In this document: in pieces, positions 1 to 64,000 of the stretch
How the letters are laid out: every line of letters starts with the position of its first letter
How positions within the stretch are numbered: position 1 is the first letter of the stretch
Assembly: GCF_000875775.1 (NCBI RefSeq)
Contig: NZ_CP010868.1
Coordinates: 744,001 to 808,000, forward strand
Length of the DNA stretch: 64,000 nucleotides
Direction: 5' to 3'
Origin: Nitrosopumilus piranensis
GTDB taxonomy: Archaea; Thermoproteota; Nitrososphaeria; Nitrososphaerales; Nitrosopumilaceae
The notes under the pieces: model-generated
What the model was told of the DNA's origin: nothing
What the model saw: the letters and a program-made list of their open reading frames with translations, nothing else
Database searches by the model: none
Made by a program: the position numbers and the translations under genes

Positions 1-1
1 A

Positions 2-352
2 AAGTTTTTTGAAAATTCTGATATTAATTTAGATAAGATTGATTCTATCACTACTATCTTTGATGGAACTGCAAAAGAAGCTGTATCACTATTTCCTGCA
101 AACATCAACGTTGCAGCGCTTTTATCATTAACAGGAATTGGCAGTAAACAAACTAAAGTTAGAATTCTTGCAGATCCTAATACTGACAAAAACACTCATC
201 ATATTGAGGCCTCAGGAAAATTTGGTAAAATGACATTCACGATTGAGAATTTTCCAGATAAAAATAACCCTAAAACTAGCAGATTGGCAATTCTTTCAGC
301 CATTGAGACATTGAAGAAATATTGCTCAGATGAAATACAAATTGGCACGTAA
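2..352 (+). CDS. nadX: L-aspartate dehydrogenase, C-terminal part (5' end outside window)
   Basis: Open from the window edge to TAA at 350-352, about 116 residues. The sequence carries the C-terminal catalytic domain of the aspartate dehydrogenase (DUF108) family: an F-x-G-x-A-x-EAV-x-x-FP-x-N-x-NVAA-like stretch near the start, then a VRILADP segment and a NPKTSRLAILS segment. The enzyme oxidises aspartate to iminoaspartate, the substrate of NadA encoded 94 bp downstream, replacing NadB. The NAD-binding N-terminal domain must lie upstream of the window. Family assignment is firm; the gene is partial only because of the window cut. Confidence 0.88.
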   Translation, partial: KFFENSDINLDKIDSITTIFDGTAKEAVSLFPANINVAALLSLTGIGSKQTKVRILADPNTDKNTHHIEASGKFGKMTFTIENFPDKNNPKTSRLAILSAIETLKKYCSDEIQIGT

Positions 353-445
353 CATGGCAATTATTGCCACTATTGTTCACATGTATGAAAATTCTAGGCG
401 AGATCCCATTCTTTAAATCCCCACAACTCAAATTTTCAATGGTTT

Positions 446-1402
446 ATGCTCGTACAACAAACCTCTAAACTAAAAGAAGAGATACTTCGACTCAAAAAGG
501 AAAAAGATGTGGTAATCCTTGCTCATAATTATCAGGTACCTGAAGTTCAAGATGTGGCTGATTTTACAGGAGATTCGTTAGGGTTATCCCGGCAAGCTGC
601 TAAGGTTCCACAAAAGACAATTCTTTTTTGTGGTGTAAACTTTATGGCAGAAACGGCCGCAATTATCAGTCCCCAAAAAAAAGTAATCTTACCAGATTTG
701 GAAGCAGGATGCTCGTTATCTGATTCTATTACTGTTGATGAATTAAGAGATTGGAAGAAACAACATCCAGGTGCTATTGCAGTGGGGTATGTTAACACAA
801 CTGCAGAAATTAAAGCAGAACTTGATTATTGCTGCACTTCATCAAATGCAGTAAATGTTGTTAAAGCAATTCCTGAAGACAACGAAATTTTATTTTTACC
901 TGACATGTTCTTGGGTTCATATGTTGCAAAAATGACTGGAAGAAAAAATATGCACATATGGGCTGGTGAGTGCCATGTCCATGCAGGAATCACACCTGAA
1001 GATGTAACTAAAAAATTGGATTCAATGAAGGATGCAGAATTTGTAATTCATCCTGAATGTAGTTGTACCACTCCAATGATGTATGATGTTGCAGATGGAA
1101 GTTTTGATGATCAAAAAGTCTCGATTCTTTCTACAGAAGGAATGTTAAATCATGTAAAAGAATCAAAAGCTAAAAACTTTGTTGTTGCAACTGAAACAGG
1201 AATTTTGTATAGGATGAGGCAACAAAACCCTGGAAAAACATTCATTCCTGCTTCTGAAAAAGCTGAATGCCAATACATGAAAATGATTACTCTTGAAAAA
1301 GTGTATGATGCACTTGTTGATGAAAAAAATGTTGTGACTGTTCCAAAAGAGATTGCAGATAAGGCACGTTTGGCAATTAATAGAATGCTTACAATAAGCT
1401 AG
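446..1402 (+). CDS. nadA: Quinolinate synthase NadA
   Basis: 318 residues, normal for an archaeal NadA. It condenses iminoaspartate with dihydroxyacetone phosphate to quinolinate using a [4Fe-4S] cluster. Three cysteines in the expected contexts can serve as cluster ligands: C89 in the GCS motif after the GVNFMAET block, C176 in AGECHVHAG, and C275 in AECQYMK. The start ATG at 446 puts the HNYQ motif near residue 27, as in homologues. nadX lies upstream and nadC is nearby on the other strand, so the window holds the whole aspartate-to-nicotinate mononucleotide route. Confidence 0.95.
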   Translation: MLVQQTSKLKEEILRLKKEKDVVILAHNYQVPEVQDVADFTGDSLGLSRQAAKVPQKTILFCGVNFMAETAAIISPQKKVILPDLEAGCSLSDSITVDELRDWKKQHPGAIAVGYVNTTAEIKAELDYCCTSSNAVNVVKAIPEDNEILFLPDMFLGSYVAKMTGRKNMHIWAGECHVHAGITPEDVTKKLDSMKDAEFVIHPECSCTTPMMYDVADGSFDDQKVSILSTEGMLNHVKESKAKNFVVATETGILYRMRQQNPGKTFIPASEKAECQYMKMITLEKVYDALVDEKNVVTVPKEIADKARLAINRMLTIS

Positions 1403-1407
1403 TTTGA

Positions 1408-1821
1408 GTGATTATTTTGGTAGGGTTGTTTAGTAGGACTCCAAAGGACCCTAATCAAAAACGAAATGCTGAAAAGTTCAAAGAATTCAAAAAACTTGCA
1501 AAACAGAAAAAATATGATGAGGCCTTAAAATCAGGTACAGAATACCTTAGGATGGTCCCAAACAATCATGATGCATTGTTTACTGTTGGCGGAATTTATT
1601 ATCTGAAAAAAAAATACAAAACTGCCATTTCTTACTTTGAGAAAGCACTTGATGTTGCTGAATTTGATGTCGATGTTTTGCTCCTGAAGGCATATTCTCA
1701 TCAAAAACTAGGTGAAAACAAGCGTGCAATTCAATGCTGTGAAAAAATCAAAGAGGTTGATCCAAAAAACAAGGCTGTATCTGCATTGCTACCTGAACTA
1801 AAAATGAAAAAACAAGATTAA
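1408..1821 (+). CDS. TPR repeat protein
   Basis: 137 residues from GTG 1408, five bases after the nadA stop, so probably cotranscribed with it. Residues 35-130 form tandem tetratricopeptide-like helices (KQKKYDEALKSGTEYL, NHDALFTVGGIYYLKKKYKTAISYFEKAL, and a third repeat). The N-terminus is short and basic and there is no signal peptide. It is probably a cytoplasmic protein-interaction scaffold; its partner is unknown. A TTG a few codons downstream is an alternative start. Confidence 0.75.
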   Translation: MIILVGLFSRTPKDPNQKRNAEKFKEFKKLAKQKKYDEALKSGTEYLRMVPNNHDALFTVGGIYYLKKKYKTAISYFEKALDVAEFDVDVLLLKAYSHQKLGENKRAIQCCEKIKEVDPKNKAVSALLPELKMKKQD

Positions 1822-1886
1822 TGATAATTAAAACTTGCTATTTCATAACAAGTATCTGGTAAATAGTTTAGACAATTTTTTACCAT

Positions 1887-2507
1887 ATGATGGAGCAAAA
1901 AACTACCATTTCACTATTATCTGTGTTATCTGTGGTGATTCTATTCTCAGGAAACACTGTATTTGCACAAAATGACGTATCTGAATTCGAATCTACAACT
2001 ATTTCTGGAGATGAAATAAAGACTAGTTCTGTAGCAAAACAAATGCTTGAAAAAATCAAACAATCTAAAAAAATTCTCAAAGAACTTCAAGCTGGAACCC
2101 AACTAACAAAAACCCCTGAACAACTAGCAATTGATGAGCAAAGAAAACTTTCACAAGAACTTCTTCAAAAACAGCTTGATAGAATGAATAAAGATTATGA
2201 ACCATATACTCCAAGAAATACATTTGCTACTTTTCTTACTGGGGTAAATGCCACTCATCATGGAATTTATTGGGATCAATTCAATTATGTTGAAAAAAAG
2301 ATTCATCTTGGACGTGCAGCAAAACAAATGGTTCTTGATAATGGTGGAACATACCAAGAAGCACTAAAGGAATATGTAAAATTTGCATCTCTTACACGTG
2401 TAGAGATGATTCAATTCAATGAGGAACTCAATGTGAAATATGGATTTGCAGATGCAAAAACTCAACAAAATTTTGATATATATGGAAAGTTGCCTAGGTA
2501 TGATTAG
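1887..2507 (+). CDS. Secreted hypothetical protein
   Basis: 206 residues. It starts with a signal peptide: short N-region, hydrophobic core SLLSVLSVVILFSG, and cleavage after VFA around residue 27. The mature part is charged and helical, with a Lys-rich coiled-coil-like segment at about residues 50-75. No enzyme motif is visible. It ends ten bases before the convergent nadC end. I do not recognise the family; it is probably a lineage-specific exported protein. Confidence 0.7.
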   Translation: MMEQKTTISLLSVLSVVILFSGNTVFAQNDVSEFESTTISGDEIKTSSVAKQMLEKIKQSKKILKELQAGTQLTKTPEQLAIDEQRKLSQELLQKQLDRMNKDYEPYTPRNTFATFLTGVNATHHGIYWDQFNYVEKKIHLGRAAKQMVLDNGGTYQEALKEYVKFASLTRVEMIQFNEELNVKYGFADAKTQQNFDIYGKLPRYD

Positions 2508-2516
2508 ATTCTAAAC

Positions 2517-3335
2517 TCAAATTTCTAAACTCATGTCAATTCCTTTAACAGAGTTTGTAATGCTGCCCACTGAAATAATATCTACCCCTGTTTTCCCATA
2601 TTTAGAAATATTTTTAGAATTTATCCCTCCTGATGCTTCAAGTAAAACTTTATTTCGTAATTTTTGATTTTTGAGAACTTGTATTGTCTTTTTGATTTGA
2701 TTTGGAGTAAAGTTGTCTAGCATGATAATTGTTGCACCTTCTTTTGCAACAAGTAATGCATCTGCAGTATTTTCAACTTCAACTTCAAATTTCTTGTGTT
2801 TTTTCTTTGCTTTTTTGATTAATGATTCTAATGAATTACTAACTGCAATATGGTTGTCTTTAATCATAACCATTTCATCTAGTCTTAGTCTGTGTTTTTT
2901 ACCTCCTCCTATCTCTACTGCCTGTTTGTCAAAGTATCGTAGCCCTGGCGCTGTCTTTCTTGTAGCATAGATTTTTGTTTTTTTTGGAATTTTTTTTACT
3001 AACTCTTGTGTCTGAGTTGCAATTCCACTCATTCTTGTTAAAAGATTAAGTGCTGTTCTCTCACACGTCAAAATTTTTCCAGCATTACCTGAAATGGTCA
3101 TCACTGTTTGATTTGGTTGTATTTTTGAGCCATCTTTTTTTAAAATTTTTACATTACATCCTTTAATCTTAAAAATTTCTTTTGCATGTGTTACTCCTCC
3201 TATAATTGCAGGTTCGCGTGAAATTATTTTAGCTGTGATTTTTTTCTTTGGTAAAAGCAAACTGGTGATATCCCCTTTGCCTATGTCTTCTGCTAGAAAT
3301 TGTGCTAACTGCTTTTTTGAATTAAATGACAACAT
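2517..3335 (-). CDS. nadC: Nicotinate-nucleotide pyrophosphorylase (quinolinate phosphoribosyltransferase)
   Basis: 272 residues, full length. It converts quinolinate and PRPP to nicotinate mononucleotide. Diagnostic blocks are seen in order: EDIGKGDITS at the N-terminus, ERTALNLLTRMSGIAT, TRKTAPGLR, GGGKKHRLRLDEMVMIKDNH, EVEVEN, and the glycine-rich phosphate-binding end LEASGGI followed by GVDIISVGSIT. It completes the NAD branch with nadX and nadA, which are read convergently from the other strand. Confidence 0.96.
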   Translation of the reverse strand: MLSFNSKKQLAQFLAEDIGKGDITSLLLPKKKITAKIISREPAIIGGVTHAKEIFKIKGCNVKILKKDGSKIQPNQTVMTISGNAGKILTCERTALNLLTRMSGIATQTQELVKKIPKKTKIYATRKTAPGLRYFDKQAVEIGGGKKHRLRLDEMVMIKDNHIAVSNSLESLIKKAKKKHKKFEVEVENTADALLVAKEGATIIMLDNFTPNQIKKTIQVLKNQKLRNKVLLEASGGINSKNISKYGKTGVDIISVGSITNSVKGIDMSLEI

Positions 3336-3375
3336 TATGGTAAAACATAAGTTTGATTTTAAAGATTTAGAAATT

Positions 3376-3564
3376 TTATGTTACCTTAATTGCATACTTG
3401 CCTTTTTGAGTAATACCTAAAGTTTTTGAAATCTCAGAATTTGTTGGATCAACTACTAGTACTACTCCATTCCAGTCTGGTGTCAAATCTGATGATTTGC
3501 ATACTGGACAAACTTTTCCAACAGTTACATATTTGCATTTTCTGCATGCCATCTCTCGTGCCAT
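3376..3564 (-). CDS. spt4: Transcription elongation factor Spt4 (RNA polymerase subunit E'')
   Basis: 62 residues, typical for archaeal Spt4/RpoE2. Two CxxC pairs (ACRKC at residues 6-10 and CPVC at 19-22) form a zinc ribbon, followed by the NGVVLVVDP-x-x-S core and ending in GKYAIKV. It partners Spt5 to make RNA polymerase processive. It lies one base downstream of the rpo7 stop and is surely cotranscribed with it, the usual archaeal pairing. Confidence 0.93.
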   Translation of the reverse strand: MAREMACRKCKYVTVGKVCPVCKSSDLTPDWNGVVLVVDPTNSEISKTLGITQKGKYAIKVT

Positions 3565-3565
3565 C

Positions 3566-4150
3566 TTAACTTGCCTCTACTTTAGCTTCTTCTGCTTCAC
3601 CAGAAGATTTCTTAATCTCTTCTTCAATCCATTCATCTGCACCAAGGAATGGCTGTCGGCATGTGATTCCAATCTTTCCCATTGCAGCTGCCTTACCTAA
3701 TGATACCGCAGTAATTCTTGCACGAAGTGTTGAACCAACTTTTAATGTTCTACCACTTTGATTAGCTAAAATCATTCCTGATTTTACATCACTCTTAAGA
3801 TAATCATCCATCACTTGTGATAAGTGAAGTAATGCATCAGTAGGACCAATTCTTACAAATGCCCCAAAGTCTGTAATATCTACAATTTCTCCTTGCACAA
3901 TTTCTTGTAACTTTGGATAAAATGTCAATGCTTCAAATTGAACTCTGTGGAATGTTCCACCATCACCTGCAATCATCTTTCCCATTTCATCAACTTTAGC
4001 ATCTAAAATCATAATGATGTAACCTAAATCTGCATTAATCATACTCTCGTACTTTTCTTTGAGAATATTCACTGCTGCCTTTTTGAGTGTAGTTCCAAAC
4101 AAGCTTGGAGGAATCCTCACAACGTCAACTAGGGTAGATATAGAAAACAA
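3566..4150 (-). CDS. rpo7: RNA polymerase subunit Rpo7 (RpoE')
   Basis: 194 residues. An N-terminal RNP-like domain (about 1-80, starting MFSISTLVDVVRIPPSLFG) is followed by an S1/OB RNA-binding domain (about 82-165; GEIVDITDFGAFVRIGPTDALLHLSQV). Rpo7 forms the polymerase stalk with Rpo4. The C-terminal Glu/Ala-rich tail is a lineage extension. A TATA-like TTCATAAATT about 28 nt upstream of the ATG fits a leaderless transcript covering rpo7 and spt4. Confidence 0.95.
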   Translation of the reverse strand: MFSISTLVDVVRIPPSLFGTTLKKAAVNILKEKYESMINADLGYIIMILDAKVDEMGKMIAGDGGTFHRVQFEALTFYPKLQEIVQGEIVDITDFGAFVRIGPTDALLHLSQVMDDYLKSDVKSGMILANQSGRTLKVGSTLRARITAVSLGKAAAMGKIGITCRQPFLGADEWIEEEIKKSSGEAEEAKVEAS

Positions 4151-4265
4151 CTGTGCTGTTTTTCTTGAATTTCAATTTATGAATCTTTGGGTAATTTGGG
4201 CATGTTTTTCTAAAGATTTTGCTAATTTTTGAAAATATTGACAATTTCTTATGGCCTCCGACTTA

Positions 4266-4276
4266 TGTTTAAATAA
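4266..4276 (+). promoter_or_regulatory. TATA box of the Mrp gene
   Basis: TTTAAATA at 4268-4275 is centred about 28 nt upstream of ATG 4299, the spacing expected for a leaderless archaeal mRNA. It therefore argues for the start at 4299 over the in-frame ATG at 4251, which lies upstream of this box. Confidence 0.55.
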
Positions 4277-4298
4277 TGTAGACGGGTTTTTTGACGCA

Positions 4299-5411
4299 AT
4301 GGTTGGAATAGATCAAGTTCTTGAAAAACTCAGTACTGTCATTGATCCTGATTTGAAAAAAGATATTGTATCAATGGGAATGATTAAAGATTTAGAACTT
4401 AATGATGGAAATTTGAAATTTACCTTAGAATTAACTACTCCTGCTTGTCCTTTCAACGTGGAAATTGAGGATGATGTAAGAAAAGCAATTGGTGAACTTA
4501 CTGAACTGAAAAATTTTGACATGAATGTAACTGCAAAAGTGATGGAAGGTCGTTCACTTGATGCAGATACTGGAATGGCTACAGTCAAGAACATTATTGG
4601 GGTTGCAAGTGGAAAAGGCGGTGTAGGAAAATCAACAGTCTCATTGAATTTAGCTTTGGCATTACAGCAAACAGGTGCTAAAGTTGGATTGCTAGATGCT
4701 GACATCTATGGTCCAAGCATTCCTTTGATGTTAGGAATGAAGGATGGTTATATGGAGGTTGAAGAGAATAAACTTCAACCCGCAGAAGCAAACGGTCTCA
4801 AAGTTGTTTCCTTTGGCTTCTTTGCAGAGCAAGCACATCAAGCCGCAATTTATCGTGGCCCAATTATTTCAGGCATCCTTAAACAATTTCTAGTTGATAC
4901 AAACTGGTCTGACTTGGACTATCTTATTGTAGATCTTCCACCTGGAACTGGTGATATCCCATTAACACTTGCACAAACAATTCCTATTACAGGAATCTTA
5001 GTTGTTACTACTCCTCAAGATGTTGCAAGTAATGTTGCAGTAAAGGCCATTGGAATGTTTGAGAAACTAAATGTTCCAATTATTGGAGTTGTTGAAAACA
5101 TGAGTCATTTCATATGTCCTAACTGTGATGAAAAACATTACATCTTTGGTGATGGTGGTGCAAAGAAAATTAGTGAACAATTTAAAATGCCTTTCTTAGG
5201 TGAAATTCCATTAAACTCTGGAATCATGTCTGGTTCAGATGTAGGAAAACCAATCATGATTACAAACCCTGATTCTCCAAGTGCTAAAGCATTTAGAATT
5301 GCTGCAAAAAATATTGCTGCACAATGTAGTATTCTTGCAGCAAAACTTCAAGAAGAGGTGGCATCAGAGGGCTCGAGCGAAGAATCTGCTCCAGAGGCAA
5401 GTTCAAACTAG
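4299..5411 (+). CDS. Mrp/Nbp35-family Fe-S cluster carrier ATPase with MIP18 (DUF59) domain
   Basis: About 370 residues. The N-terminal DUF59/MIP18 domain (about 1-85; IDPDLKKDIVSMGMIKDL, and a TTPACPF cysteine) is followed by a P-loop domain with the deviant Walker A GKGGVGKST, the switch LLDADIYGPS, LIVDLPPGTGD and a C-terminal CPNC pair that can hold a bridging [4Fe-4S] cluster between two subunits. It assembles and delivers Fe-S clusters in the cytoplasm. The tail is Ser/Glu/Ala-rich. An alternative ATG at 4251 is less likely because of the TATA position. Confidence 0.93.
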   Translation: MVGIDQVLEKLSTVIDPDLKKDIVSMGMIKDLELNDGNLKFTLELTTPACPFNVEIEDDVRKAIGELTELKNFDMNVTAKVMEGRSLDADTGMATVKNIIGVASGKGGVGKSTVSLNLALALQQTGAKVGLLDADIYGPSIPLMLGMKDGYMEVEENKLQPAEANGLKVVSFGFFAEQAHQAAIYRGPIISGILKQFLVDTNWSDLDYLIVDLPPGTGDIPLTLAQTIPITGILVVTTPQDVASNVAVKAIGMFEKLNVPIIGVVENMSHFICPNCDEKHYIFGDGGAKKISEQFKMPFLGEIPLNSGIMSGSDVGKPIMITNPDSPSAKAFRIAAKNIAAQCSILAAKLQEEVASEGSSEESAPEASSN

Positions 5412-5422
5412 AATCGATTTTT

Positions 5423-5917
5423 GTGAAGTTACCTAACGCTCTAAGAGAACAAATGAAAAATCCTTTAGGTTTACTTTTACCTGAAAATCAAACTGACAAG
5501 GAAAATATTCTCAAGCACCTTAATGAAAACACGTATCTCATCACTGTTGGTGATAGAACTACTGAAAAGATGATAAAATATGATTTGATTCCTTCTTTAC
5601 AAATTGTAGATGGAATTGAGAAAAGAGAAAAAAGAGAACCCCCAAAACTTGCAAATGCAACTGAAATTACAGTGGATAATCCAGCATCCGAGATAACTTC
5701 TCAAAGTATTGATTTAATTAAAAAAGCATTCTCAATGGAATCTCCAGTAAGGATTCTTGTAAATGGTGAAGAAGACCTCTTAGTTTTACCAGTTTGTGTT
5801 TACGCTCCAAAAAATTCTGTTGTAATGTATGGACAGCCAAATGAGGGTCTAGTTATAGTCAAAATCACCTCAGAAATTAGAAATAAAGCACAAAGTCTAC
5901 TTGATTTAATGGAATAA
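5423..5917 (+). CDS. GTP-dependent dephospho-CoA kinase (DUF359 family)
   Basis: 164 residues from GTG 5423, eleven bases after the Mrp gene. Family-typical blocks are the N-terminal GLLLPEN, VGDRTTEKMI, PSLQIVDG (substrate pocket acidic residue), ILVNGEEDLLVLP and VMYGQPNEGLVIV. This archaeal family carries out the last step of CoA synthesis using GTP and is unrelated to bacterial CoaE. The function is assigned from family knowledge. Confidence 0.9.
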   Translation: MKLPNALREQMKNPLGLLLPENQTDKENILKHLNENTYLITVGDRTTEKMIKYDLIPSLQIVDGIEKREKREPPKLANATEITVDNPASEITSQSIDLIKKAFSMESPVRILVNGEEDLLVLPVCVYAPKNSVVMYGQPNEGLVIVKITSEIRNKAQSLLDLME

Positions 5918-5980
5918 CGGGGTATGATGAGACGGTGGCTGTATGATTTATGATTACACTACTAAAACCTCTGACCCTAT
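5918..5980 (+). ncRNA. Candidate C/D box sRNA (2'-O-methylation guide)
   Basis: It lies directly after the dephospho-CoA kinase stop. The C box ATGATGA (5924-5930) matches the consensus RUGAUGA exactly. A D'-like CTGT (5939-5942), a C'-like ATGATTA (5950-5956) and a perfect D box CTGA (5971-5974) follow. The G-run before C (5919-5922) and CCCT after D can pair as a terminal stem. The guide next to D would be ACACTACTAAAACCT (5956-5970). Size and spacing fit archaeal C/D RNAs; the target was not identified. Confidence 0.6.
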
Positions 5981-6069
5981 TAATTCATAATTTTGAATAA
6001 TGAAAATCAACTAACTTTCTTACAACAATTGACATTCCAAGATAAACACAGATTGCATGACTGGATTAT

Positions 6070-6447
6070 GTGAAACTTGATCCTGAACTGAAATTGCAAA
6101 TTCTAGAAAAAGTTGGGATTTACTCTAATAGATTTTCCATTTCTGAACCTACAATTCTATTAACCACGAAAGAGGTTCTAGATGCGCCAAAGGAGATGAC
6201 AGAAGGAAGACGTACATCTGCTTACAAGTACTATGGAGTTTCTTACCTTCAGCACAATCTAGTTTTTATTAACGTGAGAAAAATTCCTGATGAGAAGACT
6301 CTTGAAAATACAATTGTTCATGAATTGATCCATATGAGATTCCCATATCTTGCACATGGTAAGAGATTCAACAAGCTTGTAAGGCAAGGCTTACGTGGTA
6401 AATCATTTTTGCCATATAGAAAAAGAAGCAAGATCTCTGCTATTTGA
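6070..6447 (+). CDS. Zincin-like metallopeptidase (YgjP/SprT-like)
   Basis: 125 residues from GTG 6070. The zinc site is clear: HELIH at residues 84-88 with catalytic E85 and a probable third ligand H96 in LAHGKRF, within a pattern resembling YgjP/SprT-like proteins. There is no signal peptide or membrane segment, so it is probably cytoplasmic. The substrate is unknown; DNA-protein crosslink repair is one role in related SprT proteins but nothing here shows it. Confidence 0.7.
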   Translation: MKLDPELKLQILEKVGIYSNRFSISEPTILLTTKEVLDAPKEMTEGRRTSAYKYYGVSYLQHNLVFINVRKIPDEKTLENTIVHELIHMRFPYLAHGKRFNKLVRQGLRGKSFLPYRKRSKISAI

Positions 6448-6482
6448 TTTATATTTCCCAGATATGGGCAAGCGAGTATAAC

Positions 6483-8522
6483 ATGGAAATCTCTGAGATT
6501 CTGCCATTTATCGCAGGAATTGCATCATTTTTAGTCGCTGGATGTTTAGTTGCTTGGATTTCAAAGCAACCTTCCGGAACAAAAGAGATGATGGATATCT
6601 CAAATGCTGTTAAAGTTGGTGCTGCAGCATTTCTAAAAAGAGAAATGAAAATTATCATTCCTGTTGCAATTGCATTAACAGTAATTATTGGAGCATTTCT
6701 TACTCCCTCAAATGGTCTTGCATTTGCAGTTGGTGCAGCATTATCTGCAGTTGCAGGAATCATATCATTAAAAATTACAGTAAAAGCAGCAGTAAGGGCT
6801 GCACATCTAAGTAGTGATGGTTTAGGAAAAACATTTGCTATGGCCTTTAGAGGTGGCGCAACTGTAGGGCTTGCAGTACCTGCAATGGCATTAATGGCAA
6901 TTGCTGGTTTATATGTCATTTTCCCTGATCCAATCACAATTGCTGGTGTAGGAATTGGTGCAAGTCTAATTGCATTATTCATTAGAATTGGTGGTGGTAT
7001 TTTCACAAAGGCTGCTGATATGGGTGCTGACTTGGTAGGAAAAGTTGAGGCAAATATTCCTGAAGATGATCCTAGAAACCCTGCAACTATTGCAGATAAC
7101 GTAGGAGACAATGTTGGAGATGCAGCAGGAATGGGCTCTGATGTTTACGAGTCTTATATTGTTACAATTTTAGCAGCATTACTAATTGCAGCATTAATTG
7201 GTGCACCAAACTATTTCCTTTATCCAATTCTTATTGGTTCATCTGGAATGATTGCATCAATCATTGGAGTTGTAATTGTTGGTTCAAAAGGAGTAACTGA
7301 TGTAATGAAACCGCTTAATCGTTCATTTTATGTTTCAGCTGCAATTGCAATTGCATTAAACTATGTATTTATCACACAATTTATTGAACAATCTACAGCA
7401 GGAATTGCTTTATTCGGCACTACTGTGATTGGTGTTATTTTGGTTCCAGTAATTCAAAAAATTACAGACCAGTATACTAGTTACAAGCATGGCCCAGTAA
7501 ATGAAATTGCAGATTCTGCAAAGTGGGGATATGCATCATTAACATTAATGGGTATCATCAAAGGAATGCAATCAACAGGACCATTCATGATTGCACTAGT
7601 TGTTGCAATTATCATCTCATACAGCATTTCAGCAGCTGCTGCACCTGAAGGCACAGACCCTGTATTGTATGGAATATTTGGAACTTCTCTTACTGCAATG
7701 GCGATGCTTAGTCTTGCAGGTATAGTACTAAGCATTGATGCATTTGGCCCAATTGCAGATAATGCAGGTGGAATTGTTGAGATGACTGGAATGGGAGAGG
7801 AAAACCGTAAAGTCACAGATGAAATTGATGCAGTTGGAAATACCACTAAAGCAGTTACAAAGGGATTTGCCATTGCAAGTGCTGCATTAGCTGCGTTAGC
7901 CATGATTCAGGCATTCCAGTTTGAAGCAGCTCATATCTTTGAAGGTGTTTTAGATTTAGATTATAGTTTAACAAACCCTGCAATTATTGTAGGTCTTTTA
8001 ATTGGTGGTTTGATTCCATTTATCATCACAGGCCAACTAATCAATGGTGTATCTCGTGCTGCTGGAAAGATGGTTGATGAGGTTAGAAGACAATTCAAAT
8101 CCGATCCAGAAATCCTTACTGGTAAATCTAAACCTGATTATGCAAAATGTGTAGACATTGCAACTGTTGCCTCTATTAGAGAACTTTGGAAACCTGCAAT
8201 TGTTGCAATCATTGCCCCAATCATTCTAGGTGTATTGTTAGGTCCAACTGCAGTAGCTGGCTTGCTAATGGGTGCTGTAGTTACTGGAATTCTACTTGCA
8301 TATCACTTGGCAAACACTGGTGGTGCATGGGATAATGCTAAGAAACTTGTTGAGATGAAAGGTGAAAAAGGTTCTGAAGTTCACAAAGTAGCAGTTGTTG
8401 GTGATATTATTGGTGACCCTTACAAAGACACTGCAGGTCCAGCACTTAACACTGTAATCAAATTGCTAAACACAATTGCAATTGTATTTGTCTCAGCATT
8501 TGTTGCAATTATCGCACTTTAA
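6483..8522 (+). CDS. hppA: Membrane-bound proton-translocating pyrophosphatase, K+-independent type
   Basis: 679 residues from ATG 6483; a TATA-like TTTATAT at about 6448-6454 supports this leaderless start. The multi-spanning protein has the substrate signature around DPRNPATIADNVGDNVGD and the C-terminal GDTVGDP-like block (VGDIIGDPYKDTAGP). In the cytoplasmic motif GNTTKAVTKGFAI a lysine occupies the position that makes the enzyme independent of K+ in characterised relatives. It couples pyrophosphate hydrolysis to H+ export. A soluble pyrophosphatase is also encoded at 48315. It converges on the next gene with a 4-bp overlap. Confidence 0.95.
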   Translation: MEISEILPFIAGIASFLVAGCLVAWISKQPSGTKEMMDISNAVKVGAAAFLKREMKIIIPVAIALTVIIGAFLTPSNGLAFAVGAALSAVAGIISLKITVKAAVRAAHLSSDGLGKTFAMAFRGGATVGLAVPAMALMAIAGLYVIFPDPITIAGVGIGASLIALFIRIGGGIFTKAADMGADLVGKVEANIPEDDPRNPATIADNVGDNVGDAAGMGSDVYESYIVTILAALLIAALIGAPNYFLYPILIGSSGMIASIIGVVIVGSKGVTDVMKPLNRSFYVSAAIAIALNYVFITQFIEQSTAGIALFGTTVIGVILVPVIQKITDQYTSYKHGPVNEIADSAKWGYASLTLMGIIKGMQSTGPFMIALVVAIIISYSISAAAAPEGTDPVLYGIFGTSLTAMAMLSLAGIVLSIDAFGPIADNAGGIVEMTGMGEENRKVTDEIDAVGNTTKAVTKGFAIASAALAALAMIQAFQFEAAHIFEGVLDLDYSLTNPAIIVGLLIGGLIPFIITGQLINGVSRAAGKMVDEVRRQFKSDPEILTGKSKPDYAKCVDIATVASIRELWKPAIVAIIAPIILGVLLGPTAVAGLLMGAVVTGILLAYHLANTGGAWDNAKKLVEMKGEKGSEVHKVAVVGDIIGDPYKDTAGPALNTVIKLLNTIAIVFVSAFVAIIAL

Positions 8523-8704
8523 TTTTCTTCAACAACTAGAGTCATATCTAATTCATCAATCTGAGCTTGAATTGCTTTTTTCAAAGTTTCATTATGTGCA
8601 TCACAGAATTTGAAATAATTGTCTGCGGTTTGAAAACATCCGCAAATCCATCTTGTTTTTTTATCTCCTTCTACAGTCCACTTTGAATATTTTTGTTCAT
8701 TCAT
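8519..8704 (-). CDS. Small zinc-binding-like hypothetical protein
   Basis: About 61 residues from ATG 8704 (a TTG start nine bases earlier is possible). The centre holds ICGCFQTADNYFKFCDAH, three cysteines and a histidine spaced like a zinc site, followed by a charged helix. It resembles short thaumarchaeal proteins that recognise no known domain. Its 3' end overlaps the hppA end by 4 bp. Confidence 0.6.
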   Translation of the reverse strand: MNEQKYSKWTVEGDKKTRWICGCFQTADNYFKFCDAHNETLKKAIQAQIDELDMTLVVEEN

Positions 8705-8761
8705 ACACAACAAATACTTGTTAATCTAAAAAATGTGTCTTATAGAAAAAGGAAAAAATGT

Positions 8762-9019
8762 TTAAGGACAGCCTTCCATTTTTTGGATAAAGTAGCCGTT
8801 TTCCTTAATTGCCTGTTCAACAGGCTCTGGTGCGCCTTGGGAGTGGCAGAATTGACATTCATTTTGTGTCATCACTGCGTTCTCTTCACCAATTGACTTT
8901 AACCACTCTTTACCATATGCTATGGCTTTTTCGTGATCTTTTTCACCAGTAATTACATCAAAGTGCATGGTATGACCGTCTGCTGCTTTGACATAAGTGT
9001 CGTATACGTGAATTTCCAT
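8762..9019 (-). CDS. DUF2024 family protein
   Basis: About 85 residues from ATG 9019, with a TATA-like ATTAAATATG about 28 nt upstream. The N-terminal MEIHVYDTYVKAADGHTMHF block and the C-terminal CQFCHSQGAP and GYFIQKMEGC motifs match the DUF2024 family, small soluble proteins of unknown function found in bacteria and archaea. The CxxCH pair and terminal Cys could bind metal. Confidence 0.85.
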   Translation of the reverse strand: MEIHVYDTYVKAADGHTMHFDVITGEKDHEKAIAYGKEWLKSIGEENAVMTQNECQFCHSQGAPEPVEQAIKENGYFIQKMEGCP

Positions 9020-9069
9020 AAATTTAATCAAAAAAAGGCATATTTAATTCAAAATGAATCTGTTAATTA

Positions 9070-9450
9070 TTATCTGATCTTTATGGAGCGTCCAATTGCT
9101 TTTTTTGGAATTTTGATCTCTAGTATGCCTTTTTGAAATTTTGCAGTTGTTTTCTTAATGTCAATTTTACCTGGTAATGAAATTGATTTTTTAAAATACT
9201 CAAATTTTGTAACTTTGCCCAGTTTTTCTTCAGAGTACTTTTGTTTGAGTTTTGCTTCAACACTGATCGTATTTCCGTCAAAAGTGACCTTGATATCTTT
9301 CTTACTGACCATTGGAAGATCAAACTCTACTAACCAATAATTGTCAAATTCCTTTAGATATGATAACGGGGATAGAATTTTGTGTTCAATATCGTCAATT
9401 AGTGAATTGATGGTTGGAAATAATGTTCTAATCTCAAAACTGTCTTCCAT
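9070..9450 (-). CDS. hsp20: Small heat shock protein (Hsp20/alpha-crystallin)
   Basis: 126 residues. The alpha-crystallin domain spans about 38-126, with the usual edge motifs FDLPMVSKKDIKVTFDGNTI and the G-I-L motif (FQKGILEIKIPKK). It ends in SIKIR, resembling the I-x-I oligomerisation tail. It is a chaperone that holds unfolding proteins. It lies five bases downstream of the PAC2 gene and likely belongs to a three-gene stress operon. Confidence 0.88.
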   Translation of the reverse strand: MEDSFEIRTLFPTINSLIDDIEHKILSPLSYLKEFDNYWLVEFDLPMVSKKDIKVTFDGNTISVEAKLKQKYSEEKLGKVTKFEYFKKSISLPGKIDIKKTTAKFQKGILEIKIPKKAIGRSIKIR

Positions 9451-9454
9451 ATTA

Positions 9455-10180
9455 TTACCTGTATATTTGCGGTGTATTTCCTTGTTTTTCTTGTTGTTGT
9501 CTTTGCAGAGTTCGTAAAGTTTCTTCCATTAACTTTCTGTGTTGAATACGTAATTTGTCAATTCTATTTTTAATATCTTTAATGTCAACTTTAACATCTA
9601 AAACTTTTGCTAGCGTTTCTATTGCCACAATTGAAGCTTCAGGATCCGGAAAGAATGGGTGACACTCTGCGTATAGTACAAGTGCTGGAATCTTTGTCTT
9701 TCTAAAAATTGAAATTATTGCAGCATCTGTTCCAAATATTGAACCCTCTAAGAATTTTGGAATTTGATTTTTGTAAAGTATGCTATCTAACACTGAATGT
9801 GTAATAAGCCCAAAAATCTTTGAACCATTTTTTTCTTTATTTACCGTTTCCATGCCACTAACAATAATGATCTTCTTTATGCTATTTTTTTTACAGAATT
9901 CATGTACTGCATGTGCAAAACTTTGTGCTAATAATTGGTTTAACGGAACATCTGAAATTATTACAAAAATATTTTTCTTCTGATATACTCTAATTGGAGT
10001 AAGAATTTCTCCATTTTCTATGAACAAACTTGATGGCAAGTCTGATATTTCAATTTCTCCAACCTGTCTCATTTTTAGGGAATGAATTAGATATGAAATT
10101 GCAAATGTTCCCACAAGTCCGTTACTTGGAAATCCGACAAGCAATGTTTTCTCTTGTATATTTGGTTTTACTATCTTCAA
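9455..10180 (-). CDS. PAC2 family protein (proteasome assembly chaperone-like)
   Basis: 241 residues. The N-terminus LLVGFPSNGLVGTFAISYLI and the later YAECHPFFPDPEASI block are typical of archaeal PAC2 proteins (COG2047). In eukaryotes the fold acts as a 20S proteasome assembly chaperone; in archaea the role is not settled. The C-terminal 40 residues form a basic, Gln-rich helix. It sits between USP and Hsp20 genes in one transcription direction with short gaps (25 and 5 bp), which supports a proteostasis role. Confidence 0.85.
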   Translation of the reverse strand: MKIVKPNIQEKTLLVGFPSNGLVGTFAISYLIHSLKMRQVGEIEISDLPSSLFIENGEILTPIRVYQKKNIFVIISDVPLNQLLAQSFAHAVHEFCKKNSIKKIIIVSGMETVNKEKNGSKIFGLITHSVLDSILYKNQIPKFLEGSIFGTDAAIISIFRKTKIPALVLYAECHPFFPDPEASIVAIETLAKVLDVKVDIKDIKNRIDKLRIQHRKLMEETLRTLQRQQQEKQGNTPQIYR

Positions 10181-10204
10181 ATCATCATCTCCTCAAACAT
10201 TAAA

Positions 10205-10630
10205 TTATTTTGTAATTAATACTGGTTTCTTTGATTTGTGGAGTACATAATTTGATGTACTTCCCAAGAACATCTCTTTTGCAGCTCCCATACCCCTTGA
10301 ACCAATAACTATAAGATCAAACCCTTTCTTTTCAGCAATTTCCACTATTCGTTTTCCCTCATCTCCATATGAAATTCTTTCAAAAAATAAAATTCCTTTC
10401 TTAGCTGCATTTAGCTTTGCTTTTTTCATAATTTTTTGTGCATGTTTTAACAGAATTTTTTCTACAGGTGAGATTGGATCATTTGTTCTAGGTTTTGTAA
10501 TTCCAAGTACATATAGGCCTGTAATTGTGGCATGACTTTCTCTTGCCATGTGAATTGCCATGTCTAAACCTCTAAAAGAATTTGAGGATCCATCAAGTGG
10601 AACAAGAATGCTCGAGATTTTATTTGTCAT
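10205..10630 (-). CDS. Universal stress protein (UspA family)
   Basis: 141 residues, one Usp domain. It has the N-terminal ILVPLDGSSNSFRGLD strand-turn and the ATP-binding motif GSRGMGAAKEMFLGST near residues 111-126. It is the first gene of the USP-PAC2-Hsp20 run and is divergent from the CBS gene, with 114 bp between them for both promoters. Confidence 0.9.
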   Translation of the reverse strand: MTNKISSILVPLDGSSNSFRGLDMAIHMARESHATITGLYVLGITKPRTNDPISPVEKILLKHAQKIMKKAKLNAAKKGILFFERISYGDEGKRIVEIAEKKGFDLIVIGSRGMGAAKEMFLGSTSNYVLHKSKKPVLITK

Positions 10631-10744
10631 AATAATCTGTCTATGATTTTAAATTTAAAATAAATCATGATTATCTTTAATGATTTTCACTCTTGATATT
10701 CTAGAAGAGTCTAAAATAATGAATTGATGTAATGAATCTACAAC

Positions 10745-11206
10745 ATGACTGATGGGAAGAACATGACTATAGCAGATATTATGACAAAATCTGTAATCTC
10801 CGTAGATTCATCTATGAGTGTAAATGATGCAGCAAAAATGATGGAAGATGCAAAGGTTGGTGCAATAATTGTGATGGAAAACAATACTCCTGTCGGAATT
10901 GTTACTGACAGGGATTTTTCAGCCAAAATTGTTGCTCATGCTTATCCTATCACTACACCTGTAAAGCAGATAATGTCTTCCCCCATGTTTTCTGTTAGTT
11001 CTGGCGAATCTGTAAGATCTGCTGCTGATTTAATGCATGAAAGAGGGATTAGAAAATTACCTGTAATTGATAATGATACTGTAGTGGGAATTGTCACTGC
11101 CTCTGACATTGTTAATTTACTTGCAATCTCTACTGAGGATGATATCAAAGACATTTACTTTCATTCTGTTGCAAAGATTTTTACAAATTACAGTCCCTAT
11201 AATTAA
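10745..11206 (+). CDS. CBS-domain pair protein
   Basis: 153 residues with two CBS domains (about 10-65 and 75-130). The signature ends PVGIVTDRDF and VVGIVTASDIV are the adenosyl-ligand-binding strands. Such stand-alone proteins sense AMP/ATP or SAM and regulate partner enzymes. No partner is evident; the next gene is a small membrane protein seven bases downstream. Confidence 0.9.
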   Translation: MTDGKNMTIADIMTKSVISVDSSMSVNDAAKMMEDAKVGAIIVMENNTPVGIVTDRDFSAKIVAHAYPITTPVKQIMSSPMFSVSSGESVRSAADLMHERGIRKLPVIDNDTVVGIVTASDIVNLLAISTEDDIKDIYFHSVAKIFTNYSPYN

Positions 11207-11212
11207 CTAGAA

Positions 11213-11434
11213 ATGGTTCTTCCAATTATAATACTCGTTGTAATACCTATATTTTTGGGACTCACGTATGTTGCTCCATTTGATCCTCCTGAAGAATTTG
11301 ACGAACCGCCAATTCCTGAAAACTCTGGTGCAGGAATACTTTATTTTCTCCTAATGGGAATTTGGATTATATTTTTACTAAGAATCGTAATATTGATGAA
11401 ACGAGGTACATACAAAATTACTCAGAGGTATTAA
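11213..11434 (+). CDS. Small membrane protein with two predicted spans
   Basis: 73 residues. Two hydrophobic segments (about 2-20 and 42-62) flank a short acidic Pro-rich loop (PFDPPEEFDEPPIPENSG). There is no known family. It is seven bases after the CBS gene and one base before a Cys-rich microprotein, so the three may be coexpressed. Confidence 0.65.
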   Translation: MVLPIIILVVIPIFLGLTYVAPFDPPEEFDEPPIPENSGAGILYFLLMGIWIIFLLRIVILMKRGTYKITQRY

Positions 11435-11435
11435 C

Positions 11436-11546
11436 GTGAACACAGCACCATATTGGGACAAAAACATATGTTCTGATTGCAAACGAATGAAATGTCAAAA
11501 AGGTTGCATCTGTGATTGCCATAAATTACGAGATAGACTAAATTGA
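11436..11546 (+). CDS. Cys-rich microprotein (36 aa)
   Basis: GTG 11436 to TGA 11546. Residues 12-29 carry six cysteines and one histidine: C12, C15, C20, C24, C26, C28 and H29 (NICSDCKRMKCQ then GCICDCH). This density is far above chance for AT-rich DNA and looks like a zinc or Fe-S knuckle. It begins one base after the preceding stop, consistent with translational coupling. No family is recognised. Confidence 0.55.
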   Translation: MNTAPYWDKNICSDCKRMKCQKGCICDCHKLRDRLN

Positions 11547-11580
11547 GTATTCTTATGTATGTCAAACCATTTACAACATT

Positions 11581-11964
11581 ATGAAACATACAATTCATGT
11601 TGATGTAGAATCATCACAAATAATCTTAGAACTAGATGACACCCTTTCTCCAAAAACTGTAAATGAATTTCTTGAAAAATTACCCTTTACTGTAGATCTT
11701 AATGTTTGGGGTGATGAAATCTATTCATCAAAATCTCCAATCCATCAACCTGAAGAAAACGCAAAGTCGCCTGTTCAATTAAATGATGTTGCATATTGGC
11801 CAACAGGAAAAGCTATCTGTCTATTTTATGGTCCTACACCAATAGGAAAACCTGGGAAAATAACCCCTGCCTCTCCTGTGAATGTTCTTGGCAAAATAAT
11901 TTCTCCAGACAAGTCTGTTTTGAATATGGCTGATGGAACAAAGGCCACTTTTAGAAAGGCTTGA
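11581..11964 (+). CDS. Cyclophilin-like fold protein (DUF369/TM1367-like)
   Basis: 127 residues. The segment DVAYWPTGKAICLFYGPTPIG followed by ASPVNVLGKI is diagnostic of the small cyclophilin-like beta-barrel family typified by Thermotoga TM1367. The fold resembles peptidyl-prolyl isomerases but the active-site residues of true cyclophilins are not conserved, so the activity is unknown. It abuts the convergent JAMM gene end to end. Confidence 0.8.
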   Translation: MKHTIHVDVESSQIILELDDTLSPKTVNEFLEKLPFTVDLNVWGDEIYSSKSPIHQPEENAKSPVQLNDVAYWPTGKAICLFYGPTPIGKPGKITPASPVNVLGKIISPDKSVLNMADGTKATFRKA

Positions 11965-12357
11965 TTATTTTTCCTCAATTGGGATTTCTTTAATTTCTGA
12001 CTCTAGAATATATGCTCTAAAATCCTTGTTTGCCCCTGAGTAAATTACCCATGCAACAGGATTGCTCTGCATGAATTTTTTATCTGTGTTTGAGGGATAT
12101 GCCTCTGAATTTGGGTGTGAGTGAAAAATACCTATTACATCTACTCCTTTCTCTTCTGCAATCTTGTATCCTTCAATGAGTTGTTCATTTGAAATGGTAA
12201 AATTCACCGGAGATTCTTCAATATTTTTTGTCAAAAATATCTCTGATATTGCGTCATCTTTGCCAAATAATATGGCACATGATTCAATTGGCTTTTCATT
12301 TTCAGCATGTTCTGTTAGAATTTTTTTATCTGACCTTGATAAGATAATTTTCTGCAA
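11965..12357 (-). CDS. JAMM/MPN+ metalloprotease
   Basis: 130 residues, single JAB1/MPN domain. The JAMM zinc motif is intact: H79-S-H81 followed by D92 (HSHPNSEAYPSNTD), with general acid/base E25 in PIESCAIL. Archaeal homologues remove ubiquitin-like SAMP modifiers or process sulphur-carrier proteins. It starts two bases after the cupredoxin gene stop, so it is likely cotranscribed with it; the functional link is unclear. Confidence 0.88.
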   Translation of the reverse strand: MQKIILSRSDKKILTEHAENEKPIESCAILFGKDDAISEIFLTKNIEESPVNFTISNEQLIEGYKIAEEKGVDVIGIFHSHPNSEAYPSNTDKKFMQSNPVAWVIYSGANKDFRAYILESEIKEIPIEEK

Positions 12358-12359
12358 AT

Positions 12360-13454
12360 CTATTCTACGTTAACAGTTCCTACCATCCATGGATGGAATG
12401 TACAGTAATAATCATAACTTCCTGCTTCTGTAAATGTAAATTCGAAACTATCTCCTGCTGACATCATCTCAGAATCAAACAATCCTGTTGCATCTGTAGG
12501 TGGCATACCTGATGTTACAGTATGTACTGTGTTATCTGCATTATCCCACAGAACAGTGTCTCCTACAGATACTGTAATTACTTCAGGATCATAATAGATC
12601 TGACCTTCATCTAGAATTGCTGCCCCTTCTGGCATTACTACTTTGATTGGTTCTTTTGCACCTTCAATAGTTAATGTTGCAACCATCCAAGGATGCACTA
12701 TACAGTAATATTCATACTCTCCAATTTCTAAATTAGTTGTATCAAGTGTGTATGATTCACCAGCTCCTAACAGTCCGGTATCAAATGTTTCCCCAAAGTC
12801 TGCAGCACTAGTTGCAGTATGTGCAACAGAGTCTGCATTTGTCCATTCAACAACATGTCCTTGTTGAACAATTGCTGCATCAGGTTCATAATCTGGATTT
12901 CCTTCTTCAACTGAGCCTTCTAGAATTTGTATTGCAAAGATAGGTCCTGTTGGTGCAACTTCTTCGGGACTTGGTTCTTCAACTGCAACTTCTTGAGGAA
13001 TCATGTATGTATCAGGACTGACAAATCCAAATGCAACCCATGCAATAATTCCCGCAGCTGATGCCATTGCTACAATGGAACCAACTGGTTTCAAGTATAC
13101 TGGATGTTTCATTGCAAGATATGCTATAATGATTGCTGGAAATGCAATTCCCATCAAAATTCCAGCTATTGTAACGGTATAAGCAGAAGTATTCATTGTA
13201 AATGCATATGCGCCAAATCCTAATGAAATAGAGGCAATTACCAAAACAGTTGCTTTTGCTCTATTACTGGTTGAAATACCTCCATCTAAAATTCCTGCAG
13301 CTAAGAAGATTAATCCCACAAACATGGTCAGGCCAGTCAAGGCATGCATTCCATCAATGAATGTATGTGCTATTCCTGCATACGATAAGACAATTCCCGC
13401 CAATCCTATGGATGTGAGTCCCATTCCTGGCATCATGAGGTCCCAATTACTCAT
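12360..13454 (-). CDS. Membrane-anchored double cupredoxin (blue copper electron carrier)
   Basis: 364 residues. About five membrane spans (residues 10-145) are followed by an acidic Pro linker and two plastocyanin-like domains. Type 1 copper ligands are visible in both: H212, C251, H254, M257 and H311, C351, H354, M357 (YYCIVHPWM, YYCTFHPWM). Such proteins are thought to replace cytochrome c as electron shuttles between complex III-like and terminal oxidases in ammonia-oxidising archaea. It is divergent from heme o synthase, which supports a respiratory role. Confidence 0.9.
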   Translation of the reverse strand: MSNWDLMMPGMGLTSIGLAGIVLSYAGIAHTFIDGMHALTGLTMFVGLIFLAAGILDGGISTSNRAKATVLVIASISLGFGAYAFTMNTSAYTVTIAGILMGIAFPAIIIAYLAMKHPVYLKPVGSIVAMASAAGIIAWVAFGFVSPDTYMIPQEVAVEEPSPEEVAPTGPIFAIQILEGSVEEGNPDYEPDAAIVQQGHVVEWTNADSVAHTATSAADFGETFDTGLLGAGESYTLDTTNLEIGEYEYYCIVHPWMVATLTIEGAKEPIKVVMPEGAAILDEGQIYYDPEVITVSVGDTVLWDNADNTVHTVTSGMPPTDATGLFDSEMMSAGDSFEFTFTEAGSYDYYCTFHPWMVGTVNVE

Positions 13455-13546
13455 TTAACGTAGCTGGTAGGACTGAGATACTTATTCCTTTTGAAATCAT
13501 ATGGATCAATAGACGAAGAAATTAAATGGCTTTGGACTAGGATAGA

Positions 13547-14440
13547 ATGAGATTGGGATTTAATGAAATAATGGAAATATCCAAACCAAGGATAGTTGTT
13601 CTTCTAGTGATCACTGCAGTTACCTCCATGTATGCTGCAAGTAAATTAGTTCCAGGTACTCCTGAACTTGATTACTGGTCGTATCTGCATATTATAATTG
13701 CAGGAGCATTGGCTTCTGCAGGATCTAGTGCATTGAATCACTACTATGACAAAGACATTGATCCAAAAATGGAACGAACAAGTAAAAGACCTATTCCATC
13801 TGGGCGAATGGCAGCATCTCATGTTTTGATATATGGTTTAGCCGTTAGCTGTGTCTCTGTGATTTACGGATTTTTTGCATTAAATGCAGTCTCTGCATTC
13901 TTTATTGCAGTTGGAATTTTCTCTTATGTTATAATTTACACTGCTTGGCTCAAACGCCTAAACACCTCAAACATTGTAATTGGTGGTATTGCCGGTAGTG
14001 CAGCTGCATGGGCTGGATGGTCAGCAGCTACTGGGAGTATGGATCTTTTAGGATTCTTAGTTGGCTTCCTTGTATTTGTTTGGACCCCTTCACACTTTTG
14101 GTGTCTTGCAATGAAAATCAAAGACGAGTATGCTCAAGCCAAAGTTCCAATGTTGCCTGTTGTAATTGGAATGCAAAAAACGTCAAAGTATATTTTAGGA
14201 AACACAATAATTCTATTACCTTACTCTTTAATTCTCTCTTTTATACCTGATGGAATGGGTACTGTTTACACTGTAATTGCAGTTGTGTCTGGTGGATTGA
14301 TGTTGGCATATCATTACAAACTAACAAAGACTCCAACGTCTGAATTTGCTTGGAAAGCATACAAAGTTACTGCGCCTTATCTTACAATAATATTTGTGGC
14401 AGTTGCATTAGATGCAGCATTTCATATTCCTTTATTTTAG
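13547..14440 (+). CDS. ctaB: Protoheme IX farnesyltransferase (heme o synthase)
   Basis: 297 residues, UbiA-type prenyltransferase with about eight or nine spans. The first aspartate motif NHYYDKDIDPKMERTSKRP and the following PIPSGRM are diagnostic for CtaB/Cox10, as is WTPSHFWCLAMKIKDEYAQAKVPMLPVV. It makes heme O for the heme-copper oxidase. Its head-to-head neighbour is the cupredoxin gene. Confidence 0.96.
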   Translation: MRLGFNEIMEISKPRIVVLLVITAVTSMYAASKLVPGTPELDYWSYLHIIIAGALASAGSSALNHYYDKDIDPKMERTSKRPIPSGRMAASHVLIYGLAVSCVSVIYGFFALNAVSAFFIAVGIFSYVIIYTAWLKRLNTSNIVIGGIAGSAAAWAGWSAATGSMDLLGFLVGFLVFVWTPSHFWCLAMKIKDEYAQAKVPMLPVVIGMQKTSKYILGNTIILLPYSLILSFIPDGMGTVYTVIAVVSGGLMLAYHYKLTKTPTSEFAWKAYKVTAPYLTIIFVAVALDAAFHIPLF

Positions 14441-14443
14441 GAA

Positions 14444-14740
14444 TTATTTTTCAAAACCTGGAAAACTTGCTTCATAATCTTTTTCTATCATTTCTTTATT
14501 TTGTTCATCAACTTCGTCTACTTCCTCTTTAACTATGAAAACTTCTATTCTGCGTTCATCTTTTGTAATCCAAGAAACTTTGATGAGGCCTAGAATCTCT
14601 AAATCCAACAGTATTTTGTTGAATTTGTCTTCTGGCATACCAAAACCCTCTTTTGTTAAAATTTTGTAAAGTTCAATATCTGTTAATGAACCTGCTTCTT
14701 TTATTTTGTCAAATACTGTGTTTCTAATTGGTATTGTCAT
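14444..14740 (-). CDS. Winged-helix domain protein
   Basis: 98 residues. Residues 1-75 resemble a winged helix (NTVFDKIKEAGSLTDIELYKILTKEG, a recognition-like segment, and a beta wing around DERRIEVFIVKEE), with an acidic C-terminal helix. The start ATG lies two bases downstream of the cdc48 stop, so translation is probably coupled. It could be a Cdc48 cofactor or a DNA-binding protein; nothing in sequence decides. Confidence 0.7.
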   Translation of the reverse strand: MTIPIRNTVFDKIKEAGSLTDIELYKILTKEGFGMPEDKFNKILLDLEILGLIKVSWITKDERRIEVFIVKEEVDEVDEQNKEMIEKDYEASFPGFEK

Positions 14741-14742
14741 TT

Positions 14743-16911
14743 TTATCCGTAGAATGTTTTATCCCCTGTCTTTGGTACCACGTTAGATATACTTTCCTTA
14801 ACTGATTTGTACCATTGATCTACTTCTTTAGTAATTGATGGTCTAACATGCTTTAGACTGTTTGCGAAGTCTTGACTGGAAATCTTTGTTGCATTATTTT
14901 GCATGGCTTGAACTGCTGCTTCTCTACATAATGCAGCCAAATCTGCACCAGTGTAATTTTGAGTTGCAACAGCAATCTCTTGTAGTTTTACATCATTTGT
15001 TAATGGCATTTTTTTTGTCAAAATTTTAATAATTTCTAATCTACCTTTTTCATCTGGAGGAGACACATACAAAACTAAATCCAATCTTCCAGTTCTTAAT
15101 AATGAATTATCTACTACATCTGGTCTATTTGTTATTCCGATAACTACAACACGTGATGAAATTCCCTCTTCAATCTCTGTAAGTAATTGACTAAGTATAT
15201 TCTCCCCTACTCCGCCTTCACCTGATTTGCTTCGTGCCAGCGAATCTAACTCATCAAAAATAACTACACATGGAGATGATGCTTTTGCTTTTCTAAAAAT
15301 CTCTCTTACAGCTTTTTCAGATTCTCCAACCCATTTTGAAAGAATTTCAGGTCCTCTTACTAAAATCATGTTTGCACCTGTCTCTGTTGCAAGAGCCCTG
15401 CCAAGCAAAGTCTTTCCACAACCAGGTGGACCGTAAATTAACGCTCCTTTTGGGGGTTTGATTCCCATCTTTGTAAATTTGCTTGGCTCATTCATTGCTA
15501 AAATTAGATTATCTGTAAGTGCTTTTTTGATTTCATCTAATCCTCCAACATCTTGCCACCAAACTTTAGGTCGTTCAACATAGAACTCCCTCATTGCAGT
15601 GGGGACTACCTCGTGCATTGCATCATAAAAGTCAATTAACTTTATCTTCATTGATTGTAATACTTCTGAAGGAATCTTTTCTGTTTCAAGATCTATTTCT
15701 GGCAAATACCTTCTAATTGATTTCATTGCAGCTTCTCTACATAATGATTTGATGTCTGCTCCTGTGTAACCATGTAATTCTGATGCCAAATCTTTTAGAT
15801 CTACATCATCATCAATCGGCATTCCTCGTGTGTGAATTTGAAGAATCTCTATTCTTCCATCCTCGTTTGGAACTGAAATCTCAAATTCTCTATCAAATCT
15901 ACCTGGTCTTCTAAGTGCAGGATCAACACTATCTGGTCTGTTTGTTGCACCAAGTACAATTACATTTCCTCTGTCATTTAGACCATCCATTAAAGCCAAA
16001 AGTTGTGCGACCACTCTTTTTTCAACATCTCCATATGCTTCTTCTCTTTTTGGAGCAATAGCATCAATTTCATCAATGAAAATAATACTTGGAGAGTTGT
16101 CTTTTGCTTCTTTGAAAATGTCTCTTAACTTTGCTTCTGTTTCTCCATAGTATTTGTTCATAATTTCTGGACCGTTAATTGGAAACATGTTAGCTTCTGA
16201 TTCGCTTGCTAAAACTTTTGCAAGCAAAGTCTTTCCACAACCAGGTGGACCGTAAAGCAAAATTCCACTGTGAGGTTCAATTCCTAATCTAGCAAATAAT
16301 TCTGGATGTTTTAGTGGAAGCTCAACAATCTCTCTCATTGCTTTTACTTTTTCTCTGAGTCCACCAACTTCTTCATATGTTACCCTGACTTTTCTATCTA
16401 CTGCAGTTTCAGTTGAAATGTTAAGTGTAGTTGAGCGATCAATCTTTACTACTCCTTTTGGTGTAGTTTTTGTAATTTTAAAATCCATTGAATTTCCTAA
16501 AATCATTACAGAAATTTCATCACCATGTGTGATTGGCAATCCTTTCAATCTGTTTTTAACAAAATCTGTAAATTCTTTGTCAACTGTAACAGTGTCGTTT
16601 ACCGGAGTTAATGAAACTGATTTTGCAATCTTTGATGTCACCTTTCTAATCTTTACGATGTCATTAAGTGATGCTCCAACATTTTTCCTTGTTTGACCAT
16701 CAACTCTTATGATATCTGGAAATTTTTCATCTTCATCAACTGGCCAAATTACTGCGCAACTGGTTCTTGAACCCATTACTTCGACAATATCTCCTGGAGT
16801 TACTTTGAGAAAGTCCATGGCCTCAGGACCAATTCTAGCTCGTTTTTTACCTACATCCCTTTGTTTTGCTTCTCCAATTCGCATTTGCAAAGGTTCTTCT
16901 TTGCGTACCAA
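14743..16911 (-). CDS. cdc48: Cdc48/VCP-type AAA+ ATPase
   Basis: 722 residues. The N-terminal substrate/cofactor-binding domain (double-psi barrel, about 1-170) is followed by two AAA modules. D1 has Walker A GPPGCGKT at 221-228 and Walker [10 protein letters not shown]2 has a second GPPGCGKT near residue 495 and VVIFDELD. Arg-finger motifs ([15 protein letters not shown]) are in place. It unfolds ubiquitin-like-tagged or damaged proteins for the proteasome. It lies eight bases after aEF1-beta and is followed by the winged-helix gene. Confidence 0.95.
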
Positions 16912-16919
16912 AAGATCAC

Positions 16920-17412
<493 letters not shown>

Positions 17413-17441
17413 TTATACCTTCCTTGAAATTTAGGCGTGTT

Positions 17442-18578
17442 TTATCCAAGTAATTTTTTGAATTCTCCGCCGATTAGAGTTTGAGCTGTTTTAATTGATC
17501 CTCTAAGCCCTAATAATTTTACAATAGAACCTGTATGAAAATCAAAATCATCTTTTTCTGAAATATCTTTGAGTATTTCTGGTGTAATCGATTCAAATAA
17601 TTTGTTGATAGTGTTGTTGTCTAGTCTTTCTAAAATTTTTCTTGCCAAAATTTGCTTTTCAAACTCTTTTCCAAATCTATCTGTCCACTTGGTTTGATAT
17701 TCTTCTAATCTTGATTTATCATTTGTTTTTAGAAATTCTACTATTGCTTGCCCTGCATAAATTCCTCCCATGCCGCTAGTAAAAATTCCGCCTGCTGTAG
17801 TTGGCTTTGCTTGCCCTGCAGCATCTCCTACAATCACTATGTTGTTTTCTACAAATTTTTCAATTGGACCTTTTATCCAAATTGGCGCAAAAATCTTTCT
17901 TATTGTAGAATAATTTCCCCTTTCTTCAAGAATTTTGTCTAGTGTTTCGGCAACATTGATTCCTTTTCCTGCGACTCCAACTTTTCCTTTTCCTTCATTA
18001 GATGGAATTATCCATGCAAAGAATCCTGGATACTTTTCTTGATCAAAAATCACTTCGACTTTTCCTTTTTTTATCCAATCTGCATAGATTTCATATTGTG
18101 CAGATGATAAAATGCCTGTTCTGTCTTTATGAATCAAAGATGACACTCCTCTTGCATCTACAAAAATCTTGCAATCCACATTTTCTTTATTTGTTCTAAT
18201 TCCAGTGTCAGTAGTTTCCTGAAAACTAGTTCTGACTTTGATTATAGCTCCATTCTTTTGGGCTTGAAAAGCAATCTGTTTATCTAATTCTCTTCTACTG
18301 ATTTCAATTACTTTTTGCTTCTTTGAATTAATCACAAAACTCTTTCCATTAGGACCGGTGATCTCAGCTGATTCTATCATATGATCAAATGTTTTTCTAA
18401 AAGGAACTATTCCTAACTCTTCTAATCCAGAAATACTTACTAGTCCTCCACAATGCTCTGGTGTTCCAATCTCGTAATCTTCTTCAATAACTAATACTGA
18501 GAAACCATTTGTAGCAATCTCTCTTGCACAAAGTAATCCTGCAACACTGCCACCTGCAACTACCACGTCAAAGTACAC
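17442..18578 (-). CDS. Geranylgeranyl reductase family flavoprotein
   Basis: 378 residues. An N-terminal Rossmann FAD site (DVVVAGGSVAGLLCAREIA), EEDYEIGTPEHCGG, a DARGVSS segment and the late VGDAAGQAKPTTAGGIFTSGMGG are characteristic of the GGR family, which saturates isoprenoid chains of archaeal lipids or quinones with FADH2. There is no membrane span. Thaumarchaea carry several paralogues, so the exact substrate cannot be fixed. Confidence 0.85.
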   Translation of the reverse strand: MYFDVVVAGGSVAGLLCAREIATNGFSVLVIEEDYEIGTPEHCGGLVSISGLEELGIVPFRKTFDHMIESAEITGPNGKSFVINSKKQKVIEISRRELDKQIAFQAQKNGAIIKVRTSFQETTDTGIRTNKENVDCKIFVDARGVSSLIHKDRTGILSSAQYEIYADWIKKGKVEVIFDQEKYPGFFAWIIPSNEGKGKVGVAGKGINVAETLDKILEERGNYSTIRKIFAPIWIKGPIEKFVENNIVIVGDAAGQAKPTTAGGIFTSGMGGIYAGQAIVEFLKTNDKSRLEEYQTKWTDRFGKEFEKQILARKILERLDNNTINKLFESITPEILKDISEKDDFDFHTGSIVKLLGLRGSIKTAQTLIGGEFKKLLG

Positions 18579-18659
18579 AGTTTTTGTTTCTTTGTCAATT
18601 ATTTAATTCAATTATTTAGTGCACGAAGGGAATATAGTCGATTCATTACCATACTAAAC

Positions 18660-18959
18660 ATGAAAGAAAGGTCAATCCTCCACTTTGAGCATGGAATAAA
18701 GTCTCGCCAGACACTAAACAATTATTGCAACCATTTAAAAAATTTTAGAAACTTTGCAAAGTTTGATACATTCGACAAACTTGTCGCAAAGCCAGTTGAG
18801 GAAATCCAGACTCTTGTAAAAGATTACCTAATCCACCTAAAGGAGAACAGCCATCCAAACTCCATTCCAATACTGTTCCTTGGGGTGAGGCACTTTTTTG
18901 TTATGAACTTTTGTCATTACTGTGGCAAAAAGATAGAGTGTGAGGAGTACTCAAAATGA
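18660..18959 (+). pseudogene. Integrase/tyrosine recombinase N-terminal remnant
   Basis: 99 residues. Residues 1-80 look like the SAM-like core-binding domain of a tyrosine recombinase (SRQTLNNYCNHLKNFRNF, KDYLIHLKENSHPNSIPIL, GVRHFF). The catalytic R-H-R-Y domain is absent; the frame instead ends with FCHYCGKKIECEEYSK, a CxxC knuckle possibly acquired by recombination. It marks the left edge of an accessory segment (18.6-24.4 kb). The stop overlaps the next small ORF (ATGA). Confidence 0.5.
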
Positions 18960-19126
18960 GATTTTTTACAAACAAGGTTCGATACAGCATTCTTGCAGGA
19001 CTTGCAGCATATGGTACATACAAACTGGTCTTTGATGTTATTGGAATTGCTTCAACCTTGCAGAACTGCCATCTGTCTTCAGAAGGAACCATCTCCATAC
19101 TTTGCTATCTTTTTGGAATGGGGTAA
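18956..19126 (+). CDS. Small hydrophobic protein (56 aa)
   Basis: ATG 18956 overlaps the preceding stop (ATGA). The product has a basic N-terminus (MRFFTNKVRY) and two hydrophobic stretches (about 11-33 and 44-56) separated by a Cys/His/Ser loop. There is no known family. Its position in an ATGA-coupled chain of small ORFs supports it as a gene. Confidence 0.45.
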   Translation: MRFFTNKVRYSILAGLAAYGTYKLVFDVIGIASTLQNCHLSSEGTISILCYLFGMG

Positions 19127-19129
19127 AAA

Positions 19130-19294
19130 ATGAAAACTAGAATCCTGATAATTGTTGGAATAACTCTTCTGATATTGGGAATGATCTTGCTAAATTTTGT
19201 TTTAATACAACCGCCGTTTGGTTCTGAGCATTGCCCTGGATTGGAATTGCGTAAATCTTTGGGCTTGGTTGATCCTACATCTGCATGTCTTTAG
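19130..19294 (+). CDS. Small membrane-anchored protein, MKTR family (54 aa)
   Basis: ATG 19130 follows the previous stop by three bases. The N-terminus MKTRILIIVGITLLILGMIL is one membrane anchor. A 30-residue extracytoplasmic tail with two cysteines (H-C-P-G and S-A-C-L at the end) follows. It matches in length and N-terminal pattern the 54-residue protein at 57022, suggesting a paralogous family in the accessory zones. Confidence 0.5.
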   Translation: MKTRILIIVGITLLILGMILLNFVLIQPPFGSEHCPGLELRKSLGLVDPTSACL

Positions 19295-19339
19295 ATTTGT
19301 GCAAAAAACATTGTTCAAACATATGATAATCTGAACAAA

Positions 19340-19363
19340 GATTCGAAGTACTTATGAATATCA
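19340..19363 (+). promoter_or_regulatory. Promoter block, identical to 56337-56360
   Basis: 24 bases ending in CTTATGAATATCA are identical to those upstream of the gene at 56381. The TATA-like CTTATGAATA (19351-19360) begins 31 nt before the start codon at 19382, and 33 nt in the other copy, so it is placed as a core promoter plus an upstream GATTCGAAGTA element. Confidence 0.55.
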
Positions 19364-19381
19364 TAATTTTAGCTTGAGTAG

Positions 19382-20671
19382 TTGAAAACAAGTGTTTTGA
19401 TAGTCTTTGCAATGGTGCTGTTTTCTTTGTTTGGTACTGTCCAATACATACATGCCGAAGACTGTTTTTATGTGACTCGATACACCCCGTGCATCGATTC
19501 TAAATATTCCGATTATTTTACCACTACTTTTTCTGGCATTGATCCAAGTTTCACCCTTGCCAAACTGGACTGGAAAGAGGCTAGTTTTCCAATAAAGAAC
19601 GGAACTGGTTTTGTAACTGTAATTCTAAAAGATCCTGATTTGAACCGTGATGTAAGCTACAAAGAAACAGCAAATGTGTTAGTATATTCTGACAGTGACT
19701 CTGAATTTCATGTTATTGAGCTACGCGAGACAGAATCTAATTCGGGGAAATTTGAGAGAACGTTTGGAATAAGCGACTCACGTTCTGCACCCAGTGTGAT
19801 TTTAACTCGTGACGGTGACACAATTGGAGTGGTGTATGTTGATACGACAATGCCTCCTGATCATTTTGGCTCTGATGCTTATTTGATGTCTACTGCACTA
19901 ATTGGAAGCACCGGCCCTCCACTTGAGCGAGCACCTGCATCAGATCCAAAAATTCTAGATGTATCTGGAAACTTGATTGACTCTACTGCAGTTGGAGAGC
20001 AGATACAGATTACATCTGACATTACAAACGAACAGAACAGGGAGCAAAAATTTGCATATATTGTAATGATTCATGATGACACTGAGACTGTTGTGTACTT
20101 GGCATGGATTGACGGGACCTTGAATTCCGAGTCTTCATTTAGCCCTTCTGCATCTTGGATTCCACAAAATGCAGGCAACTATGTGGCAACGATGTTTGTA
20201 TGGGAGAGTATTACCAACCCCACTGCTTTGTCTCCTCCTATTCATATTGATTTTACGGTATCTGATGAAAATACAACTCATTCACTTCCTGATGATAAAA
20301 TTATGTGCAGCGGTACTGCACTGTGCTTAACGGAAAAAATCTTGCGGATTGTAGATGGTGACACGATATATCTTAGCGGTGGTTATGAGGTACGACTCTC
20401 ACTTACAAACACACCTGAAAGACACCAGATTGGATTCTATGATGCAAGCAGATTTACTGCAGAAATGTGTCCTGTAACAAGTACTGTAACAGTAGACCAA
20501 GATGACCTGCAGCCATACGACGCATATGACAGGCTACTTGGCAAAGTGACATGTGACCACAAAACACTCAACGCAGAATTGCTTTATGCGGGACATGCAA
20601 ACATACTGACACAGTTCTGCTTCACAAGCGAATTTTCATCCGAGTTATGGGCACAGGAATTTGGATGCTGA
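19382..20671 (+). CDS. Exported protein with C-terminal thermonuclease (SNase-like) domain
   Basis: 429 residues from TTG 19382. A signal peptide (about 1-25) precedes a beta-rich domain (about 50-155, with GFVTVILKDPDLNRD), an Ig-like domain (about 190-292) and an SNase fold (about 315-429). Nuclease residues are in place: D325, D327 in RIVDGDTI, R338, E346 in RLSLTNTPE, and R384 in YDRLLG. The C-terminal Cys residues (C309, C315, C363, C391, C413, C429) could form disulphides outside the cell. It is probably a surface or secreted nuclease. Confidence 0.8.
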   Translation: MKTSVLIVFAMVLFSLFGTVQYIHAEDCFYVTRYTPCIDSKYSDYFTTTFSGIDPSFTLAKLDWKEASFPIKNGTGFVTVILKDPDLNRDVSYKETANVLVYSDSDSEFHVIELRETESNSGKFERTFGISDSRSAPSVILTRDGDTIGVVYVDTTMPPDHFGSDAYLMSTALIGSTGPPLERAPASDPKILDVSGNLIDSTAVGEQIQITSDITNEQNREQKFAYIVMIHDDTETVVYLAWIDGTLNSESSFSPSASWIPQNAGNYVATMFVWESITNPTALSPPIHIDFTVSDENTTHSLPDDKIMCSGTALCLTEKILRIVDGDTIYLSGGYEVRLSLTNTPERHQIGFYDASRFTAEMCPVTSTVTVDQDDLQPYDAYDRLLGKVTCDHKTLNAELLYAGHANILTQFCFTSEFSSELWAQEFGC

Positions 20672-20726
20672 AAGTTTTTCTGCAATGGTTTATGAATGTG
20701 AGCATGTAATGATTTTTTGATTTCTT

Positions 20727-21605
20727 ATGTCTATTCAAAATAAAAAACTAAAACAGTTCATGGATGAATTGGTTGCACAACTTGTTGCAAAGTTTCCTGA
20801 CGAGGTGATTTCATTTGTACTGTTTGGATCTGCAACAACTGGGGAATGGATTCGCGGAAAGTCTGACATTGATTGCATTGTCATCATCAAAAACAAAAAA
20901 CTCTGCAGCCAAGTAACAGAATGCCTGAACAAACTCTTGCTGGAACTTGATTCAAAATATAACCTAAAGTTATCTGAGACGTGTACCTCGTACAAAAAGA
21001 CGGACAATTTTGCACTTGACTTGATATTCAAGACCGAAAACAAGATGATGTTCGGACAGCCGTTTTACGTGGTGGCCTCAGATCAGCTAGACCTGAAGGG
21101 ATTCAAAATAAGAAATGACATAAAAATTGAGATTGGCACAAGAACCATTGCGTCACTGGGACTGTTTCTGCAGAGAATAAAAAACACTGGAATTATCCTG
21201 TATGGAAAGGACATACGAAAGGAAATTCCAACCACGGTTCCTGCAATTGAGAAACTAAAGGCGTCATTTAATGCGATGCTACTGTTGATGATGAGCTTTG
21301 TGATATTTCCATTCAGCCCAAAGTCTGCATTCTCACATGCAATAAAGGCAAACTTTTGGGCATGCGATGACGTGTTGTTTGCATTAGACAAACCGCTGTC
21401 CACGACAAAACAGGAAGTAAAGGAAATCTGCAACCTGTTTAACAAAAAGATTGACTCTGATCATCTGTACCAGTCGCTTGATTTCAAAAAAACCAAGGAC
21501 ACCATGAATGCAGACAAGTGGTTTGTTTTGCAGTATGTGCTGAAAAGCACGCGATTTGTTTACGGACTGTACGGAATTGCTTTGAAAAAACTCTTCAAGT
21601 TTTGA
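20727..21605 (+). CDS. Nucleotidyltransferase-fold protein (MNT-like)
   Basis: 292 residues. The N-terminal polymerase-beta-type nucleotidyltransferase motif is clear: G34-S35 followed by D47 and D49 (LFGSATTGEWIRGKSDID). The remainder is largely helical and could be a fused substrate or HEPN-like domain, but no RxxxxH motif is evident. It lies in the accessory island with codon use slightly richer in CAG/AAG/CTG than the flanks. It may be a toxin/antitoxin-type or antibiotic-modifying transferase; the substrate is unknown. Confidence 0.65.
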   Translation: MSIQNKKLKQFMDELVAQLVAKFPDEVISFVLFGSATTGEWIRGKSDIDCIVIIKNKKLCSQVTECLNKLLLELDSKYNLKLSETCTSYKKTDNFALDLIFKTENKMMFGQPFYVVASDQLDLKGFKIRNDIKIEIGTRTIASLGLFLQRIKNTGIILYGKDIRKEIPTTVPAIEKLKASFNAMLLLMMSFVIFPFSPKSAFSHAIKANFWACDDVLFALDKPLSTTKQEVKEICNLFNKKIDSDHLYQSLDFKKTKDTMNADKWFVLQYVLKSTRFVYGLYGIALKKLFKF

Positions 21606-21641
21606 TTTTGTTTTAGAGTAAAAATAATGATGCCTTTATTT

Positions 21642-22784
21642 TTAGAGAGGCATTTTTGACTTTCCATCTGTAATCAGGTATGATTCGCCCCTGTTGGTCT
21701 TGTAGCTTCCTGATGAACCGCTGGTCTCATATGATCTGAGATGTGCAGGATCTATTCCCGTCTGACCCTGAGTTTTGTCTCTTTTTAGCTTTTTATTGCT
21801 TAGTACAAACATAGCTACAGCTCCAATTACTCCCAACATTGCCATGCCGTACAATGCAACTACAAGAAACTGATCTTCTCTGAATGCTTCATTTTCCCCT
21901 AATTTCTTAAGGCTTGTATGAAATACCTCTAGTTCTCCCACGTATGTAGAGTCCACATACCCTTCAATGGCAATAACTGCATCATCTCTGGACTCGATTA
22001 TTCTGATTGTGTACTGTTTGTCAAGATCAACTTCTTCCATCCACTCTCTGTCATTGCATACGCCAATGATTATGGTACATTCGCCCATAGAATAATGAGT
22101 AATTACATTTTTGCCCGTATACTTGTACTCTATGGCCCCTGGCAATATTGCAGTGTTGTCAAAAAGAGAGTGCCACCTTGAGAGTGGAAGTTCCTTGATG
22201 CCGCCTGCATCTATCAATGGGATCTCCAAAATTTCTACTCCTTGAAGTTTCTCTGAAATATCTGGAATCATCAATTCAAGTGCAGATCTTGGATTGTTGA
22301 TGTCAAATTCTCCGTATTGCGTTTGTATGATTGCTGGCCCCTCTATCAAAATTCCACGCCAGTTTGCATCAATTGTACTCTTTTGGTCTTCCTGATGGAA
22401 TATGTGATTTGTAATTGTTGGAACAATTTGCAATTTGTATTCTATTACTGCAGAACTTGGATTGCCATGAAGCGTTGCCTGATACTTTAATTTTGCATCA
22501 GTAACTTTTGCATTGCTTGGAATTGATTCCAAGTTTTCATTGAGCAATGTCACAAGTTTTATTGTATCATCACCTTCTGCATCAAATGATATTGTGTCCA
22601 TATCTCCCCGCAGTTGCTGTGCAATTTCCCCACCTTCTGGATATTCTATGTAAATTATTCTAAGAAATTCAAAGGATGGCTCTACAACTTGATCTTCATA
22701 CAATATGGATGCGTCAAGCTGTGCAGCTGATGCAAATGGGACCAGTCCCGTTACAAAAATTATTCCCAATAGGAGATGTTTCAT
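21642..22784 (-). CDS. Secreted/membrane protein of unknown function
   Basis: About 380 residues from ATG 22784. A signal peptide (MKHLLLGIIFVTGLVPFASA) is followed by a large extracytoplasmic beta-rich region, one membrane span near residue 330 (FLVVALYGMAMLGVIGAVAMFVL) and a basic, Ser/Gly-rich cytoplasmic tail. It is divergent from the regulator at 22837, with palindromic sites between and beside them, so it is probably the regulator's target. Confidence 0.65.
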   Translation of the reverse strand: MKHLLLGIIFVTGLVPFASAAQLDASILYEDQVVEPSFEFLRIIYIEYPEGGEIAQQLRGDMDTISFDAEGDDTIKLVTLLNENLESIPSNAKVTDAKLKYQATLHGNPSSAVIEYKLQIVPTITNHIFHQEDQKSTIDANWRGILIEGPAIIQTQYGEFDINNPRSALELMIPDISEKLQGVEILEIPLIDAGGIKELPLSRWHSLFDNTAILPGAIEYKYTGKNVITHYSMGECTIIIGVCNDREWMEEVDLDKQYTIRIIESRDDAVIAIEGYVDSTYVGELEVFHTSLKKLGENEAFREDQFLVVALYGMAMLGVIGAVAMFVLSNKKLKRDKTQGQTGIDPAHLRSYETSGSSGSYKTNRGESYLITDGKSKMPL

Positions 22785-22786
22785 AC

Positions 22787-22881
22787 ATATATATCCATAG
22801 AAATGGATATATCCATTATTATCATATACATAAAGTATGTCGGATATATCCAGCTCTGCCCAGACCAGTTTGGATATATTC
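22787..22881. promoter_or_regulatory. Operator array of GGATATATCC palindromes
   Basis: Four related sites lie in the divergent control region: degenerate ATATATATCC at 22787-22796, the perfect palindrome TGGATATATCCA at 22804-22815, GGATATATCC at 22842-22851 and GGATATATTC at 22872-22881. The last two lie inside the first codons of the regulator gene at 22837. The pattern suggests cooperative binding by a dimeric winged-helix regulator and autoregulation. Confidence 0.6.
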
Positions 22882-23463
22882 AGAGCAATAATGGACAATG
22901 GTCCTTTGACATTATACTCTGCAAACAGTAAGACTCGAATGTCGATTGGGACAATTCACAGGCATTTCAAACAGTTATCAGAAACAGGCAAGATACGGGT
23001 CTACGAGTCAAACAAAACGGGGAGAAAAAAGATAGAGTATGGTCCAACCCTTTCTGGAATGATCACATGTTATAGAAAAGACAAAGAGTTTGCAAAAAAG
23101 ACTGAAAACTATTTTTTGATATGGATTGAAAACAAAGAGTTTCAAAAAGAACTCCTGTCTGAGGGATTTGACATATCTTTGGATAATCTTAGAAAATCAA
23201 AACACATCTTTAGAAAATACATGGATTACTTTAGCGCAGTAGAGGAGCAGATAGACAAAATAAGAAAAGGAGAAGACATTATCTCTCACAACATTCAGGT
23301 GTTTCTTGGAACCATCTTACTTTCATCAGAACCATACTATCAGAAACTTTGGACAGAACTGTACAACGAATTACCTGGAATGCAGTCAAGTCTTGATGAA
23401 TACATGCAAAACATGATAAAGTCATACAGGAAATTCAAAAAGATCCGGTCACATACAAGATAG
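22837..23463 (+). CDS. Winged-helix transcriptional regulator
   Basis: 208 residues. The N-terminal winged helix spans about 10-75 (TSLDIFRAIMDNGPLTLY, recognition helix RMSIGTIHRHFKQLSETGKI, wing RVYESNKTGRKKIEYGPT). The C-terminal 130 residues are helical and charged, probably for dimerisation or ligand sensing. The start at 22837 is kept because the next ATG (22890) would cut helix 1. It is divergent from 21642-22784 and overlaps the CPBP gene by 29 bp at the 3' end. Confidence 0.7.
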   Translation: MSDISSSAQTSLDIFRAIMDNGPLTLYSANSKTRMSIGTIHRHFKQLSETGKIRVYESNKTGRKKIEYGPTLSGMITCYRKDKEFAKKTENYFLIWIENKEFQKELLSEGFDISLDNLRKSKHIFRKYMDYFSAVEEQIDKIRKGEDIISHNIQVFLGTILLSSEPYYQKLWTELYNELPGMQSSLDEYMQNMIKSYRKFKKIRSHTR

Positions 23464-24103
23464 CAAGAGAGACTAGTATCACAGCAACTGGAATCAGGTA
23501 ATAGAACCTGTTAATCTGCCGTGTCTTGTTTTTGAATGCAAGATAGACAATCATTCCGACTGCCACTGCCATGATCACGTTTAGTACATCATGTGTATCA
23601 TTGATGATGCTACATTGTCTAATTCCCAACACGCAGTAAATGATCAGAAATGAAAAGTTCCAGCCAGAATGAAATGCGATTGCAAACCATCCCTTGCCGC
23701 TAATCCATGTCCTTATACTAAAAAATATGTGGGGAATACTGAGAAGAAATCCCCCATATGCTAATGTCTCAACGGAATAGACCCCGTAACTAAACAGATG
23801 TAGTGATGACCAAACCATCCCAGCTCCAAAAAGAATAACAGGATTTCCTGTCATAAAATACGGGATTCCAAAGAATACAGATTCCTCTAGCAGTCCTGCA
23901 CTGAGAGCAAGTGCAACAGACACTGGAAAATCTGGTGTCTCGTAACCTGCAATAGTGCTTTTTGCCAAAAATGATCCCGTGTACATCAACGCCATGCTCA
24001 AAGCATGGTAGAATAATGCCATCATTGACAGATGCAAAATGTTGTTTCTCTTGTAGGGTTTTAGCCATGTTCGGGGATTAAAATCAGAAATTTCTACTTT
24101 CAA
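23435..24103 (-). CDS. CPBP family intramembrane metalloprotease (CAAX/ABI type)
   Basis: 222 residues with about six to seven spans. The three CPBP motifs are seen: E73-E74 in GLLEESVFFGIP, H102 in MVWSSLHLF, and H145 with N149 in AFHSGWNFS. The usual Arg of EExxxR is replaced. Relatives cleave prenylated or leader-bearing membrane substrates and often act in peptide self-immunity. The substrate is unknown here. Confidence 0.75.
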   Translation of the reverse strand: MKVEISDFNPRTWLKPYKRNNILHLSMMALFYHALSMALMYTGSFLAKSTIAGYETPDFPVSVALALSAGLLEESVFFGIPYFMTGNPVILFGAGMVWSSLHLFSYGVYSVETLAYGGFLLSIPHIFFSIRTWISGKGWFAIAFHSGWNFSFLIIYCVLGIRQCSIINDTHDVLNVIMAVAVGMIVYLAFKNKTRQINRFYYLIPVAVILVSLAILYVTGSF

Positions 24104-24153
24104 CGATATATTTCAGTGAGTGTTGCCGTTTATGCATTGTTTTTCTATTCACT

Positions 24154-24225
24154 ATGAAAATTATAGCCTTCTTAATTTCCTCTATCACAATAATTCTAAT
24201 TCTGATTTGGAATAAAAGAAGATGA
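24154..24225 (+). CDS. Single-span membrane microprotein (23 aa)
   Basis: ATG 24154 to TGA 24225. The product is almost only a membrane helix (MKIIAFLISSITIILILIWN) ending in basic KRR, a positive-inside tail. The stop overlaps an ATGAAAACTAG start-like motif (24222). It is too short to prove by sequence alone, but composition and the overlap resemble the other microproteins of the island. Confidence 0.35.
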   Translation: MKIIAFLISSITIILILIWNKRR

Positions 24226-24244
24226 AAACTAGGAGAAAACAATA

Positions 24245-24382
24245 ATGTTAAAAAAATTGTTTCATACATTATGTCAATTAAGATTGTTTCATGATTATCA
24301 ACAAAATGAAAAAGGTGAAGAACGTTGTACATTTTGTAATAAAGAAAGAAATTATGACAATGTTGGAGGATTTTTACCCTGA
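24245..24382 (+). CDS. CxxC microprotein (45 aa)
   Basis: ATG 24245 to TGA 24382. The basic N-terminus (MLKKLFHTLCQLRLFHDYQ) is followed by GEERCTFCNKERNY, a CxxC knuckle typical of small zinc proteins. The stop overlaps a further ATGAAAACTAGA start (24382) of an 11-codon ORF. It looks like a genuine short protein; no family is recognised. Confidence 0.5.
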   Translation: MLKKLFHTLCQLRLFHDYQQNEKGEERCTFCNKERNYDNVGGFLP

Positions 24383-24461
24383 TGAAAACTAGATTTCTGA
24401 TCAGATCGCTAAAATAAATAAGCTCGGAAAGTACAACACTTTAATTCAAAAGTTTTTCATT

Positions 24462-24836
24462 ATGCCTATTTTTGATAATATCATGGGTGATATCAAACAG
24501 GTAATAGTTGTTAGAACTGACCTTGAAATGGGGAAAGGAAAGATTGCTGCACAAGTAGGACATGCTTGCGTTCTTGGAGCAGAACATGTGAGAAAATCCC
24601 ATCCTGAATGGTATGAACAATGGTGGAGTGGACAAGAAAAAGTAGTGGTCAAAGTTTCTGGTATCAAAGATTTGCAAGAAGTAAAGAGACACGCAATTGA
24701 TTTGAATTTACCTTGGTCTGAAGTTACTGACGCAGGACATACTCAAATTGCACCTGGAACCACTACGTGTATTTCAATTGGTCCTGCCCCTGAAAGTCTT
24801 ATTGACAAAGTGACTGGAGATTTGAAGTTACTCTAG
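24462..24836 (+). CDS. pth2: Peptidyl-tRNA hydrolase Pth2
   Basis: 124 residues (117 if started at ATG 24483). The Pth2 signature KQVIVVRTDLEMGKGKIAAQ followed by VGHAC is intact, as are VKVSGIKDL and the C-terminal DAGHTQIAPGTTT followed by SIGP. It recycles tRNA from stalled peptidyl-tRNA. It returns the map to core genes after the accessory island. Confidence 0.95.
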   Translation: MPIFDNIMGDIKQVIVVRTDLEMGKGKIAAQVGHACVLGAEHVRKSHPEWYEQWWSGQEKVVVKVSGIKDLQEVKRHAIDLNLPWSEVTDAGHTQIAPGTTTCISIGPAPESLIDKVTGDLKLL

Positions 24837-24881
24837 ATATTTTGGAATAAGATATAACAAGGAAAATATTATTTTTATACA

Positions 24882-26486
24882 GTGAAAAAGCGAACTAAAG
24901 GAATTCTTGCATTTGCATTTTTAGGTGGAATTATGGTTACTTCAGGTGTTACAATTGCAATTCCTGGACTTGATCCTGGGGAAAACACTCCTGAGATAAC
25001 AATTACTGGAACTCCTGCAGATAATTTCCCTGATGCAGATCGTCCCAGATTTTGTGGCTCAGGTAATGCAAAGTCTACTGATTTTGTAACAGAGTACTCG
25101 ATTCCAACAGAATGTACTAATCCTCTGGCAATTGTTACTGATTATGATGGAAATGTTTGGTTTACACAAACAAATACTGGTAAACTAGCAAAATTTGATC
25201 CTAACACTGAAACATTTACTGAATATGATAATCCTACATGGCCAAAAAATGGCCGTTCAATGATGTGGGGAATTGATTATGCACCTGATGGCTCTGTATG
25301 GTTTACTGATGAAACATTTGACTCTGTATGGAAATTCTCAACATTTGATGAAAAGTATGATAGACTTGGATATCCTTCTGAAGGTGATTCTTTGCCTCAA
25401 AGGCTACAAGTTGATGGCTCTAAAATTATAATTAATGATTTTACAGGAAACAAGATTACCTTTTTGGATCCAAACCAATCAAGTGAGGATGTAAATTATC
25501 TTAGCATTCCTTCTCCAGTAGATGATTCTGTTACTGCTGATTTTGCAGTAGATGCAGAAAATAATGTCTGGTTTACAAACTGGTTATTCCAACAAGGTGG
25601 CATTCTAGTAAAATTTAATCAAAATGGATATTTTGATTCTGTTGCAAATTCTAATGAGCAACTTTTACCTTTACTTGACTTTATTGAAATCTATCAACTG
25701 CCTGTACAATTGCTAACACCAAATGGGGCTGTTGTATCTGATGATGGAAAAATTTGGTTAGCTGACACCACTTCATCTTCTTTCTTTAGTTTTGATCCAA
25801 TAACAGAAGAATTTACACAATACTCTACTGCAGATCCACTGCTAAGCACATATGGAAATCAAACAGGAGTTATCAAAAGTCCTATCTCTAGACCTTATTG
25901 GATTGATACTGATAATCAAGGTAGAATTATTTTTAATGAACAAAATGCAAATAACATATCTGTGTTTGATCCAAAATCACAATCTCTTGTAGCATACCAT
26001 GTTCCATCTAAGAATCCTTACTGGGGTGATTGTGATCCTGGAACTGGTATGATGCTTGCTGATTGTGGTCTTGCTCAAATCTTTGATTTTACTGTGCATG
26101 GGGAACAAATTTGGTTTACAGAGTGGGTGGAAAACAACATTGGAGTAGTTGATACATCTATCCCATTACCCTTAGAATTACAATTGGGCTCAGAAACATT
26201 GTCCCTTTCTAGTGGAGAAGTAGAACATGTCACTGCCTTGGTATATCCTAAAACAACTGCCTCTATTGGTGCCTCTGTAATTTTGGCTCCTACTCATGAT
26301 TTCATAAAAACAGTTCTAACTCATGATAGTACTGAGACATTTCAATTAAATTCTAATGGGTCACAAACAATCCATTTTGATATAATTGCTACAGATGGTG
26401 CAGTCTCTGGAACCTACAAGATCTTAGTTGGTGTCCAGACATCTGATGTTGCTATTGGAAAATTCATTACAGTGACAATAGAGTGA
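24882..26486 (+). CDS. Exported beta-propeller, streptogramin-lyase (Vgb)-like
   Basis: 534 residues from GTG 24882. An N-terminal signal or anchor (KGILAFAFLGGIMVTSGVTIAI) precedes six propeller blades marked by recurring G-x-V/I-W-F-T motifs (GNVWFTQTNTGKLAKFDP, GSVWFTDETFDSV, NNVWFTNWL, GKIWLADT, GRIIFNEQN, EQIWFTEW). A C-terminal Ig-like domain of about 100 residues closes the protein. Antibiotic lyase activity is not implied; many archaeal members are uncharacterised surface proteins. Its stop overlaps the truD start. Confidence 0.8.
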   Translation: MKKRTKGILAFAFLGGIMVTSGVTIAIPGLDPGENTPEITITGTPADNFPDADRPRFCGSGNAKSTDFVTEYSIPTECTNPLAIVTDYDGNVWFTQTNTGKLAKFDPNTETFTEYDNPTWPKNGRSMMWGIDYAPDGSVWFTDETFDSVWKFSTFDEKYDRLGYPSEGDSLPQRLQVDGSKIIINDFTGNKITFLDPNQSSEDVNYLSIPSPVDDSVTADFAVDAENNVWFTNWLFQQGGILVKFNQNGYFDSVANSNEQLLPLLDFIEIYQLPVQLLTPNGAVVSDDGKIWLADTTSSSFFSFDPITEEFTQYSTADPLLSTYGNQTGVIKSPISRPYWIDTDNQGRIIFNEQNANNISVFDPKSQSLVAYHVPSKNPYWGDCDPGTGMMLADCGLAQIFDFTVHGEQIWFTEWVENNIGVVDTSIPLPLELQLGSETLSLSSGEVEHVTALVYPKTTASIGASVILAPTHDFIKTVLTHDSTETFQLNSNGSQTIHFDIIATDGAVSGTYKILVGVQTSDVAIGKFITVTIE

Positions 26487-27679
26487 TACCTGATTTAGAT
26501 TACCAAATAGGCATTTCTGTTTATAGCACAAAGTTTGATGGTATTGGAGGAAAAATACGTATTATTCCAGAAGATTTTGAAGTATCTGAAAAAATTTTAG
26601 AGAAAACTCAAAATGCAATTAACCAAGAAGAAGGCTATGCAGTTTACAAACTAAAAAAGAAAAGAATCGATACTAATCATGCATTATCTGATATATTTAG
26701 AAAGAAAGGTATCCGACTAAAATCTCTAGGATTAAAAGACGCATCAGCAATCACTGAACAATTTGTTTGCGCTGGAAACAAAGGAAAAGCAATTGAAAAC
26801 TTTTCAACTGAAAAATATTCTTTGGAAAAAGTAGGTTTTGTAAAAAAACCCCTATCAAAAAAAGACATGATTGGAAATCATTTTAAAATTAAAATCTCTG
26901 AATGTGGTGATGGACTATCTTCTTTTGCAGAGTCTTATAAGGTTCTAAATTTTTATGGCTATCAGCGCTTTGGCTCAAAACGACCTGTAACCCATCTTAT
27001 AGGAAAAGCAATTCTACAAAGAAATTTTGAGAAGGCAGTTGAATTGATTTTGTCTTTTACTTCTTCATATGATTCAAAAGAAAACAATGAAATTCGCCAA
27101 AAACTTGCTGACAAGCAAAATTACAAACAATACTTTGATCAGGTTCCTTCACAGATGGATATTGAAAGAATTGTTCTAAAAGAAATGATTGAACATAATG
27201 ATTATTTTCGTGCAGTACGAGCAATCCCCTTATCCTTACGAAGATTTTACATCCAAGCATATCAATCATTTATCTTCAATCAATCCCTAAGTGCTGCATT
27301 TACTGATGGTGAAAATCTCTTTGAAGCAGAATCTGGCGATGTGTGCTTTGATTTTAAGGGAATTATCGGTAAATTTGTCAAAGGATTGGATCAAAATTTG
27401 GCACTACCTTTTGTTGGTTATTCGTATTACAAAAAAACCAGATTTGATTATCAAATATCTCAAATATTAAAACAAGAGGGGATAACTCCTAAAGATTTTT
27501 TCATAAAGGAGATGCAAGAAGTAAGTAATGAAGGTGGCTTTAGACAAGCAGCAATACATTGTACTGATTACTCCTCAAATGAAAATTCAGTAGAGTTTAC
27601 CTTGTCCAGAGGCTCTTTTGCAACAATTCTATTGCGGGAGATAATGAAACCCTCTGATCCTATTTCAGCAGGCTTTTGA
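26483..27679 (+). CDS. truD: tRNA pseudouridine(13) synthase TruD
   Basis: 398 residues from GTG 26483, overlapping the preceding stop by 4 bp (GTGA). The catalytic aspartate lies in LGLKDASAITEQF near residue 92. Other TruD blocks are the N-terminal GGKIRIIPEDFEVSE, FYGYQRFGSKRPVTHLIGKA, and QAYQSFIFN. It modifies U13 of tRNAs. The insertion domain between motifs is present, giving the normal archaeal length. Confidence 0.95.
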   Translation: MIPDLDYQIGISVYSTKFDGIGGKIRIIPEDFEVSEKILEKTQNAINQEEGYAVYKLKKKRIDTNHALSDIFRKKGIRLKSLGLKDASAITEQFVCAGNKGKAIENFSTEKYSLEKVGFVKKPLSKKDMIGNHFKIKISECGDGLSSFAESYKVLNFYGYQRFGSKRPVTHLIGKAILQRNFEKAVELILSFTSSYDSKENNEIRQKLADKQNYKQYFDQVPSQMDIERIVLKEMIEHNDYFRAVRAIPLSLRRFYIQAYQSFIFNQSLSAAFTDGENLFEAESGDVCFDFKGIIGKFVKGLDQNLALPFVGYSYYKKTRFDYQISQILKQEGITPKDFFIKEMQEVSNEGGFRQAAIHCTDYSSNENSVEFTLSRGSFATILLREIMKPSDPISAGF

Positions 27680-27742
27680 GATCTAATAGGTATATTTTCT
27701 TAGGTGTGTTTAAGTTGATGTATTTTTGAAATATTTTTAGTC

Positions 27743-27973
27743 ATGGAGAAATCCTACATGCTAATTAGTTGTGAAATCGGAGAGGAGCAATCACTATTAT
27801 CTCAACTAAAAGATATTCCCGAAGTCAAAGACTGTTTGGTAACTTTTGGTAGCTATGATGTGGTAGTTGAATTTGAAACTGAATCTCAGTCACAAATGAA
27901 TGATGTAATCACTTCTAAAATTAGGAAATTAAAAAATATTCGGAGTACTATCACACTTCGTGCAATGAGCTAA
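27743..27973 (+). CDS. Stand-alone Lrp/AsnC ligand-binding (RAM) domain protein
   Basis: 76 residues, only the alpha-beta RAM domain without an HTH. The typical pattern CLVTFGSYDVVVEFET is near the middle. It is about 40% identical by eye to the protein at 40348-40581 (VTFGSYDVV versus LTFGAYDVI). Such stand-alone domains can bind amino acids and form mixed oligomers with full Lrp regulators. Confidence 0.85.
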   Translation: MEKSYMLISCEIGEEQSLLSQLKDIPEVKDCLVTFGSYDVVVEFETESQSQMNDVITSKIRKLKNIRSTITLRAMS

Positions 27974-28179
27974 TCTCTCTTTATTATCCTAATAATTCCT
28001 CCTACTATTGCAACGACTACGCCAACAATTGCTGTTTGCATTCCATATGTTATCCAATCTGGATTTGAATACATGAATGACGATTGAGGTCCAACAATTG
28101 ATTGCCCTTGAAGATGAAAAATTATTCCTAGTATTGCTATGATTCCCCCAATTATTACTAAAATTATGCCTCCTCTCAT
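27970..28179 (-). CDS. Small two-span membrane protein
   Basis: 69 residues. Two hydrophobic segments (about 3-22 and 43-63; GGIILVIIGGIIAILGIIF, GMQTAIVGVVVAIVGGII) flank a short polar loop, ending in basic IKRD. It overlaps the RAM gene end by 4 bp. Function is unknown. Confidence 0.6.
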   Translation of the reverse strand: MRGGIILVIIGGIIAILGIIFHLQGQSIVGPQSSFMYSNPDWITYGMQTAIVGVVVAIVGGIIRIIKRD

Positions 28180-28195
28180 AACGTGATATCCTAAA

Positions 28196-28213
28196 TTACC
28201 CTAAAAAGGGTAA
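28196..28213. repeat. Inverted repeat in divergent intergenic region
   Basis: TTACCC and GGGTAA arms (6 bp each, perfect) flank a 6-nt TAAAAA spacer. It lies 16 bp upstream of the small membrane gene start at 28179 and about 70 bp before the gene at 28283, so it may be an operator for one or both. Confidence 0.4.
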
Positions 28214-28282
28214 AGAGAATTGATAATTTGACCAAATGATTTTTGGATTTGATCTTTAATGACTTTTTTTTGATTCAATCAA

Positions 28283-28969
28283 GTGTATAACTGGACAAAT
28301 TCTTATGAATCAAATGAGCACAAATATCTGGGTCTGATTCTATTTGGAGGCTCAGCATCTTTAGCAGTAATACTATTCTTAATCTTTCATCCTCAAATTG
28401 ATGAAATTAATCGACAATCTCCAATTATTATCAATATAATGTTCATCCCTGCAATGGCTGTTGGTTTTCTATATGGTGTAAAAATTACCGAGCGTGCAGT
28501 AAAGCCTTCTGAAATACGCAGTCCTCTAAAACGCTCAATTGTAAAAATTTTCTTGTTTTTCTTTGTAATTGGTGGAATGTTTAGTTCTGTAAACTTTGCA
28601 ATCAATGGAGGTAGCATAATGCCAGAGGTTTCAATTTTCGAAGATGGATTACTAACCTGGCTCAACAGCTTTATTATTGCAAATGGCGGTGCCACATTTC
28701 TAATTATAACCAGTATTGCATTAATGGCAGCAGCTACTAAAAGAATAGTTGGCATGAATTCTGGATTCTTAAATAGAATGGTAACTTCAGTTGGAACTTT
28801 TATTTTCTTTACGATGTTAGTTCTTAGCTTTACAAAATCAGATCCTACTTCGTCAGGTGTCTTTTTGTATACTTTTTATCAAGCAGGAATTGTTGGTGGT
28901 GCATTTTTTGCAATGAATAGACTAACAAAGAACCAAAACATGTTAGAAGACTTTTCAAACGGATTTTAG
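28283..28969 (+). CDS. Multi-span membrane protein
   Basis: 228 residues from GTG 28283, with a TATA-like CTTTAAT near 28254-28260. Six hydrophobic segments are visible. The last two blocks (FTMLVLSFTKSD, then FLYTFYQAGIVGGAFFAMNR) resemble the end of the protein at 45285 (TFEVLLYFLYQLGLTIGILGG), suggesting distant paralogues. Function is unknown. Confidence 0.65.
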   Translation: MYNWTNSYESNEHKYLGLILFGGSASLAVILFLIFHPQIDEINRQSPIIINIMFIPAMAVGFLYGVKITERAVKPSEIRSPLKRSIVKIFLFFFVIGGMFSSVNFAINGGSIMPEVSIFEDGLLTWLNSFIIANGGATFLIITSIALMAAATKRIVGMNSGFLNRMVTSVGTFIFFTMLVLSFTKSDPTSSGVFLYTFYQAGIVGGAFFAMNRLTKNQNMLEDFSNGF

Positions 28970-28972
28970 AAA

Positions 28973-29221
28973 TTATTCATCTAGATCTACATAAATTCCT
29001 GAGATTGGATTGTTAATTCTGTCCCAGTATTTTTCACAACCATTTGTCTTGAAATCATTTGCCTTGCATTCGTTAAAATGTGCTGTATTTGCTCTTTGCA
29101 TATTGTCTGCAATTAACACGTCGTCTGCCATAAAAAGTCCCATTATTCCAATTACTGCTAGTGAAGCTGCAACTGCAATCATGGCATATCCTACTTGTGC
29201 ATGATTGTGGGGATCTTTCAT
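28973..29221 (-). CDS. Small single-span membrane protein with Cys pair
   Basis: 82 residues. A polar start (MKDPHNHAQVGY) precedes a hydrophobic span (AMIAVAASLAVIGIMGLFM). An extracytoplasmic tail follows with C53 and C62 (ECKANDFKTNGCEKYW), which could form a disulphide. It is convergent with the preceding gene, three bases apart. Function is unknown. Confidence 0.65.
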   Translation of the reverse strand: MKDPHNHAQVGYAMIAVAASLAVIGIMGLFMADDVLIADNMQRANTAHFNECKANDFKTNGCEKYWDRINNPISGIYVDLDE

Positions 29222-29341
29222 TTACAAAAAATCAATTACCCTTGAATTTAATCTTTTCAAGTTCATATTTTGCGATCAATTTTATATCACTAGGTAATTT
29301 TTTTGGAAAAGCTGAAAAGATAGTTCAACAAAATATCCTCA

Positions 29342-29833
29342 TTGAGCATTCAAATTCTACAATATGAGTTCCTAGGCCCTATTCCACTTGATGAGTGGGG
29401 ACCCCCTATGGAAAAATTGGTGTTTCTAGTAATGTCTAGAGATAAGGATAGATTCAATATTCTCTATGTTGATGACTGTGAAAAGACTAGTGATAAATCA
29501 TTTTTTGTTCAGCACTCAGGATTTAAATGCTGGATTGAAAAATCTGGCTCTGAAAAATTACTTTATCTTGCAATATTGCCTTTGTTTGAGGCAAGTAGGG
29601 AGCACCGAGAAAACGTTCTAAATAAGATCAAAATGCATTATAACCCTCCTTGTAATGCTGGCGAAATTGTTGAACCAAAACCTGATTATGTTGTAAGGAA
29701 ATCAAAAGACTCTACTGAAAAATTTTCTTGCCCTTGTTGTGGCTCTGACATGAAGGCAGAACAATTCTTAGAAAAATCTACACTGTATAGGTGCAGCAGC
29801 TGTGGAATTAGTGACACCAAACTTAACTCTTGA
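29342..29833 (+). CDS. Zinc-ribbon C-terminal hypothetical protein
   Basis: 163 residues from TTG 29342. The first 115 residues form an alpha/beta domain of unknown family. The C-terminus has a zinc ribbon with CPCCG near residue 134 and CSSCG about 20 residues later. No signal or membrane span is seen. Its 3' end overlaps the convergent gene 29823-30056 by 11 bp. Confidence 0.65.
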   Translation: MSIQILQYEFLGPIPLDEWGPPMEKLVFLVMSRDKDRFNILYVDDCEKTSDKSFFVQHSGFKCWIEKSGSEKLLYLAILPLFEASREHRENVLNKIKMHYNPPCNAGEIVEPKPDYVVRKSKDSTEKFSCPCCGSDMKAEQFLEKSTLYRCSSCGISDTKLNS

Positions 29834-30056
29834 CTTTATTTTGAACATCAAACAATTGAAGTGTTAACAAATCAATTGCTTTTTTCAAGTGCCCAAACTC
29901 GTTAATTGAGTGAATTTGACCTTCAACTAGTGCTCTCATGATTTTGATCGAATTTTTTTGAAAGTCATCTGACGCAACAATTTCCATGGCATTAATTTTT
30001 GATAATAAATTGTCTAATTCTTTTATCATCTCGTCAGATGGTTTGTGTTTTTCCAT
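29823..30056 (-). CDS. Helical hypothetical protein
   Basis: 77 residues, entirely helical in appearance (KPSDEMIKELDNLLSKINAMEI, SINEFGHLKKAIDLLTLQLFDV), with heptad-like hydrophobic spacing. It is soluble, with no known domain. It sits next to two zinc-site genes on the same local cluster. Confidence 0.55.
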   Translation of the reverse strand: MEKHKPSDEMIKELDNLLSKINAMEIVASDDFQKNSIKIMRALVEGQIHSINEFGHLKKAIDLLTLQLFDVQNKVKS

Positions 30057-30088
30057 GAGTATTTGAAATTATTTTGATATATGAATCG

Positions 30089-30241
30089 TTACAATAACTC
30101 TTCATCAATTTCTTGTATTGGATCCAAATACTGCTGACAAGTACATGTGGGAATCTGACATTTTCCCATTTTAATTAATGAATTGCTTTGATCATTTGGA
30201 ATATGTGCCTCATCTGTATGGTGACATCTCTTACAATTCAT
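30089..30241 (-). CDS. Cys/His-rich small protein (50 aa)
   Basis: ATG 30241 to TAA 30089. It begins MNCKRCHHTDEAH and continues with GKCQIPTCTCQQY, giving C3, C6, H7, H8 and later C29, C34, C36: a probable zinc ribbon or a metal-loaded knuckle. It fills the gap between the helical protein gene and the dehydrogenase gene; the good ATG and codon use support it. Confidence 0.6.
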   Translation of the reverse strand: MNCKRCHHTDEAHIPNDQSNSLIKMGKCQIPTCTCQQYLDPIQEIDEELL

Positions 30242-30273
30242 ATCAACAACTCCCCGTTTTGATATTTAACTGT

Positions 30274-31308
30274 CTAAGGGATTAAAACTGCTCTAGCTTC
30301 AATTTTTGAATCTTTTAATTTTTTGAGAACTTCATTTGCCTTCTCTAAAGGAAATATTTCTGTAATAACTTCAATATTTTCTTCATCACATACCTTGATT
30401 ACTTCTTCCATGTCTGCAGTTGAACCAATCAACGTCCCCCTGATGGTTTTTTCTTCAAATGCCATGAATGCAGGATTTTTGCCCACTGTTGCAATAACAA
30501 TTAGTCCTCCTTTCTTTACTGACTTGATTGCAGTATCTGTAACCGCATCTGCAGGTGCAAAAACAATTGCTGCATCAAGCATTCCATGTTTCTCTTTTAA
30601 TTTTTCTAAAAATCCCTCTTGATTTTCAGAAAATGTCATGGCATCAATTGCGCCCAATCTTTTTGCAATATCAAGGTGGTTTTGTGTTCTTGAAACTGCT
30701 ATTACATCGCAATCTTTTATCTTTGCAAATTGCACTGCCATGTGCCCTACTCCCCCAATTCCAAAAATTCCAATTTTTTTATGAGATTCAGGCTCTGCAG
30801 CTTTTACTGCTTTGTATGCTGTGATTCCTGCACAAAATAATGGTGCCGCATATTCTGGTTTCATATTTTCAGGAACTTTTGTTGCAAAATCTTCGGTGAC
30901 TGTAATGTATTCAGTATACCCTCCTTTGAAGGATTCACCCGTAATTGTTGATGATTCGCAAAGATACTCTTTTCCTTCTTTACAATACTGACATTTTCTA
31001 CATGCTTCTAATAATGGGGTTATTCCTGCTCTGTCCCCCACTTTAAATTTTGTAACATTCTCTCCAATCTCTATTACTTTGCCTACAACTTCATGTCCTG
31101 GGACTGTTGGTAGTTGTGGGGGAATACCAATATCTTGCCAATCCCCTTCTATTCCATGAAGTTGTGAATGACAAACTCCACACGCTTCAATCTTTAATAA
31201 AATCTCATTTGGTCTTTGAATCTCATGTCTGTCAATTTGCGTTAATTTTAGAGGATTTTCCTCAATTACTCCGCACTTTTCAAGCACCATCGCCCGCATT
31301 GTATCCAT
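30274..31308 (-). CDS. Zinc-dependent alcohol dehydrogenase (MDR family)
   Basis: 344 residues. The catalytic zinc site includes C46 in ACGVCHSQLH and H72 in PGHEVVG. The structural zinc site is C103, C106, C109, C117 in ACRKCQYCKEGKEYLC. The Rossmann motif GIFGIGGVGHMAVQFA binds NAD(P). It likely oxidises or reduces alcohols/aldehydes; the exact substrate is unknown. Confidence 0.9.
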   Translation of the reverse strand: MDTMRAMVLEKCGVIEENPLKLTQIDRHEIQRPNEILLKIEACGVCHSQLHGIEGDWQDIGIPPQLPTVPGHEVVGKVIEIGENVTKFKVGDRAGITPLLEACRKCQYCKEGKEYLCESSTITGESFKGGYTEYITVTEDFATKVPENMKPEYAAPLFCAGITAYKAVKAAEPESHKKIGIFGIGGVGHMAVQFAKIKDCDVIAVSRTQNHLDIAKRLGAIDAMTFSENQEGFLEKLKEKHGMLDAAIVFAPADAVTDTAIKSVKKGGLIVIATVGKNPAFMAFEEKTIRGTLIGSTADMEEVIKVCDEENIEVITEIFPLEKANEVLKKLKDSKIEARAVLIP

Positions 31309-31386
31309 AGAATTCTGATTTTTTTAAAGAATTTTAAGATTAGCTCTATTCATTAGAAAAATAAAGGACATTAGTTATCTATTTTT

Positions 31387-31620
31387 ATGCCTAAAATCAG
31401 TGATGAGGATAGGGAAAGAGTAGAATTACTTCGTCTTGTGTCAAGTTCAAAAAATGAATTCAAAGAACTTACTCTTGAACAACTTAAACGATTACAAGAA
31501 TTAGTTGAAAAGAAAGATTACAGCCATGATAAAAAAGCCCATAAATCCAAAGTAAAACTATTGGGAAAAATTAATGTCAGAATTTATGAATTAACAGAAG
31601 GAAGAGGAATTTGGGGTTGA
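31387..31620 (+). CDS. Small charged hypothetical protein
   Basis: 77 residues, Lys/Glu-rich and helical (ELTLEQLKRLQELVEKK). No signal peptide or domain is recognised. It precedes the DUF255 gene by 38 bp in the same direction. Confidence 0.6.
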   Translation: MPKISDEDRERVELLRLVSSSKNEFKELTLEQLKRLQELVEKKDYSHDKKAHKSKVKLLGKINVRIYELTEGRGIWG

Positions 31621-31658
31621 CCAATTAACTACAAATATCAAAACAAATCTGAAAAACC

Positions 31659-33686
31659 GTGGTAGAAAATAATTTAATTCATGAAACCAGTCCTTATCTT
31701 CTTCAACATGCCCGTAATCCTGTTGATTGGTATGGTTGGAATGATGATGCATTAAAAAAAGCCAAAGATGAGAACAAACCCATCTTTCTTAGTATTGGTT
31801 ATAGCTCTTGTCATTGGTGCCACGTTATGGCTCATGAATCATTTGAAAATGAAGAAGTTGCACAATTTATGAATGAGAATTTTGTAAACATAAAGGTAGA
31901 TAGAGAAGAACGTCCGGACATTGATGATATTTATCAAAAAGTTTGTCAGATTGCAACTGGTCAGGGAGGATGGCCTTTGAGTATTTTTCTAACTCCTGAT
32001 CAAAAGCCATTTTATGTTGGGACATATTTTCCTGTATTGGATTCATATGGTCGTCCTGGATTTGGAAGCATTTGCAGACAACTTGCACAAGCTTGGAAAG
32101 AAAAACCAAAAGATATTGAAAAATCCGCTGACAATTTTCTTGATGCACTAAATAAAACTGAAAAAGTTTCACTCCCTTCAAAATTAGAGAGAACCACTCT
32201 TGATGAGGCCGCAATGAATCTATTCCAATTAGGAGATTCTACATATGGGGGATTTGGGTCTGCACCAAAATTTCCAAACGCTGCAAATGTTTCATTCTTG
32301 TTTCGTTATGCAAAACTGTCTGGGCTATCCAAATTTACAGAATTTGGGCTCAAAACTCTCAAAAAAATGGCAAATGGAGGAATATTTGATCAAATTGGGG
32401 GTGGTTTTCATAGGTATGCTACTGATACAAAATGGCTTGTACCTCATTTTGAAAAGATGCTTTATGACAATGCCTTAATTCCTGTAAATTATGCCGAAGC
32501 ATATCAAATCACAAAGGATCCATTTTATCTAGATGTTTTGAAAAAAACTTTGGATTTTGTATTGCGTGAAATGACTTCTCCTGAAGGTGGATTTTATTCT
32601 GCATATGATGCAGACTCTGAAGGCGTAGAAGGAAAATTCTATGTATGGAAGAAAAGTGAAATTAAAGAAATTCTTGGTGATGATGCAGATATTTTTTGCC
32701 TTTATTATGATGTCACTGACGGTGGAAACTGGGAAGGGAATAGTATTTTGTGTAATAACTTGAACATTTCTACGGTTGCTTTTAATTTTGGAACTACCGA
32801 AGAAAAGGTTAGGGAAATTCTTCAATCGTGTTCTAAAAAATTACTTGATGTACGTTCCAAGCGAACTGCCCCTGGTTTAGATGACAAAATCCTTGTTTCG
32901 TGGAACTCTTTAATGATTACCGCATTTGCAAAAGGATATCGTGTAACAAACGATTCTAGATACCTTGATGCTGCAAAAACTTGTATTTCATTTATTGAAA
33001 ATAACATGTTTTCAGGAGACAAGTTACTAAGAACATACAAAAACAAAACTGCAAAAATTGATGGTTACCTAGAAGATTATTCTTATTTTGTTAATTGTCT
33101 TTTGGATGTATTTGAAATTGATCCTGACCCAAAATATCTGAAACTTTCTATCAAATTAGGCCATCATTTAGTGAATCACTTTTGGGATCCCGAAAACAAT
33201 AGCTTCTTTATGACATCTGATAACCATGAAAAACTAATCATTCGACCAAAGAGTAATTATGACTTGTCTTTGCCCTCTGGAAATTCTGTTTCTGCATTTA
33301 TTATGTTGCGATTATACCATCTGTCTCAAGAACAAAAATTCTTAGAAATTACTACAAAGATTTTGGAATCTCAGGCACAAATGGCTGCTGAAAACCCATT
33401 TGGATTTGGATATTTACTAAACACACTTTCTATTTATTTAGAAAAACCAGTTGAAATCACAATTATTAACACTGAAAATTCTCAATTGTACCAATCAATT
33501 CTTTTAGAATATTTACCAAATTCTATTATTGTTGCAATACCAAATTCTAACCAATTATCTGCACTATCTCAATATCCTTTCTTTGCTGGAAAATCTTTTG
33601 AGGATGAAACTTCTGTATTTGTTTGCAAAAACTTTACTTGTTCATTACCACTGCACACAATTGATGAGATAAATTCACATCTTTAG
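31659..33686 (+). CDS. DUF255 thioredoxin-domain protein (YyaL/SSP411-like)
   Basis: 675 residues from GTG 31659. The N-terminal thioredoxin-like domain (about 1-165) has C51-H-W-C54 in [16 protein letters not shown] and [11 protein letters not shown]. The remainder is an (alpha/alpha)6 barrel related to N-acylglucosamine 2-epimerases ([32 protein letters not shown]). The family is widespread and its biochemical role is not settled. There is no signal peptide. Confidence 0.92.
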
Positions 33687-34006
33687 ATTTTTTTCAAATT
33701 CACTTCAATTGTATTTCCGACTTGAGGTCTTCCCATTCCTTCATATCTTGATTTTGGCATTGCAATTGTGATTTGGGTCTGTTGATATGATTTGATATTC
33801 ACAGTTGGTTGTGCTTGTAATATTGCTTCTAACAATGGCATTACTTGCTCTTTTGTTTCTGAATCAAGCTTTTTTGAAACATTTTCAATGATCATTTGTT
33901 TTTGTGATATTGGTTCAGTTGAAACATTCTCAATTAATGTTAACTGTACTACTTGACCATTATCTACTATCTGTGTGATTCTAAATTCATTTGTTGCTGA
34001 CAACAC
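33683..34006 (-). CDS. Hypothetical protein
   Basis: 107 residues, soluble, with alternating beta and helical segments ([63 protein letters not shown]). It overlaps the DUF255 end by 4 bp in convergent orientation. Thaumarchaeal-specific appearance; function unknown. Confidence 0.6.
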
Positions 34007-34034
34007 ATTGCTAGATTTTCTTTGTGATTTATCT

Positions 34035-34127
34035 TTAACGAATTGAAAAATATAGTGCTACAACTGCCGTAATTACTGCCGAAGCTGTGCCTATCCAAAA
34101 AATTAACTTACTCCCATCTACTTTCAT
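34035..34127 (-). CDS. Single-span membrane microprotein (30 aa)
   Basis: ATG 34127 to TAA 34035. The sequence is a short charged start (MKVDGSK) followed by one membrane helix (LIFWIGTASAVITAVVALYF) and a basic end (SIR). It lies between two same-strand genes, 28 bp upstream of the 33683-34006 gene. It resembles small membrane subunits or stress microproteins. Confidence 0.45.
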   Translation of the reverse strand: MKVDGSKLIFWIGTASAVITAVVALYFSIR

Positions 34128-34190
34128 ATTTCTGCAATTAGTACTCAGAATTAAATTGTATTGTTTTTTTAAAATATTTTTTTATAATCC

Positions 34191-34514
34191 TTAATCTTCA
34201 TCTTTTAATGACTCTTCTTCACTAGTTTCTGCTTTTTTGGGCTCAATTATTGCCTTTTTTATTAATGCAGCTCGATTTTTCATAATCTCGTTAAATTCCC
34301 TCATGTCTTCCAAACTTGGTGTCTGTTGTTGGTTTTGATATGCTTGTAGAAATCCCGAGTATACGCACCCTGTGATGATTCCAAAAGATGTATCTGGTAT
34401 AGATTCTACTTCGGGAACAAAATTTTCTGCAATCTGTGTATATGCTTCTGATTCACTAATGTAGTAATCAATTAGGCTGTCAATGAAATCTCTGTTCTCT
34501 TTTGAGATTGCCAT
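34191..34514 (-). CDS. Hypothetical helical protein
   Basis: 107 residues. Mostly helical with a conserved-looking core (DFIDSLIDYYISESEAYTQIAENFVPEVESIPDTSFG) and an acidic Lys/Glu tail. It is divergent from the gene at 34586 with 71 bp between. No known domain. Confidence 0.6.
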   Translation of the reverse strand: MAISKENRDFIDSLIDYYISESEAYTQIAENFVPEVESIPDTSFGIITGCVYSGFLQAYQNQQQTPSLEDMREFNEIMKNRAALIKKAIIEPKKAETSEEESLKDED

Positions 34515-34585
34515 GCTATTCTTTATCTCCTGTTTATTTAACTGTCGTTGGTTAATCGTTTATTTATTCATGGATTAATTTTTAG

Positions 34586-35044
34586 ATGTTGTGGAATCTA
34601 GAACTAGATGAAGAATATTTTCGCATATACGATTCTAAAAAATTGATTGCTGGATATTTCGATCCTGACTATGGTGATATTTTTCCAAAAGAAAATTCTG
34701 AACAAATAATTTCAACAATGCTAAAAAACCATGACAAGATTTGCAGAGGCATGATGATGGTTCCTTTTGTAAAATTTGGATTGTTTGATAGAGATTTAGA
34801 TACTAGTCTTTCAAATGTTCAAGAAAATGTCGATAGAGTGAATCAGCATTTACAAAAATGGAATGCTACTTTATCTGAACTAAACTGTAAATTTCATTCC
34901 GTCAGAATATCTCATACTGATCAAGATATGCTTACTATAACTTTTCCAATTTTGTTCTCACAACCAACTCCTCTCAAAAAAGAGGAATTAATCAAAGAAC
35001 TCTTCCCTACTTTAGATTTGTTGCAGAAAAAAGGTTTGTTATAA
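34586..35044 (+). CDS. Hypothetical protein
   Basis: 152 residues, soluble, alpha/beta. The first 50 residues contain acidic and aromatic patches (ELDEEYFRIYDSKK, GYFDPDYGDIFPKE). No motif is recognised. Its last 38 bp overlap the 3' end of the PEFG-CTERM gene on the other strand. Confidence 0.6.
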   Translation: MLWNLELDEEYFRIYDSKKLIAGYFDPDYGDIFPKENSEQIISTMLKNHDKICRGMMMVPFVKFGLFDRDLDTSLSNVQENVDRVNQHLQKWNATLSELNCKFHSVRISHTDQDMLTITFPILFSQPTPLKKEELIKELFPTLDLLQKKGLL

Positions 35045-35765
35045 TTCTGCCTGAATATCTGGTAATTCCAATATATGCTGATAATGTAAGAATTAACAAA
35101 ATAACTGTACCTATAGGAAACTCTGGCACTGCTGCATATTCTTCAGATTCTGCAATCAATGTATAATCATTGATTCCGTTAGTTTGAATTTTGTCTGGAA
35201 CTGATAATAAAAAGAATGCACTATCTTCTGCTCGTAGATAATCTGGTTCGGGATTAACTTTTGATACTGCAACAACATTTCCCTGTTTGTCATAAAGTGT
35301 TGCAATCACAGAAATTGTGTTTGCTGTAATCTCTCCATTATTTGCAACAATTCCAGTAATCATGATATTATTATGATTGTCCCTTGTTAGCTTTGATTCA
35401 GTAATGTCGATGACCTGACTTTTTGGATGGCTAATCTCATAGTCTAATTCCAAAGAATAGGACTTCGTATTTTTTGCTTCATTGTTTGTTAAAATCAGAT
35501 CAAATGGCCCTTTCATTCCTGGCATTACCGTATTTACCAACGACTTTGTCTCCTTTTTTTGAATTATCTTCTGGTTTTCATCAAACAAAGAAATTTGTAC
35601 GTTAATTTGATTTAGAGGCACTTCTAAATTATTTACAATTTCTCCTACTATGTGAAATGAACCATCATCTCCAATGTATTGCTGGTCATTTTGTATGTAG
35701 ACATCTGCAAACGCTAGTGGTATTATACTTGCAAAAATAATCCCAGTCATGAGAATTTTTTCCAT
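35007..35765 (-). CDS. Secreted PEFG-CTERM protein with FxLYD-like repeats
   Basis: 252 residues. Signal peptide about 1-20 (ILMTGIIFASIIPLAFA). Two similar beta domains follow (IVGEIVNNLEVPLNQINVQISL and ITGIVANNGEITANTISVIATL). The C-terminus carries VPEFPIGTVILLILTLSAY, a PEF/PEFG-CTERM sorting signal with a membrane helix, then a basic end. Such proteins are processed by archaeosortases and anchored at the cell surface. No sortase gene is in this window. Confidence 0.8.
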   Translation of the reverse strand: MEKILMTGIIFASIIPLAFADVYIQNDQQYIGDDGSFHIVGEIVNNLEVPLNQINVQISLFDENQKIIQKKETKSLVNTVMPGMKGPFDLILTNNEAKNTKSYSLELDYEISHPKSQVIDITESKLTRDNHNNIMITGIVANNGEITANTISVIATLYDKQGNVVAVSKVNPEPDYLRAEDSAFFLLSVPDKIQTNGINDYTLIAESEEYAAVPEFPIGTVILLILTLSAYIGITRYSGRIITNLFSATNLK

Positions 35766-35817
35766 AACTATTCTTTGTATAGTTCTTTAAAGTAGTTTTT
35801 GTGATTTTGATTTTTAT

Positions 35818-36507
35818 CTAAGGAAGGTGGTCTATTTTCCACTTTTTAGCCTCGTTTATGCAGTTAAACCACTCTACTTCTGTTTCATCTGAATCAAATT
35901 CTCCTAAATCATTTTTGAATTCTTCATCACATTTACTTGCCATATTTTCTGCTACTTGGATGACCTTTTGTGTCAATCCACTTTGAGGGGCTTCAAACTT
36001 TGCATCTTCATCATAATTTTTGATACCTGTTTTTGCTGAATAAAATTCCACTAAACCTTGTAATTCATATTCAACTGACTCTTGGAACTGTGTATCTGAT
36101 CTTACTTTAGCTGATTCATCCCCTGTTTCTATCCATTTGATATATTCTGAATCACTTGATAGTTGTGTTTCTGATGAAATCTTTAGTAATTCTACTGAAC
36201 TCTCAAACAATTCTGGAGGTGAAAGTTCATCGTATTTTGAAATTATTTCCTTGAATTCTTTCAAGTGTTTATCATAAAACTCTAGCAACTCTTCTTTTGT
36301 TATGTCTCCTTCTTCCCATTTTGTTTTTTCAGAATAAAATTTAATTTGTAAATCTTTTACATCTTGTTGAATTTGTTCTAATTCTATTCCAAATTGTAAT
36401 CCTTTTTGTTTATTCTGCTCAACTGAATAATTGTATCCTGCTATTGCACCAATAATGCTAATTGCAATTATGCCAATTATGATATTTTGAATTTTCTTTT
36501 TTTTCAA
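35818..36507 (-). CDS. Membrane-anchored hypothetical protein
   Basis: 229 residues. A basic start (MKKKKIQN) and one membrane span (IIIGIIAISIIGAIAGYNY) precede a long, acidic, helical extracytoplasmic region with a C-terminal Cys pair (SKCDEEFK, WFNCINEAKK). Its start overlaps the stop of the upstream gene by 4 bp, so the two are cotranslated. Function unknown. Confidence 0.65.
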   Translation of the reverse strand: MKKKKIQNIIIGIIAISIIGAIAGYNYSVEQNKQKGLQFGIELEQIQQDVKDLQIKFYSEKTKWEEGDITKEELLEFYDKHLKEFKEIISKYDELSPPELFESSVELLKISSETQLSSDSEYIKWIETGDESAKVRSDTQFQESVEYELQGLVEFYSAKTGIKNYDEDAKFEAPQSGLTQKVIQVAENMASKCDEEFKNDLGEFDSDETEVEWFNCINEAKKWKIDHLP

Positions 36508-36827
36508 AGATAGTCTACATAATTTCCATTTTCGTCTAATTTTAACTCAATCGTAAATTCTGTGCCACTGATAAAAGAGTCATTACGAGTTGATCTTACC
36601 CGTCCTATCACTAATTCGTAAGGCCAAATCTCTACTACAATTGAGCCTATTTTTGCAGTTGGCGTCTCTGTTATTTCCATATCTTCTCGTTTTACTCCAT
36701 GTCTTTCTAGCATGTGGATGGCATGGTCTAAAAGTGGTTTAGGATTATTGTAATTTAGAACCCATACTGGTGCCTTGTAATCAATTTTCTGCAATTTTAA
36801 ACAATCCTGAATTATCTCATATAACAA
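36504..36827 (-). CDS. Hypothetical protein
   Basis: 107 residues, soluble alpha/beta. The sequence contains VWVLNYNNPKPLLDHAIHMLERHGV and two strands around IGSIVVEIWPYELVIGRVRS. It is first in a two-gene unit with the membrane-anchored protein. Not a recognised family. Confidence 0.6.
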   Translation of the reverse strand: MLYEIIQDCLKLQKIDYKAPVWVLNYNNPKPLLDHAIHMLERHGVKREDMEITETPTAKIGSIVVEIWPYELVIGRVRSTRNDSFISGTEFTIELKLDENGNYVDYL

Positions 36828-36993
36828 TTAATCGCCCATAGGTTTTTGATGAATTCTTTGCACAACCTAATCAAAATAAATCTTAGATTGATAAAAATAT
36901 TTTCAAATTTCCCACAACAAAATAAACTATCAAAAAGTCTTGGAAATTTTGATAAAAACTAAATTTTATTTATTTAAAACACATAAAATCATC

Positions 36994-37365
36994 ATGTTTA
37001 AAATTCGAGATTTACAATCAAAAAAATACATCTTGCTTGAAACATACAGAAAAAATGCTCAACCTGTAAGAACTCCTGTTTGGTTTGTTATTCAAAATGA
37101 CTTGGTTTATGTGATAACCCGAGAAGATACAGGAAAGGTAAAACGCATTAGGCAAAACCCAAAGGTCAAACTTACCCTGTGTACCTTTAAAGGCAATCCC
37201 ATTGGAGAGTGGATTTCAGGGGATGCAACTAAAGTAACTGGTGAAGAGGCACAGGTTGCCATTAATCTTAGAAAGAAAAAATATGGATTTATGGCTATAA
37301 TTGCAGGTTTTGTAAGCCGAGGAAAAGGAGATTTGGTTGTTTTTTCTATAAAATTAGATTTATGA
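36994..37365 (+). CDS. PPOX-class flavin/F420-dependent oxidoreductase
   Basis: About 123 residues from ATG 36994, since TATTTAAAAC lies upstream and the extra N-terminus from 36940 has no family match. Split-barrel motifs are seen (RTPVWFVIQNDLVYVITREDTGKVKRIRQNPKVKLTL, then GEWISGDATKV). Relatives use F420 or FMN. It lies 40 bp upstream of the UbiE-like gene on the same strand, so a redox step in the same pathway is possible. Confidence 0.8.
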   Translation: MFKIRDLQSKKYILLETYRKNAQPVRTPVWFVIQNDLVYVITREDTGKVKRIRQNPKVKLTLCTFKGNPIGEWISGDATKVTGEEAQVAINLRKKKYGFMAIIAGFVSRGKGDLVVFSIKLDL

Positions 37366-37405
37366 TTTTTTGAAACCTTCTTAAGATAAAAAACAAAAAC
37401 TGTCT

Positions 37406-38089
37406 ATGATGGAAGAGAATCCCAAAGATTTTGTCCCTCGCTTTTTTAATCACACGTCAGGTTCCTACGATAAGATGGTGCATTGGACAACATTTGGAAA
37501 GGACATCTTATGGAAAAACAAGATCCTGGAACAGATATCTTCTGAAAAATCAGTGCTAGATCTTGCCTGTGGAACCGGAATTCTTACAAGACAAATAGCT
37601 GCTAAAATTCCACAAGCCAAAATAATTGGAGTTGACATCACCTCAACCTATCTACAGGTTGCAAGACAAAAATCAATTTCAAATAAAAACATCTCCTTTA
37701 TAGATGGGGATGCTGAAAAACTGTCCTTAGATAGAAAATTTGATTGTATCACTTCATCATATCTTCCAAAATACTGTTCCTCTGAAATCTTGGTCAAGAT
37801 CTGTTTTGATCACCTAAATGATGGAGGAAAGATTGTGTTACATGACTTTATTTATCCTACAAACAAATTTGTACAAAAACTCTGGAATTTGTACTTCAAA
37901 GTTCTACTTATGGTGGGAATTTTTATTCCAAGTTGGAATGATGTCTTTGAAAAATTGCCTTGTTTGATTAGGTCTTCGAACTGGGTAAAAGAGTGTGAAA
38001 GGGCCATGAAAAACTATGGCTTGAAAACTAATGTACAAAAATTAACGTGGGGTTGTTCCTCTATTGTCACTGGAACCAAGACTGTCTAG
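37406..38089 (+). CDS. UbiE/MenG-like C-methyltransferase
   Basis: 227 residues. The N-terminal FFNHTSGSYDKMVHWTTFGKDILW, SAM motif VLDLACGTGIL, LDRKFDCITSSY and GGKIVLHDFIYP are the standard order in UbiE/COQ5 (menaquinone/ubiquinone C-methylase) proteins. The 3' end overlaps the UbiC-like gene by 48 bp in convergent orientation. Together with the UbiA- and UbiC-like genes it suggests quinone synthesis, an inference. Confidence 0.82.
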   Translation: MMEENPKDFVPRFFNHTSGSYDKMVHWTTFGKDILWKNKILEQISSEKSVLDLACGTGILTRQIAAKIPQAKIIGVDITSTYLQVARQKSISNKNISFIDGDAEKLSLDRKFDCITSSYLPKYCSSEILVKICFDHLNDGGKIVLHDFIYPTNKFVQKLWNLYFKVLLMVGIFIPSWNDVFEKLPCLIRSSNWVKECERAMKNYGLKTNVQKLTWGCSSIVTGTKTV

Positions 38090-38488
38090 TCTAATCTCTT
38101 CAGAAATTATAAACCACACTGTTCCATCTACTGATATTTGATATTCTCTTGTAGTCTTGTTCTGACCATACTCCTTATCCAAAGATAATATCTTTCTTGT
38201 TGCACTAATATTATTTTGAATTAGAATTGAGCCTATTCCTTGCTTTTTTTTCAAAAGCTCATCTAGGATAACTTTTGGAAGTTGTCTTGAATCAAATTTT
38301 ACCTGTGCTTTAATGACCGGCAATTGATTGGAAGAAATTGTTACTTTTCTCTCAAAATGGTGGGGAGCAACTGCAGATTGCTCTACTACTTGCAATTGGA
38401 TATTGCTATCTAGAACTTTTCCTAAAACATTTACCACTTGACCTACGGGTGCTGCCAAAATTTTATTTAACAACTTCTCGGAACTCAA
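38042..38488 (-). CDS. Chorismate lyase-like (UbiC/DUF98) protein
   Basis: 148 residues. The pattern ERKVTISSNQLPVIKAQVKFDS, LKKKQGIGSILI, ATRKI and the late WFIISEEIRLDSLG follows the chorismate-pyruvate lyase fold: an Arg that binds substrate, the IG loop and the C-terminal Glu. Chorismate lyase makes 4-hydroxybenzoate. It starts 16 bp after the UbiA-like gene stop. Homology is by pattern only, so catalytic function is inferred. Confidence 0.65.
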   Translation of the reverse strand: MSSEKLLNKILAAPVGQVVNVLGKVLDSNIQLQVVEQSAVAPHHFERKVTISSNQLPVIKAQVKFDSRQLPKVILDELLKKKQGIGSILIQNNISATRKILSLDKEYGQNKTTREYQISVDGTVWFIISEEIRLDSLGSSDNRGTTPR

Positions 38489-38504
38489 CTAACTAATTTA
38501 ATCT

Positions 38505-39191
38505 CTAAAGATGTATTAAAACAAAAAAGAAAATAGTACCTGCCATTACTGATAAGCTGGTAATTTTAAGAATTGTCTCCTTGCTATGAACTATTTTATG
38601 TTGTGTACCTTTCTGTTTGAGGGCTTTATACTTTCGCGATGTAGTGATCAAAATATAGCTTACAAATCCTGCAATTGCAGATAATATCACAGTCTCAAAA
38701 GATACACTGTTTGAGTGAATTGCAGCACCTGCAAAAACCGGTAATATCCCCCAAGATATCACAAATGATACATTATTGTGGAATTTTCCACCAAATAACT
38801 CTAGATTGTATACAAAAAGAAAAAACCCTTCAATTATCCCTATTGGGAATAGTAACCAAGAATCCAAAAATGCAAAATACAAACCAATTGAAAAAGACAC
38901 ACTCAACGAAATTATTGCAGCTGCCCACAGTTTAGTTTTAGATAACTGTCCCCAAGGTTTTTTCTTACTTCCCTGGGCATCAAGACAATGAGCCGCCACC
39001 CCAATTGCTAAAAAATAGAGCAGGGCAACTGATCCAAGCCTATCCAAGGTAAAATCAACTGAGAGTGATCCCCAAATAGCAAATGATATTACCATTCCAG
39101 TATATGGCAAAAACAAGATTCCCACAGATAATCTAAAATTTCTAGAGCCAAACTTTGGAACAAACCATTCAGACATCCTGTCGTTTTGCAT
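38505..39191 (-). CDS. UbiA-like integral membrane protein
   Basis: 228 residues with about seven spans. The order of elements follows UbiA prenyltransferases (an Asp-bearing loop AHCLDAQGSKKKPWG after span 2, then YNLELFGGKFHNN and ISWGILPVFAGA after span 4), but the first aspartate motif NxxxDxxxD is not intact. It may be a divergent prenyltransferase or a degenerate relative. It is cotranscribed with the UbiC-like gene. Confidence 0.55.
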   Translation of the reverse strand: MQNDRMSEWFVPKFGSRNFRLSVGILFLPYTGMVISFAIWGSLSVDFTLDRLGSVALLYFLAIGVAAHCLDAQGSKKKPWGQLSKTKLWAAAIISLSVSFSIGLYFAFLDSWLLFPIGIIEGFFLFVYNLELFGGKFHNNVSFVISWGILPVFAGAAIHSNSVSFETVILSAIAGFVSYILITTSRKYKALKQKGTQHKIVHSKETILKITSLSVMAGTIFFFVLIHL

Positions 39192-39361
39192 TTAGATTAC
39201 TAATGCAGTCTTACCTAATTAAGCTAAAAAGAAATAGTTTGAAAAAATCCTTCTTTACAAAAATAACTTCAAATCCTATTTAGGAGACCCAAACTTTTGT
39301 CCAAAAATGGTTCCTTTCATCGGTGGTTTTATAATGAGTGCTATGATACTGTTTCGCCACT

Positions 39362-40222
39362 ATGAGAGAATTAGAGGTGAAAAAAGATTTTACAAATATT
39401 TACACTCGAAAATTTCCAAATTCATATTTAAAAGAAATGAAACGATTAGAGTATCGTATTCCTGATAAGACAAAACCACTGTATCTTTCAATTGCAAAAC
39501 AGCTTTACAACAAACTTTCAAAAAAAATTAGTGTTATTGATATTGGAAGCTCTTATGGAATAAACTCTGCATTAATGAAATACGATCTTACTATGTCTGA
39601 TCTTGATGATTTCTTTTTAAAAGAACCTTCGATAGAACAATCAAAACAATTCTTTGAACAACTCCCATCAGATGATTCACTTGACTTTTACCAAATAGAT
39701 ATTTCACAGCCTGCATTACGATTCTCTGAAAATGTAAATTTATGTAAAAAAGGAATTTGTGTAAATCTTGAGACTGGAAACCTACCATTACGAGAACTAC
39801 CTAAATCTGATATGGTGATTGCTACTGGTTGTATTGGTTATATTGGTTATAAGGCATTTTCAAATATCTTTGAATTAATAAAAAAACAAAACTCTGAGGA
39901 GAACTTGGAAAATCCTAACAGAGATCCAGTATTTGCTTTCTCTGTTTTGAGGATTTTTGATATGACAGAGATTAAGAAAACTTTTGATCATTATGGCTAT
40001 TCACTTGTAAAATCAGACGTTCACCCAATTCGTCAGAGACGATTCTCTGATTTGGAAGAAAAACACAAGACAATATCTCTTTTAAATGATAATGGAATTG
40101 ATACAAAATGGCTTGAAGATGATGGTTACTTTTATGCTGATTTTTACATTGCTAGCCCCAAGAAACTTGAAAACCAACTTGTTATAATGTCTAAAGACCT
40201 GAAAAGACATGCAAGAAATTAA
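39362..40222 (+). CDS. SAM-dependent methyltransferase-like protein
   Basis: 286 residues. A Rossmann start IGSSYGINSALM (motif I-like VIDIGSSYG) and DMVIATGCIGYIG, where an acidic motif is expected, support a methyltransferase fold. The middle is enriched in Asp/Ser. A TTTATAAT-like TATA box lies near 39328-39335. Substrate unknown. Confidence 0.65.
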   Translation: MRELEVKKDFTNIYTRKFPNSYLKEMKRLEYRIPDKTKPLYLSIAKQLYNKLSKKISVIDIGSSYGINSALMKYDLTMSDLDDFFLKEPSIEQSKQFFEQLPSDDSLDFYQIDISQPALRFSENVNLCKKGICVNLETGNLPLRELPKSDMVIATGCIGYIGYKAFSNIFELIKKQNSEENLENPNRDPVFAFSVLRIFDMTEIKKTFDHYGYSLVKSDVHPIRQRRFSDLEEKHKTISLLNDNGIDTKWLEDDGYFYADFYIASPKKLENQLVIMSKDLKRHARN

Positions 40223-40347
40223 GTACTAGTATTTTCTGATTATACAATGGGTATGACTAATACTTGCTACACATATCTTGGTATGTAAATCATGTATAAT
40301 TTTGATAGTTTTTACAAAACAATAACTGACAATCTAGATTAGATCAA

Positions 40348-40581
40348 TTATTCGGGACGAATTACATTAAGTGTCATTGTACTCACAACTCTAGATAATT
40401 TTCTAATTGTCGCAATTGCTTTTTCAAATCCTTCTTGATTCTCTGTTTCTATTTCTGCAATTACATCATATGCCCCAAAAGTTAGATATGCATTGCTTAC
40501 ATCTTGCATCTGATTTAATTCATCTGCAATGTATTCTTCGGCCCCCAGATCACAATTTAATAAAATGAATCCTTTGTGCAT
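40348..40581 (-). CDS. Stand-alone Lrp/AsnC ligand-binding (RAM) domain protein
   Basis: 77 residues, no HTH. Core LTFGAYDVIAEIETEN and IRKLSRVVSTMTLNVI match the RAM fold and the paralogue at 27743. Two such genes in one window suggest a mixed-oligomer network of amino-acid sensors. Confidence 0.85.
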   Translation of the reverse strand: MHKGFILLNCDLGAEEYIADELNQMQDVSNAYLTFGAYDVIAEIETENQEGFEKAIATIRKLSRVVSTMTLNVIRPE

Positions 40582-40629
40582 TACTTTACCTTAAAATAAT
40601 TACGTAGTTCAGGTCTTTAAGTATTACAG

Positions 40630-41949
40630 TTACCATTTACTGCGGCCGCCGTAACTATTTCGACTGCCTCCTCTATCATTGAATCTTCTTCTTCCACCTC
40701 TGTCATCTCTAGAATCTCGTCTGCCACCTGAACTGCCGTATCCTCCGGAGCGACCTCCTCTTGAATAGTTTGATCTTGATTGACCTCCATATCTTCTTGA
40801 TGGCATTTGTCTTTTTAATGGATCTGGAATCGCAATTTCAATTCCCATCTCTTCATTCAAATCTTTGATGGGAACTTTGATTTGACGCTTAATTAAATTC
40901 CAATCTCCTACTGAAGAATACGAAACAAATGTAATTGCTTTACCTTTTGCACCTGCTCTTGCAGTCCTTCCGATTCTGTGGAAATATGCCATTTCTTGGT
41001 TTGGAACATCATAATTGATTACTAGTTCTACTCTTGGAACGTCAATTCCTCTTGATGCAACATCAGTTGCTACAAGAATATCTGCCTTACCGCTACGAAA
41101 CTTTCCCATAGATTGCTCTCTTCTATGTTGTGACATGTCTCCTTCTATTGCAACTGCATCAAATTTTTCTTGATGTAAGAATTTAGCAACATCTCTGGTT
41201 CTATATTTTGTTGAACAAAACACAATAGATTGACCCTTTATTGGTTTGATAAAATCAATTAGATACTTGAATTTATCTCTGTCTTTAATGACTAGATAAG
41301 ATTGGTCAATACCTTCTCCACTAAGGTCATCTGCATCCAGCAAGAATTGTTTTGGGTTTTTCAAGTATTCTTCAGATAATCTGAGAATCTCAGTTGGCAT
41401 TGTTGCTGAAAACAATGACATGACTCTGTCTTCTGGTGCTAAATCTAAAATAAATGAAATATCGTCAACAAATCCCATGTCTAACATTGTATCTGCTTCA
41501 TCAAGAACAATATGGGTGACATCTCTAAGTTCTATCGAACCTCTTTTGAGATGATCAATCAGTCTACCTGGTGTTGCAACAACAATTTCTACTCCCCTTT
41601 CAAGAGCATCTAATTGAAGCCCCATTCCTTGTCCTCCATAAACTGTTGCCACTCTGATTCCTGTATATTTTCCAAATTTCTTTATCTCATCTGTAATCTG
41701 CATGGCAAGTTCTCTTGTTGGTGCCATGATCAAACCTTGAATGCCATTTCTTGGTTGAATCTCTTGTAGCATTGATAATGCAAATGCTGCAGTTTTTCCA
41801 GAACCTGTGTGTGCTTGTCCTACAACATCTCTTCCTGTAAGTAATACTGGGATTACTGCTTCTTGAATTGGAAATGCATCATCAAAACCAAGATCGGTGA
41901 TCCCTTTTAGTATCTCTTCTTTTAATCCTAATTCTTGAAATTTTGTCAT
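40630..41949 (-). CDS. DEAD-box RNA helicase with RGG tail
   Basis: 439 residues. All helicase motifs are seen: Q motif (FPIQEAVIP), AHTGSGKT, PTRELA, VATPGRLIDHL, DEAD, SAT, GDMSQ, TDVASRGIDVP and HRIGRTARAG (the usual RTGRAG has A for G). The C-terminal 60 residues are rich in RGG/SGG/GGR (RRYGGQSRSNYSRGGRSGG), an RNA-binding tail. It likely remodels RNA during ribosome assembly or stress. Confidence 0.93.
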   Translation of the reverse strand: MTKFQELGLKEEILKGITDLGFDDAFPIQEAVIPVLLTGRDVVGQAHTGSGKTAAFALSMLQEIQPRNGIQGLIMAPTRELAMQITDEIKKFGKYTGIRVATVYGGQGMGLQLDALERGVEIVVATPGRLIDHLKRGSIELRDVTHIVLDEADTMLDMGFVDDISFILDLAPEDRVMSLFSATMPTEILRLSEEYLKNPKQFLLDADDLSGEGIDQSYLVIKDRDKFKYLIDFIKPIKGQSIVFCSTKYRTRDVAKFLHQEKFDAVAIEGDMSQHRREQSMGKFRSGKADILVATDVASRGIDVPRVELVINYDVPNQEMAYFHRIGRTARAGAKGKAITFVSYSSVGDWNLIKRQIKVPIKDLNEEMGIEIAIPDPLKRQMPSRRYGGQSRSNYSRGGRSGGYGSSGGRRDSRDDRGGRRRFNDRGGSRNSYGGRSKW

Positions 41950-42050
41950 TTTATTTTCTTCTCTTAAGCAATGACGAAAAGCTCATTGCTTTGACGTCAT
42001 TATTCCGATGCGTAAAGTCACAGTTTAGGTCTAATAAACGCTTGTTATTT

Positions 42051-42848
42051 TTATGCCTCTAGTTGTGCATCAATAACTTTTTTGAAACTTTCAAAGGGTT
42101 GCGCTCCCTTTAATTCCACATAACCTATCTCGTCATTTCCTACAAAGAATCCTGGGGTTCCTGAAACTCCGTAATCTCTTCCATCTTGAAGATCTTTTCT
42201 AATTTCATCAATATGTTTTCCAGATGTTAAACATGAATCAAATGTATTTTGTTCTAATTTTATCTCTGTAGCATATTTACTAAATGTGATTAGCGCATCG
42301 GTTGTTTCTTGTTTGTTCCATTCATTTTGATTCTCAAATACCATATCATGCATTTCTTTGAATTTACCTTGATCATTTGCACAATTTGCTGCAACAGCCG
42401 CAGGCAAAGCATTTGCATGGATACTTTGAATTGGGAAATCCCTGTAGACAAGTTTGACTTTTCCTTGATCTATATATTCTTCAAAAAGTGATGGAAGTGT
42501 TTGTATGTGGAATCTTGCACAAAACGGACACTCAAAATCAGAAAATTCGATTATTGTGATGGGAGCATCTGGATCACCAAAAAATGGATCATCATCTGCT
42601 GAAATTTTTACAGGTGAAGGTGGTTGGTTTGTAGGAAGTTTATTTTGTAGAATTTTGAGTTCTAGATTTGCAATTGCATTATCTAGATCTTCTTGTGAAA
42701 TTTGATCTGAATTTATATTAGAAGCATACATCCCTGCAAAAAACGCTGCTACCCCTACTGCAACAATTAATCCAATAATGGAACTATGTGATTTTGATTT
42801 ATTTTGCATTACCTCCTTTTGTTTAATTTCATTGTCTTCAAAACTCAT
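42051..42848 (-). CDS. DsbA-like thiol-disulphide oxidoreductase, membrane-anchored
   Basis: 265 residues. One N-terminal membrane anchor (about 22-42) is followed by a linker and a DsbA/thioredoxin domain with active site C107-P-F-C110 (FSDFECPFCARFH), the cis-Pro loop GVSGTPGFFVG, and a second Cys pair (C156 in AANCANDQ, C206 in FDSCLTSG). It is exported or faces outside and makes or isomerises disulphides in secreted proteins such as the nuclease and cupredoxins. Confidence 0.9.
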   Translation of the reverse strand: MSFEDNEIKQKEVMQNKSKSHSSIIGLIVAVGVAAFFAGMYASNINSDQISQEDLDNAIANLELKILQNKLPTNQPPSPVKISADDDPFFGDPDAPITIIEFSDFECPFCARFHIQTLPSLFEEYIDQGKVKLVYRDFPIQSIHANALPAAVAANCANDQGKFKEMHDMVFENQNEWNKQETTDALITFSKYATEIKLEQNTFDSCLTSGKHIDEIRKDLQDGRDYGVSGTPGFFVGNDEIGYVELKGAQPFESFKKVIDAQLEA

Positions 42849-42910
42849 GTAAAGTCATTCCAAAACCCAGCATACTTAATCGTATTGCCAAATTATAATT
42901 GAAATTTTAA

Positions 42911-42985
42911 AGCCAATGATGGGATCTGAACCCATGACCTTTCGCTTACAAGGCGAATGCTCTAGCCAGGCTGAGCTACATTGGC
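42911..42985 (-). tRNA. tRNA-Thr(UGU)
   Basis: The minus strand reads GCCAATG ... CATTGGC as a perfect 7-bp acceptor stem. The anticodon loop CTTGTAA, closed by TCGC/GCGA, gives anticodon TGT. The T arm has GGGTTCAGATCCC, and the D loop contains AGCCTGGCTAGAGC. Length is 75 nt including the discriminator base. No intron is seen and CCA is not encoded. Confidence 0.93.
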
Positions 42986-43008
42986 ACGAAGTAAAATGAA
43001 ATTTTTGA

Positions 43009-43020
43009 AGGTTTAAAGTG
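43009..43020 (-). promoter_or_regulatory. TATA box of tRNA-Thr
   Basis: On the minus strand CACTTTAAACC is centred about 29 nt upstream of the tRNA 5' end at 42985, the standard archaeal box A spacing. Confidence 0.55.
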
Positions 43021-43104
43021 TTACCTGTGTTCTTTTTGGAAGGGATCTTTTAAGAAATTTTCCTAACCGTCAGTTTATAATAATGCAATTTTTTGTTACC
43101 TGTT

Positions 43105-43335
43105 ATGAGATACATTGAGCCAACCAGAGTCAAAGTTCTGATGATGATGTTCTTTGCAACTGGTGTTCTTGGTATTATAATTGGTTTGTCTCCTGTTGCT
43201 CCGCCCTCGACAAAGATGATTATTACTTTTATGGGCGTAGTTAATGTGAGTCTTGGGGCATTCTTTACATTTATCCTTTTGACCCAAGCAGAAAAAGCTC
43301 CTGACAAAAGAAAAAAGAAAAAGAAACGAGATTGA
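43105..43335 (+). CDS. Small two-span membrane protein
   Basis: About 76 residues from ATG 43105; TTTATAAT at 43074-43081 is 28 nt upstream, supporting this leaderless start over TTG 43093. Two spans (about 9-29 and 39-60) are followed by a very basic tail (Lys/Arg-rich, nine of the last eleven residues). Function unknown. Confidence 0.65.
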   Translation: MRYIEPTRVKVLMMMFFATGVLGIIIGLSPVAPPSTKMIITFMGVVNVSLGAFFTFILLTQAEKAPDKRKKKKKRD

Positions 43336-43438
43336 TTTTTAAATTTAATATTTTTAAAATCGATGACAATTTATTTTCAAGATATTATTTGGCATATTGA
43401 TTAAAGTTAAATAATATTCCATTTTCTAAAATTCAGAA

Positions 43439-43990
43439 ATGCTGGATTTAGTTGCAAAGAAATTATTTCTTACAAAAGGAAAAGGCATACATGAAGATAG
43501 GCTGACTAGTTTTGAATATGCCTTGAGAGATGCAGGAATTGCAGGAACCAATCTTGTTTTAATTTCTAGTATTTTTCCACCAAAAGCAAAACTAATCTCC
43601 AGAAAAGAAGGACTAAAACAAATCAAACCAGGGCAAATTCTGTTTACAATATATTCAAAGAACCAAACAAACGAACCCCATAGAATGTGTGCTGCATCTG
43701 TAGGGCTTGCACAACCAAAAGATACCAAGAGATATGGGTATCTTTCTGAATACGAATCATTTGGTCAAAATGAGACTCAGGCCGGCGACTATGCTGAAGA
43801 TATTGCAGCGCAAATGTTAGCTTCGTCATTAGGAATTCCATTTGATGTTGATAAAAACTGGGATGAAAAAAGACAACAGTGGAAAATATCTGGAGAAATT
43901 TATAATACTCATAACATTACTCAGTCAACACGTGGAGATAAGGACGGAAAGTGGACTACTGTCTTTGCTGCAGCAGTACTTTTGTTGTAA
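43439..43990 (+). CDS. pdaD: Pyruvoyl-dependent arginine decarboxylase
   Basis: 183 residues. The self-cleavage site S43-S44 in NLVLISSIFPPKA makes the pyruvoyl cofactor. Downstream motifs GQILFTIYSKNQ, SVGLAQPKD and FGQNETQAGDYAEDIAAQMLA fit the PvlArgDC family. It makes agmatine for polyamines and for agmatidine in tRNA-Ile. Crenarchaea use an unrelated enzyme, so this is informative for lineage. Confidence 0.93.
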   Translation: MLDLVAKKLFLTKGKGIHEDRLTSFEYALRDAGIAGTNLVLISSIFPPKAKLISRKEGLKQIKPGQILFTIYSKNQTNEPHRMCAASVGLAQPKDTKRYGYLSEYESFGQNETQAGDYAEDIAAQMLASSLGIPFDVDKNWDEKRQQWKISGEIYNTHNITQSTRGDKDGKWTTVFAAAVLLL

Positions 43991-45136
43991 CTATTTTCTA
44001 TATCCTTTAAGATAGAATAAAGCAGCTGCAATTGCAACTATTGAAATAATTATTACAACTATAATTGATTCCATTGATGATTCTGATGGAGTTGGTTGTA
44101 CATCACCTAATGAAAATTTCAGATTCTCCTTGTTGACTGAAGTCTGTTCTCCGAAGATATATTTTCCTTGAATTCTTTGCCCTTCTTGAGGATCAAAAAC
44201 CCATCCCTCTTTTGAGATATCTGTTGGAATTTTCTCACCATCTGCCACTTGAGTTGGAACAATATTTCCTTTGATATTTGAAATGATTTCATTTTCAGGT
44301 GATAATATTACTACTTGAATAATTGAATTAAGTGGATAAAATCCAGCAGAAAAATAATTTGATCTGTTAATTTTGTCTACTTTTAGCAAATCCAAAGGAC
44401 TAATTTCTGAAATTGTTGCTGCTTTACCTGGATAATCAACTGATAATTTTAACTGTAAAAGTGATTTTGATTCTAAAGGTATCACTGAAAATGTCATTTT
44501 TGCATTTTCTTCTGATGATAGTTTTTCTGCAATTTCGTAGAATCCTCCCCCATCTCTAATAATTTTTGGAATAAGAATTGCTGATATTTTTTCATACATC
44601 GAGTCTGTATCTTCTGGTGGCATTGTGTATACTGCTGAAATCATGCCCCTTCCTGAAATAATTCCTGATGTCTCAAGTGCCTTGTTGGATTCATCATCTG
44701 TATGCAAAAAAACAGAATGGAATTGGGCATCCGTATCAAAGACTTGATTTATCTCATCAATGTATGTATCGGCAACCTCTCTTGCAGCATCTTGAATCTC
44801 AAAAATTCCCTTTGCTGATGGATCTCTTAACACGTTTATCATTATACATGATTCATCAAATACACCTAAGACACATTGCTCTTGATTTGTTACAATTATT
44901 GCCTTTATCCTTTCATCCTCTCTAATTTTTTGTTCTAACTCTGCTGGAATTCTAATTTCCTGAATGCTTGTGCTTTGTAGGGTTATTGATGCAGTGACAT
45001 TTTGTGATATGCTTCTGTCTACAATTATTTGTGCGGTCTCTTGAAATGTTGCCAGTCCCATTTCCTGTGAATATGCAAAATTCGTTGAAATTCCTACAAA
45101 TGCAATTGATATTAAAATCCAAAGTAATTTCTGCAT
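43991..45136 (-). CDS. Secreted protein with C-terminal membrane anchor
   Basis: 381 residues. Signal peptide about 1-23 (KLLWILISIAFVGISTNFAYS), a large extracytoplasmic alpha/beta region and a C-terminal membrane helix (SSMESIIVVIIISIVAIAAALFYL) with basic KGYRK end. Looks like a surface protein held in the membrane with a short inner tail; family unrecognised. It abuts the arginine decarboxylase end. Confidence 0.65.
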   Translation of the reverse strand: MQKLLWILISIAFVGISTNFAYSQEMGLATFQETAQIIVDRSISQNVTASITLQSTSIQEIRIPAELEQKIREDERIKAIIVTNQEQCVLGVFDESCIMINVLRDPSAKGIFEIQDAAREVADTYIDEINQVFDTDAQFHSVFLHTDDESNKALETSGIISGRGMISAVYTMPPEDTDSMYEKISAILIPKIIRDGGGFYEIAEKLSSEENAKMTFSVIPLESKSLLQLKLSVDYPGKAATISEISPLDLLKVDKINRSNYFSAGFYPLNSIIQVVILSPENEIISNIKGNIVPTQVADGEKIPTDISKEGWVFDPQEGQRIQGKYIFGEQTSVNKENLKFSLGDVQPTPSESSMESIIVVIIISIVAIAAALFYLKGYRK

Positions 45137-45284
45137 TGGTTGTTCCCTCTAATAATGAAATTATTAACTTTACTCTATTTTTGTATATTTTCTAAATGAT
45201 TTTTTGATGAATTTTTTTTATTTTTTTACAAAAATTTGTCATCGACTAACTAATATCCTGTTTTGTATAAAATTATAACTAATA

Positions 45285-45857
45285 TTGGCCCTAATCTCCT
45301 TTCTTGTTGATATATTTGAAGATCCAATTTTCTCTATAATTGCAGTAATTGGTGCATTTGGGATTGGATTGTTTCAAGGACTAATTTTGGGGCGTGCAAT
45401 TCTTGTAAGATTTCCGCGTTTACAAAATCACCTAAAAACAGTATCAATTACGTTGTTTGTTTTGTTTTTGGTAAATGCTATTCTTAGTGTTCCTCGCTTT
45501 GCCTCTCCTGAAAAAATTGAACTATCTAATATTGTTGCTGGTAACCCTGGTGAACTTGCATCAACCTTGTTTCTTATTTTTGGAATGAATACTGGATTTC
45601 TGACAGTACTTGCAATTTCTGTAACTGTAATGACTTTTGTCATTTTGAAATTTACAAACATGCATGGAGTTGTAAAATTATTTGTATTCTTTTTCAGTTC
45701 TCTTTTGTTAGTACTTACTGGAATTAGTAGATTCACAGATCTTACTCCAAGTACATTTGAGGTTTTATTGTATTTTCTATACCAACTTGGATTGACAATA
45801 GGAATTTTGGGTGGAACCATTCGAAAGGTAAAACCTAAAAAATTAGACTTGAAATAA
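45285..45857 (+). CDS. Multi-span membrane protein
   Basis: 190 residues from TTG 45285, five hydrophobic segments. The final segment (TFEVLLYFLYQLGLTIGILGGTI) resembles the end of the protein at 28283. Function unknown. Confidence 0.6.
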   Translation: MALISFLVDIFEDPIFSIIAVIGAFGIGLFQGLILGRAILVRFPRLQNHLKTVSITLFVLFLVNAILSVPRFASPEKIELSNIVAGNPGELASTLFLIFGMNTGFLTVLAISVTVMTFVILKFTNMHGVVKLFVFFFSSLLLVLTGISRFTDLTPSTFEVLLYFLYQLGLTIGILGGTIRKVKPKKLDLK

Positions 45858-45866
45858 TTTCAAACG

Positions 45867-45959
45867 TTTAAATCAGATAATCTGTGATGTGGTTTTGACA
45901 TCGAATTCAAACCGTTCGGGGAACAAAGCTGGCAGTCCTTGCGTTGGACTGTCAGCCCC
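45867..45959 (+). ncRNA. Candidate structured RNA or bidirectional hairpin terminator
   Basis: Between two convergent genes. A TATA-like TTTAAAT (45867-45873) precedes, at about 24 nt, a series of stem-loops: GATGT/ACATC (45886-45902), GTTC/GAAC (45914-45924), and an 11-bp stem GCTGGCAGTCC/GGACTGTCAGC (45928-45956, loop TTGCGTT, one G-U). The GC-rich hairpins in AT-rich intergenic DNA suggest a structured RNA; a terminator for both genes is the alternative. No family recognised. Confidence 0.4.
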
Positions 45960-45972
45960 ATTTATTAAAAAT

Positions 45973-47745
45973 CTAATTTAATGATGATAGCGTTTTGACT
46001 TGCTCATTGACATAATCAAAACCTTCTTGCCAAAATTTAGGGGATCTTATATCAAGGCCATGTTCAGCAAGAAGTCTTTCTGGCTTTTTTGAACCTCCTG
46101 CTGCAAGAATGTCAATATATGATGAAACAAAATCACTCCCCTCTTTTTTGTATCTTTGAAATAATGACAATGCAAGCAGGTTTCCAAATGAATATGCATA
46201 GCAGTAAAATGGCGTGTGGTAAAAGTGTGGTATGCAACTCCACTCGATTGCAAAATCATCTGAGATCTCAACTGAACTACCAAACTGTTGTTTCAAGTTT
46301 TTTAGATATGTTTTTGAAATTTCATCTATTGTTGTTCCTTCTGCAATCTGTTTGTGAGCATCTACCTCAAAAATCGTGAAAAAAGACTGCCGTAGAATTG
46401 TTGCATACAAATCATCAATCTTTTCAGATAACATTATCTTCTTTTCATCATCTGAAATTTTATCTGAAATATTGTCATACAGCAATAATTCTGAAAACGT
46501 AGATGCCGTTTCGGCCAGTGGTAATGGTGCATCTTGAACCAGAATTGATCTATTTTGTGCTGCTTGACTGTGAACTGCATGGCCTAACTCGTGTGCTAAA
46601 GTAAAGACATCTCTTGATTTTCCTGTAAAATTTACCAAGACATATGGGGTAATTTTTGGTGTTAGTGTGCTACAAAATGCCCCGTCTCTTTTTCCTTGTC
46701 TTACAGCTGAATCTATATGATTTTCATTGAAAACCTTTCTTGCAAAATCTTCTAACGTACTACTAAATTTTCCAAGTGACTCAAAAACTAAATTTACAGA
46801 TTTATTGTACGAATAATTTTTTTCTTTAATGTTGGCAGCAGCTGGTGCATAAATGTCATATCTTCTGAGTTTTTTCATTTTTAGCATCTTTGCCTTTTGC
46901 ACAAAGAATTTTTGAAAGACAGGCGCATTTTTTTTACATACTAAAAGAAGAGATTCTATAGTTTTATCATCAACGTCATTTCCAATATTTCTCATTGAAA
47001 TTGGTGTCTTGTAGCCTCGAATTTCAATACCTTCGTCTTTCCAATTGAGTACAATATTTTGGTAAATCTCTCCAACCACTCCCTTATTTTGATTGTATTT
47101 TCCAAGAATTGTTTTGTAAGCTGTCTCTCGAATTTTTGGATTTGTGTCTCTTACATAATTTGTAAGTTCTTCTCTTGTCATCTTTTTTGTTTTGTTTCCA
47201 ACTTTCATCTGATATTCAAATGAGTTAGTTATTTTGTCATACAATTTTACAAGTGCAGAAATCCCTGTTACATCCAGTGTGTTGATAATTCTCTCTTCTG
47301 GTTCGCTAAGTGAGTATTTTGCAATTAGTCTTTTATGGGCCAAGTATTCTGAAATCTCTCCTGCATCTTTAATCAATCTCTTTGCATTTTTTTCATCAAC
47401 TTGTGTTTTCCACCATAGATCAAAAAAGAGAATCTTGTTTGAAATCTCTGATCCTAATTTTGACATTCTAGTCATTAATGATGTTGCTTCATCTGATTGG
47501 GTGTCAGAAGAGTATGATAAAGATGCATATCCTCCGATCTTGCTCATTTTTTCAGAAATTTCTTCTACTTGCTTTAGTATCTCCATGAATTTTTTAGAAG
47601 ACATTTTTGGATCTAGTTTTGATTTAATTTTTTCAAATTTTCTAGCTTGATTCTCTAACTCTCGAATTTGCTTTTGAAATGCTGGACTTTTTGGATTCTT
47701 TGCTAATTCAGAGAGATCCCACATTCCTAGTTGGTACTGAGACAT
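45973..47745 (-). CDS. pepF: Oligoendopeptidase F-type metallopeptidase (M3)
   Basis: 590 residues. The zinc site HELGHAVH is at about residue 383 (TLAHELGHAVHSQAA), with the downstream Glu in ETASTFSELL. N-terminal helical domain and C-terminal aromatic WSCIPHFYHTPFYCYAYSFGN complete the PepF/M3B pattern. It cleaves short peptides in the cytoplasm. No signal peptide. Confidence 0.94.
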   Translation of the reverse strand: MSQYQLGMWDLSELAKNPKSPAFQKQIRELENQARKFEKIKSKLDPKMSSKKFMEILKQVEEISEKMSKIGGYASLSYSSDTQSDEATSLMTRMSKLGSEISNKILFFDLWWKTQVDEKNAKRLIKDAGEISEYLAHKRLIAKYSLSEPEERIINTLDVTGISALVKLYDKITNSFEYQMKVGNKTKKMTREELTNYVRDTNPKIRETAYKTILGKYNQNKGVVGEIYQNIVLNWKDEGIEIRGYKTPISMRNIGNDVDDKTIESLLLVCKKNAPVFQKFFVQKAKMLKMKKLRRYDIYAPAAANIKEKNYSYNKSVNLVFESLGKFSSTLEDFARKVFNENHIDSAVRQGKRDGAFCSTLTPKITPYVLVNFTGKSRDVFTLAHELGHAVHSQAAQNRSILVQDAPLPLAETASTFSELLLYDNISDKISDDEKKIMLSEKIDDLYATILRQSFFTIFEVDAHKQIAEGTTIDEISKTYLKNLKQQFGSSVEISDDFAIEWSCIPHFYHTPFYCYAYSFGNLLALSLFQRYKKEGSDFVSSYIDILAAGGSKKPERLLAEHGLDIRSPKFWQEGFDYVNEQVKTLSSLN

Positions 47746-47811
47746 CTACTAGTCGTAATTTTCTGACTATTAAAAAATCAATATGATAACATCTTTGTCC
47801 ACTTTTAGTCC

Positions 47812-48024
47812 TCAACTGTTTTTCATTGATTTTAAAATTCTTTTAATTATTGAGTATAATGCTAGGCTAATACCAAAAATTATCCAGGCATAACTATATG
47901 CTGAAGTCTCTTCGATAAATTTAGGTGGGCCTTCCCCTGACAACAAAATTCCTAGGCTGATTCCACCAGCTATTAAAAACCCTATACCTATCCATAAAGC
48001 CCAATGAAATTTTTCTCTATTCAA
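47812..48024 (-). CDS. Small two-span membrane protein
   Basis: 70 residues from TTG 48024. Two spans (about 8-27 and 40-58) with a short polar loop and a basic C-terminus (IIKRILKSMK). Function unknown. Confidence 0.6.
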   Translation of the reverse strand: MNREKFHWALWIGIGFLIAGGISLGILLSGEGPPKFIEETSAYSYAWIIFGISLALYSIIKRILKSMKNS

Positions 48025-48055
48025 CTAACAAGTGTCTTCTAATGCATTAAAAAAA

Positions 48056-48313
48056 TCAATAGTATTCTTTGTGATGATAACACCACTTCCAAATGTCTCC
48101 TGGAATTGCTTTCATTACCGGATGACCTGTCTCCTCAAAATGTTTTGTAGCATGTTTTCCAATAGATGAATCACAACATCCAACATGACCGCATGTTAAA
48201 CACATTCGAATTGCAACAACTGGAAGATGCTCTTTTTCACACTCTTCACAGCTTTTTGTGTTGGGAGTAATTCCTCTTTTTTCTTCTAAAAAATGGTTAC
48301 ACTCTTTTGACAT
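48056..48313 (-). CDS. UBP-type zinc finger protein
   Basis: 85 residues, only the ZnF-UBP domain. Ligands are visible: C4, H6, C19 and C22 (CEECEKEH), CLTCGHVGCCD, the HATKHFEETGH segment and the end WKWCYHHKEYY. Eukaryotic relatives bind the free C-terminus of ubiquitin; an archaeal protein with this fold could recognise SAMP-type modifiers. It lies one base after the inorganic pyrophosphatase gene. Confidence 0.88.
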   Translation of the reverse strand: MSKECNHFLEEKRGITPNTKSCEECEKEHLPVVAIRMCLTCGHVGCCDSSIGKHATKHFEETGHPVMKAIPGDIWKWCYHHKEYY

Positions 48314-48314
48314 C

Positions 48315-48854
48315 TTAGTATTTTTTCAAAGTATTTTTGTATCTTTTAATTGATTCAACAATGATGCTTTTTGCTTCTTTTGCTGATTGCCATCCTAGAA
48401 TTTCAACTTTTTTTCCTTCCAAGTCTTTATACACTTGGAAAAAGTGTGCAATCTCAGAGCGATAGTGATCTTCAATATCTGAAATATCTGTAGTATGTAA
48501 ATACCTGGGATCATTTGTTGAGACACAAATAATTTTGTCATCCAAGTCCCCTGCATCCTTCATTTGAAGTAGACCTATTGGTCTTGCTTCAATTAAAATC
48601 CCCGGATATGTTGGATTTGTGACCAGCACCAACGCATCTAGTGGGTCTCCATCTTCAGATAGTGTTTGAGGAACAAGTCCATAATCTCCTGGATAATGAA
48701 ATGGTGAAAATAATACTCTGTCTAGTTTTATCATGTTGTGTTTTTTATCGTACTCATACTTGTTCATAGAACCTTTAGGAATCTCTACTACTACATTGAT
48801 AATTTCTGGAATGTCTGCACCTGATTCTATATCGTGCCAAAAATTTTTACTCAT
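48315..48854 (-). CDS. ppa: Inorganic pyrophosphatase, family I
   Basis: 179 residues. The metal-binding signature DGDPLDALVLV and the N-terminal VVVEIPKGSMNKYEYDK fit soluble Ppa, as does HYPGDYGLVPQT. It hydrolyses pyrophosphate in the cytoplasm, complementing the membrane pyrophosphatase at 6483. Confidence 0.95.
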   Translation of the reverse strand: MSKNFWHDIESGADIPEIINVVVEIPKGSMNKYEYDKKHNMIKLDRVLFSPFHYPGDYGLVPQTLSEDGDPLDALVLVTNPTYPGILIEARPIGLLQMKDAGDLDDKIICVSTNDPRYLHTTDISDIEDHYRSEIAHFFQVYKDLEGKKVEILGWQSAKEAKSIIVESIKRYKNTLKKY

Positions 48855-48911
48855 TTTCTAGCTAGCATTTTCTTGAATAGTATATGAATTCTGTGAAAAA
48901 ATAAAGAAAGT

Positions 48912-49331
48912 TTAGACTAGCTGATTTTGATTAGGAATGACTCGGTACACCATTACAGTGTACTCTCCCTCAAAGGCTTTTTGCACATCTCCATTTTCAT
49001 CAGTGCTAGAAACTCTAAACTTGTATTCATAAGAGCCGTCTCCTTTAACATCTACTTGAGCAACATGCACCAAATCATCTGCTTCGTCAAAGAATTGAAT
49101 GATTATTGGATGTCTCTCGACATATTCTGAAGGACTACCTGTAACAAATCCCCATGGTAATGTGTTATCTTCTGGAACAATCATTGTTGTAACTGTCTTT
49201 TTGAGGCTTATCTCTTCATTGATGGGTGTAATTGTTGTCGACTCGGAAGTTTCTGCAATTATTTCTGATGGAAACATCAGAACTGCAAAAGATGCAATAA
49301 TTGCTAGAAAAATACCTGACTTTGTTCTCAT
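48912..49331 (-). CDS. Secreted hypothetical protein
   Basis: 139 residues. Signal peptide about 1-26 (SGIFLAIIASFAVLMFPSEIIAE). The mature part is a single beta-sandwich-like domain (IIIQFFDEADDLVHVAQVDVKGDGSYEYKFRV, AFEGEYTVMVYRV) resembling Ig-like surface modules. Function unknown. Confidence 0.65.
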   Translation of the reverse strand: MRTKSGIFLAIIASFAVLMFPSEIIAETSESTTITPINEEISLKKTVTTMIVPEDNTLPWGFVTGSPSEYVERHPIIIQFFDEADDLVHVAQVDVKGDGSYEYKFRVSSTDENGDVQKAFEGEYTVMVYRVIPNQNQLV

Positions 49332-49379
49332 AAGTGAATATTTTCCAAAGTTACTTAAAAAATTTATTACAAATTTGTA

Positions 49380-49511
49380 CTATGGTAATTCATCTTCCAA
49401 GTCAGAACATGCTTTGTGAACCCATTGTTCTTTGGAATTTTTTAGAATCTCTTTTCCCACTTTGATTGCCTCTCCACACTCTATGCATTTTCCTGGAAAT
49501 CGTGCCTTCAT
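49380..49511 (-). CDS. Small zinc-knuckle protein (43 aa)
   Basis: ATG 49511 to TAG 49380. It has GKCIECGEAIKVGKEIL and WVHKACSD, giving a CxxC...HxxxC zinc site that looks like a small PARP/RING-like finger. Good codon use and isolated position support it. Function unknown. Confidence 0.65.
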   Translation of the reverse strand: MKARFPGKCIECGEAIKVGKEILKNSKEQWVHKACSDLEDELP

Positions 49512-49609
49512 ATCTTTCTTTGATTGTTATCTAATTTTAAGTAGATGGATTGACATGTAGTCTAGGTATTTTTTGCTTCATTTTACTTTGAGATATTGAT
49601 ATCTTTGAT

Positions 49610-51100
49610 TTACGAATTATATCTTTGTATGGTTATGGGTTTTCTTTCTAATCTGCTGATAATTCCCTTTATTTGATTTATACTAAATGGCTTGTTAATA
49701 ACAATTGATGCCCCATATCTCTTTAGCATATCTTCCATACCTTTTGTAACATCTTCTGTTATCATGACAATTTTTGTTGTCGCATCTTTTTTTCTAATCT
49801 CTTTTAAGGCAATAATTCCATCTAATCTTTTTGTATGCCCATCAATGAATATGATGTCTGGATTGTATTTTCCCCTCATTTTAATGACATCGACTCCTTT
49901 GGAAAGAATTTTTATGCCTAACATTTCAAGTATTTTACAAAGTACTCTGACTACTAGATGATTATCACTAACAACTATTGCAGTCTTTGGCCTGCTATTT
50001 ACAAAATTAGGGATATTATTTAAAAACCTGTTTTTTTCTTTGCTGTACTGTTCTGCATGTTCTCTTTTCTGCATGTTTCCTATTATTTTCAGGATTTTTT
50101 TGAAATTAGATGTTTTGTGTCTTACAAACTTTGAATTCTTGTATTTGTTTTGATATGACTTGGCTGTTTGTGCATCTGACTCTGATTCTGCAAGCTTGTT
50201 TCTTAACATGAAAATACCTATTAGAGTTATTGAAACTGAAACCATATCCATTGATGTGATTTCTTCAGAAAGGAATATTCCTGCAAAGATAATTCCAAAC
50301 ACTGATGTTGTAGAATACAACAAAACACTTCTTACTGCACCAATTTTTTTCAAGCCTGCTAAAAATAACAATGTTGACATTCCAGTACCAAGTATCGCAA
50401 TTATCGCAATACTTGGAAGGTGTGATATTTCAAAGTCCATTGGTATCTGTAAAATAGCTATGAACAATAATGCTATACCCGCACATACAAATGATATGAT
50501 TTGCGTTACTCTTCTGGAATCATACTTGTCTCCAATATACTTACATAATGTAATATCAATTCCATACAAAAATCCTGAAATGATAATTAACAAGTCTCCT
50601 GTCATGATGTTGTGAATATTCATCCCATTTTCAACAATGTTGTTTAGAATGGGGATCACCATCATTCCGATAACGATCATGGAAAATGGAATGCATTCCT
50701 TTATGTTTAGCCTCTCTTTGAAAACGACCATTGCAATTATTAGGGAAAAAACTATCTCACTATTGCTAAAAATTGATGCGTTTACTGCTGTTGAGTTTTG
50801 CAATCCAAAAAAATACGTTGCCAACGCTGCAACTTCTGATAAACCAATAAGTCCCATGAATAGAATGTCTTTTCGTGAAAATTTGCTAACTGAATCTGTT
50901 TTTCTTGCTATGGGTGTAAAAAATGCCCCACATATCATGTATACAAGAAATGTCATTACTATTGGATTTATCCCAATTGAACTCTCTCCAATCTCTAACA
51001 TCGGTTTTGATACCACATGTACCAGAGATGATAAAGCTGCTGCAATAATGACTAAATAATATCCTAGATAATTCTTGTTTTTGACTAAACTACATCTCAA
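49610..51100 (-). CDS. DMT/EamA-type membrane transporter fused to a receiver (REC) domain
   Basis: 496 residues. Ten membrane segments in two EamA-like halves (about 8-155 and 165-300; SEIVFSLIIAMVVFKERL is a typical motif end) are followed by a linker rich in Lys and a cytoplasmic REC domain (about 371-486). In REC the phosphoacceptor is D420 (PDIIFIDGH), with T447 and K470 (INKPFS) conserved; the acidic pair is D379-N380, with the second residue replaced. A transporter under two-component control is implied. The upstream gene is a wHTH regulator. Confidence 0.8.
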   Translation of the reverse strand: MRCSLVKNKNYLGYYLVIIAAALSSLVHVVSKPMLEIGESSIGINPIVMTFLVYMICGAFFTPIARKTDSVSKFSRKDILFMGLIGLSEVAALATYFFGLQNSTAVNASIFSNSEIVFSLIIAMVVFKERLNIKECIPFSMIVIGMMVIPILNNIVENGMNIHNIMTGDLLIIISGFLYGIDITLCKYIGDKYDSRRVTQIISFVCAGIALLFIAILQIPMDFEISHLPSIAIIAILGTGMSTLLFLAGLKKIGAVRSVLLYSTTSVFGIIFAGIFLSEEITSMDMVSVSITLIGIFMLRNKLAESESDAQTAKSYQNKYKNSKFVRHKTSNFKKILKIIGNMQKREHAEQYSKEKNRFLNNIPNFVNSRPKTAIVVSDNHLVVRVLCKILEMLGIKILSKGVDVIKMRGKYNPDIIFIDGHTKRLDGIIALKEIRKKDATTKIVMITEDVTKGMEDMLKRYGASIVINKPFSINQIKGIISRLERKPITIQRYNS

Positions 51101-51159
51101 TTGTTTCCATTTATGGAAATGACACCATCATTTAATAATATGATCCTTGTATTTTGTTC

Positions 51160-51756
51160 CTAAAACCGTATGGCTTTGATGAATAGGCTTTTCTCAGAAT
51201 CCATCAACTGTAATTCTACACTCATTCTTTTGCCTTCTAAATTAATTCTTAGATTGCTGAACGCACATAGGTATTTGTTGATTTTTTTATTATCTCGTGA
51301 AATCTGTTCTGCTTTGTATAGTAACCCATTATCAATCAAATTGTTAATTTTTCTGTAACCTGATGTCTGTGATAGATTGCAATCCTCAATAATCTCTGAA
51401 ATTATTTTTGGGGTTTCTGCAACTGACTCTAGAATTGCTTTTTTCTCTAAATCCCCAAATGACTGTAAAATCATTTGAGACATTTTTTCATCACGTAAAA
51501 TGTACCACCCTTCTTTTGATTTTGACTTTGATTGAAAAATGTTTTCAAAGAATTTTCTCTCTAGACCATCTGCACCTTTTCCAAAAAACTCTCTTAACAC
51601 CAAATCTAGTTTATCAAATTCTTCCATTGCCTGTGTAAATGAAATTCCATATTTTTCAAATAACCTGTCTTCAATTTTTTTGACCGTATTTTGTCCAAGA
51701 TTTTTCCTGATAATTTCTTCTAATGATTTGGCAATAAGGTTGTCTAAACCTGGCAT
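51160..51756 (-). CDS. NitrOD5-like domain plus winged-helix regulator
   Basis: 198 residues. The N-terminal 85 residues (LGQNTVKKIEDRLFEKYGIS, VLREFFGKGADGLERKF) match the domain known in thaumarchaeal signalling proteins as NitrOD5, named here from memory. Residues 95-165 form a winged helix (SFGDLEKKAILESVAETPKI, NLSQTSGYRKINNLIDNGLL). It is upstream of the transporter-receiver gene on the same strand, so it may regulate it. Confidence 0.7.
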   Translation of the reverse strand: MPGLDNLIAKSLEEIIRKNLGQNTVKKIEDRLFEKYGISFTQAMEEFDKLDLVLREFFGKGADGLERKFFENIFQSKSKSKEGWYILRDEKMSQMILQSFGDLEKKAILESVAETPKIISEIIEDCNLSQTSGYRKINNLIDNGLLYKAEQISRDNKKINKYLCAFSNLRINLEGKRMSVELQLMDSEKSLFIKAIRF

Positions 51757-51843
51757 ACTAGTGTATAATCCTGATCATTTATTAATTTTCTCTGTGGAAA
51801 TGAGGGATATTTTTATTAAATACTATTCCCAAATTTGGTAATA

Positions 51844-52341
51844 ATGACAATTCAACTTTTTGATGAAAATAATATGCGTCAGCTACCTGATGAAGAAAGA
51901 TTTGAAATTTGTAATGATGTATTAAGAAATGAAACTGATGAATCAAAGAGATGGGATGCTGTATGGCTTGTAGGTGAATTGGCCGAAGATCAGGATGATA
52001 AAAATCTGTTACGAAATAGAGTAGCTGATCTTTTAGAGTGGGTCTTACGTAATGATACAAATGGTGTAGTAAAACATGAAGCAAGTTTTCAAATTGCTGC
52101 AAGAAACCTTAGACATAAAATACATGTTTTGACAGATATTGCACTTAATGATAAAAGTGTTCTTTCAAAACATGAAGCAATTGAAGCACTTGGGTTAATG
52201 AGGGCATTTGAGATCGAGGATGAAATTAAAAAAGCACTTGATGATCCAAGTATAGATGTGCGAGAAACTGCTGAGTTTGTTCTAAAGAGATTTGATCGTT
52301 TACGTAATAGTGGGGAGTATAAACCATCTGATATACTGTAG
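51844..52341 (+). CDS. HEAT-repeat protein
   Basis: 165 residues from ATG 51844. About four HEAT-like helical pairs are seen (SKRWDAVWLVGELAEDQDD, GVVKHEASFQIAARNL, SVLSKHEAIEALGLM, IDVRETAEFVLKRF), similar to DOHH or PBS-lyase repeats. No catalytic residues are evident. It is followed nine bases later by the YkgJ gene, probably in an operon. Confidence 0.75.
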   Translation: MTIQLFDENNMRQLPDEERFEICNDVLRNETDESKRWDAVWLVGELAEDQDDKNLLRNRVADLLEWVLRNDTNGVVKHEASFQIAARNLRHKIHVLTDIALNDKSVLSKHEAIEALGLMRAFEIEDEIKKALDDPSIDVRETAEFVLKRFDRLRNSGEYKPSDIL

Positions 52342-52350
52342 CGTTTGTTT

Positions 52351-52854
52351 ATGCAAGAAAATCTAAACTCATCACATTGGAAAGGATTATGTGAAAAGTG
52401 TGATCACAAATCATGTTGTAATGATTATGTCACCCCTTTTGTTACTGCCTTAGAATATGAACAATTAAGTAAATTGAGTAACAAAGACTTTGCAGATCCT
52501 GTATTGATTAATGGAATTAATGGTTATGCTTTAAAAAAGAAAAAAAACTCTGAAGAATGCATCTTTTGGGATCGAGAAAAAGGATGCACTGTTTATGAAA
52601 AACGACCATTTGATTGCAAAGTTTTTCCATTTGACATATACAAAATAGATGGAAAATATACTTGGGTAGTGTATTCATGTAATCCTGAATCTGATTGGAG
52701 TTGGTCCGAAGGCTTACTCCAAGTTTTGGAAAAAGATGCAATTACTATGGATCTCTTAGAACACATTGATGCTTTTTCAGATTTGGGTAGATTAGAATCT
52801 TCAGACAAGTCTTATGATTTTGTAATTCTCAGGGAAGTAATTTTGCCAAAATAA
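52351..52854 (+). CDS. YkgJ-family cysteine cluster protein (UPF0153-like)
   Basis: 167 residues from ATG 52351. The cysteine pattern CEKCDHKSCC...CIFWDREKGCTVYEKRPFDCKVFPF (C-rich, CxxC...CxxxRPxxCKxFPF) is diagnostic. The family probably binds zinc or an Fe-S cluster. Coupled to the HEAT gene upstream. Confidence 0.88.
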   Translation: MQENLNSSHWKGLCEKCDHKSCCNDYVTPFVTALEYEQLSKLSNKDFADPVLINGINGYALKKKKNSEECIFWDREKGCTVYEKRPFDCKVFPFDIYKIDGKYTWVVYSCNPESDWSWSEGLLQVLEKDAITMDLLEHIDAFSDLGRLESSDKSYDFVILREVILPK

Positions 52855-52891
52855 ACCCATCTTATAATTACAAGTACTATAGATATTAAAT

Positions 52892-53647
52892 ATGGACACC
52901 GTCCCAGAAAAACTTTCAAATCCTATTAGTCTTAGAGCAATCATACTTATTCTAAGTATTGTACTTGGATTCCATTTTTTGGTAAATTTTATTGAAGATA
53001 CAGACTTGTTGGTTTATGGATTCTCTCTGATAATTCCTGGAAGTGTTTCTATTTTTAGTTTTATTGTTGCACGGAAGTATTCTGATTCCTTAGTCTTTTC
53101 CAGATCTTATTATTTTCTAGCATTTGGCTTTGCTAGTCTCTTTCTAGCTGAGTTAACTTACTTAATTTATGATCTATTTCTAGGAATTGATCCATATCCT
53201 TCAATTGCTGATGTCTTCTTTTTCATATTTTATCCCATGATTTCTTTATTCGTGTTCAAACACATACAGTTTTTCTCTTCCCCAACTAGTATTTCGGACA
53301 AAATCATTCTGGGAATTATTCCTGTGGCAATAACTACATTGTATCTCTCAATTACAATTTCTGAAGAATTTAATTTTGATTTTTTTTATGGAATCCTATT
53401 TGTTTCTGCCACTTCAATCTCTTTTGCCCTTTCTATTTATGCATTAAAAATTTTTCAGGGTAGCTTAGTGGGAACCTCTTGGATAATTATGGTTGCAGGC
53501 ATCTTAATTTTGGTAGGTGGAGATATTTGGTATTATTATATTGAATTGTTTGAAGAATACACATTAAGTCATACTGTAAATGTTTTTTGGTACTTGGGAT
53601 ATCTTGTGATTTTGTATTCTTTAATTAAACATAGATCATCACTTTGA
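52892..53647 (+). CDS. Integral membrane protein, sensor-like
   Basis: 251 residues with about eight spans. The motif YPSIADVFFFIFYPMISL is reminiscent of the membrane sensor regions found ahead of diguanylate cyclases and histidine kinases, but no catalytic domain follows. The gene stops before any kinase domain. Function unknown. Confidence 0.65.
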   Translation: MDTVPEKLSNPISLRAIILILSIVLGFHFLVNFIEDTDLLVYGFSLIIPGSVSIFSFIVARKYSDSLVFSRSYYFLAFGFASLFLAELTYLIYDLFLGIDPYPSIADVFFFIFYPMISLFVFKHIQFFSSPTSISDKIILGIIPVAITTLYLSITISEEFNFDFFYGILFVSATSISFALSIYALKIFQGSLVGTSWIIMVAGILILVGGDIWYYYIELFEEYTLSHTVNVFWYLGYLVILYSLIKHRSSL

Positions 53648-53797
53648 TTTACTTCAATTGTATTGCAGTAGTTTGGAAAAATTTGAAAATAATTTCATCT
53701 ATGATGTAAAAATTCCTAGTCTGCTTATTTTGAATAATTTGCTGATTTCAACCTAAGTATGATGCACCCTTAAATCTTATACCAACAATAATCTTCT

Positions 53798-54084
53798 ATG
53801 GAAAATCCTTATACTGATTTTGTTGGAAAAGTATGGGAACAATTTCCACAACTTGCCCAATTGCATAACTTAGAAAATACGACTGTCCCAATGTGTAATC
53901 TAGATCAATTTGTTGAATCTACATATCATAATTTTATAACAAACAGAAAATTGTTTTGTTTACTGCTTCTTCAATATCTGATCATTTTGTAAATGAGTTA
54001 TTGAGCAAAGGTGCTCACTCTTGTATACGAAAACCTGTAGACATCGATGTGTTATTAGAAAAGATTGAAAGGTTGAATGAATAA
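53798..54084 (+). pseudogene. Broken gene ending in a receiver-domain fragment
   Basis: ATG 53798 opens a 64-codon frame (MENPYTDFVGKVWEQFPQLA...) ending at 53992. In a second frame from 53932 to 54084 the translation is QKIVLFTASSISDHFVNELL, then GAHSCIRKP and a terminal helix, the C-terminal half of a REC domain with its conserved Lys. The two frames overlap and the N-terminal half of REC (phosphoacceptor) is absent. It is either decayed or an assembly problem. Confidence 0.5.
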
Positions 54085-54193
54085 TGGAAACAAAGGGAAA
54101 AAATCGGTAAAAATAGCAATAGGATTTTAGAACTAAGACTTTATTTCATATTCAACTCTATACTAAAAACAACCGACATATGGTTCAATTCCT

Positions 54194-55179
54194 TTACTTT
54201 TGAACCATATTTTCATATACTTTCATTATGCATTTACAATGATACTCGGGGGTAAATTCAATTGGTAGCTCACTTACTATCTCATTTTTATGATTAAACA
54301 CTTGTAAACCACAAGCCAACGCTTCAAGTCCAGTTTTTGACCAAGCCTGTACAGGATCCCCATCAGAATATGTATAAATTTTGATATCTACTAACTTATT
54401 GTATTGGTTATAAAGTAATGGCATTTTATAAAATGGCAGTCCCGTATTTTTTGAACTATGAAAAGTGTCATCACCTCTATCAAACACTTCAATATCCCAA
54501 ATACAATGTTTCATTAAATATTTTTGTACAGATGGAAAATCAACATATCTAATTTTTATGTAAAGTGCTTTCTCAGTTTTTTTTCTATTTCAGGCATTGG
54601 TCTGAATAATTCAGTGTCAATGGCATTACTGCAAACATATGGTTTTGGTAATTCTGGATGTTTTAATACGTGTTCTTCCAAGTCAGGTGTTGAACAAATT
54701 ATAGCATCTGCATGACTAGAACATTCCACTAATTCTTTTTCATTGTTTGGTTTTATCAAGTCTGAGCCATGAAACTGTAATATTATTTTCTTGTTTGGAA
54801 ATATCTTTTTGTATTCGGGAACTATTTTGTGGATACCATGAATGTGAATTATACCATAATCTTTGGCTTGTCGTTTACAATAATAAAGATATTCTTTACC
54901 TCCCATATCAACTGATTCTTGTTGATAATACTTAGTCATACCAAACGGATCATGTATTGTTCTCATAATTACATGGGATTCATAGCCATTTTTGTTAAGT
55001 TCGCGAGATAATAATGAAGCAACCCCTGCAGTATCCCAAATATGAAGAACTCTTTTGTAATTCTCTATGCCATTTACCTGACATTTATTATCTCTGTAAG
55101 TATTAACTCTAATGGATACTAACTTTATTGCATTCTTGATTTTTTTTGGTATTGTTTTTTTCCAATTCATTATATTCAT
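54194..55179 (-). pseudogene. Glycosyltransferase (GT4-like) split by a frameshift at A8
   Basis: Upstream frame from ATG 55179 to 54556 (207 aa; VLHIWDTAGVASLLSRELN, IIHIHGIHK, ILQFHGSD, AIDTELFRP) and downstream frame to 54194 (WSKTGLEALACGLQVF, the C-terminal nucleotide-sugar binding motif) are two halves of one GT. Continuous sense resumes if one base is adjusted in the coding-strand A8 tract (T8 at 54577-54584), giving EKKTEKALYIKIRYVDFPSV before the second part. Either a true frameshift, phase variation or sequencing error. Confidence 0.75.
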
Positions 55180-55188
55180 ACTTTATGT

Positions 55189-55513
55189 AATTCGTAGTTA
55201 TACTATAAAAATAAATGACTAACTAATGTTTATGAAAATTATTTATAAAAAAAATGATAAAACATTACTTTATTGATATGTGCAAATAACCTTTGAGATT
55301 ACACAAAAATCTTTTGAAATGTTACGATAATTAATTAATCGTTAAACAATTAAAACTCAAAGAAATTAAAAAGTAATTTGGATTCTGATACTGTAAAGTT
55401 TATGGTTGATGACTCATAAAAATTATGTATGATCAACTGCAGATTTGACAGAACATTCTACAGTAACCTTTTTAGTTGTAAATGGCATGAGTGTAGGATA
55501 CGAAATCTAAGAT
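55189..55513. other. AT-rich intergenic stretch with no gene
   Basis: Very AT-rich, with many short A/T palindromes (TTAATTAATCGTTAA, TTATTTATAA). It is divergent between the broken glycosyltransferase and the small gene at 55514. I see no tRNA, CRISPR or long ORF; it probably contains promoters only. Confidence 0.4.
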
Positions 55514-55753
55514 ATGACTGAAATTCCGGATAAAAAGTGGATAGCCAATTATAGCGAAGAGCCAACTCAAAAGCAACGTATTGCTCTTGATAAAAAAGAT
55601 ATTGATTCAAAATTAAGTAAATCCATATCTCTGGTTAGAGCTCTTCAAAATGAACTACTCTTAGAGTCCTATTCAAAAACTGACATTGAGAAAGGACTGG
55701 CCCAAATACTATTTGATCTGGAATGTGTCAAAAACGGATTTATGGACGTCTAA
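55514..55753 (+). CDS. Small hypothetical protein
   Basis: 79 residues, soluble and highly charged, helical (DKKDIDSKLSKSISLVRALQNELLLESYSKTDIEKGLAQILFDLE). No domain recognised. The reading frame and codon use look normal. Confidence 0.5.
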   Translation: MTEIPDKKWIANYSEEPTQKQRIALDKKDIDSKLSKSISLVRALQNELLLESYSKTDIEKGLAQILFDLECVKNGFMDV

Positions 55754-55929
55754 TTTTTTTCTTTTTTTATTATGAAACTTTTGCAACTACTAAAGATCCT
55801 ACAATTTCTTTAGATGGATTTTCTTATGGTGAATTTTTACCCTATTATCCATTAATTGCTGGAATAACCTGTGTGGGGATAGTTGTAATTCTTGGTATTA
55901 AATTATACAAAAGAAAATATAAAAAATAA
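55723..55929 (+). CDS. Surface-protein C-terminal remnant or small membrane protein
   Basis: The frame from 55723 overlaps the previous gene end by 31 bp. The useful part, TKDPTISLDGFSYGEFLPYY followed by the span PLIAGITCVGIVVILGI and basic KLYKRKYKK, is like the C-terminal anchor of a surface protein. No good start codon precedes it apart from ATG 55723, so this may be a truncated gene. Confidence 0.4.
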   Translation: MCQKRIYGRLIFFFFYYETFATTKDPTISLDGFSYGEFLPYYPLIAGITCVGIVVILGIKLYKRKYKK

Positions 55930-55947
55930 TTTTTTATTAAAATCAAC

Positions 55948-56160
55948 ATGACTGAACAAGAATCTTATGATGAAGAACGAGTTTCAGATGAGTTTAGAGA
56001 AGAACATCATATTGAAAAAGGCAGAAAAGTCATAGGCTATGTAGAAATTTTAATGACTGAAAAAAACGGCATACCCAGGATTTCATTTAATGGTGGAAGA
56101 TTCTTTAAACATGAGTACGAAAAACATCTCGAGACTCCCATAGTAAAAAAAATTCATTGA
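55948..56160 (+). CDS. Small charged hypothetical protein
   Basis: 70 residues, soluble. An acidic start (MTEQESYDEERVSDEFREEHH) precedes a short beta-rich domain (GRKVIGYVEILMTEKNGIPR). No known family. Nineteen bases after the preceding gene. Confidence 0.5.
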   Translation: MTEQESYDEERVSDEFREEHHIEKGRKVIGYVEILMTEKNGIPRISFNGGRFFKHEYEKHLETPIVKKIH

Positions 56161-56271
56161 TTTTATGTATAAATTGTCACTTGAAAGTCCATTGTTTCAT
56201 TTATCTGATGAAAACCTGTTTGGATTTAAGCTGCCAAAGAAATCATAATCAGATAATTTTTCTTAGATAAG

Positions 56272-56325
56272 ATGGCAGAAATCTATTGGAGTACTTTTGA
56301 AACTCTTATCTTTTTTATTTTCTCT
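56272..56325 (+). repeat. MAExYW repeat, copy A
   Basis: ATG GCA GAA ... TAT TGG at 56272 reads MAEIYWSTFETLIFFIFS. It is nearly identical over about 50 bp to 57319-57372 (MAESYWGTFKLLLFLFF then stop). A third, less similar copy starts at 60486 (MTESDWNAYS). Whether it encodes a peptide is open; the copy A frame runs into the gene start at 56381. Confidence 0.45.
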
Positions 56326-56336
56326 CAAGAGCAAAC

Positions 56337-56360
56337 GATTCGAAGTACTTATGAATATCA
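56337..56360 (+). promoter_or_regulatory. Promoter block, identical to 19340-19363
   Basis: The second copy of the 24-base block. CTTATGAATA at 56348-56357 begins 33 nt before ATG 56381. See the first copy for comparison. Confidence 0.55.
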
Positions 56361-56380
56361 CAACTTGAAACCCAGACAAG

Positions 56381-57025
56381 ATGAAGTCTATCATGATCTT
56401 GTTGGGTCTGACCATATTTTTGGTTCCGGCTTTTGCAATGGAACTTGTCCCTATAGGTACAACGATAATTGACTATGGCATATATGATTCGGATGGAAAC
56501 GTCACGCACGAGTTGGTAGTGGGCCAAAAATACGAAATCAGGGCTCATTTTAAATCAGACTTGGATGAATCTGTCCCCTTTACGTATTTCATCCAAATAC
56601 TTGACAAGGACCTGCACTGGACTGAAACTGTTGAAGAGTTTCACACCAATGGCGTCTTGCAATCCCATGAGGAAAAATCATTTACATTTGAGTGGATTCC
56701 TGAGTATGAGGGACGGTTCCGGACGTTTTCAGAAGTGGGGAACACTTTGAGCCAAACCACAATTGGAGGGGTTCCGCAATATGATTTCGTGGTGACAGGA
56801 TACCAATATCCGCCAGACTCAAACTATGTTGATTTTCGTGATGCTGAAGGTAAAATAATCGAAGTCGGGTGCAGTGTTGGCTTGAGGGCATCTCCTGAGG
56901 GTCATTTTGGTGAGAGTTTTCTTGAATTTATAGAATGTGCTACGCTTACACCTTTGGTTTTGGCAATTGTGTTGCCTTTTGCAGGAATTGTGTCTATTTT
57001 TATTATTTGGAGAAAAAGAAAATGA
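56381..57025 (+). CDS. Surface protein with Ig-like domain and C-terminal anchor
   Basis: 214 residues. Signal peptide about 1-19 (SIMILLGLTIFLVPAFA), an Ig-like domain resembling residues 190-292 of the exported nuclease at 19382 (VVGQKYEIRAHFKSDLDES, FEWIPEYEGRF versus SASWIPQNAGNY), and a C-terminal span (LVLAIVLPFAGIVSIFIIW) with basic RKRK. The stop overlaps the next ATG (ATGA). Confidence 0.7.
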   Translation: MKSIMILLGLTIFLVPAFAMELVPIGTTIIDYGIYDSDGNVTHELVVGQKYEIRAHFKSDLDESVPFTYFIQILDKDLHWTETVEEFHTNGVLQSHEEKSFTFEWIPEYEGRFRTFSEVGNTLSQTTIGGVPQYDFVVTGYQYPPDSNYVDFRDAEGKIIEVGCSVGLRASPEGHFGESFLEFIECATLTPLVLAIVLPFAGIVSIFIIWRKRK

Positions 57026-57186
57026 ATACCAGATTCAAAATTTTAACAATAGGATTTTTAATGCTTGCACTGGGAGTTTTACTGCATTACTCCAACAATA
57101 ACTATGGATTTTTAATTCTACCATTGGGCTGTTTTATTGTGTTGCTGGGATTCACTTATCAAAGATGGTGGCGATTTAAAAAATGA
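57022..57186 (+). CDS. Small membrane protein, MKTR family (54 aa)
   Basis: ATG 57022 overlaps the previous stop (ATGA). Two spans (about 5-22 and 28-46; MNTRFKILTIGFLMLALGVL, LILPLGCFIVLLGFTY) and a basic Trp-rich end (RWWRFKK). Same length and N-terminal pattern as the 54-residue protein at 19130. Confidence 0.55.
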   Translation: MNTRFKILTIGFLMLALGVLLHYSNNNYGFLILPLGCFIVLLGFTYQRWWRFKK

Positions 57187-57242
57187 AAACTAGATTGTTG
57201 AGTTTACTTGCAATTCTTTCACATAAAAATATGATATTATGA
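57183..57242 (+). pseudogene. MKTR-family remnant (19 codons)
   Basis: ATGAAAACTAGATTGTTGAG opens at the previous stop, encoding MKTRLLSLLAILSHKNMIL before TGA. It looks like the truncated start of another MKTR protein: the N-terminal basic residues and the beginning of a hydrophobic segment only. Confidence 0.35.
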
Positions 57243-57318
57243 GATTAATATGGACCGGATGGGGTCTGATGCCACAGTGGGGGCAGATACCTTTCTGATG
57301 ATTTTGCAAAATGATACT

Positions 57319-57372
57319 ATGGCAGAAAGTTATTGGGGTACTTTCAAACTCCTACTTTTTTTATTTTTTTAG
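57319..57372 (+). repeat. MAExYW repeat, copy B
   Basis: Seventeen-codon frame ending in TAG. Its DNA closely matches copy A at 56272. It lies just before the 3' end of the convergent 983-residue gene. Confidence 0.45.
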
Positions 57373-57440
57373 TTTTGTGACAATTCTACATAAGATAAGG
57401 ACTTTAGTAGAACACTACACAAGCATCAAACAACAAAGAG

Positions 57441-60392
57441 TCATTCCATTACTTGAAACGTTGCTCTTGCAAATTCTGTATCCGAGTGTTCTGCAATTAT
57501 GGTGTACGAGCCTATCTCCCATTGTGGATCAACGGCCAAACGAATTTCAAAATACCCATCATCGAAGGTTGCAGTTGGAATTGAAAAAAGAGTTTGATCT
57601 TGCTCATAATATATCACTAGATTAACCTCTGCAAAATCTGAAGAACCAAAATTCCCATTTACCATAAGCTCATGATACTCTGGATCGTTAGGCAATTTGA
57701 TAACTTGTTCTGAAATATTTAGGGTTCCTCTAGATGTTGAAAAATCAGATACAGATTGTTCTTCTGGCTTCTTGTTGTTGTCAATTAGTTCAGAATTTGT
57801 GTTTTCTAGATAGTCGTCATTATCATCATCCTCATTTTCTCCAATAGGATACACATAGTCTTCATCAAGGTCGGAATATTCTTCATCAATTTCTTTAACT
57901 TTGATGGCATCCTCATCCCCGATTACAACAATTCCATTTGATACTAAGTATTGTATTCCATTGAGGAAATCCCTATCATCTATAGTGCCATCTGCCCACC
58001 ATCCAGCATTGTTTCGAATCCAGTCAGGAATGCCTTCTACTGTACGTTTGGTTTGCTTTGACAAATCTGGAATGTAAATCATGTCCTCTTTGATCATGTA
58101 TTGTATTCCAGATACAAAACTAGAATCATCAATAGAACCTTCTGCCCACCACTCTGCATTGTTTTTAATCCAATTAGGAATTTGAGGATTGTTTGAATCT
58201 AGTGTTATAATAAGAGAATCCCATTCTTCTGTATCAATTCTTTCTTTTGAGATTAAACCATCTTCTTTATTGACTATGATCTTGTTACCTTCCTCTAATT
58301 GCATAAGTGTATTTGTTGAAATAGGTATTACATCAATTTTTCCTTCATTGAGAAATATTGTGTCCGAATTTGTTTTAGAATTATGTTCTAGTACAAAATC
58401 AGTACCTCTAATAGTCATTGCCTCAACTGGAGTAAGTACTTTTGAATCCGTATGAGGGGTTAAAGTACCGCTAACCCATCTAAAAATACCTTTGATCACC
58501 TGTATTGTTTTTTCTTTTACTGTGTAATCATCACGATATACAAAAGAATCAATTGTAACTTCAGAATTTTCTCCTATTGTAAGATTGGTGTCATCTGCAA
58601 AATGAATTACTGCATTACTGTTTTCATTTGTGATTATTGTATCTCCTTTGTTGATTACATGATCTTTTGACAATACCTTAAAATCTGTTTCAGTAGGTTT
58701 TTTTATCTGAACATGACCTGTTAATTTTTCCACATATCCTACTGAATTTCCAGAATTTGCAGAGCAATTGATTCCATCATTTGGTTTCCAAGTCTTACTA
58801 TATTCTTCCCATGACAAGAGATTTGATGTCTGGACATCAATTATGTCATGGTGCATATAATCAGGCAATCTCGTGTCTATTATCAAGTCTGATTTAGGGG
58901 CCCACCAATCAGGAGTTCCAGCGCTTGATGTGTAGGTTATCAGTACTCCTGCTTTATCATAGGTACATTGTTGACCATGAATTGCATTATTTTGTGTGTG
59001 CCACCATACAGACGTTCTATATCCATTTTCTGCATTAGGATGATGTTTTTTCAGTCCTAAATTGGATTGTATAAATCTCTTATCTGTTTTGATATCTTTT
59101 TCTAAACAAGGACAATGAGGTAGTGTTGTATGCCAATCAGATACTGTATTTTCAATGCATTGTGCAATTGCACGAGCTTCATCTACAGTAACAGGATCAA
59201 CATACTCAAAGAACTTAGAATTAGGTGGATCTATAATGTCTTGAGGGCACTGAATCAAATTTAGTTTAAAAGATTCCAAGGATTCTTTAATTAGTAGAAG
59301 ACCTGAACTATCAAATGCATCCTTTGGACTAGAATATTTTGCAATTTGCGTATCTAGCATCTCGACACACCCTATCAAACCCCATAACCTGTTGTTATTC
59401 ACAATATTGTGAGCAATACAATAATCTGAAAATGCAAGAGTTGTTTCTGAATCTAAGGGAGTATAATTTGTGAAACTCTCTACTACATATACCAAGTTTC
59501 CATTTATGTTACTTGTGTAAGTTTTTAGAATTTCAGTATGGCAAGCATAGTACTCATTGTCATAAGTTTCAATACACCAATCACTAATCTCCTTTTTCAT
59601 CTCTTCAAATGTGTTTACATCATCGTATTCATCAGTTATTGAAATATCAAAATACAATACAGGATCGTTAGCATATTCATCACCATAATTTTTACTTTCC
59701 ACACCAAATACAAATTCCCATTTATCCGATGGATCATCGTAGTTGCTCTCTCGGAAACTTGTAGGATGCATAATTGTAAAACCATGTTCAATATCAGTAT
59801 GGATATTCATTCTAATAGAGTCATCAATCGAAACATCATCTGGATTACATCCGCTTTCATTGGTAACTAAAAACGCTTTCTTATCTAAAGTAAATCCAAG
59901 TGCCACACTATCTCCGTATTTCCCATCCACTACATCTTGGATAAGAGATTCTGGTAGTTTTGGCTCTGTAATTGGAATTTGTTTAAAACAGTTGCCCACA
60001 TAGAAAAGATATACTTGGCCTTTACCAAAATCTGGTTGAATAGTTTGCTTGGACTCGGATAAATCGTTTACTATATTTCGAATTTGTGCTTTGAACGCTC
60101 TATCACTGCCTACTAAATTATCAGTTAAACGATAATCATCATCTTTTGCCACTACGTACAAATTACCATCATCGAGTTTTACAAGAACATTTACAATTGA
60201 CATAACATTAGTCGTAATTGAAAACATACTAAGATCATCTGCAATCACTTGACCCATCATAACATTGGACATTCTGATATCAACATGCCCCAAATCTTTT
60301 GCACCGTAAGCCAGATCTGAAAGAGAAAATCCAGAAAAAACCAGAATCAGTATAAAAATAATTCCATGGACTTTTTTATTTTTCACGTTCAA
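57441..60392 (-). CDS. Large exported protein with FecR domain and WWA repeats
   Basis: 983 residues. Signal peptide (IIFILILVFSGFSLSDLAYG). A first region (about 30-520) is unassigned and Cys-bearing. A FecR-like domain covers about 550-695 (GYVEKLTGHVQIKK, GDTIITNENSNAVIHFADD, LTPVEAMTIRGTDF). Two thaumarchaeal W-I-K/R-NNAxWWAxGxIDD repeats begin at about 736 and 787. An acidic linker and an Ig-like C-terminal domain complete it. No membrane anchor is seen at the end. Probably a cell-surface or secreted structural or sensing protein. Confidence 0.8.
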   Translation of the reverse strand: MNVKNKKVHGIIFILILVFSGFSLSDLAYGAKDLGHVDIRMSNVMMGQVIADDLSMFSITTNVMSIVNVLVKLDDGNLYVVAKDDDYRLTDNLVGSDRAFKAQIRNIVNDLSESKQTIQPDFGKGQVYLFYVGNCFKQIPITEPKLPESLIQDVVDGKYGDSVALGFTLDKKAFLVTNESGCNPDDVSIDDSIRMNIHTDIEHGFTIMHPTSFRESNYDDPSDKWEFVFGVESKNYGDEYANDPVLYFDISITDEYDDVNTFEEMKKEISDWCIETYDNEYYACHTEILKTYTSNINGNLVYVVESFTNYTPLDSETTLAFSDYCIAHNIVNNNRLWGLIGCVEMLDTQIAKYSSPKDAFDSSGLLLIKESLESFKLNLIQCPQDIIDPPNSKFFEYVDPVTVDEARAIAQCIENTVSDWHTTLPHCPCLEKDIKTDKRFIQSNLGLKKHHPNAENGYRTSVWWHTQNNAIHGQQCTYDKAGVLITYTSSAGTPDWWAPKSDLIIDTRLPDYMHHDIIDVQTSNLLSWEEYSKTWKPNDGINCSANSGNSVGYVEKLTGHVQIKKPTETDFKVLSKDHVINKGDTIITNENSNAVIHFADDTNLTIGENSEVTIDSFVYRDDYTVKEKTIQVIKGIFRWVSGTLTPHTDSKVLTPVEAMTIRGTDFVLEHNSKTNSDTIFLNEGKIDVIPISTNTLMQLEEGNKIIVNKEDGLISKERIDTEEWDSLIITLDSNNPQIPNWIKNNAEWWAEGSIDDSSFVSGIQYMIKEDMIYIPDLSKQTKRTVEGIPDWIRNNAGWWADGTIDDRDFLNGIQYLVSNGIVVIGDEDAIKVKEIDEEYSDLDEDYVYPIGENEDDDNDDYLENTNSELIDNNKKPEEQSVSDFSTSRGTLNISEQVIKLPNDPEYHELMVNGNFGSSDFAEVNLVIYYEQDQTLFSIPTATFDDGYFEIRLAVDPQWEIGSYTIIAEHSDTEFARATFQVME

Positions 60393-60422
60393 CGTAAATT
60401 TAAGTTATTATTAAATTGTGAA

Positions 60423-60440
60423 AAAATGATAATAAGTAAA
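60423..60440 (-). promoter_or_regulatory. TATA block of the 983-aa gene
   Basis: The plus strand reads AAAATGATAATAAGTAAA; the coding strand is TTTACTTATTATCATTTT. The block is identical except one base to 63668-63685 upstream of the exported protease, and it lies 31-48 bases before the start codon. Confidence 0.5.
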
Positions 60441-60579
60441 CCTTGTTTTACAATTTTTGTACTTGATGGATTCGCAGAATAACATATGACAGAAAGCGAC
60501 TGGAACGCTTACAGTATTCCTATCTCTATTTTTTATGCCTAAGATTATGTTTTATTCCAGAATGTAAAACAACCTGTTA

Positions 60580-60723
60580 TTGCCTCTAGAATTTAGAGAA
60601 AAAATTACTAAAAAAGTCAGTTTTGTCTTAAAGAACAAGAAATTACCTGATGAATATATTAACAATAAACAAGAAAAAAGAACTAAGCGATTTGAAGGCA
60701 CTCTAATAGATTTGTACTGTTAA
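60580..60723 (+). CDS. Possible small basic protein (47 aa)
   Basis: TTG 60580 to TAA 60723; the product is basic and helical (LEFREKITKKVSFVLKNKK, NKQEKRTKRFEGTLIDLYC). It occupies most of the 416-bp gap between 60392 and 60808; the rest of the gap holds a MTESDW short ORF (60486-60542) and promoter-like AT-rich DNA. Start codon and expression are uncertain. Confidence 0.35.
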   Translation: MPLEFREKITKKVSFVLKNKKLPDEYINNKQEKRTKRFEGTLIDLYC

Positions 60724-60807
60724 TCTAAGAAAAACTTACTCCGAAAATATCTGTGGCGGGTAACAGTTTTTGAAAATAATTAATGCTGAAAAACAATCCT
60801 CTTCATT

Positions 60808-61218
60808 TTACTGACATTCAGTGATCAAGCTGATACTATCTTGTTCCAAGACTGATTCTATGAATTCATATCCTTCTAAATTATCGATTAGCACTCTGCC
60901 GTTACCTTCTTCTGTCCATATGCCCTCAAATGAAATTTTGGTTTTGTTATCTTGCATATTTGTAATCATAATGTTTCTATCTGGTACATCAAATCTACGA
61001 TCAAGTTCTTTAATCTCATTTAGCATTACTGTTCTAAATATTTCTTTGTCAGTTATTTTTTGAGGTACATAAATTACTATATGTGTTATGCATAATGAAT
61101 CATTTTCAGGTAAGTCATATTCTGGTTGCCATGGAAACAAAACATTGTTAACTGTAATTCCTCCCATAACAATTGCTACTGCAATAACTGATGCAATACC
61201 TAAATTGACTGCCTTCAT
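60808..61218 (-). CDS. Secreted or anchored hypothetical protein
   Basis: 136 residues. An N-terminal hydrophobic segment (LGIASVIAVAIVMGGITVNNVLF) acts as a signal or anchor. The mature part is alpha/beta with a C-terminal Cys (LITECQ) and one at C43. No family recognised. Confidence 0.6.
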   Translation of the reverse strand: MKAVNLGIASVIAVAIVMGGITVNNVLFPWQPEYDLPENDSLCITHIVIYVPQKITDKEIFRTVMLNEIKELDRRFDVPDRNIMITNMQDNKTKISFEGIWTEEGNGRVLIDNLEGYEFIESVLEQDSISLITECQ

Positions 61219-61405
61219 CTCTTCAACCTAATTCTGATCCTTATTATTTGGTATTGGTTTTAACTAATACTGTGACTATTACTCTGCCCATACCATTTTT
61301 CCTATATTTGCTTTGATTACATTCATGATGAGTGAGAAAAATATTTTGAATTAACGATTAATCGATCTATGAAAATATTGAGGCATATGCCCTATCTTGG
61401 ATGTT

Positions 61406-61588
61406 CTATCGAAGACCTTTACGTAATATATCGTTTAAAATTTCTGAAAAACTTATGTGTGATGATGTCTTTGATATCATCCTTGCTTGGACATGTGGCT
61501 TTTGTCTGAGAAAAAATTCTTCTAATGGTGTCATTGTTGTTGATTCAAAATTTTGGTATTTAGCAATTCCTGATTCCTTATTAACCAA
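61406..61588 (-). CDS. Possible small regulator-like protein
   Basis: 60 residues, soluble, helical (TPLEEFFLRQKPHVQARMISKTSSHISFSEILNDILRKGLR). The frame on the opposite strand (61401-61637) is less protein-like and uses more rare codons. The decision between the two is uncertain. Confidence 0.4.
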   Translation of the reverse strand: MVNKESGIAKYQNFESTTMTPLEEFFLRQKPHVQARMISKTSSHISFSEILNDILRKGLR

Positions 61589-61888
61589 TAGGCACGATTT
61601 GAAATTTTATCGGGTCGAACCTTTATTGAAGAACTGATGATATTTTGATTCGGGGCTTTGGAATTTCTAACAAAGTACAATATGATCACATCTGTGGACG
61701 AGAAGAACTAGAAGTTGTTCAGTATCAGAACTGGAAGAGAAAGAATCTTCCTAATCTGATGTAAAAGTGAGACGATGCAAAAGTGCAATACAAGGAATTT
61801 GACGAGTTTTGTAGAAAGGAATATTGCAAGAATTTATGAAATTGATTTGTAGGTAACACTTGAATACTCTCATACTTAATTTACGTCG

Positions 61889-62449
61889 TTGGAGGACGGA
61901 GAGTTCACTACGAAGGTTTTTACAAACGACGACCGCTCCCTGAAGCTGCTCGGAGAGCTTCTGAGCAACCAGGTCAGCAGGGACATAATCAGGCTGCTGA
62001 TTGAAAAGGAGATGTACGCCAACGAGATTGCAAACAAGCTGGACATCCAGTTCAGCCTGATATCGCACCACCTCAAGAAAATGGGGGATCTGGGCCTCTT
62101 GTCTGTTAGCGAGAAGAGAATCGTCAAGAAAGGCCAGACGCACAAGTTCTACAAGATAAACCCGGGAATATTTCTCCTGCCGAGCCACACGGAGGACAAG
62201 GTCAGCGACGAGGGAATACTGAAAAAAATTTTCAAGGAAGGGATAAAGTTTGCCAGTATAGGAATTGTTGCTTTAGGATATTATCTTTTTACAAAACCCC
62301 CTGCTGTTTCTGATGAATATCTTACGTTAGCAAGTCAAAAAGAGATTAATCTGACAATTCCACTTTTAATAATTTTGGTAGGTGTGATATCTGAAAGAAT
62401 TTTTACAGAAATAAAAAAGAAAAGAAAACCTTCGTTTAACCGAAAGTAA
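61889..62449 (+). CDS. Membrane-tethered ArsR-type winged-helix regulator
   Basis: 186 residues from TTG 61889. The winged helix covers about 17-92 (LLSNQVSRDIIRLLIEKEMYANEIANKLD, FSLISHHLKKMGDLGL, FYKINPGIFLL). Two hydrophobic segments (about 121-135 and 155-169) then tether it in the membrane with a basic tail. Bases 61890-62225 are about half G+C in sampled lines (45-58%), against 33% just after, a sharp change inside the gene. It converges with the exported protease gene (14-bp overlap). Confidence 0.75.
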   Translation: MEDGEFTTKVFTNDDRSLKLLGELLSNQVSRDIIRLLIEKEMYANEIANKLDIQFSLISHHLKKMGDLGLLSVSEKRIVKKGQTHKFYKINPGIFLLPSHTEDKVSDEGILKKIFKEGIKFASIGIVALGYYLFTKPPAVSDEYLTLASQKEINLTIPLLIILVGVISERIFTEIKKKRKPSFNRK

Positions 62450-63650
62450 TTCCATTGAAGTTGACTTGGATGAGATTGACAGGAGTATAATATCCTCTTG
62501 TAACTTCATTCTCATCTGGGTAGTTGCCAGTGATAATTCCCATGAACTCAGGAGTGCCTGAACCAAATTCCTCATACACTATACCTCCACTATCGCCTCC
62601 TACTACTTGTTCAGTTGTCTCAACAAGTCCGTAAAGGGTAACAACAGTAGATCCGAATTGTGCTTCTCTTACAGTGTATGTATCAAGAATACCTGAAATC
62701 TTTCCTTTAGTGATATGTCCTTCCATGTGAACCCAAGTATATTGGACTGGATTTTTTGTACCACTAATGGATTTGTTGCTATAGGCTTTGTCTGTAACAC
62801 TCATACCTGAGTTGGATTCTTCAACAAATGCACAGTCACAAGATGTAACAGCTGCAAGTGTATTTTTTTGAACTTCTCCAACTCTGTTTACTGGCTCATC
62901 CCAAAAAATTTTATTTGGCTGATATACTTTCTCTCCTGTTCCTGTATTCTGCATACAGTGACCAGAAGTGATAAAGCCAGTTTTTTGCTGGAAGGTAGCT
63001 TTGTAACCTACGCTACATGGAGTAGAGTTTTCTGCGGTTATCTTAACTCCTCCTTCAATATCATGACAGTTACCTGTTTGACTACAGCTAGTTAGTTGGA
63101 CAGTACCTGATTTGTGTAGTGTAATGTTAGTTTCATCGCCTACAATATTTCTAATCTCCTTTTCAAGTTCTGAGATTTGATTGTCAGTTAATTCCATATT
63201 GGTTATACCAACTCTGAGAGATTCATTCTCAAAGTCAGTTCCTATTGAAACTATCCTTGTATCAAATCTTTTTTCTAGGATCTCGTTGATTTTTGGAAGA
63301 TTTTCAGCAAGTCTGTCGATGTTTGATCTAACGTCAGTTAATGCCTTATTCATTTGGGGAGCAACAGGAGCTTCAGCTACTAGGCTTTTCATTTGAGCCT
63401 CAAGTGCAGTTTTTGATAAAGCAGTTGTTGCCTTATCTTTCTCTGATTGCAAAGCATTCAACTTTTCTGATATTTCAAACATTTTTTTCTGCTGTGCGTT
63501 TGTATCGCCTACGAGAAGTTTGCCTTTTGTCTCACTGACAACCTCTTTAACAGTATCGTTTGATGCAGATACATCCATCATACTGAATGGAAGAATCATT
63601 GCACCGATCAATCCTGCAAAGAGAATTGTTTTGATGTCGTTTTTTGTCAT
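62436..63650 (-). CDS. Exported trypsin-like serine protease (S1, streptogrisin-like)
   Basis: 404 residues from ATG 63650. Signal peptide (ILFAGLIGAMILPFSMMDVSA), a helical coiled-coil-like pro-region (about 40-165), then a chymotrypsin-fold domain. The catalytic triad is present, numbered from this start: H231 (ITSGHCMQ), D272 (SCDCAFVEE), S354 (VGGDSGGIV). Cys pairs (CSVGY...SGHC; TSCDC) support disulphides. It may degrade or process surface proteins. The TATA block at 63668-63685 supports the start. Confidence 0.85.
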   Translation of the reverse strand: MTKNDIKTILFAGLIGAMILPFSMMDVSASNDTVKEVVSETKGKLLVGDTNAQQKKMFEISEKLNALQSEKDKATTALSKTALEAQMKSLVAEAPVAPQMNKALTDVRSNIDRLAENLPKINEILEKRFDTRIVSIGTDFENESLRVGITNMELTDNQISELEKEIRNIVGDETNITLHKSGTVQLTSCSQTGNCHDIEGGVKITAENSTPCSVGYKATFQQKTGFITSGHCMQNTGTGEKVYQPNKIFWDEPVNRVGEVQKNTLAAVTSCDCAFVEESNSGMSVTDKAYSNKSISGTKNPVQYTWVHMEGHITKGKISGILDTYTVREAQFGSTVVTLYGLVETTEQVVGGDSGGIVYEEFGSGTPEFMGIITGNYPDENEVTRGYYTPVNLIQVNFNGITFG

Positions 63651-63667
63651 TGAAGACACTGTAAAAC

Positions 63668-63685
63668 AAAATGATAATAAGCAAA
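63668..63685 (-). promoter_or_regulatory. TATA block of the exported protease gene
   Basis: AAAATGATAATAAGCAAA on the plus strand differs by one base from the block at 60423-60440. The TATA centre is about 28 nt before ATG 63650, so transcripts should be leaderless. Confidence 0.5.
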
Positions 63686-63691
63686 TCTTCA

Positions 63692-63723
63692 ATCCAGATT
63701 GATATTAATCCAAATTGATACTT
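63692..63723. repeat. Tandem 16-mer direct repeat upstream of the protease
   Basis: ATCCAGATTGATATTA (63692-63707) is followed immediately by ATCCAAATTGATACTT (63708-63723), 13 of 16 identical. It sits just upstream of the core promoter, a common place for an archaeal activator or repressor site. Confidence 0.4.
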
Positions 63724-63800
63724 TGTTACTTTATGTGAATATTAACTCAAGCATTATAACAAAGTATGAGGACGCATGAAACAGGACGTGACATCCATTC

Positions 63801-63983
63801 CTAACTCGTAATCTCGCAGAACTCCACTATCGGAACTTGTCTCAAGTTCTCGTACTGCTTCCTTGTCATCTTGTGTCTGTGGACTTTCTTTTCTCTCTTG
63901 AACTTGTGTCTGTGGACTTTCTTTTCTCTCTTGAACTTGTATCTGACCATAACCTCTCCGTCCGCCAAAAGTAGCCTTTTCAT
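63801..63983 (-). CDS. Small basic protein with internal 11-residue duplication
   Basis: 60 residues from ATG 63983. After MKRLLLADGEVMVRYK comes FKREKKVHRHK twice in tandem, then MTRKQYENLRQVPIVEFCEI. It is strongly basic, so nucleic acid binding is possible. The codon use is richer in G+C than its surroundings. Confidence 0.5.
   Translation of the reverse strand: MKRLLLADGEVMVRYKFKREKKVHRHKFKREKKVHRHKMTRKQYENLRQVPIVEFCEITS
63871..63936. repeat. Perfect 33-bp tandem duplication
   Basis: Two identical 33-bp units (63871-63903 and 63904-63936), followed by a partial third TTGTATCTG with one change. The duplication keeps the reading frame of the basic protein gene. Confidence 0.85.
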
Positions 63984-64000
63984 AAAGTATTATTTTTCTA

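Follow-up and report, generated by a model that had tools for sequence, protein, structure and literature searches.

The window analyzed here, a 64,000-nucleotide stretch of the Nitrosopumilus piranensis chromosome (NZ_CP010868.1), contains four neighboring reading frames, all of which were found again at the positions and on the strands given in the original prediction. On the plus strand, a PPOX, F420-dependent oxidoreductase gene (36994..37365; TIGR03666, 109 bits, above the cut-off) lies next to the gene for a UbiE-like class I methyltransferase of 227 aa (37406..38089; PF01209, 79 bits, above the cut-off). On the minus strand are the genes for a UbiC/DUF98 chorismate-lyase-like protein of 148 aa (38042..38488; PF01947, 18.7 bits against a cut-off of 22) and a 228-aa candidate UbiA-fold membrane protein (38505..39191; PF01040, 28.8 bits, E 1e-6, against a cut-off of 34.2 bits). 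The UbiE- and UbiA-like genes form the core of the cassette described below. The spacing between the two minus-strand genes is exactly 16 bp, as had been read from the sequence. At their 3' ends, the UbiE-like and UbiC-like frames share 48 bp (38042..38089, both strands), and the corresponding overlap is 33 to 51 bp in relatives with the same arrangement. Profile searches, which had been proposed as a check, cleared the curated Pfam threshold for the UbiE-like protein and fell below it for the other two; all three family assignments are nevertheless supported.

By our own count, about 120 of 232 genomes of the class Nitrososphaeria carry a UbiA-like gene (matches at E≤1e-10). Among 120 distinct UbiA-like loci, 102 include a UbiE-like gene no farther than 1.5 kb away, and at 67 a UbiC-like gene was located within 0.5 kb. 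When the UbiC-like protein was used as the query against 150 class genomes, matches were obtained in 40 genomes, and nearly all of these UbiC-like genes were flanked by UbiA-like and UbiE-like genes. Besides the Nitrosopumilaceae, six further families of the class show linkage of the UbiA-like and UbiE-like genes, and both same-strand and opposite-strand orders occur. In family f1, the UbiE-like gene faces the UbiC-like and UbiA-like genes. Families f2 and f3 carry UbiE, UbiA, and UbiC in that order on a single strand, and in f2 an epimerase gene on the opposite strand is placed between the UbiE-like and UbiA-like genes. Nitrosocaldus-type loci additionally have a polyprenyl synthase gene near the cassette. 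Since the linkage is kept despite rearranged gene order, it is good evidence for a working unit, and we conclude that the UbiE-, UbiC-, and UbiA-like genes constitute a real, conserved three-gene cassette.

The PPOX gene was rejected as a member of the cassette. A relative of it was found near the cassette in only four further records of loci, and two of these, L053 and L103, are one contig judging by length. The four genes had been read as one block, with its conservation across thaumarchaeal genomes named as a check; the UbiE/UbiC/UbiA linkage is indeed kept, with UbiC at only part of the loci, and the oxidoreductase stands outside the conserved unit. Among the neighbors of the cassette, no family beyond UbiE, UbiC, and UbiA recurs as widely, and the members of the cassette include no hydroxylase or decarboxylase.

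A scan of named genomes added 80 loci, chiefly from Nitrosopumilaceae, Nitrososphaeraceae, and Nitrosocaldus, together with a Manganitrophus genome and a metagenome-assembled genome labelled Proteobacteria. In the two bacterial records (L161, CP114561.1, Manganitrophus; L164, WVXP01000023.1), the UbiA-like gene is 48 to 49% identical and is accompanied by a UbiE relative; no UbiC-like gene was found elsewhere in either genome. Several departures from the common layout were also recorded. Among those in f1 are four loci that have a UbiC-like gene without a UbiA-like neighbor (L062:9352-9822, L064:9158-9619, L065:9260-9721, and L067:9353-9814) and a fifth that has a second copy (L046:13603-14082), all distant from any UbiA-like gene. 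Two UbiA-like matches contain one internal stop codon and are possibly decaying (G022:C1:945014-945697 and G034:C1:319817-320500). In Nitrosopelagicus-type loci, such as L126:6681-7754 and L136:6680-7753, a gene resembling zinc-type alcohol dehydrogenases and quinone oxidoreductases lies between UbiA and UbiE.

At the Nitrosopumilaceae loci lacking UbiC, a different gene takes its place. A gene for a cupin-like protein of about 130 aa (for example, L126:5546-5944, L117:5527-5922, and L197:6805-7197) occurs near the UbiA-like gene at 30 of 30 UbiC-less loci, compared to 0 of 45 UbiC-bearing loci. In the loci inspected, it is immediately upstream of the UbiA-like gene and divergent from it. The cupin assignment is weak: a Cupin_2 match was obtained for one of three scanned proteins, below the cut-off, with an HKH..DE motif visible. 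The UbiC-less loci group together in tree order, so the exchange of UbiC for the cupin-like gene may represent one event rather than 30. Since UbiC is optional, the aromatic precursor could come from another source, or the pathway could begin differently.

The UbiC-like protein gave a confident structure model (pLDDT 92). Its closest solved structure is PDB 2nwi (AF1396, DUF98), with a sequence E value of 7e-15 and a fold TM score of 0.75; AF1396 shares the DUF98 fold and is itself listed as a hypothetical protein. E. coli chorismate lyase appeared lower in the fold list (TM 0.5 to 0.6). Q37, R47, G86, and E130 occur without exception in the 71 sequences compared. R47 aligns with the catalytic Arg of E. 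coli UbiC, which is R77 when numbered from Met1 and, we assume, R76 of the mature protein, and E130 is positioned as the catalytic Glu through the 2nwi alignment. With PF01947, scores of 31.9 and 37.6 bits were obtained for relatives from other families, against 18.7 bits for the window protein and a cut-off of 22. Together, the alignments and the model assign a chorismate-lyase/DUF98 fold to the UbiC-like protein, with the predicted catalytic Arg and Glu retained.

The membrane protein was also modeled confidently (AlphaFold2, pLDDT 91). The top PDB folds for this model were UbiA homologues, with modest scores (TM 0.5 to 0.6, best E value 0.006), and a PDB search with the sequence returned no match. 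PF01040 matched at E≤0.01 in 24 of 31 relatives, and the two bacterial relatives scored 23.6 and 33.4 bits. The model places the protein in a UbiA-type fold, though weakly. Structure prediction had been named as a test that could place the membrane gene outside this fold; it did not, and it assigned the UbiC-like protein to the DUF98/chorismate lyase group.

UbiA prenyltransferases carry two Asp-rich motifs, NDxxDxxxD and DxxxD (PMC7839719). The original prediction noted that the first motif is not intact in the window protein and cautioned that its role may differ. Both points held, and the change goes further, as both motifs are missing in every UbiA-like member inspected. In their place, the members from ammonia-oxidizing archaea (AOA) have AHxxDxxGS..PW and SRxYKxLK, and the second-motif region of a MenA-like protein from the same genome aligned with SRKYKALKQK of the UbiA-like protein. 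The HxxD of the first-motif region is kept in 119 of 120 sequences, and H68, D71, Y128, E131, H138, W147, and P151 are each present in no fewer than 118 of the 120. From this conservation we infer that H68, D71, E131, and H138 may form a metal site. With both Asp motifs lost, the UbiA-fold protein may lack prenyl-transfer activity altogether.

The UbiE-like protein of the window scored 107.6 bits with the UbiE/MenG model TIGR01934, below its cut-off of 158.35. A cassette UbiE of family f13 reached 172 bits with the UbiE/MenG model, above the cut-off of about 158.

The original prediction saw in the gene block a plausible missing piece of the thaumarchaeal route to menaquinones. Futalosine genes in thaumarchaea have been described by Zhi and colleagues (PMC3914697), and menaquinones have been reported for N. 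maritimus (PMC8674956). In the N. piranensis genome, outside the cassette, we found a PF02621 gene of the MqnD type (G000:C1:1190945-1191721; 254 bits), an MqnC/MqnE pair (MqnC at the model cut-off, the MqnE-like protein below it), a menaquinone-biosynthesis decarboxylase (561 bits against a cut-off of 496), a MenA-like prenyltransferase, and, with the same score as the cassette UbiE, a second UbiE. The original prediction had named complete canonical menaquinone pathways elsewhere in the genome as contrary evidence. AOA genomes have mostly one PF02621 gene, of the MqnD type, which leaves the first futalosine step (MqnA) without an assigned gene. The same genome also encodes two heme o synthases (CyoE/CtaB; window:13547-14440 and G000:C1:399326-400129), both above the TIGR01473 cut-off.

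The distribution of the cassette bears directly on this question. It is missing from seven single-contig genomes of the same genus (G044, G050, G056, G058, G059, G065, and G080), all of which keep MqnD, the MenA-like prenyltransferase, and the second UbiE. Conversely, MqnD is absent from 14 genomes of family f4 in which the UbiA-like gene occurs. This double dissociation shows that the cassette and the futalosine gene MqnD can each occur without the other. No MenB above the cut-off was found in the seven f4 genomes tested. The tested f4 genomes have distant MenA-like genes and mostly also second-UbiE-like genes, so we do not claim that quinones, menaquinone included, are absent from f4.

We propose, at slightly under an even chance, that the cassette is an accessory unit for the synthesis or tailoring of an aromatic isoprenoid lipid distinct from standard menaquinone. 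According to this model, the UbiC-like protein would cleave chorismate, with 4-hydroxybenzoate as the most likely aromatic acid released; the UbiA-fold protein would act on a prenyl-aromatic compound at the membrane surface, through a rebuilt H/D/E/H site replacing the two Asp motifs that bind Mg-diphosphate; and the UbiE-like protein would C-methylate the ring. We infer every chemical step, substrate, and product of the cassette. The model draws on the linkage, the invariant UbiC residues, the folds, the f13 UbiE score, the Nitrosocaldus polyprenyl synthase, and the dissociation from MqnD; it is weakened by the loss of both Asp motifs, the modest UbiA fold scores, and the lack of a hydroxylase or decarboxylase.

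The cassette could instead serve a product outside the redox quinones. A pigment, a phenolic lipid at the surface, or a cofactor drawing on 4-hydroxybenzoate would be examples. UbiC-type lyases also supply non-quinone phenolic lipids, as Rv2949c does in mycobacteria, and the replacement of UbiC by a cupin-like gene in one clade would fit such a product. However, the homology of the methylase to UbiE indicates C-methylation of a quinol ring, and we judge this alternative rather unlikely. The cassette might also tailor finished menaquinone, for instance by methylating the ring once more or altering the head group in some other way; the UbiA-fold protein would then be a membrane enzyme that does not transfer prenyl groups. 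UbiE-type methylases have polyprenylated quinols as substrates, the loss of both Asp motifs speaks against new prenyl transfer, and an accessory distribution suits a modification. UbiC would then have no obvious role, though, and in f4, given the missing MqnD and MenB, a menaquinone substrate is uncertain even with the distant MenA-like and second-UbiE-like genes present; we consider tailoring of menaquinone improbable.

A missing part of the menaquinone pathway, as first predicted, is very improbable. UbiE- and UbiA-family enzymes do work late in menaquinone synthesis, and the MqnA step lacks an assigned gene, but the cassette is absent from many AOA genomes and cannot fill this gap, the seven cassette-less relatives retain the late pathway genes together with MqnD, and the product of UbiC, 4-hydroxybenzoate, is no menaquinone precursor. 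That the linkage is due to chance or annotation is hardly credible: the UbiC-like and UbiA-like matches in the window are under curated cut-offs, but the UbiA-like and UbiE-like genes are linked at most distinct loci, across families and in several orders, and the UbiC-like and UbiA-like structure models are confident.

A more far-reaching reading is advanced tentatively, as a possibility with the odds against it. Here, a new UbiA-fold branch with a rebuilt H-D-E-H site, which may hold some metal other than Mg, would work alongside a UbiE-type methylase and either a chorismate lyase or a cupin-like protein, according to lineage. The outcome would be an aromatic membrane lipid or quinone not yet described, present in most soil AOA and many aquatic ones. 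No account of the cassette product was found in the literature searched, a weak negative as this was mostly non-subscription papers. AOA are major players in the nitrogen cycle, and about half of the class genomes surveyed carry the conserved UbiA-fold gene, usually adjoining a UbiE-type methylase, without an assigned product. A UbiA-fold family without Asp motifs also bears on functional change within that fold.

The cassette combines the same three protein families as E. coli ubiC-ubiA and UbiE of the ubiquinone pathway. As in the cassette, ubiC and ubiA are adjacent in E. coli, and the chorismate-lyase Arg aligns. In contrast to E. coli UbiA, the cassette UbiA-like protein is shorter and lacks both Asp motifs, and no profile alignment of its family to the E. 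coli protein was obtained. UbiD, UbiX, and the hydroxylases of the ubiquinone pathway have no counterpart in the cassette. The methyl-plastoquinone pathway of Nitrospirota (MpqA to MpqE) is reported to use homologues of ubiquinone enzymes and has been analyzed beside UbiA to UbiE (PMC13386864). Compared to this pathway, the cassette UbiA-like protein is of a divergent type, and the window UbiE-like protein scored 63.5 bits with the MpqE model, whose cut-off is 335. In Ca. Nitrosocaldus cavascurensis, UbiC, UbiA, UbiE, GGPS, and CHLP (geranylgeranyl reductase) appear in the figure of integrated elements, as metabolic cargo of ICE-2 (PMC5797428). The UbiC, UbiA, and UbiE gene names are the same as those used here, and our Nitrosocaldus loci contain the same cassette. 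That study annotates the genes only, whereas in our UbiA tree the order of tips largely tracks host families, pointing to inheritance that was mostly vertical and accompanied by losses.

Follow-up and report, generated by a model that had tools for sequence, protein, structure and literature searches.

Transporters fused to histidine kinases, of which CbrA is an example, carry a transporter and a two-component domain in one chain, and the topology of DMT transporters places the EamA C-terminus in the cytosol. Most stand-alone CheY-like receiver (REC) domains of Thaumarchaeota lack a conserved neighborhood according to a published census, and NitrOD5 (PF11537) has been described as a REC output domain in Nitrosopumilus (PMC5847659). 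The protein described here has two EamA repeats, as other EamA/DMT transporters (PF00892) do, and ten helices in a low-confidence model, but a REC domain is added at its C-terminus, while most orthologs in the class end at about 320–390 aa. It differs from CbrA-type proteins in that a DMT-type transporter is joined to a receiver rather than to a kinase. Orthologs of the receiver are encoded in relatives by separate genes beside the EamA gene and a winged-helix (wHTH) gene; unlike these stand-alone domains, the REC of the host is fused to a transporter, has Ser in place of the first acidic residue, and has lost its own promoter. In contrast to most receivers of the census, the REC of the EamA island does have a conserved neighborhood. 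The two kinds of domains that make up REC–NitrOD5 regulators of Nitrosopumilus are found here in neighboring genes, but a winged helix is attached to the NitrOD5-like part, the transporter bears the REC, and the similarity is below the Pfam cut-off. For most stand-alone receivers of ammonia-oxidizing archaea, no partner is known. One of them is tied to a transporter and a regulator, a concrete set of candidate partners, by the fusion with its fossil promoter and by a parallel fusion of EamA to a CxxCxxCC protein.

The EamA–REC reading frame and its origin

The window (the whole stretch of DNA analyzed, 64,000 nucleotides) comes from a marine ammonia-oxidizing archaeon, whose Nitrosopumilus-like genome (G000) consists of one contig of 1,713,078 bp. 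Positions 49610–51100 of the minus strand form a single ORF with a TTG start, coding for a 496-aa protein with a two-repeat EamA part and a C-terminal REC (Table 1). In a Pfam search with this protein, the two EamA repeats matched PF00892 with 121.8 bits, above the curated cut-off, and Response_reg (PF00072) matched residues 375–480 with 50.3 bits (cut-off 30.2). These matches and the uninterrupted frame of 496 codons bear out the preliminary description of the locus as an EamA-type transporter and a REC in one frame. The ten spans also described there are seen in a low-confidence model; a search of the PDB with an EamA profile gave no match. The model of the full-length fusion was poor (pLDDT 55, and under 50 in the linker region 307–374), with domain contacts not readable from it.

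Table 1. Features of the EamA–REC locus and its surroundings (positions in the window)
Feature	Position	Strand	Remarks
Fossil REC promoter/operator TTTTTAAATAATATCCCTAATTTTGTAAATA, now coding	49996..50026	-	Aligned to REC promoters of G046, G025, and G108
REC domain	49646..49987	-	PF00072; (βα)5 model; S378, D379, N380, D420, T448, K470
Linker, residues 310–371 (62 codons)	49988..50173	-	Ancestral cytosolic tail and translated ex-intergenic DNA
EamA/DMT transporter part, residues 1–309	50174..51100	-	PF00892 ×2; orthologs in relatives 47–76% identical
Palindrome TTTCCATAAATGGAAA, just upstream of EamA start	51104..51119	-	Candidate wHTH operator
NitrOD5-like and winged-helix regulator, 198 aa	51160..51756	-	Orthologs 42–77% identical, beside EamA in relatives
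Same palindrome TTCCCAAATTTGGTAA, start of divergent HEAT gene	51826..51841	+	Kept at HEAT starts in most relatives
HEAT-repeat protein	51853..52341	+	PF13646; adjoins wHTH in most loci
CxxCxxCC (YkgJ-like) putative metal-binding protein	52345..52854	+	PF03692, 32.3 bits
Multi-span membrane protein, 251 aa, YPSIAD motif	52892..53647	+	Conserved in most loci

In six relatives (G030, G146, G068, G098, G184, and G025), wHTH, EamA, and REC are three separate genes on the same strand, with 22–126 bp between EamA and REC. In the first four, homology spans both the EamA and REC genes but is interrupted by stop codons. The EamA stop, the intergenic DNA, and the REC start of relatives fall within the stretch that matches the host linker, and both codons are absent from the host linker. 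The linker is free of stops in the fusion frame only, and shuffling of its bases left the frame open in 0.6% of cases (P = 0.006). No other EamA–REC fusion was found in 95 genomes of the genus, a 101-genome sample of the family, or a 200-genome sample of the class, and literature searches found no described case. By these comparisons, an in-frame, lineage-specific fusion of two adjacent genes of a conserved island is shown; the lineage specificity that had been proposed holds, the fusion being seen in one of the genomes searched.

Upstream of REC in three relatives (G046, G025, and G108), a TTAAATA-like element is followed by the palindrome TTTCCA-N4-TGGAAA and then by the start codon. A segment of the host linker, TTTTTAAATAATATCCCTAATTTTGTAAATA, occupies the same place and, as judged against random stretches, is alignable to the REC promoters of G046, G025, and G108 (p ≤ 0.004, 0.006, and 0.001, respectively); its palindrome is decayed and the start codon is missing. 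The fusion is caught at a stage when the old promoter is still legible in the linker.

A frameshift artifact joining two genes was considered and rejected, since one frame runs throughout and the REC start codon is lost. We also regard it as highly improbable that a sequencing or assembly error erased a stop between two separate genes: the presence of the fusion in one genome only speaks for such an error, but the genome is a single contig, both parts share one frame across the 62 linker codons, and, independently, the REC has also lost its start codon and operator. One error might delete a stop, but not the REC start and operator as well. Just as little weight can be given to a fusion frame that yields an extra, separate REC product by translation from Met343. 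This is the sole in-frame start codon within the linker, but it precedes the relic TATA-like element, and inspection by eye revealed no promoter-like element upstream of it.

The conserved island and its palindrome

The fusion is embedded in an island of six genes: HEAT, CxxCxxCC, a 251-aa membrane protein, the NitrOD5-like wHTH, EamA, and REC. The first five co-occur across the family, and REC is present in a subset. A transport/signaling pair had been proposed for the locus; the association of wHTH, EamA, and REC is indeed kept in relatives, but the unit is larger than a pair, comprising six genes with a shared palindrome. The 251-aa protein belongs to no family in Pfam or NCBIfam, and we take it to resemble 7TM sensor modules. 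Tandem, separate EamA and REC genes occur in two loci of another, distant genus (L129 and L130, in G071 and G083), where the genes for the 251-aa protein, HEAT, EamA, and REC are consecutive on the same strand.

The wHTH gene lies directly upstream of the fusion ORF on the same strand, as had been described, at a distance of 59 bp. Its product gave weak Pfam matches to HTH_27 and HTH_45 (E about 0.013), so that the winged helix remains below the cut-off; the best members among its orthologs reached E values of 0.0004–0.01 to wHTH families. The NitrOD5 assignment fared less well: neither the window protein nor its orthologs matched PF11537 over the curated cut-off in Pfam. REC–NitrOD5 fusions occur in relatives, and a profile of the wHTH orthologs showed a weak but consistent likeness to these proteins (hhalign E 0.0055, 59 columns).

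The palindrome TTTCCATAAATGGAAA is the only exact occurrence of TTTCCAN4TGGAAA in the genome, and an equivalent palindrome is centered at −11 in most EamA orthologs. In most species of Nitrosopumilaceae, the more general form TTYCCA-N4-TGGRAA overlaps the start regions of EamA, REC, and HEAT, and its half-sites change together across species. Single palindromes mostly have p values of about 0.04–0.09 and are not significant alone, and the argument rests on their conserved position. The palindrome is likely the operator of the wHTH protein.

In five genomes of three genera (G021, G038, G099, G225, and G233; L124–L128), EamA is fused in frame to CxxCxxCC (PF03692), whose homolog in the window is a separate gene. 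This is a second, independent fusion of the same transporter to another island gene. The fusion of two different neighbors to the same end of EamA speaks for the island products coming together at the cytosolic side of the transporter. The two unrelated mergers suggest that the six-gene conserved cluster acts as one unit.

The receiver domain and its two-component background

The REC is modeled as a (βα)5 fold (pLDDT 82.9), and its best Foldseek match is DivK (1m5t, TM 0.82). The phospho-acceptor Asp420 is kept, as are Thr448 and Lys470; Asp and Lys are as described previously, and the Thr is residue 448 rather than 447. Alignment to archaeal CheY and DivK shows Ser378/Asp379 in place of the usual D/E-D acidic pair. 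Asn380, earlier taken to be the lost acidic residue, lies one position beyond the pair. The acidic residue that is lost is the one at Ser378. Five of the 17 residues invariant across nine stand-alone RECs are altered in the fused domain (D→S378, loss of a G from the β2–α2 loop, A→V405, V→G421, and M→T423), and all but V405 map to the surroundings of the active site or to the β2–α2 loop; the loop after Asp420 has lost both its V and its M. With D420, T448, K470, and the second acidic residue still in place, some phosphorylation may be possible. The REC of the nearest relative (G046) has D-N at the acidic pair, so weakening of the receiver may predate the fusion.

The fused REC has the longest branch among the RECs (0.83, as against 0.32 in its sister, 2.6 times as long). 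With our own branch codon model, ω = 1 was rejected for it (2ΔlnL 17.1). Part of this branch predates the fusion, and synonymous sites approach saturation; applied to the wHTH, the test lacked power.

PF00072 matches only three times in the host genome (the fused REC, a truncated fragment, and a regulator adjoining a kinase-like gene), as against 10–34 times in relatives having this neighborhood. The count ranges from 0 to 42 across the genus, and depletion by itself is not unique to this genome. Four HATPase_c matches fall in three frames: one probably encodes topoisomerase VI, and the other two resemble kinases. Of these two candidates, one is a 597-aa kinase-like protein that matches HisKA weakly, and the other already has a regulator of its own as partner. 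No histidine kinase adjoins the EamA–REC locus among the ORFs of the window, and a dedicated kinase for the fused REC is not evident.

Possible roles of the tethered receiver

Because its phosphorylation site is degraded and its host genome has kept hardly any two-component systems, the REC is most likely a tethered protein-interaction module. The overall reading we favor, with about half of our confidence, is that it works as such a module largely independently of phosphorylation. With the EamA stop, the REC start, and the REC operator gone, ex-intergenic DNA turned into a linker, and the product would be one membrane protein with a C-terminal REC in the cytosol. The EamA promoter, controlled by the wHTH regulator, would then drive both the EamA and REC parts at a 1:1 ratio. 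With its fold kept and its phosphorylation site degraded, the REC would be under weak phospho-control or none.

The main rival, which we consider unlikely, is that the REC lost its use when the genome lost its two-component systems and, once the EamA stop had gone, stayed on as a harmless tail. Such decay would fit the longest REC branch, the depletion of two-component proteins, and the presence of a truncated REC at another place in the genome. It is harder to reconcile with a frame that stays open through the linker (P = 0.006) and the REC, with retention of the core and the D/T/K residues, and with the rejection of ω = 1. Phosphorylation control of transport, as the preliminary description had it, appears doubtful, because the acidic pair and the D420 loop are altered and two candidate kinases are left in the genome. 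A kinase would have to phosphorylate D420, and the REC would switch EamA activity. The intact receiver fold, the presence of D420, D379, T448, and K470, and the 597-aa kinase-like protein are in its favor. Ser at the first acidic position, the loss of V and M after D420, and the shortened β2–α2 loop are not, and of the kinases, the other one has its own regulator and none adjoins the locus.

As an interaction module, the favored reading, the REC would connect the transporter with other island products, and EamA would be a transporter with an attached signaling or recruitment domain, in parallel to the EamA–CxxCxxCC fusions of other genera. Partner interactions of the REC are candidates only. 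The NitrOD5-like wHTH is the best of these, as NitrOD5 is known in the genus to serve as an output domain of RECs, and its pairing with a receiver suggests a split response regulator. It is conceivable, if improbable, that a membrane-tethered regulator of this kind, formed by the gene fusion, operates here, the transporter's pseudo-receiver capturing or releasing its own wHTH and so reporting the transport state to the island promoters.

Elsewhere in the genome, a REC fragment without β1 and without a start codon is found at L087:1813-2070 (G000:C1:891312-891569). The fragment is apparently a pseudogene, which agrees with the loss of two-component systems.
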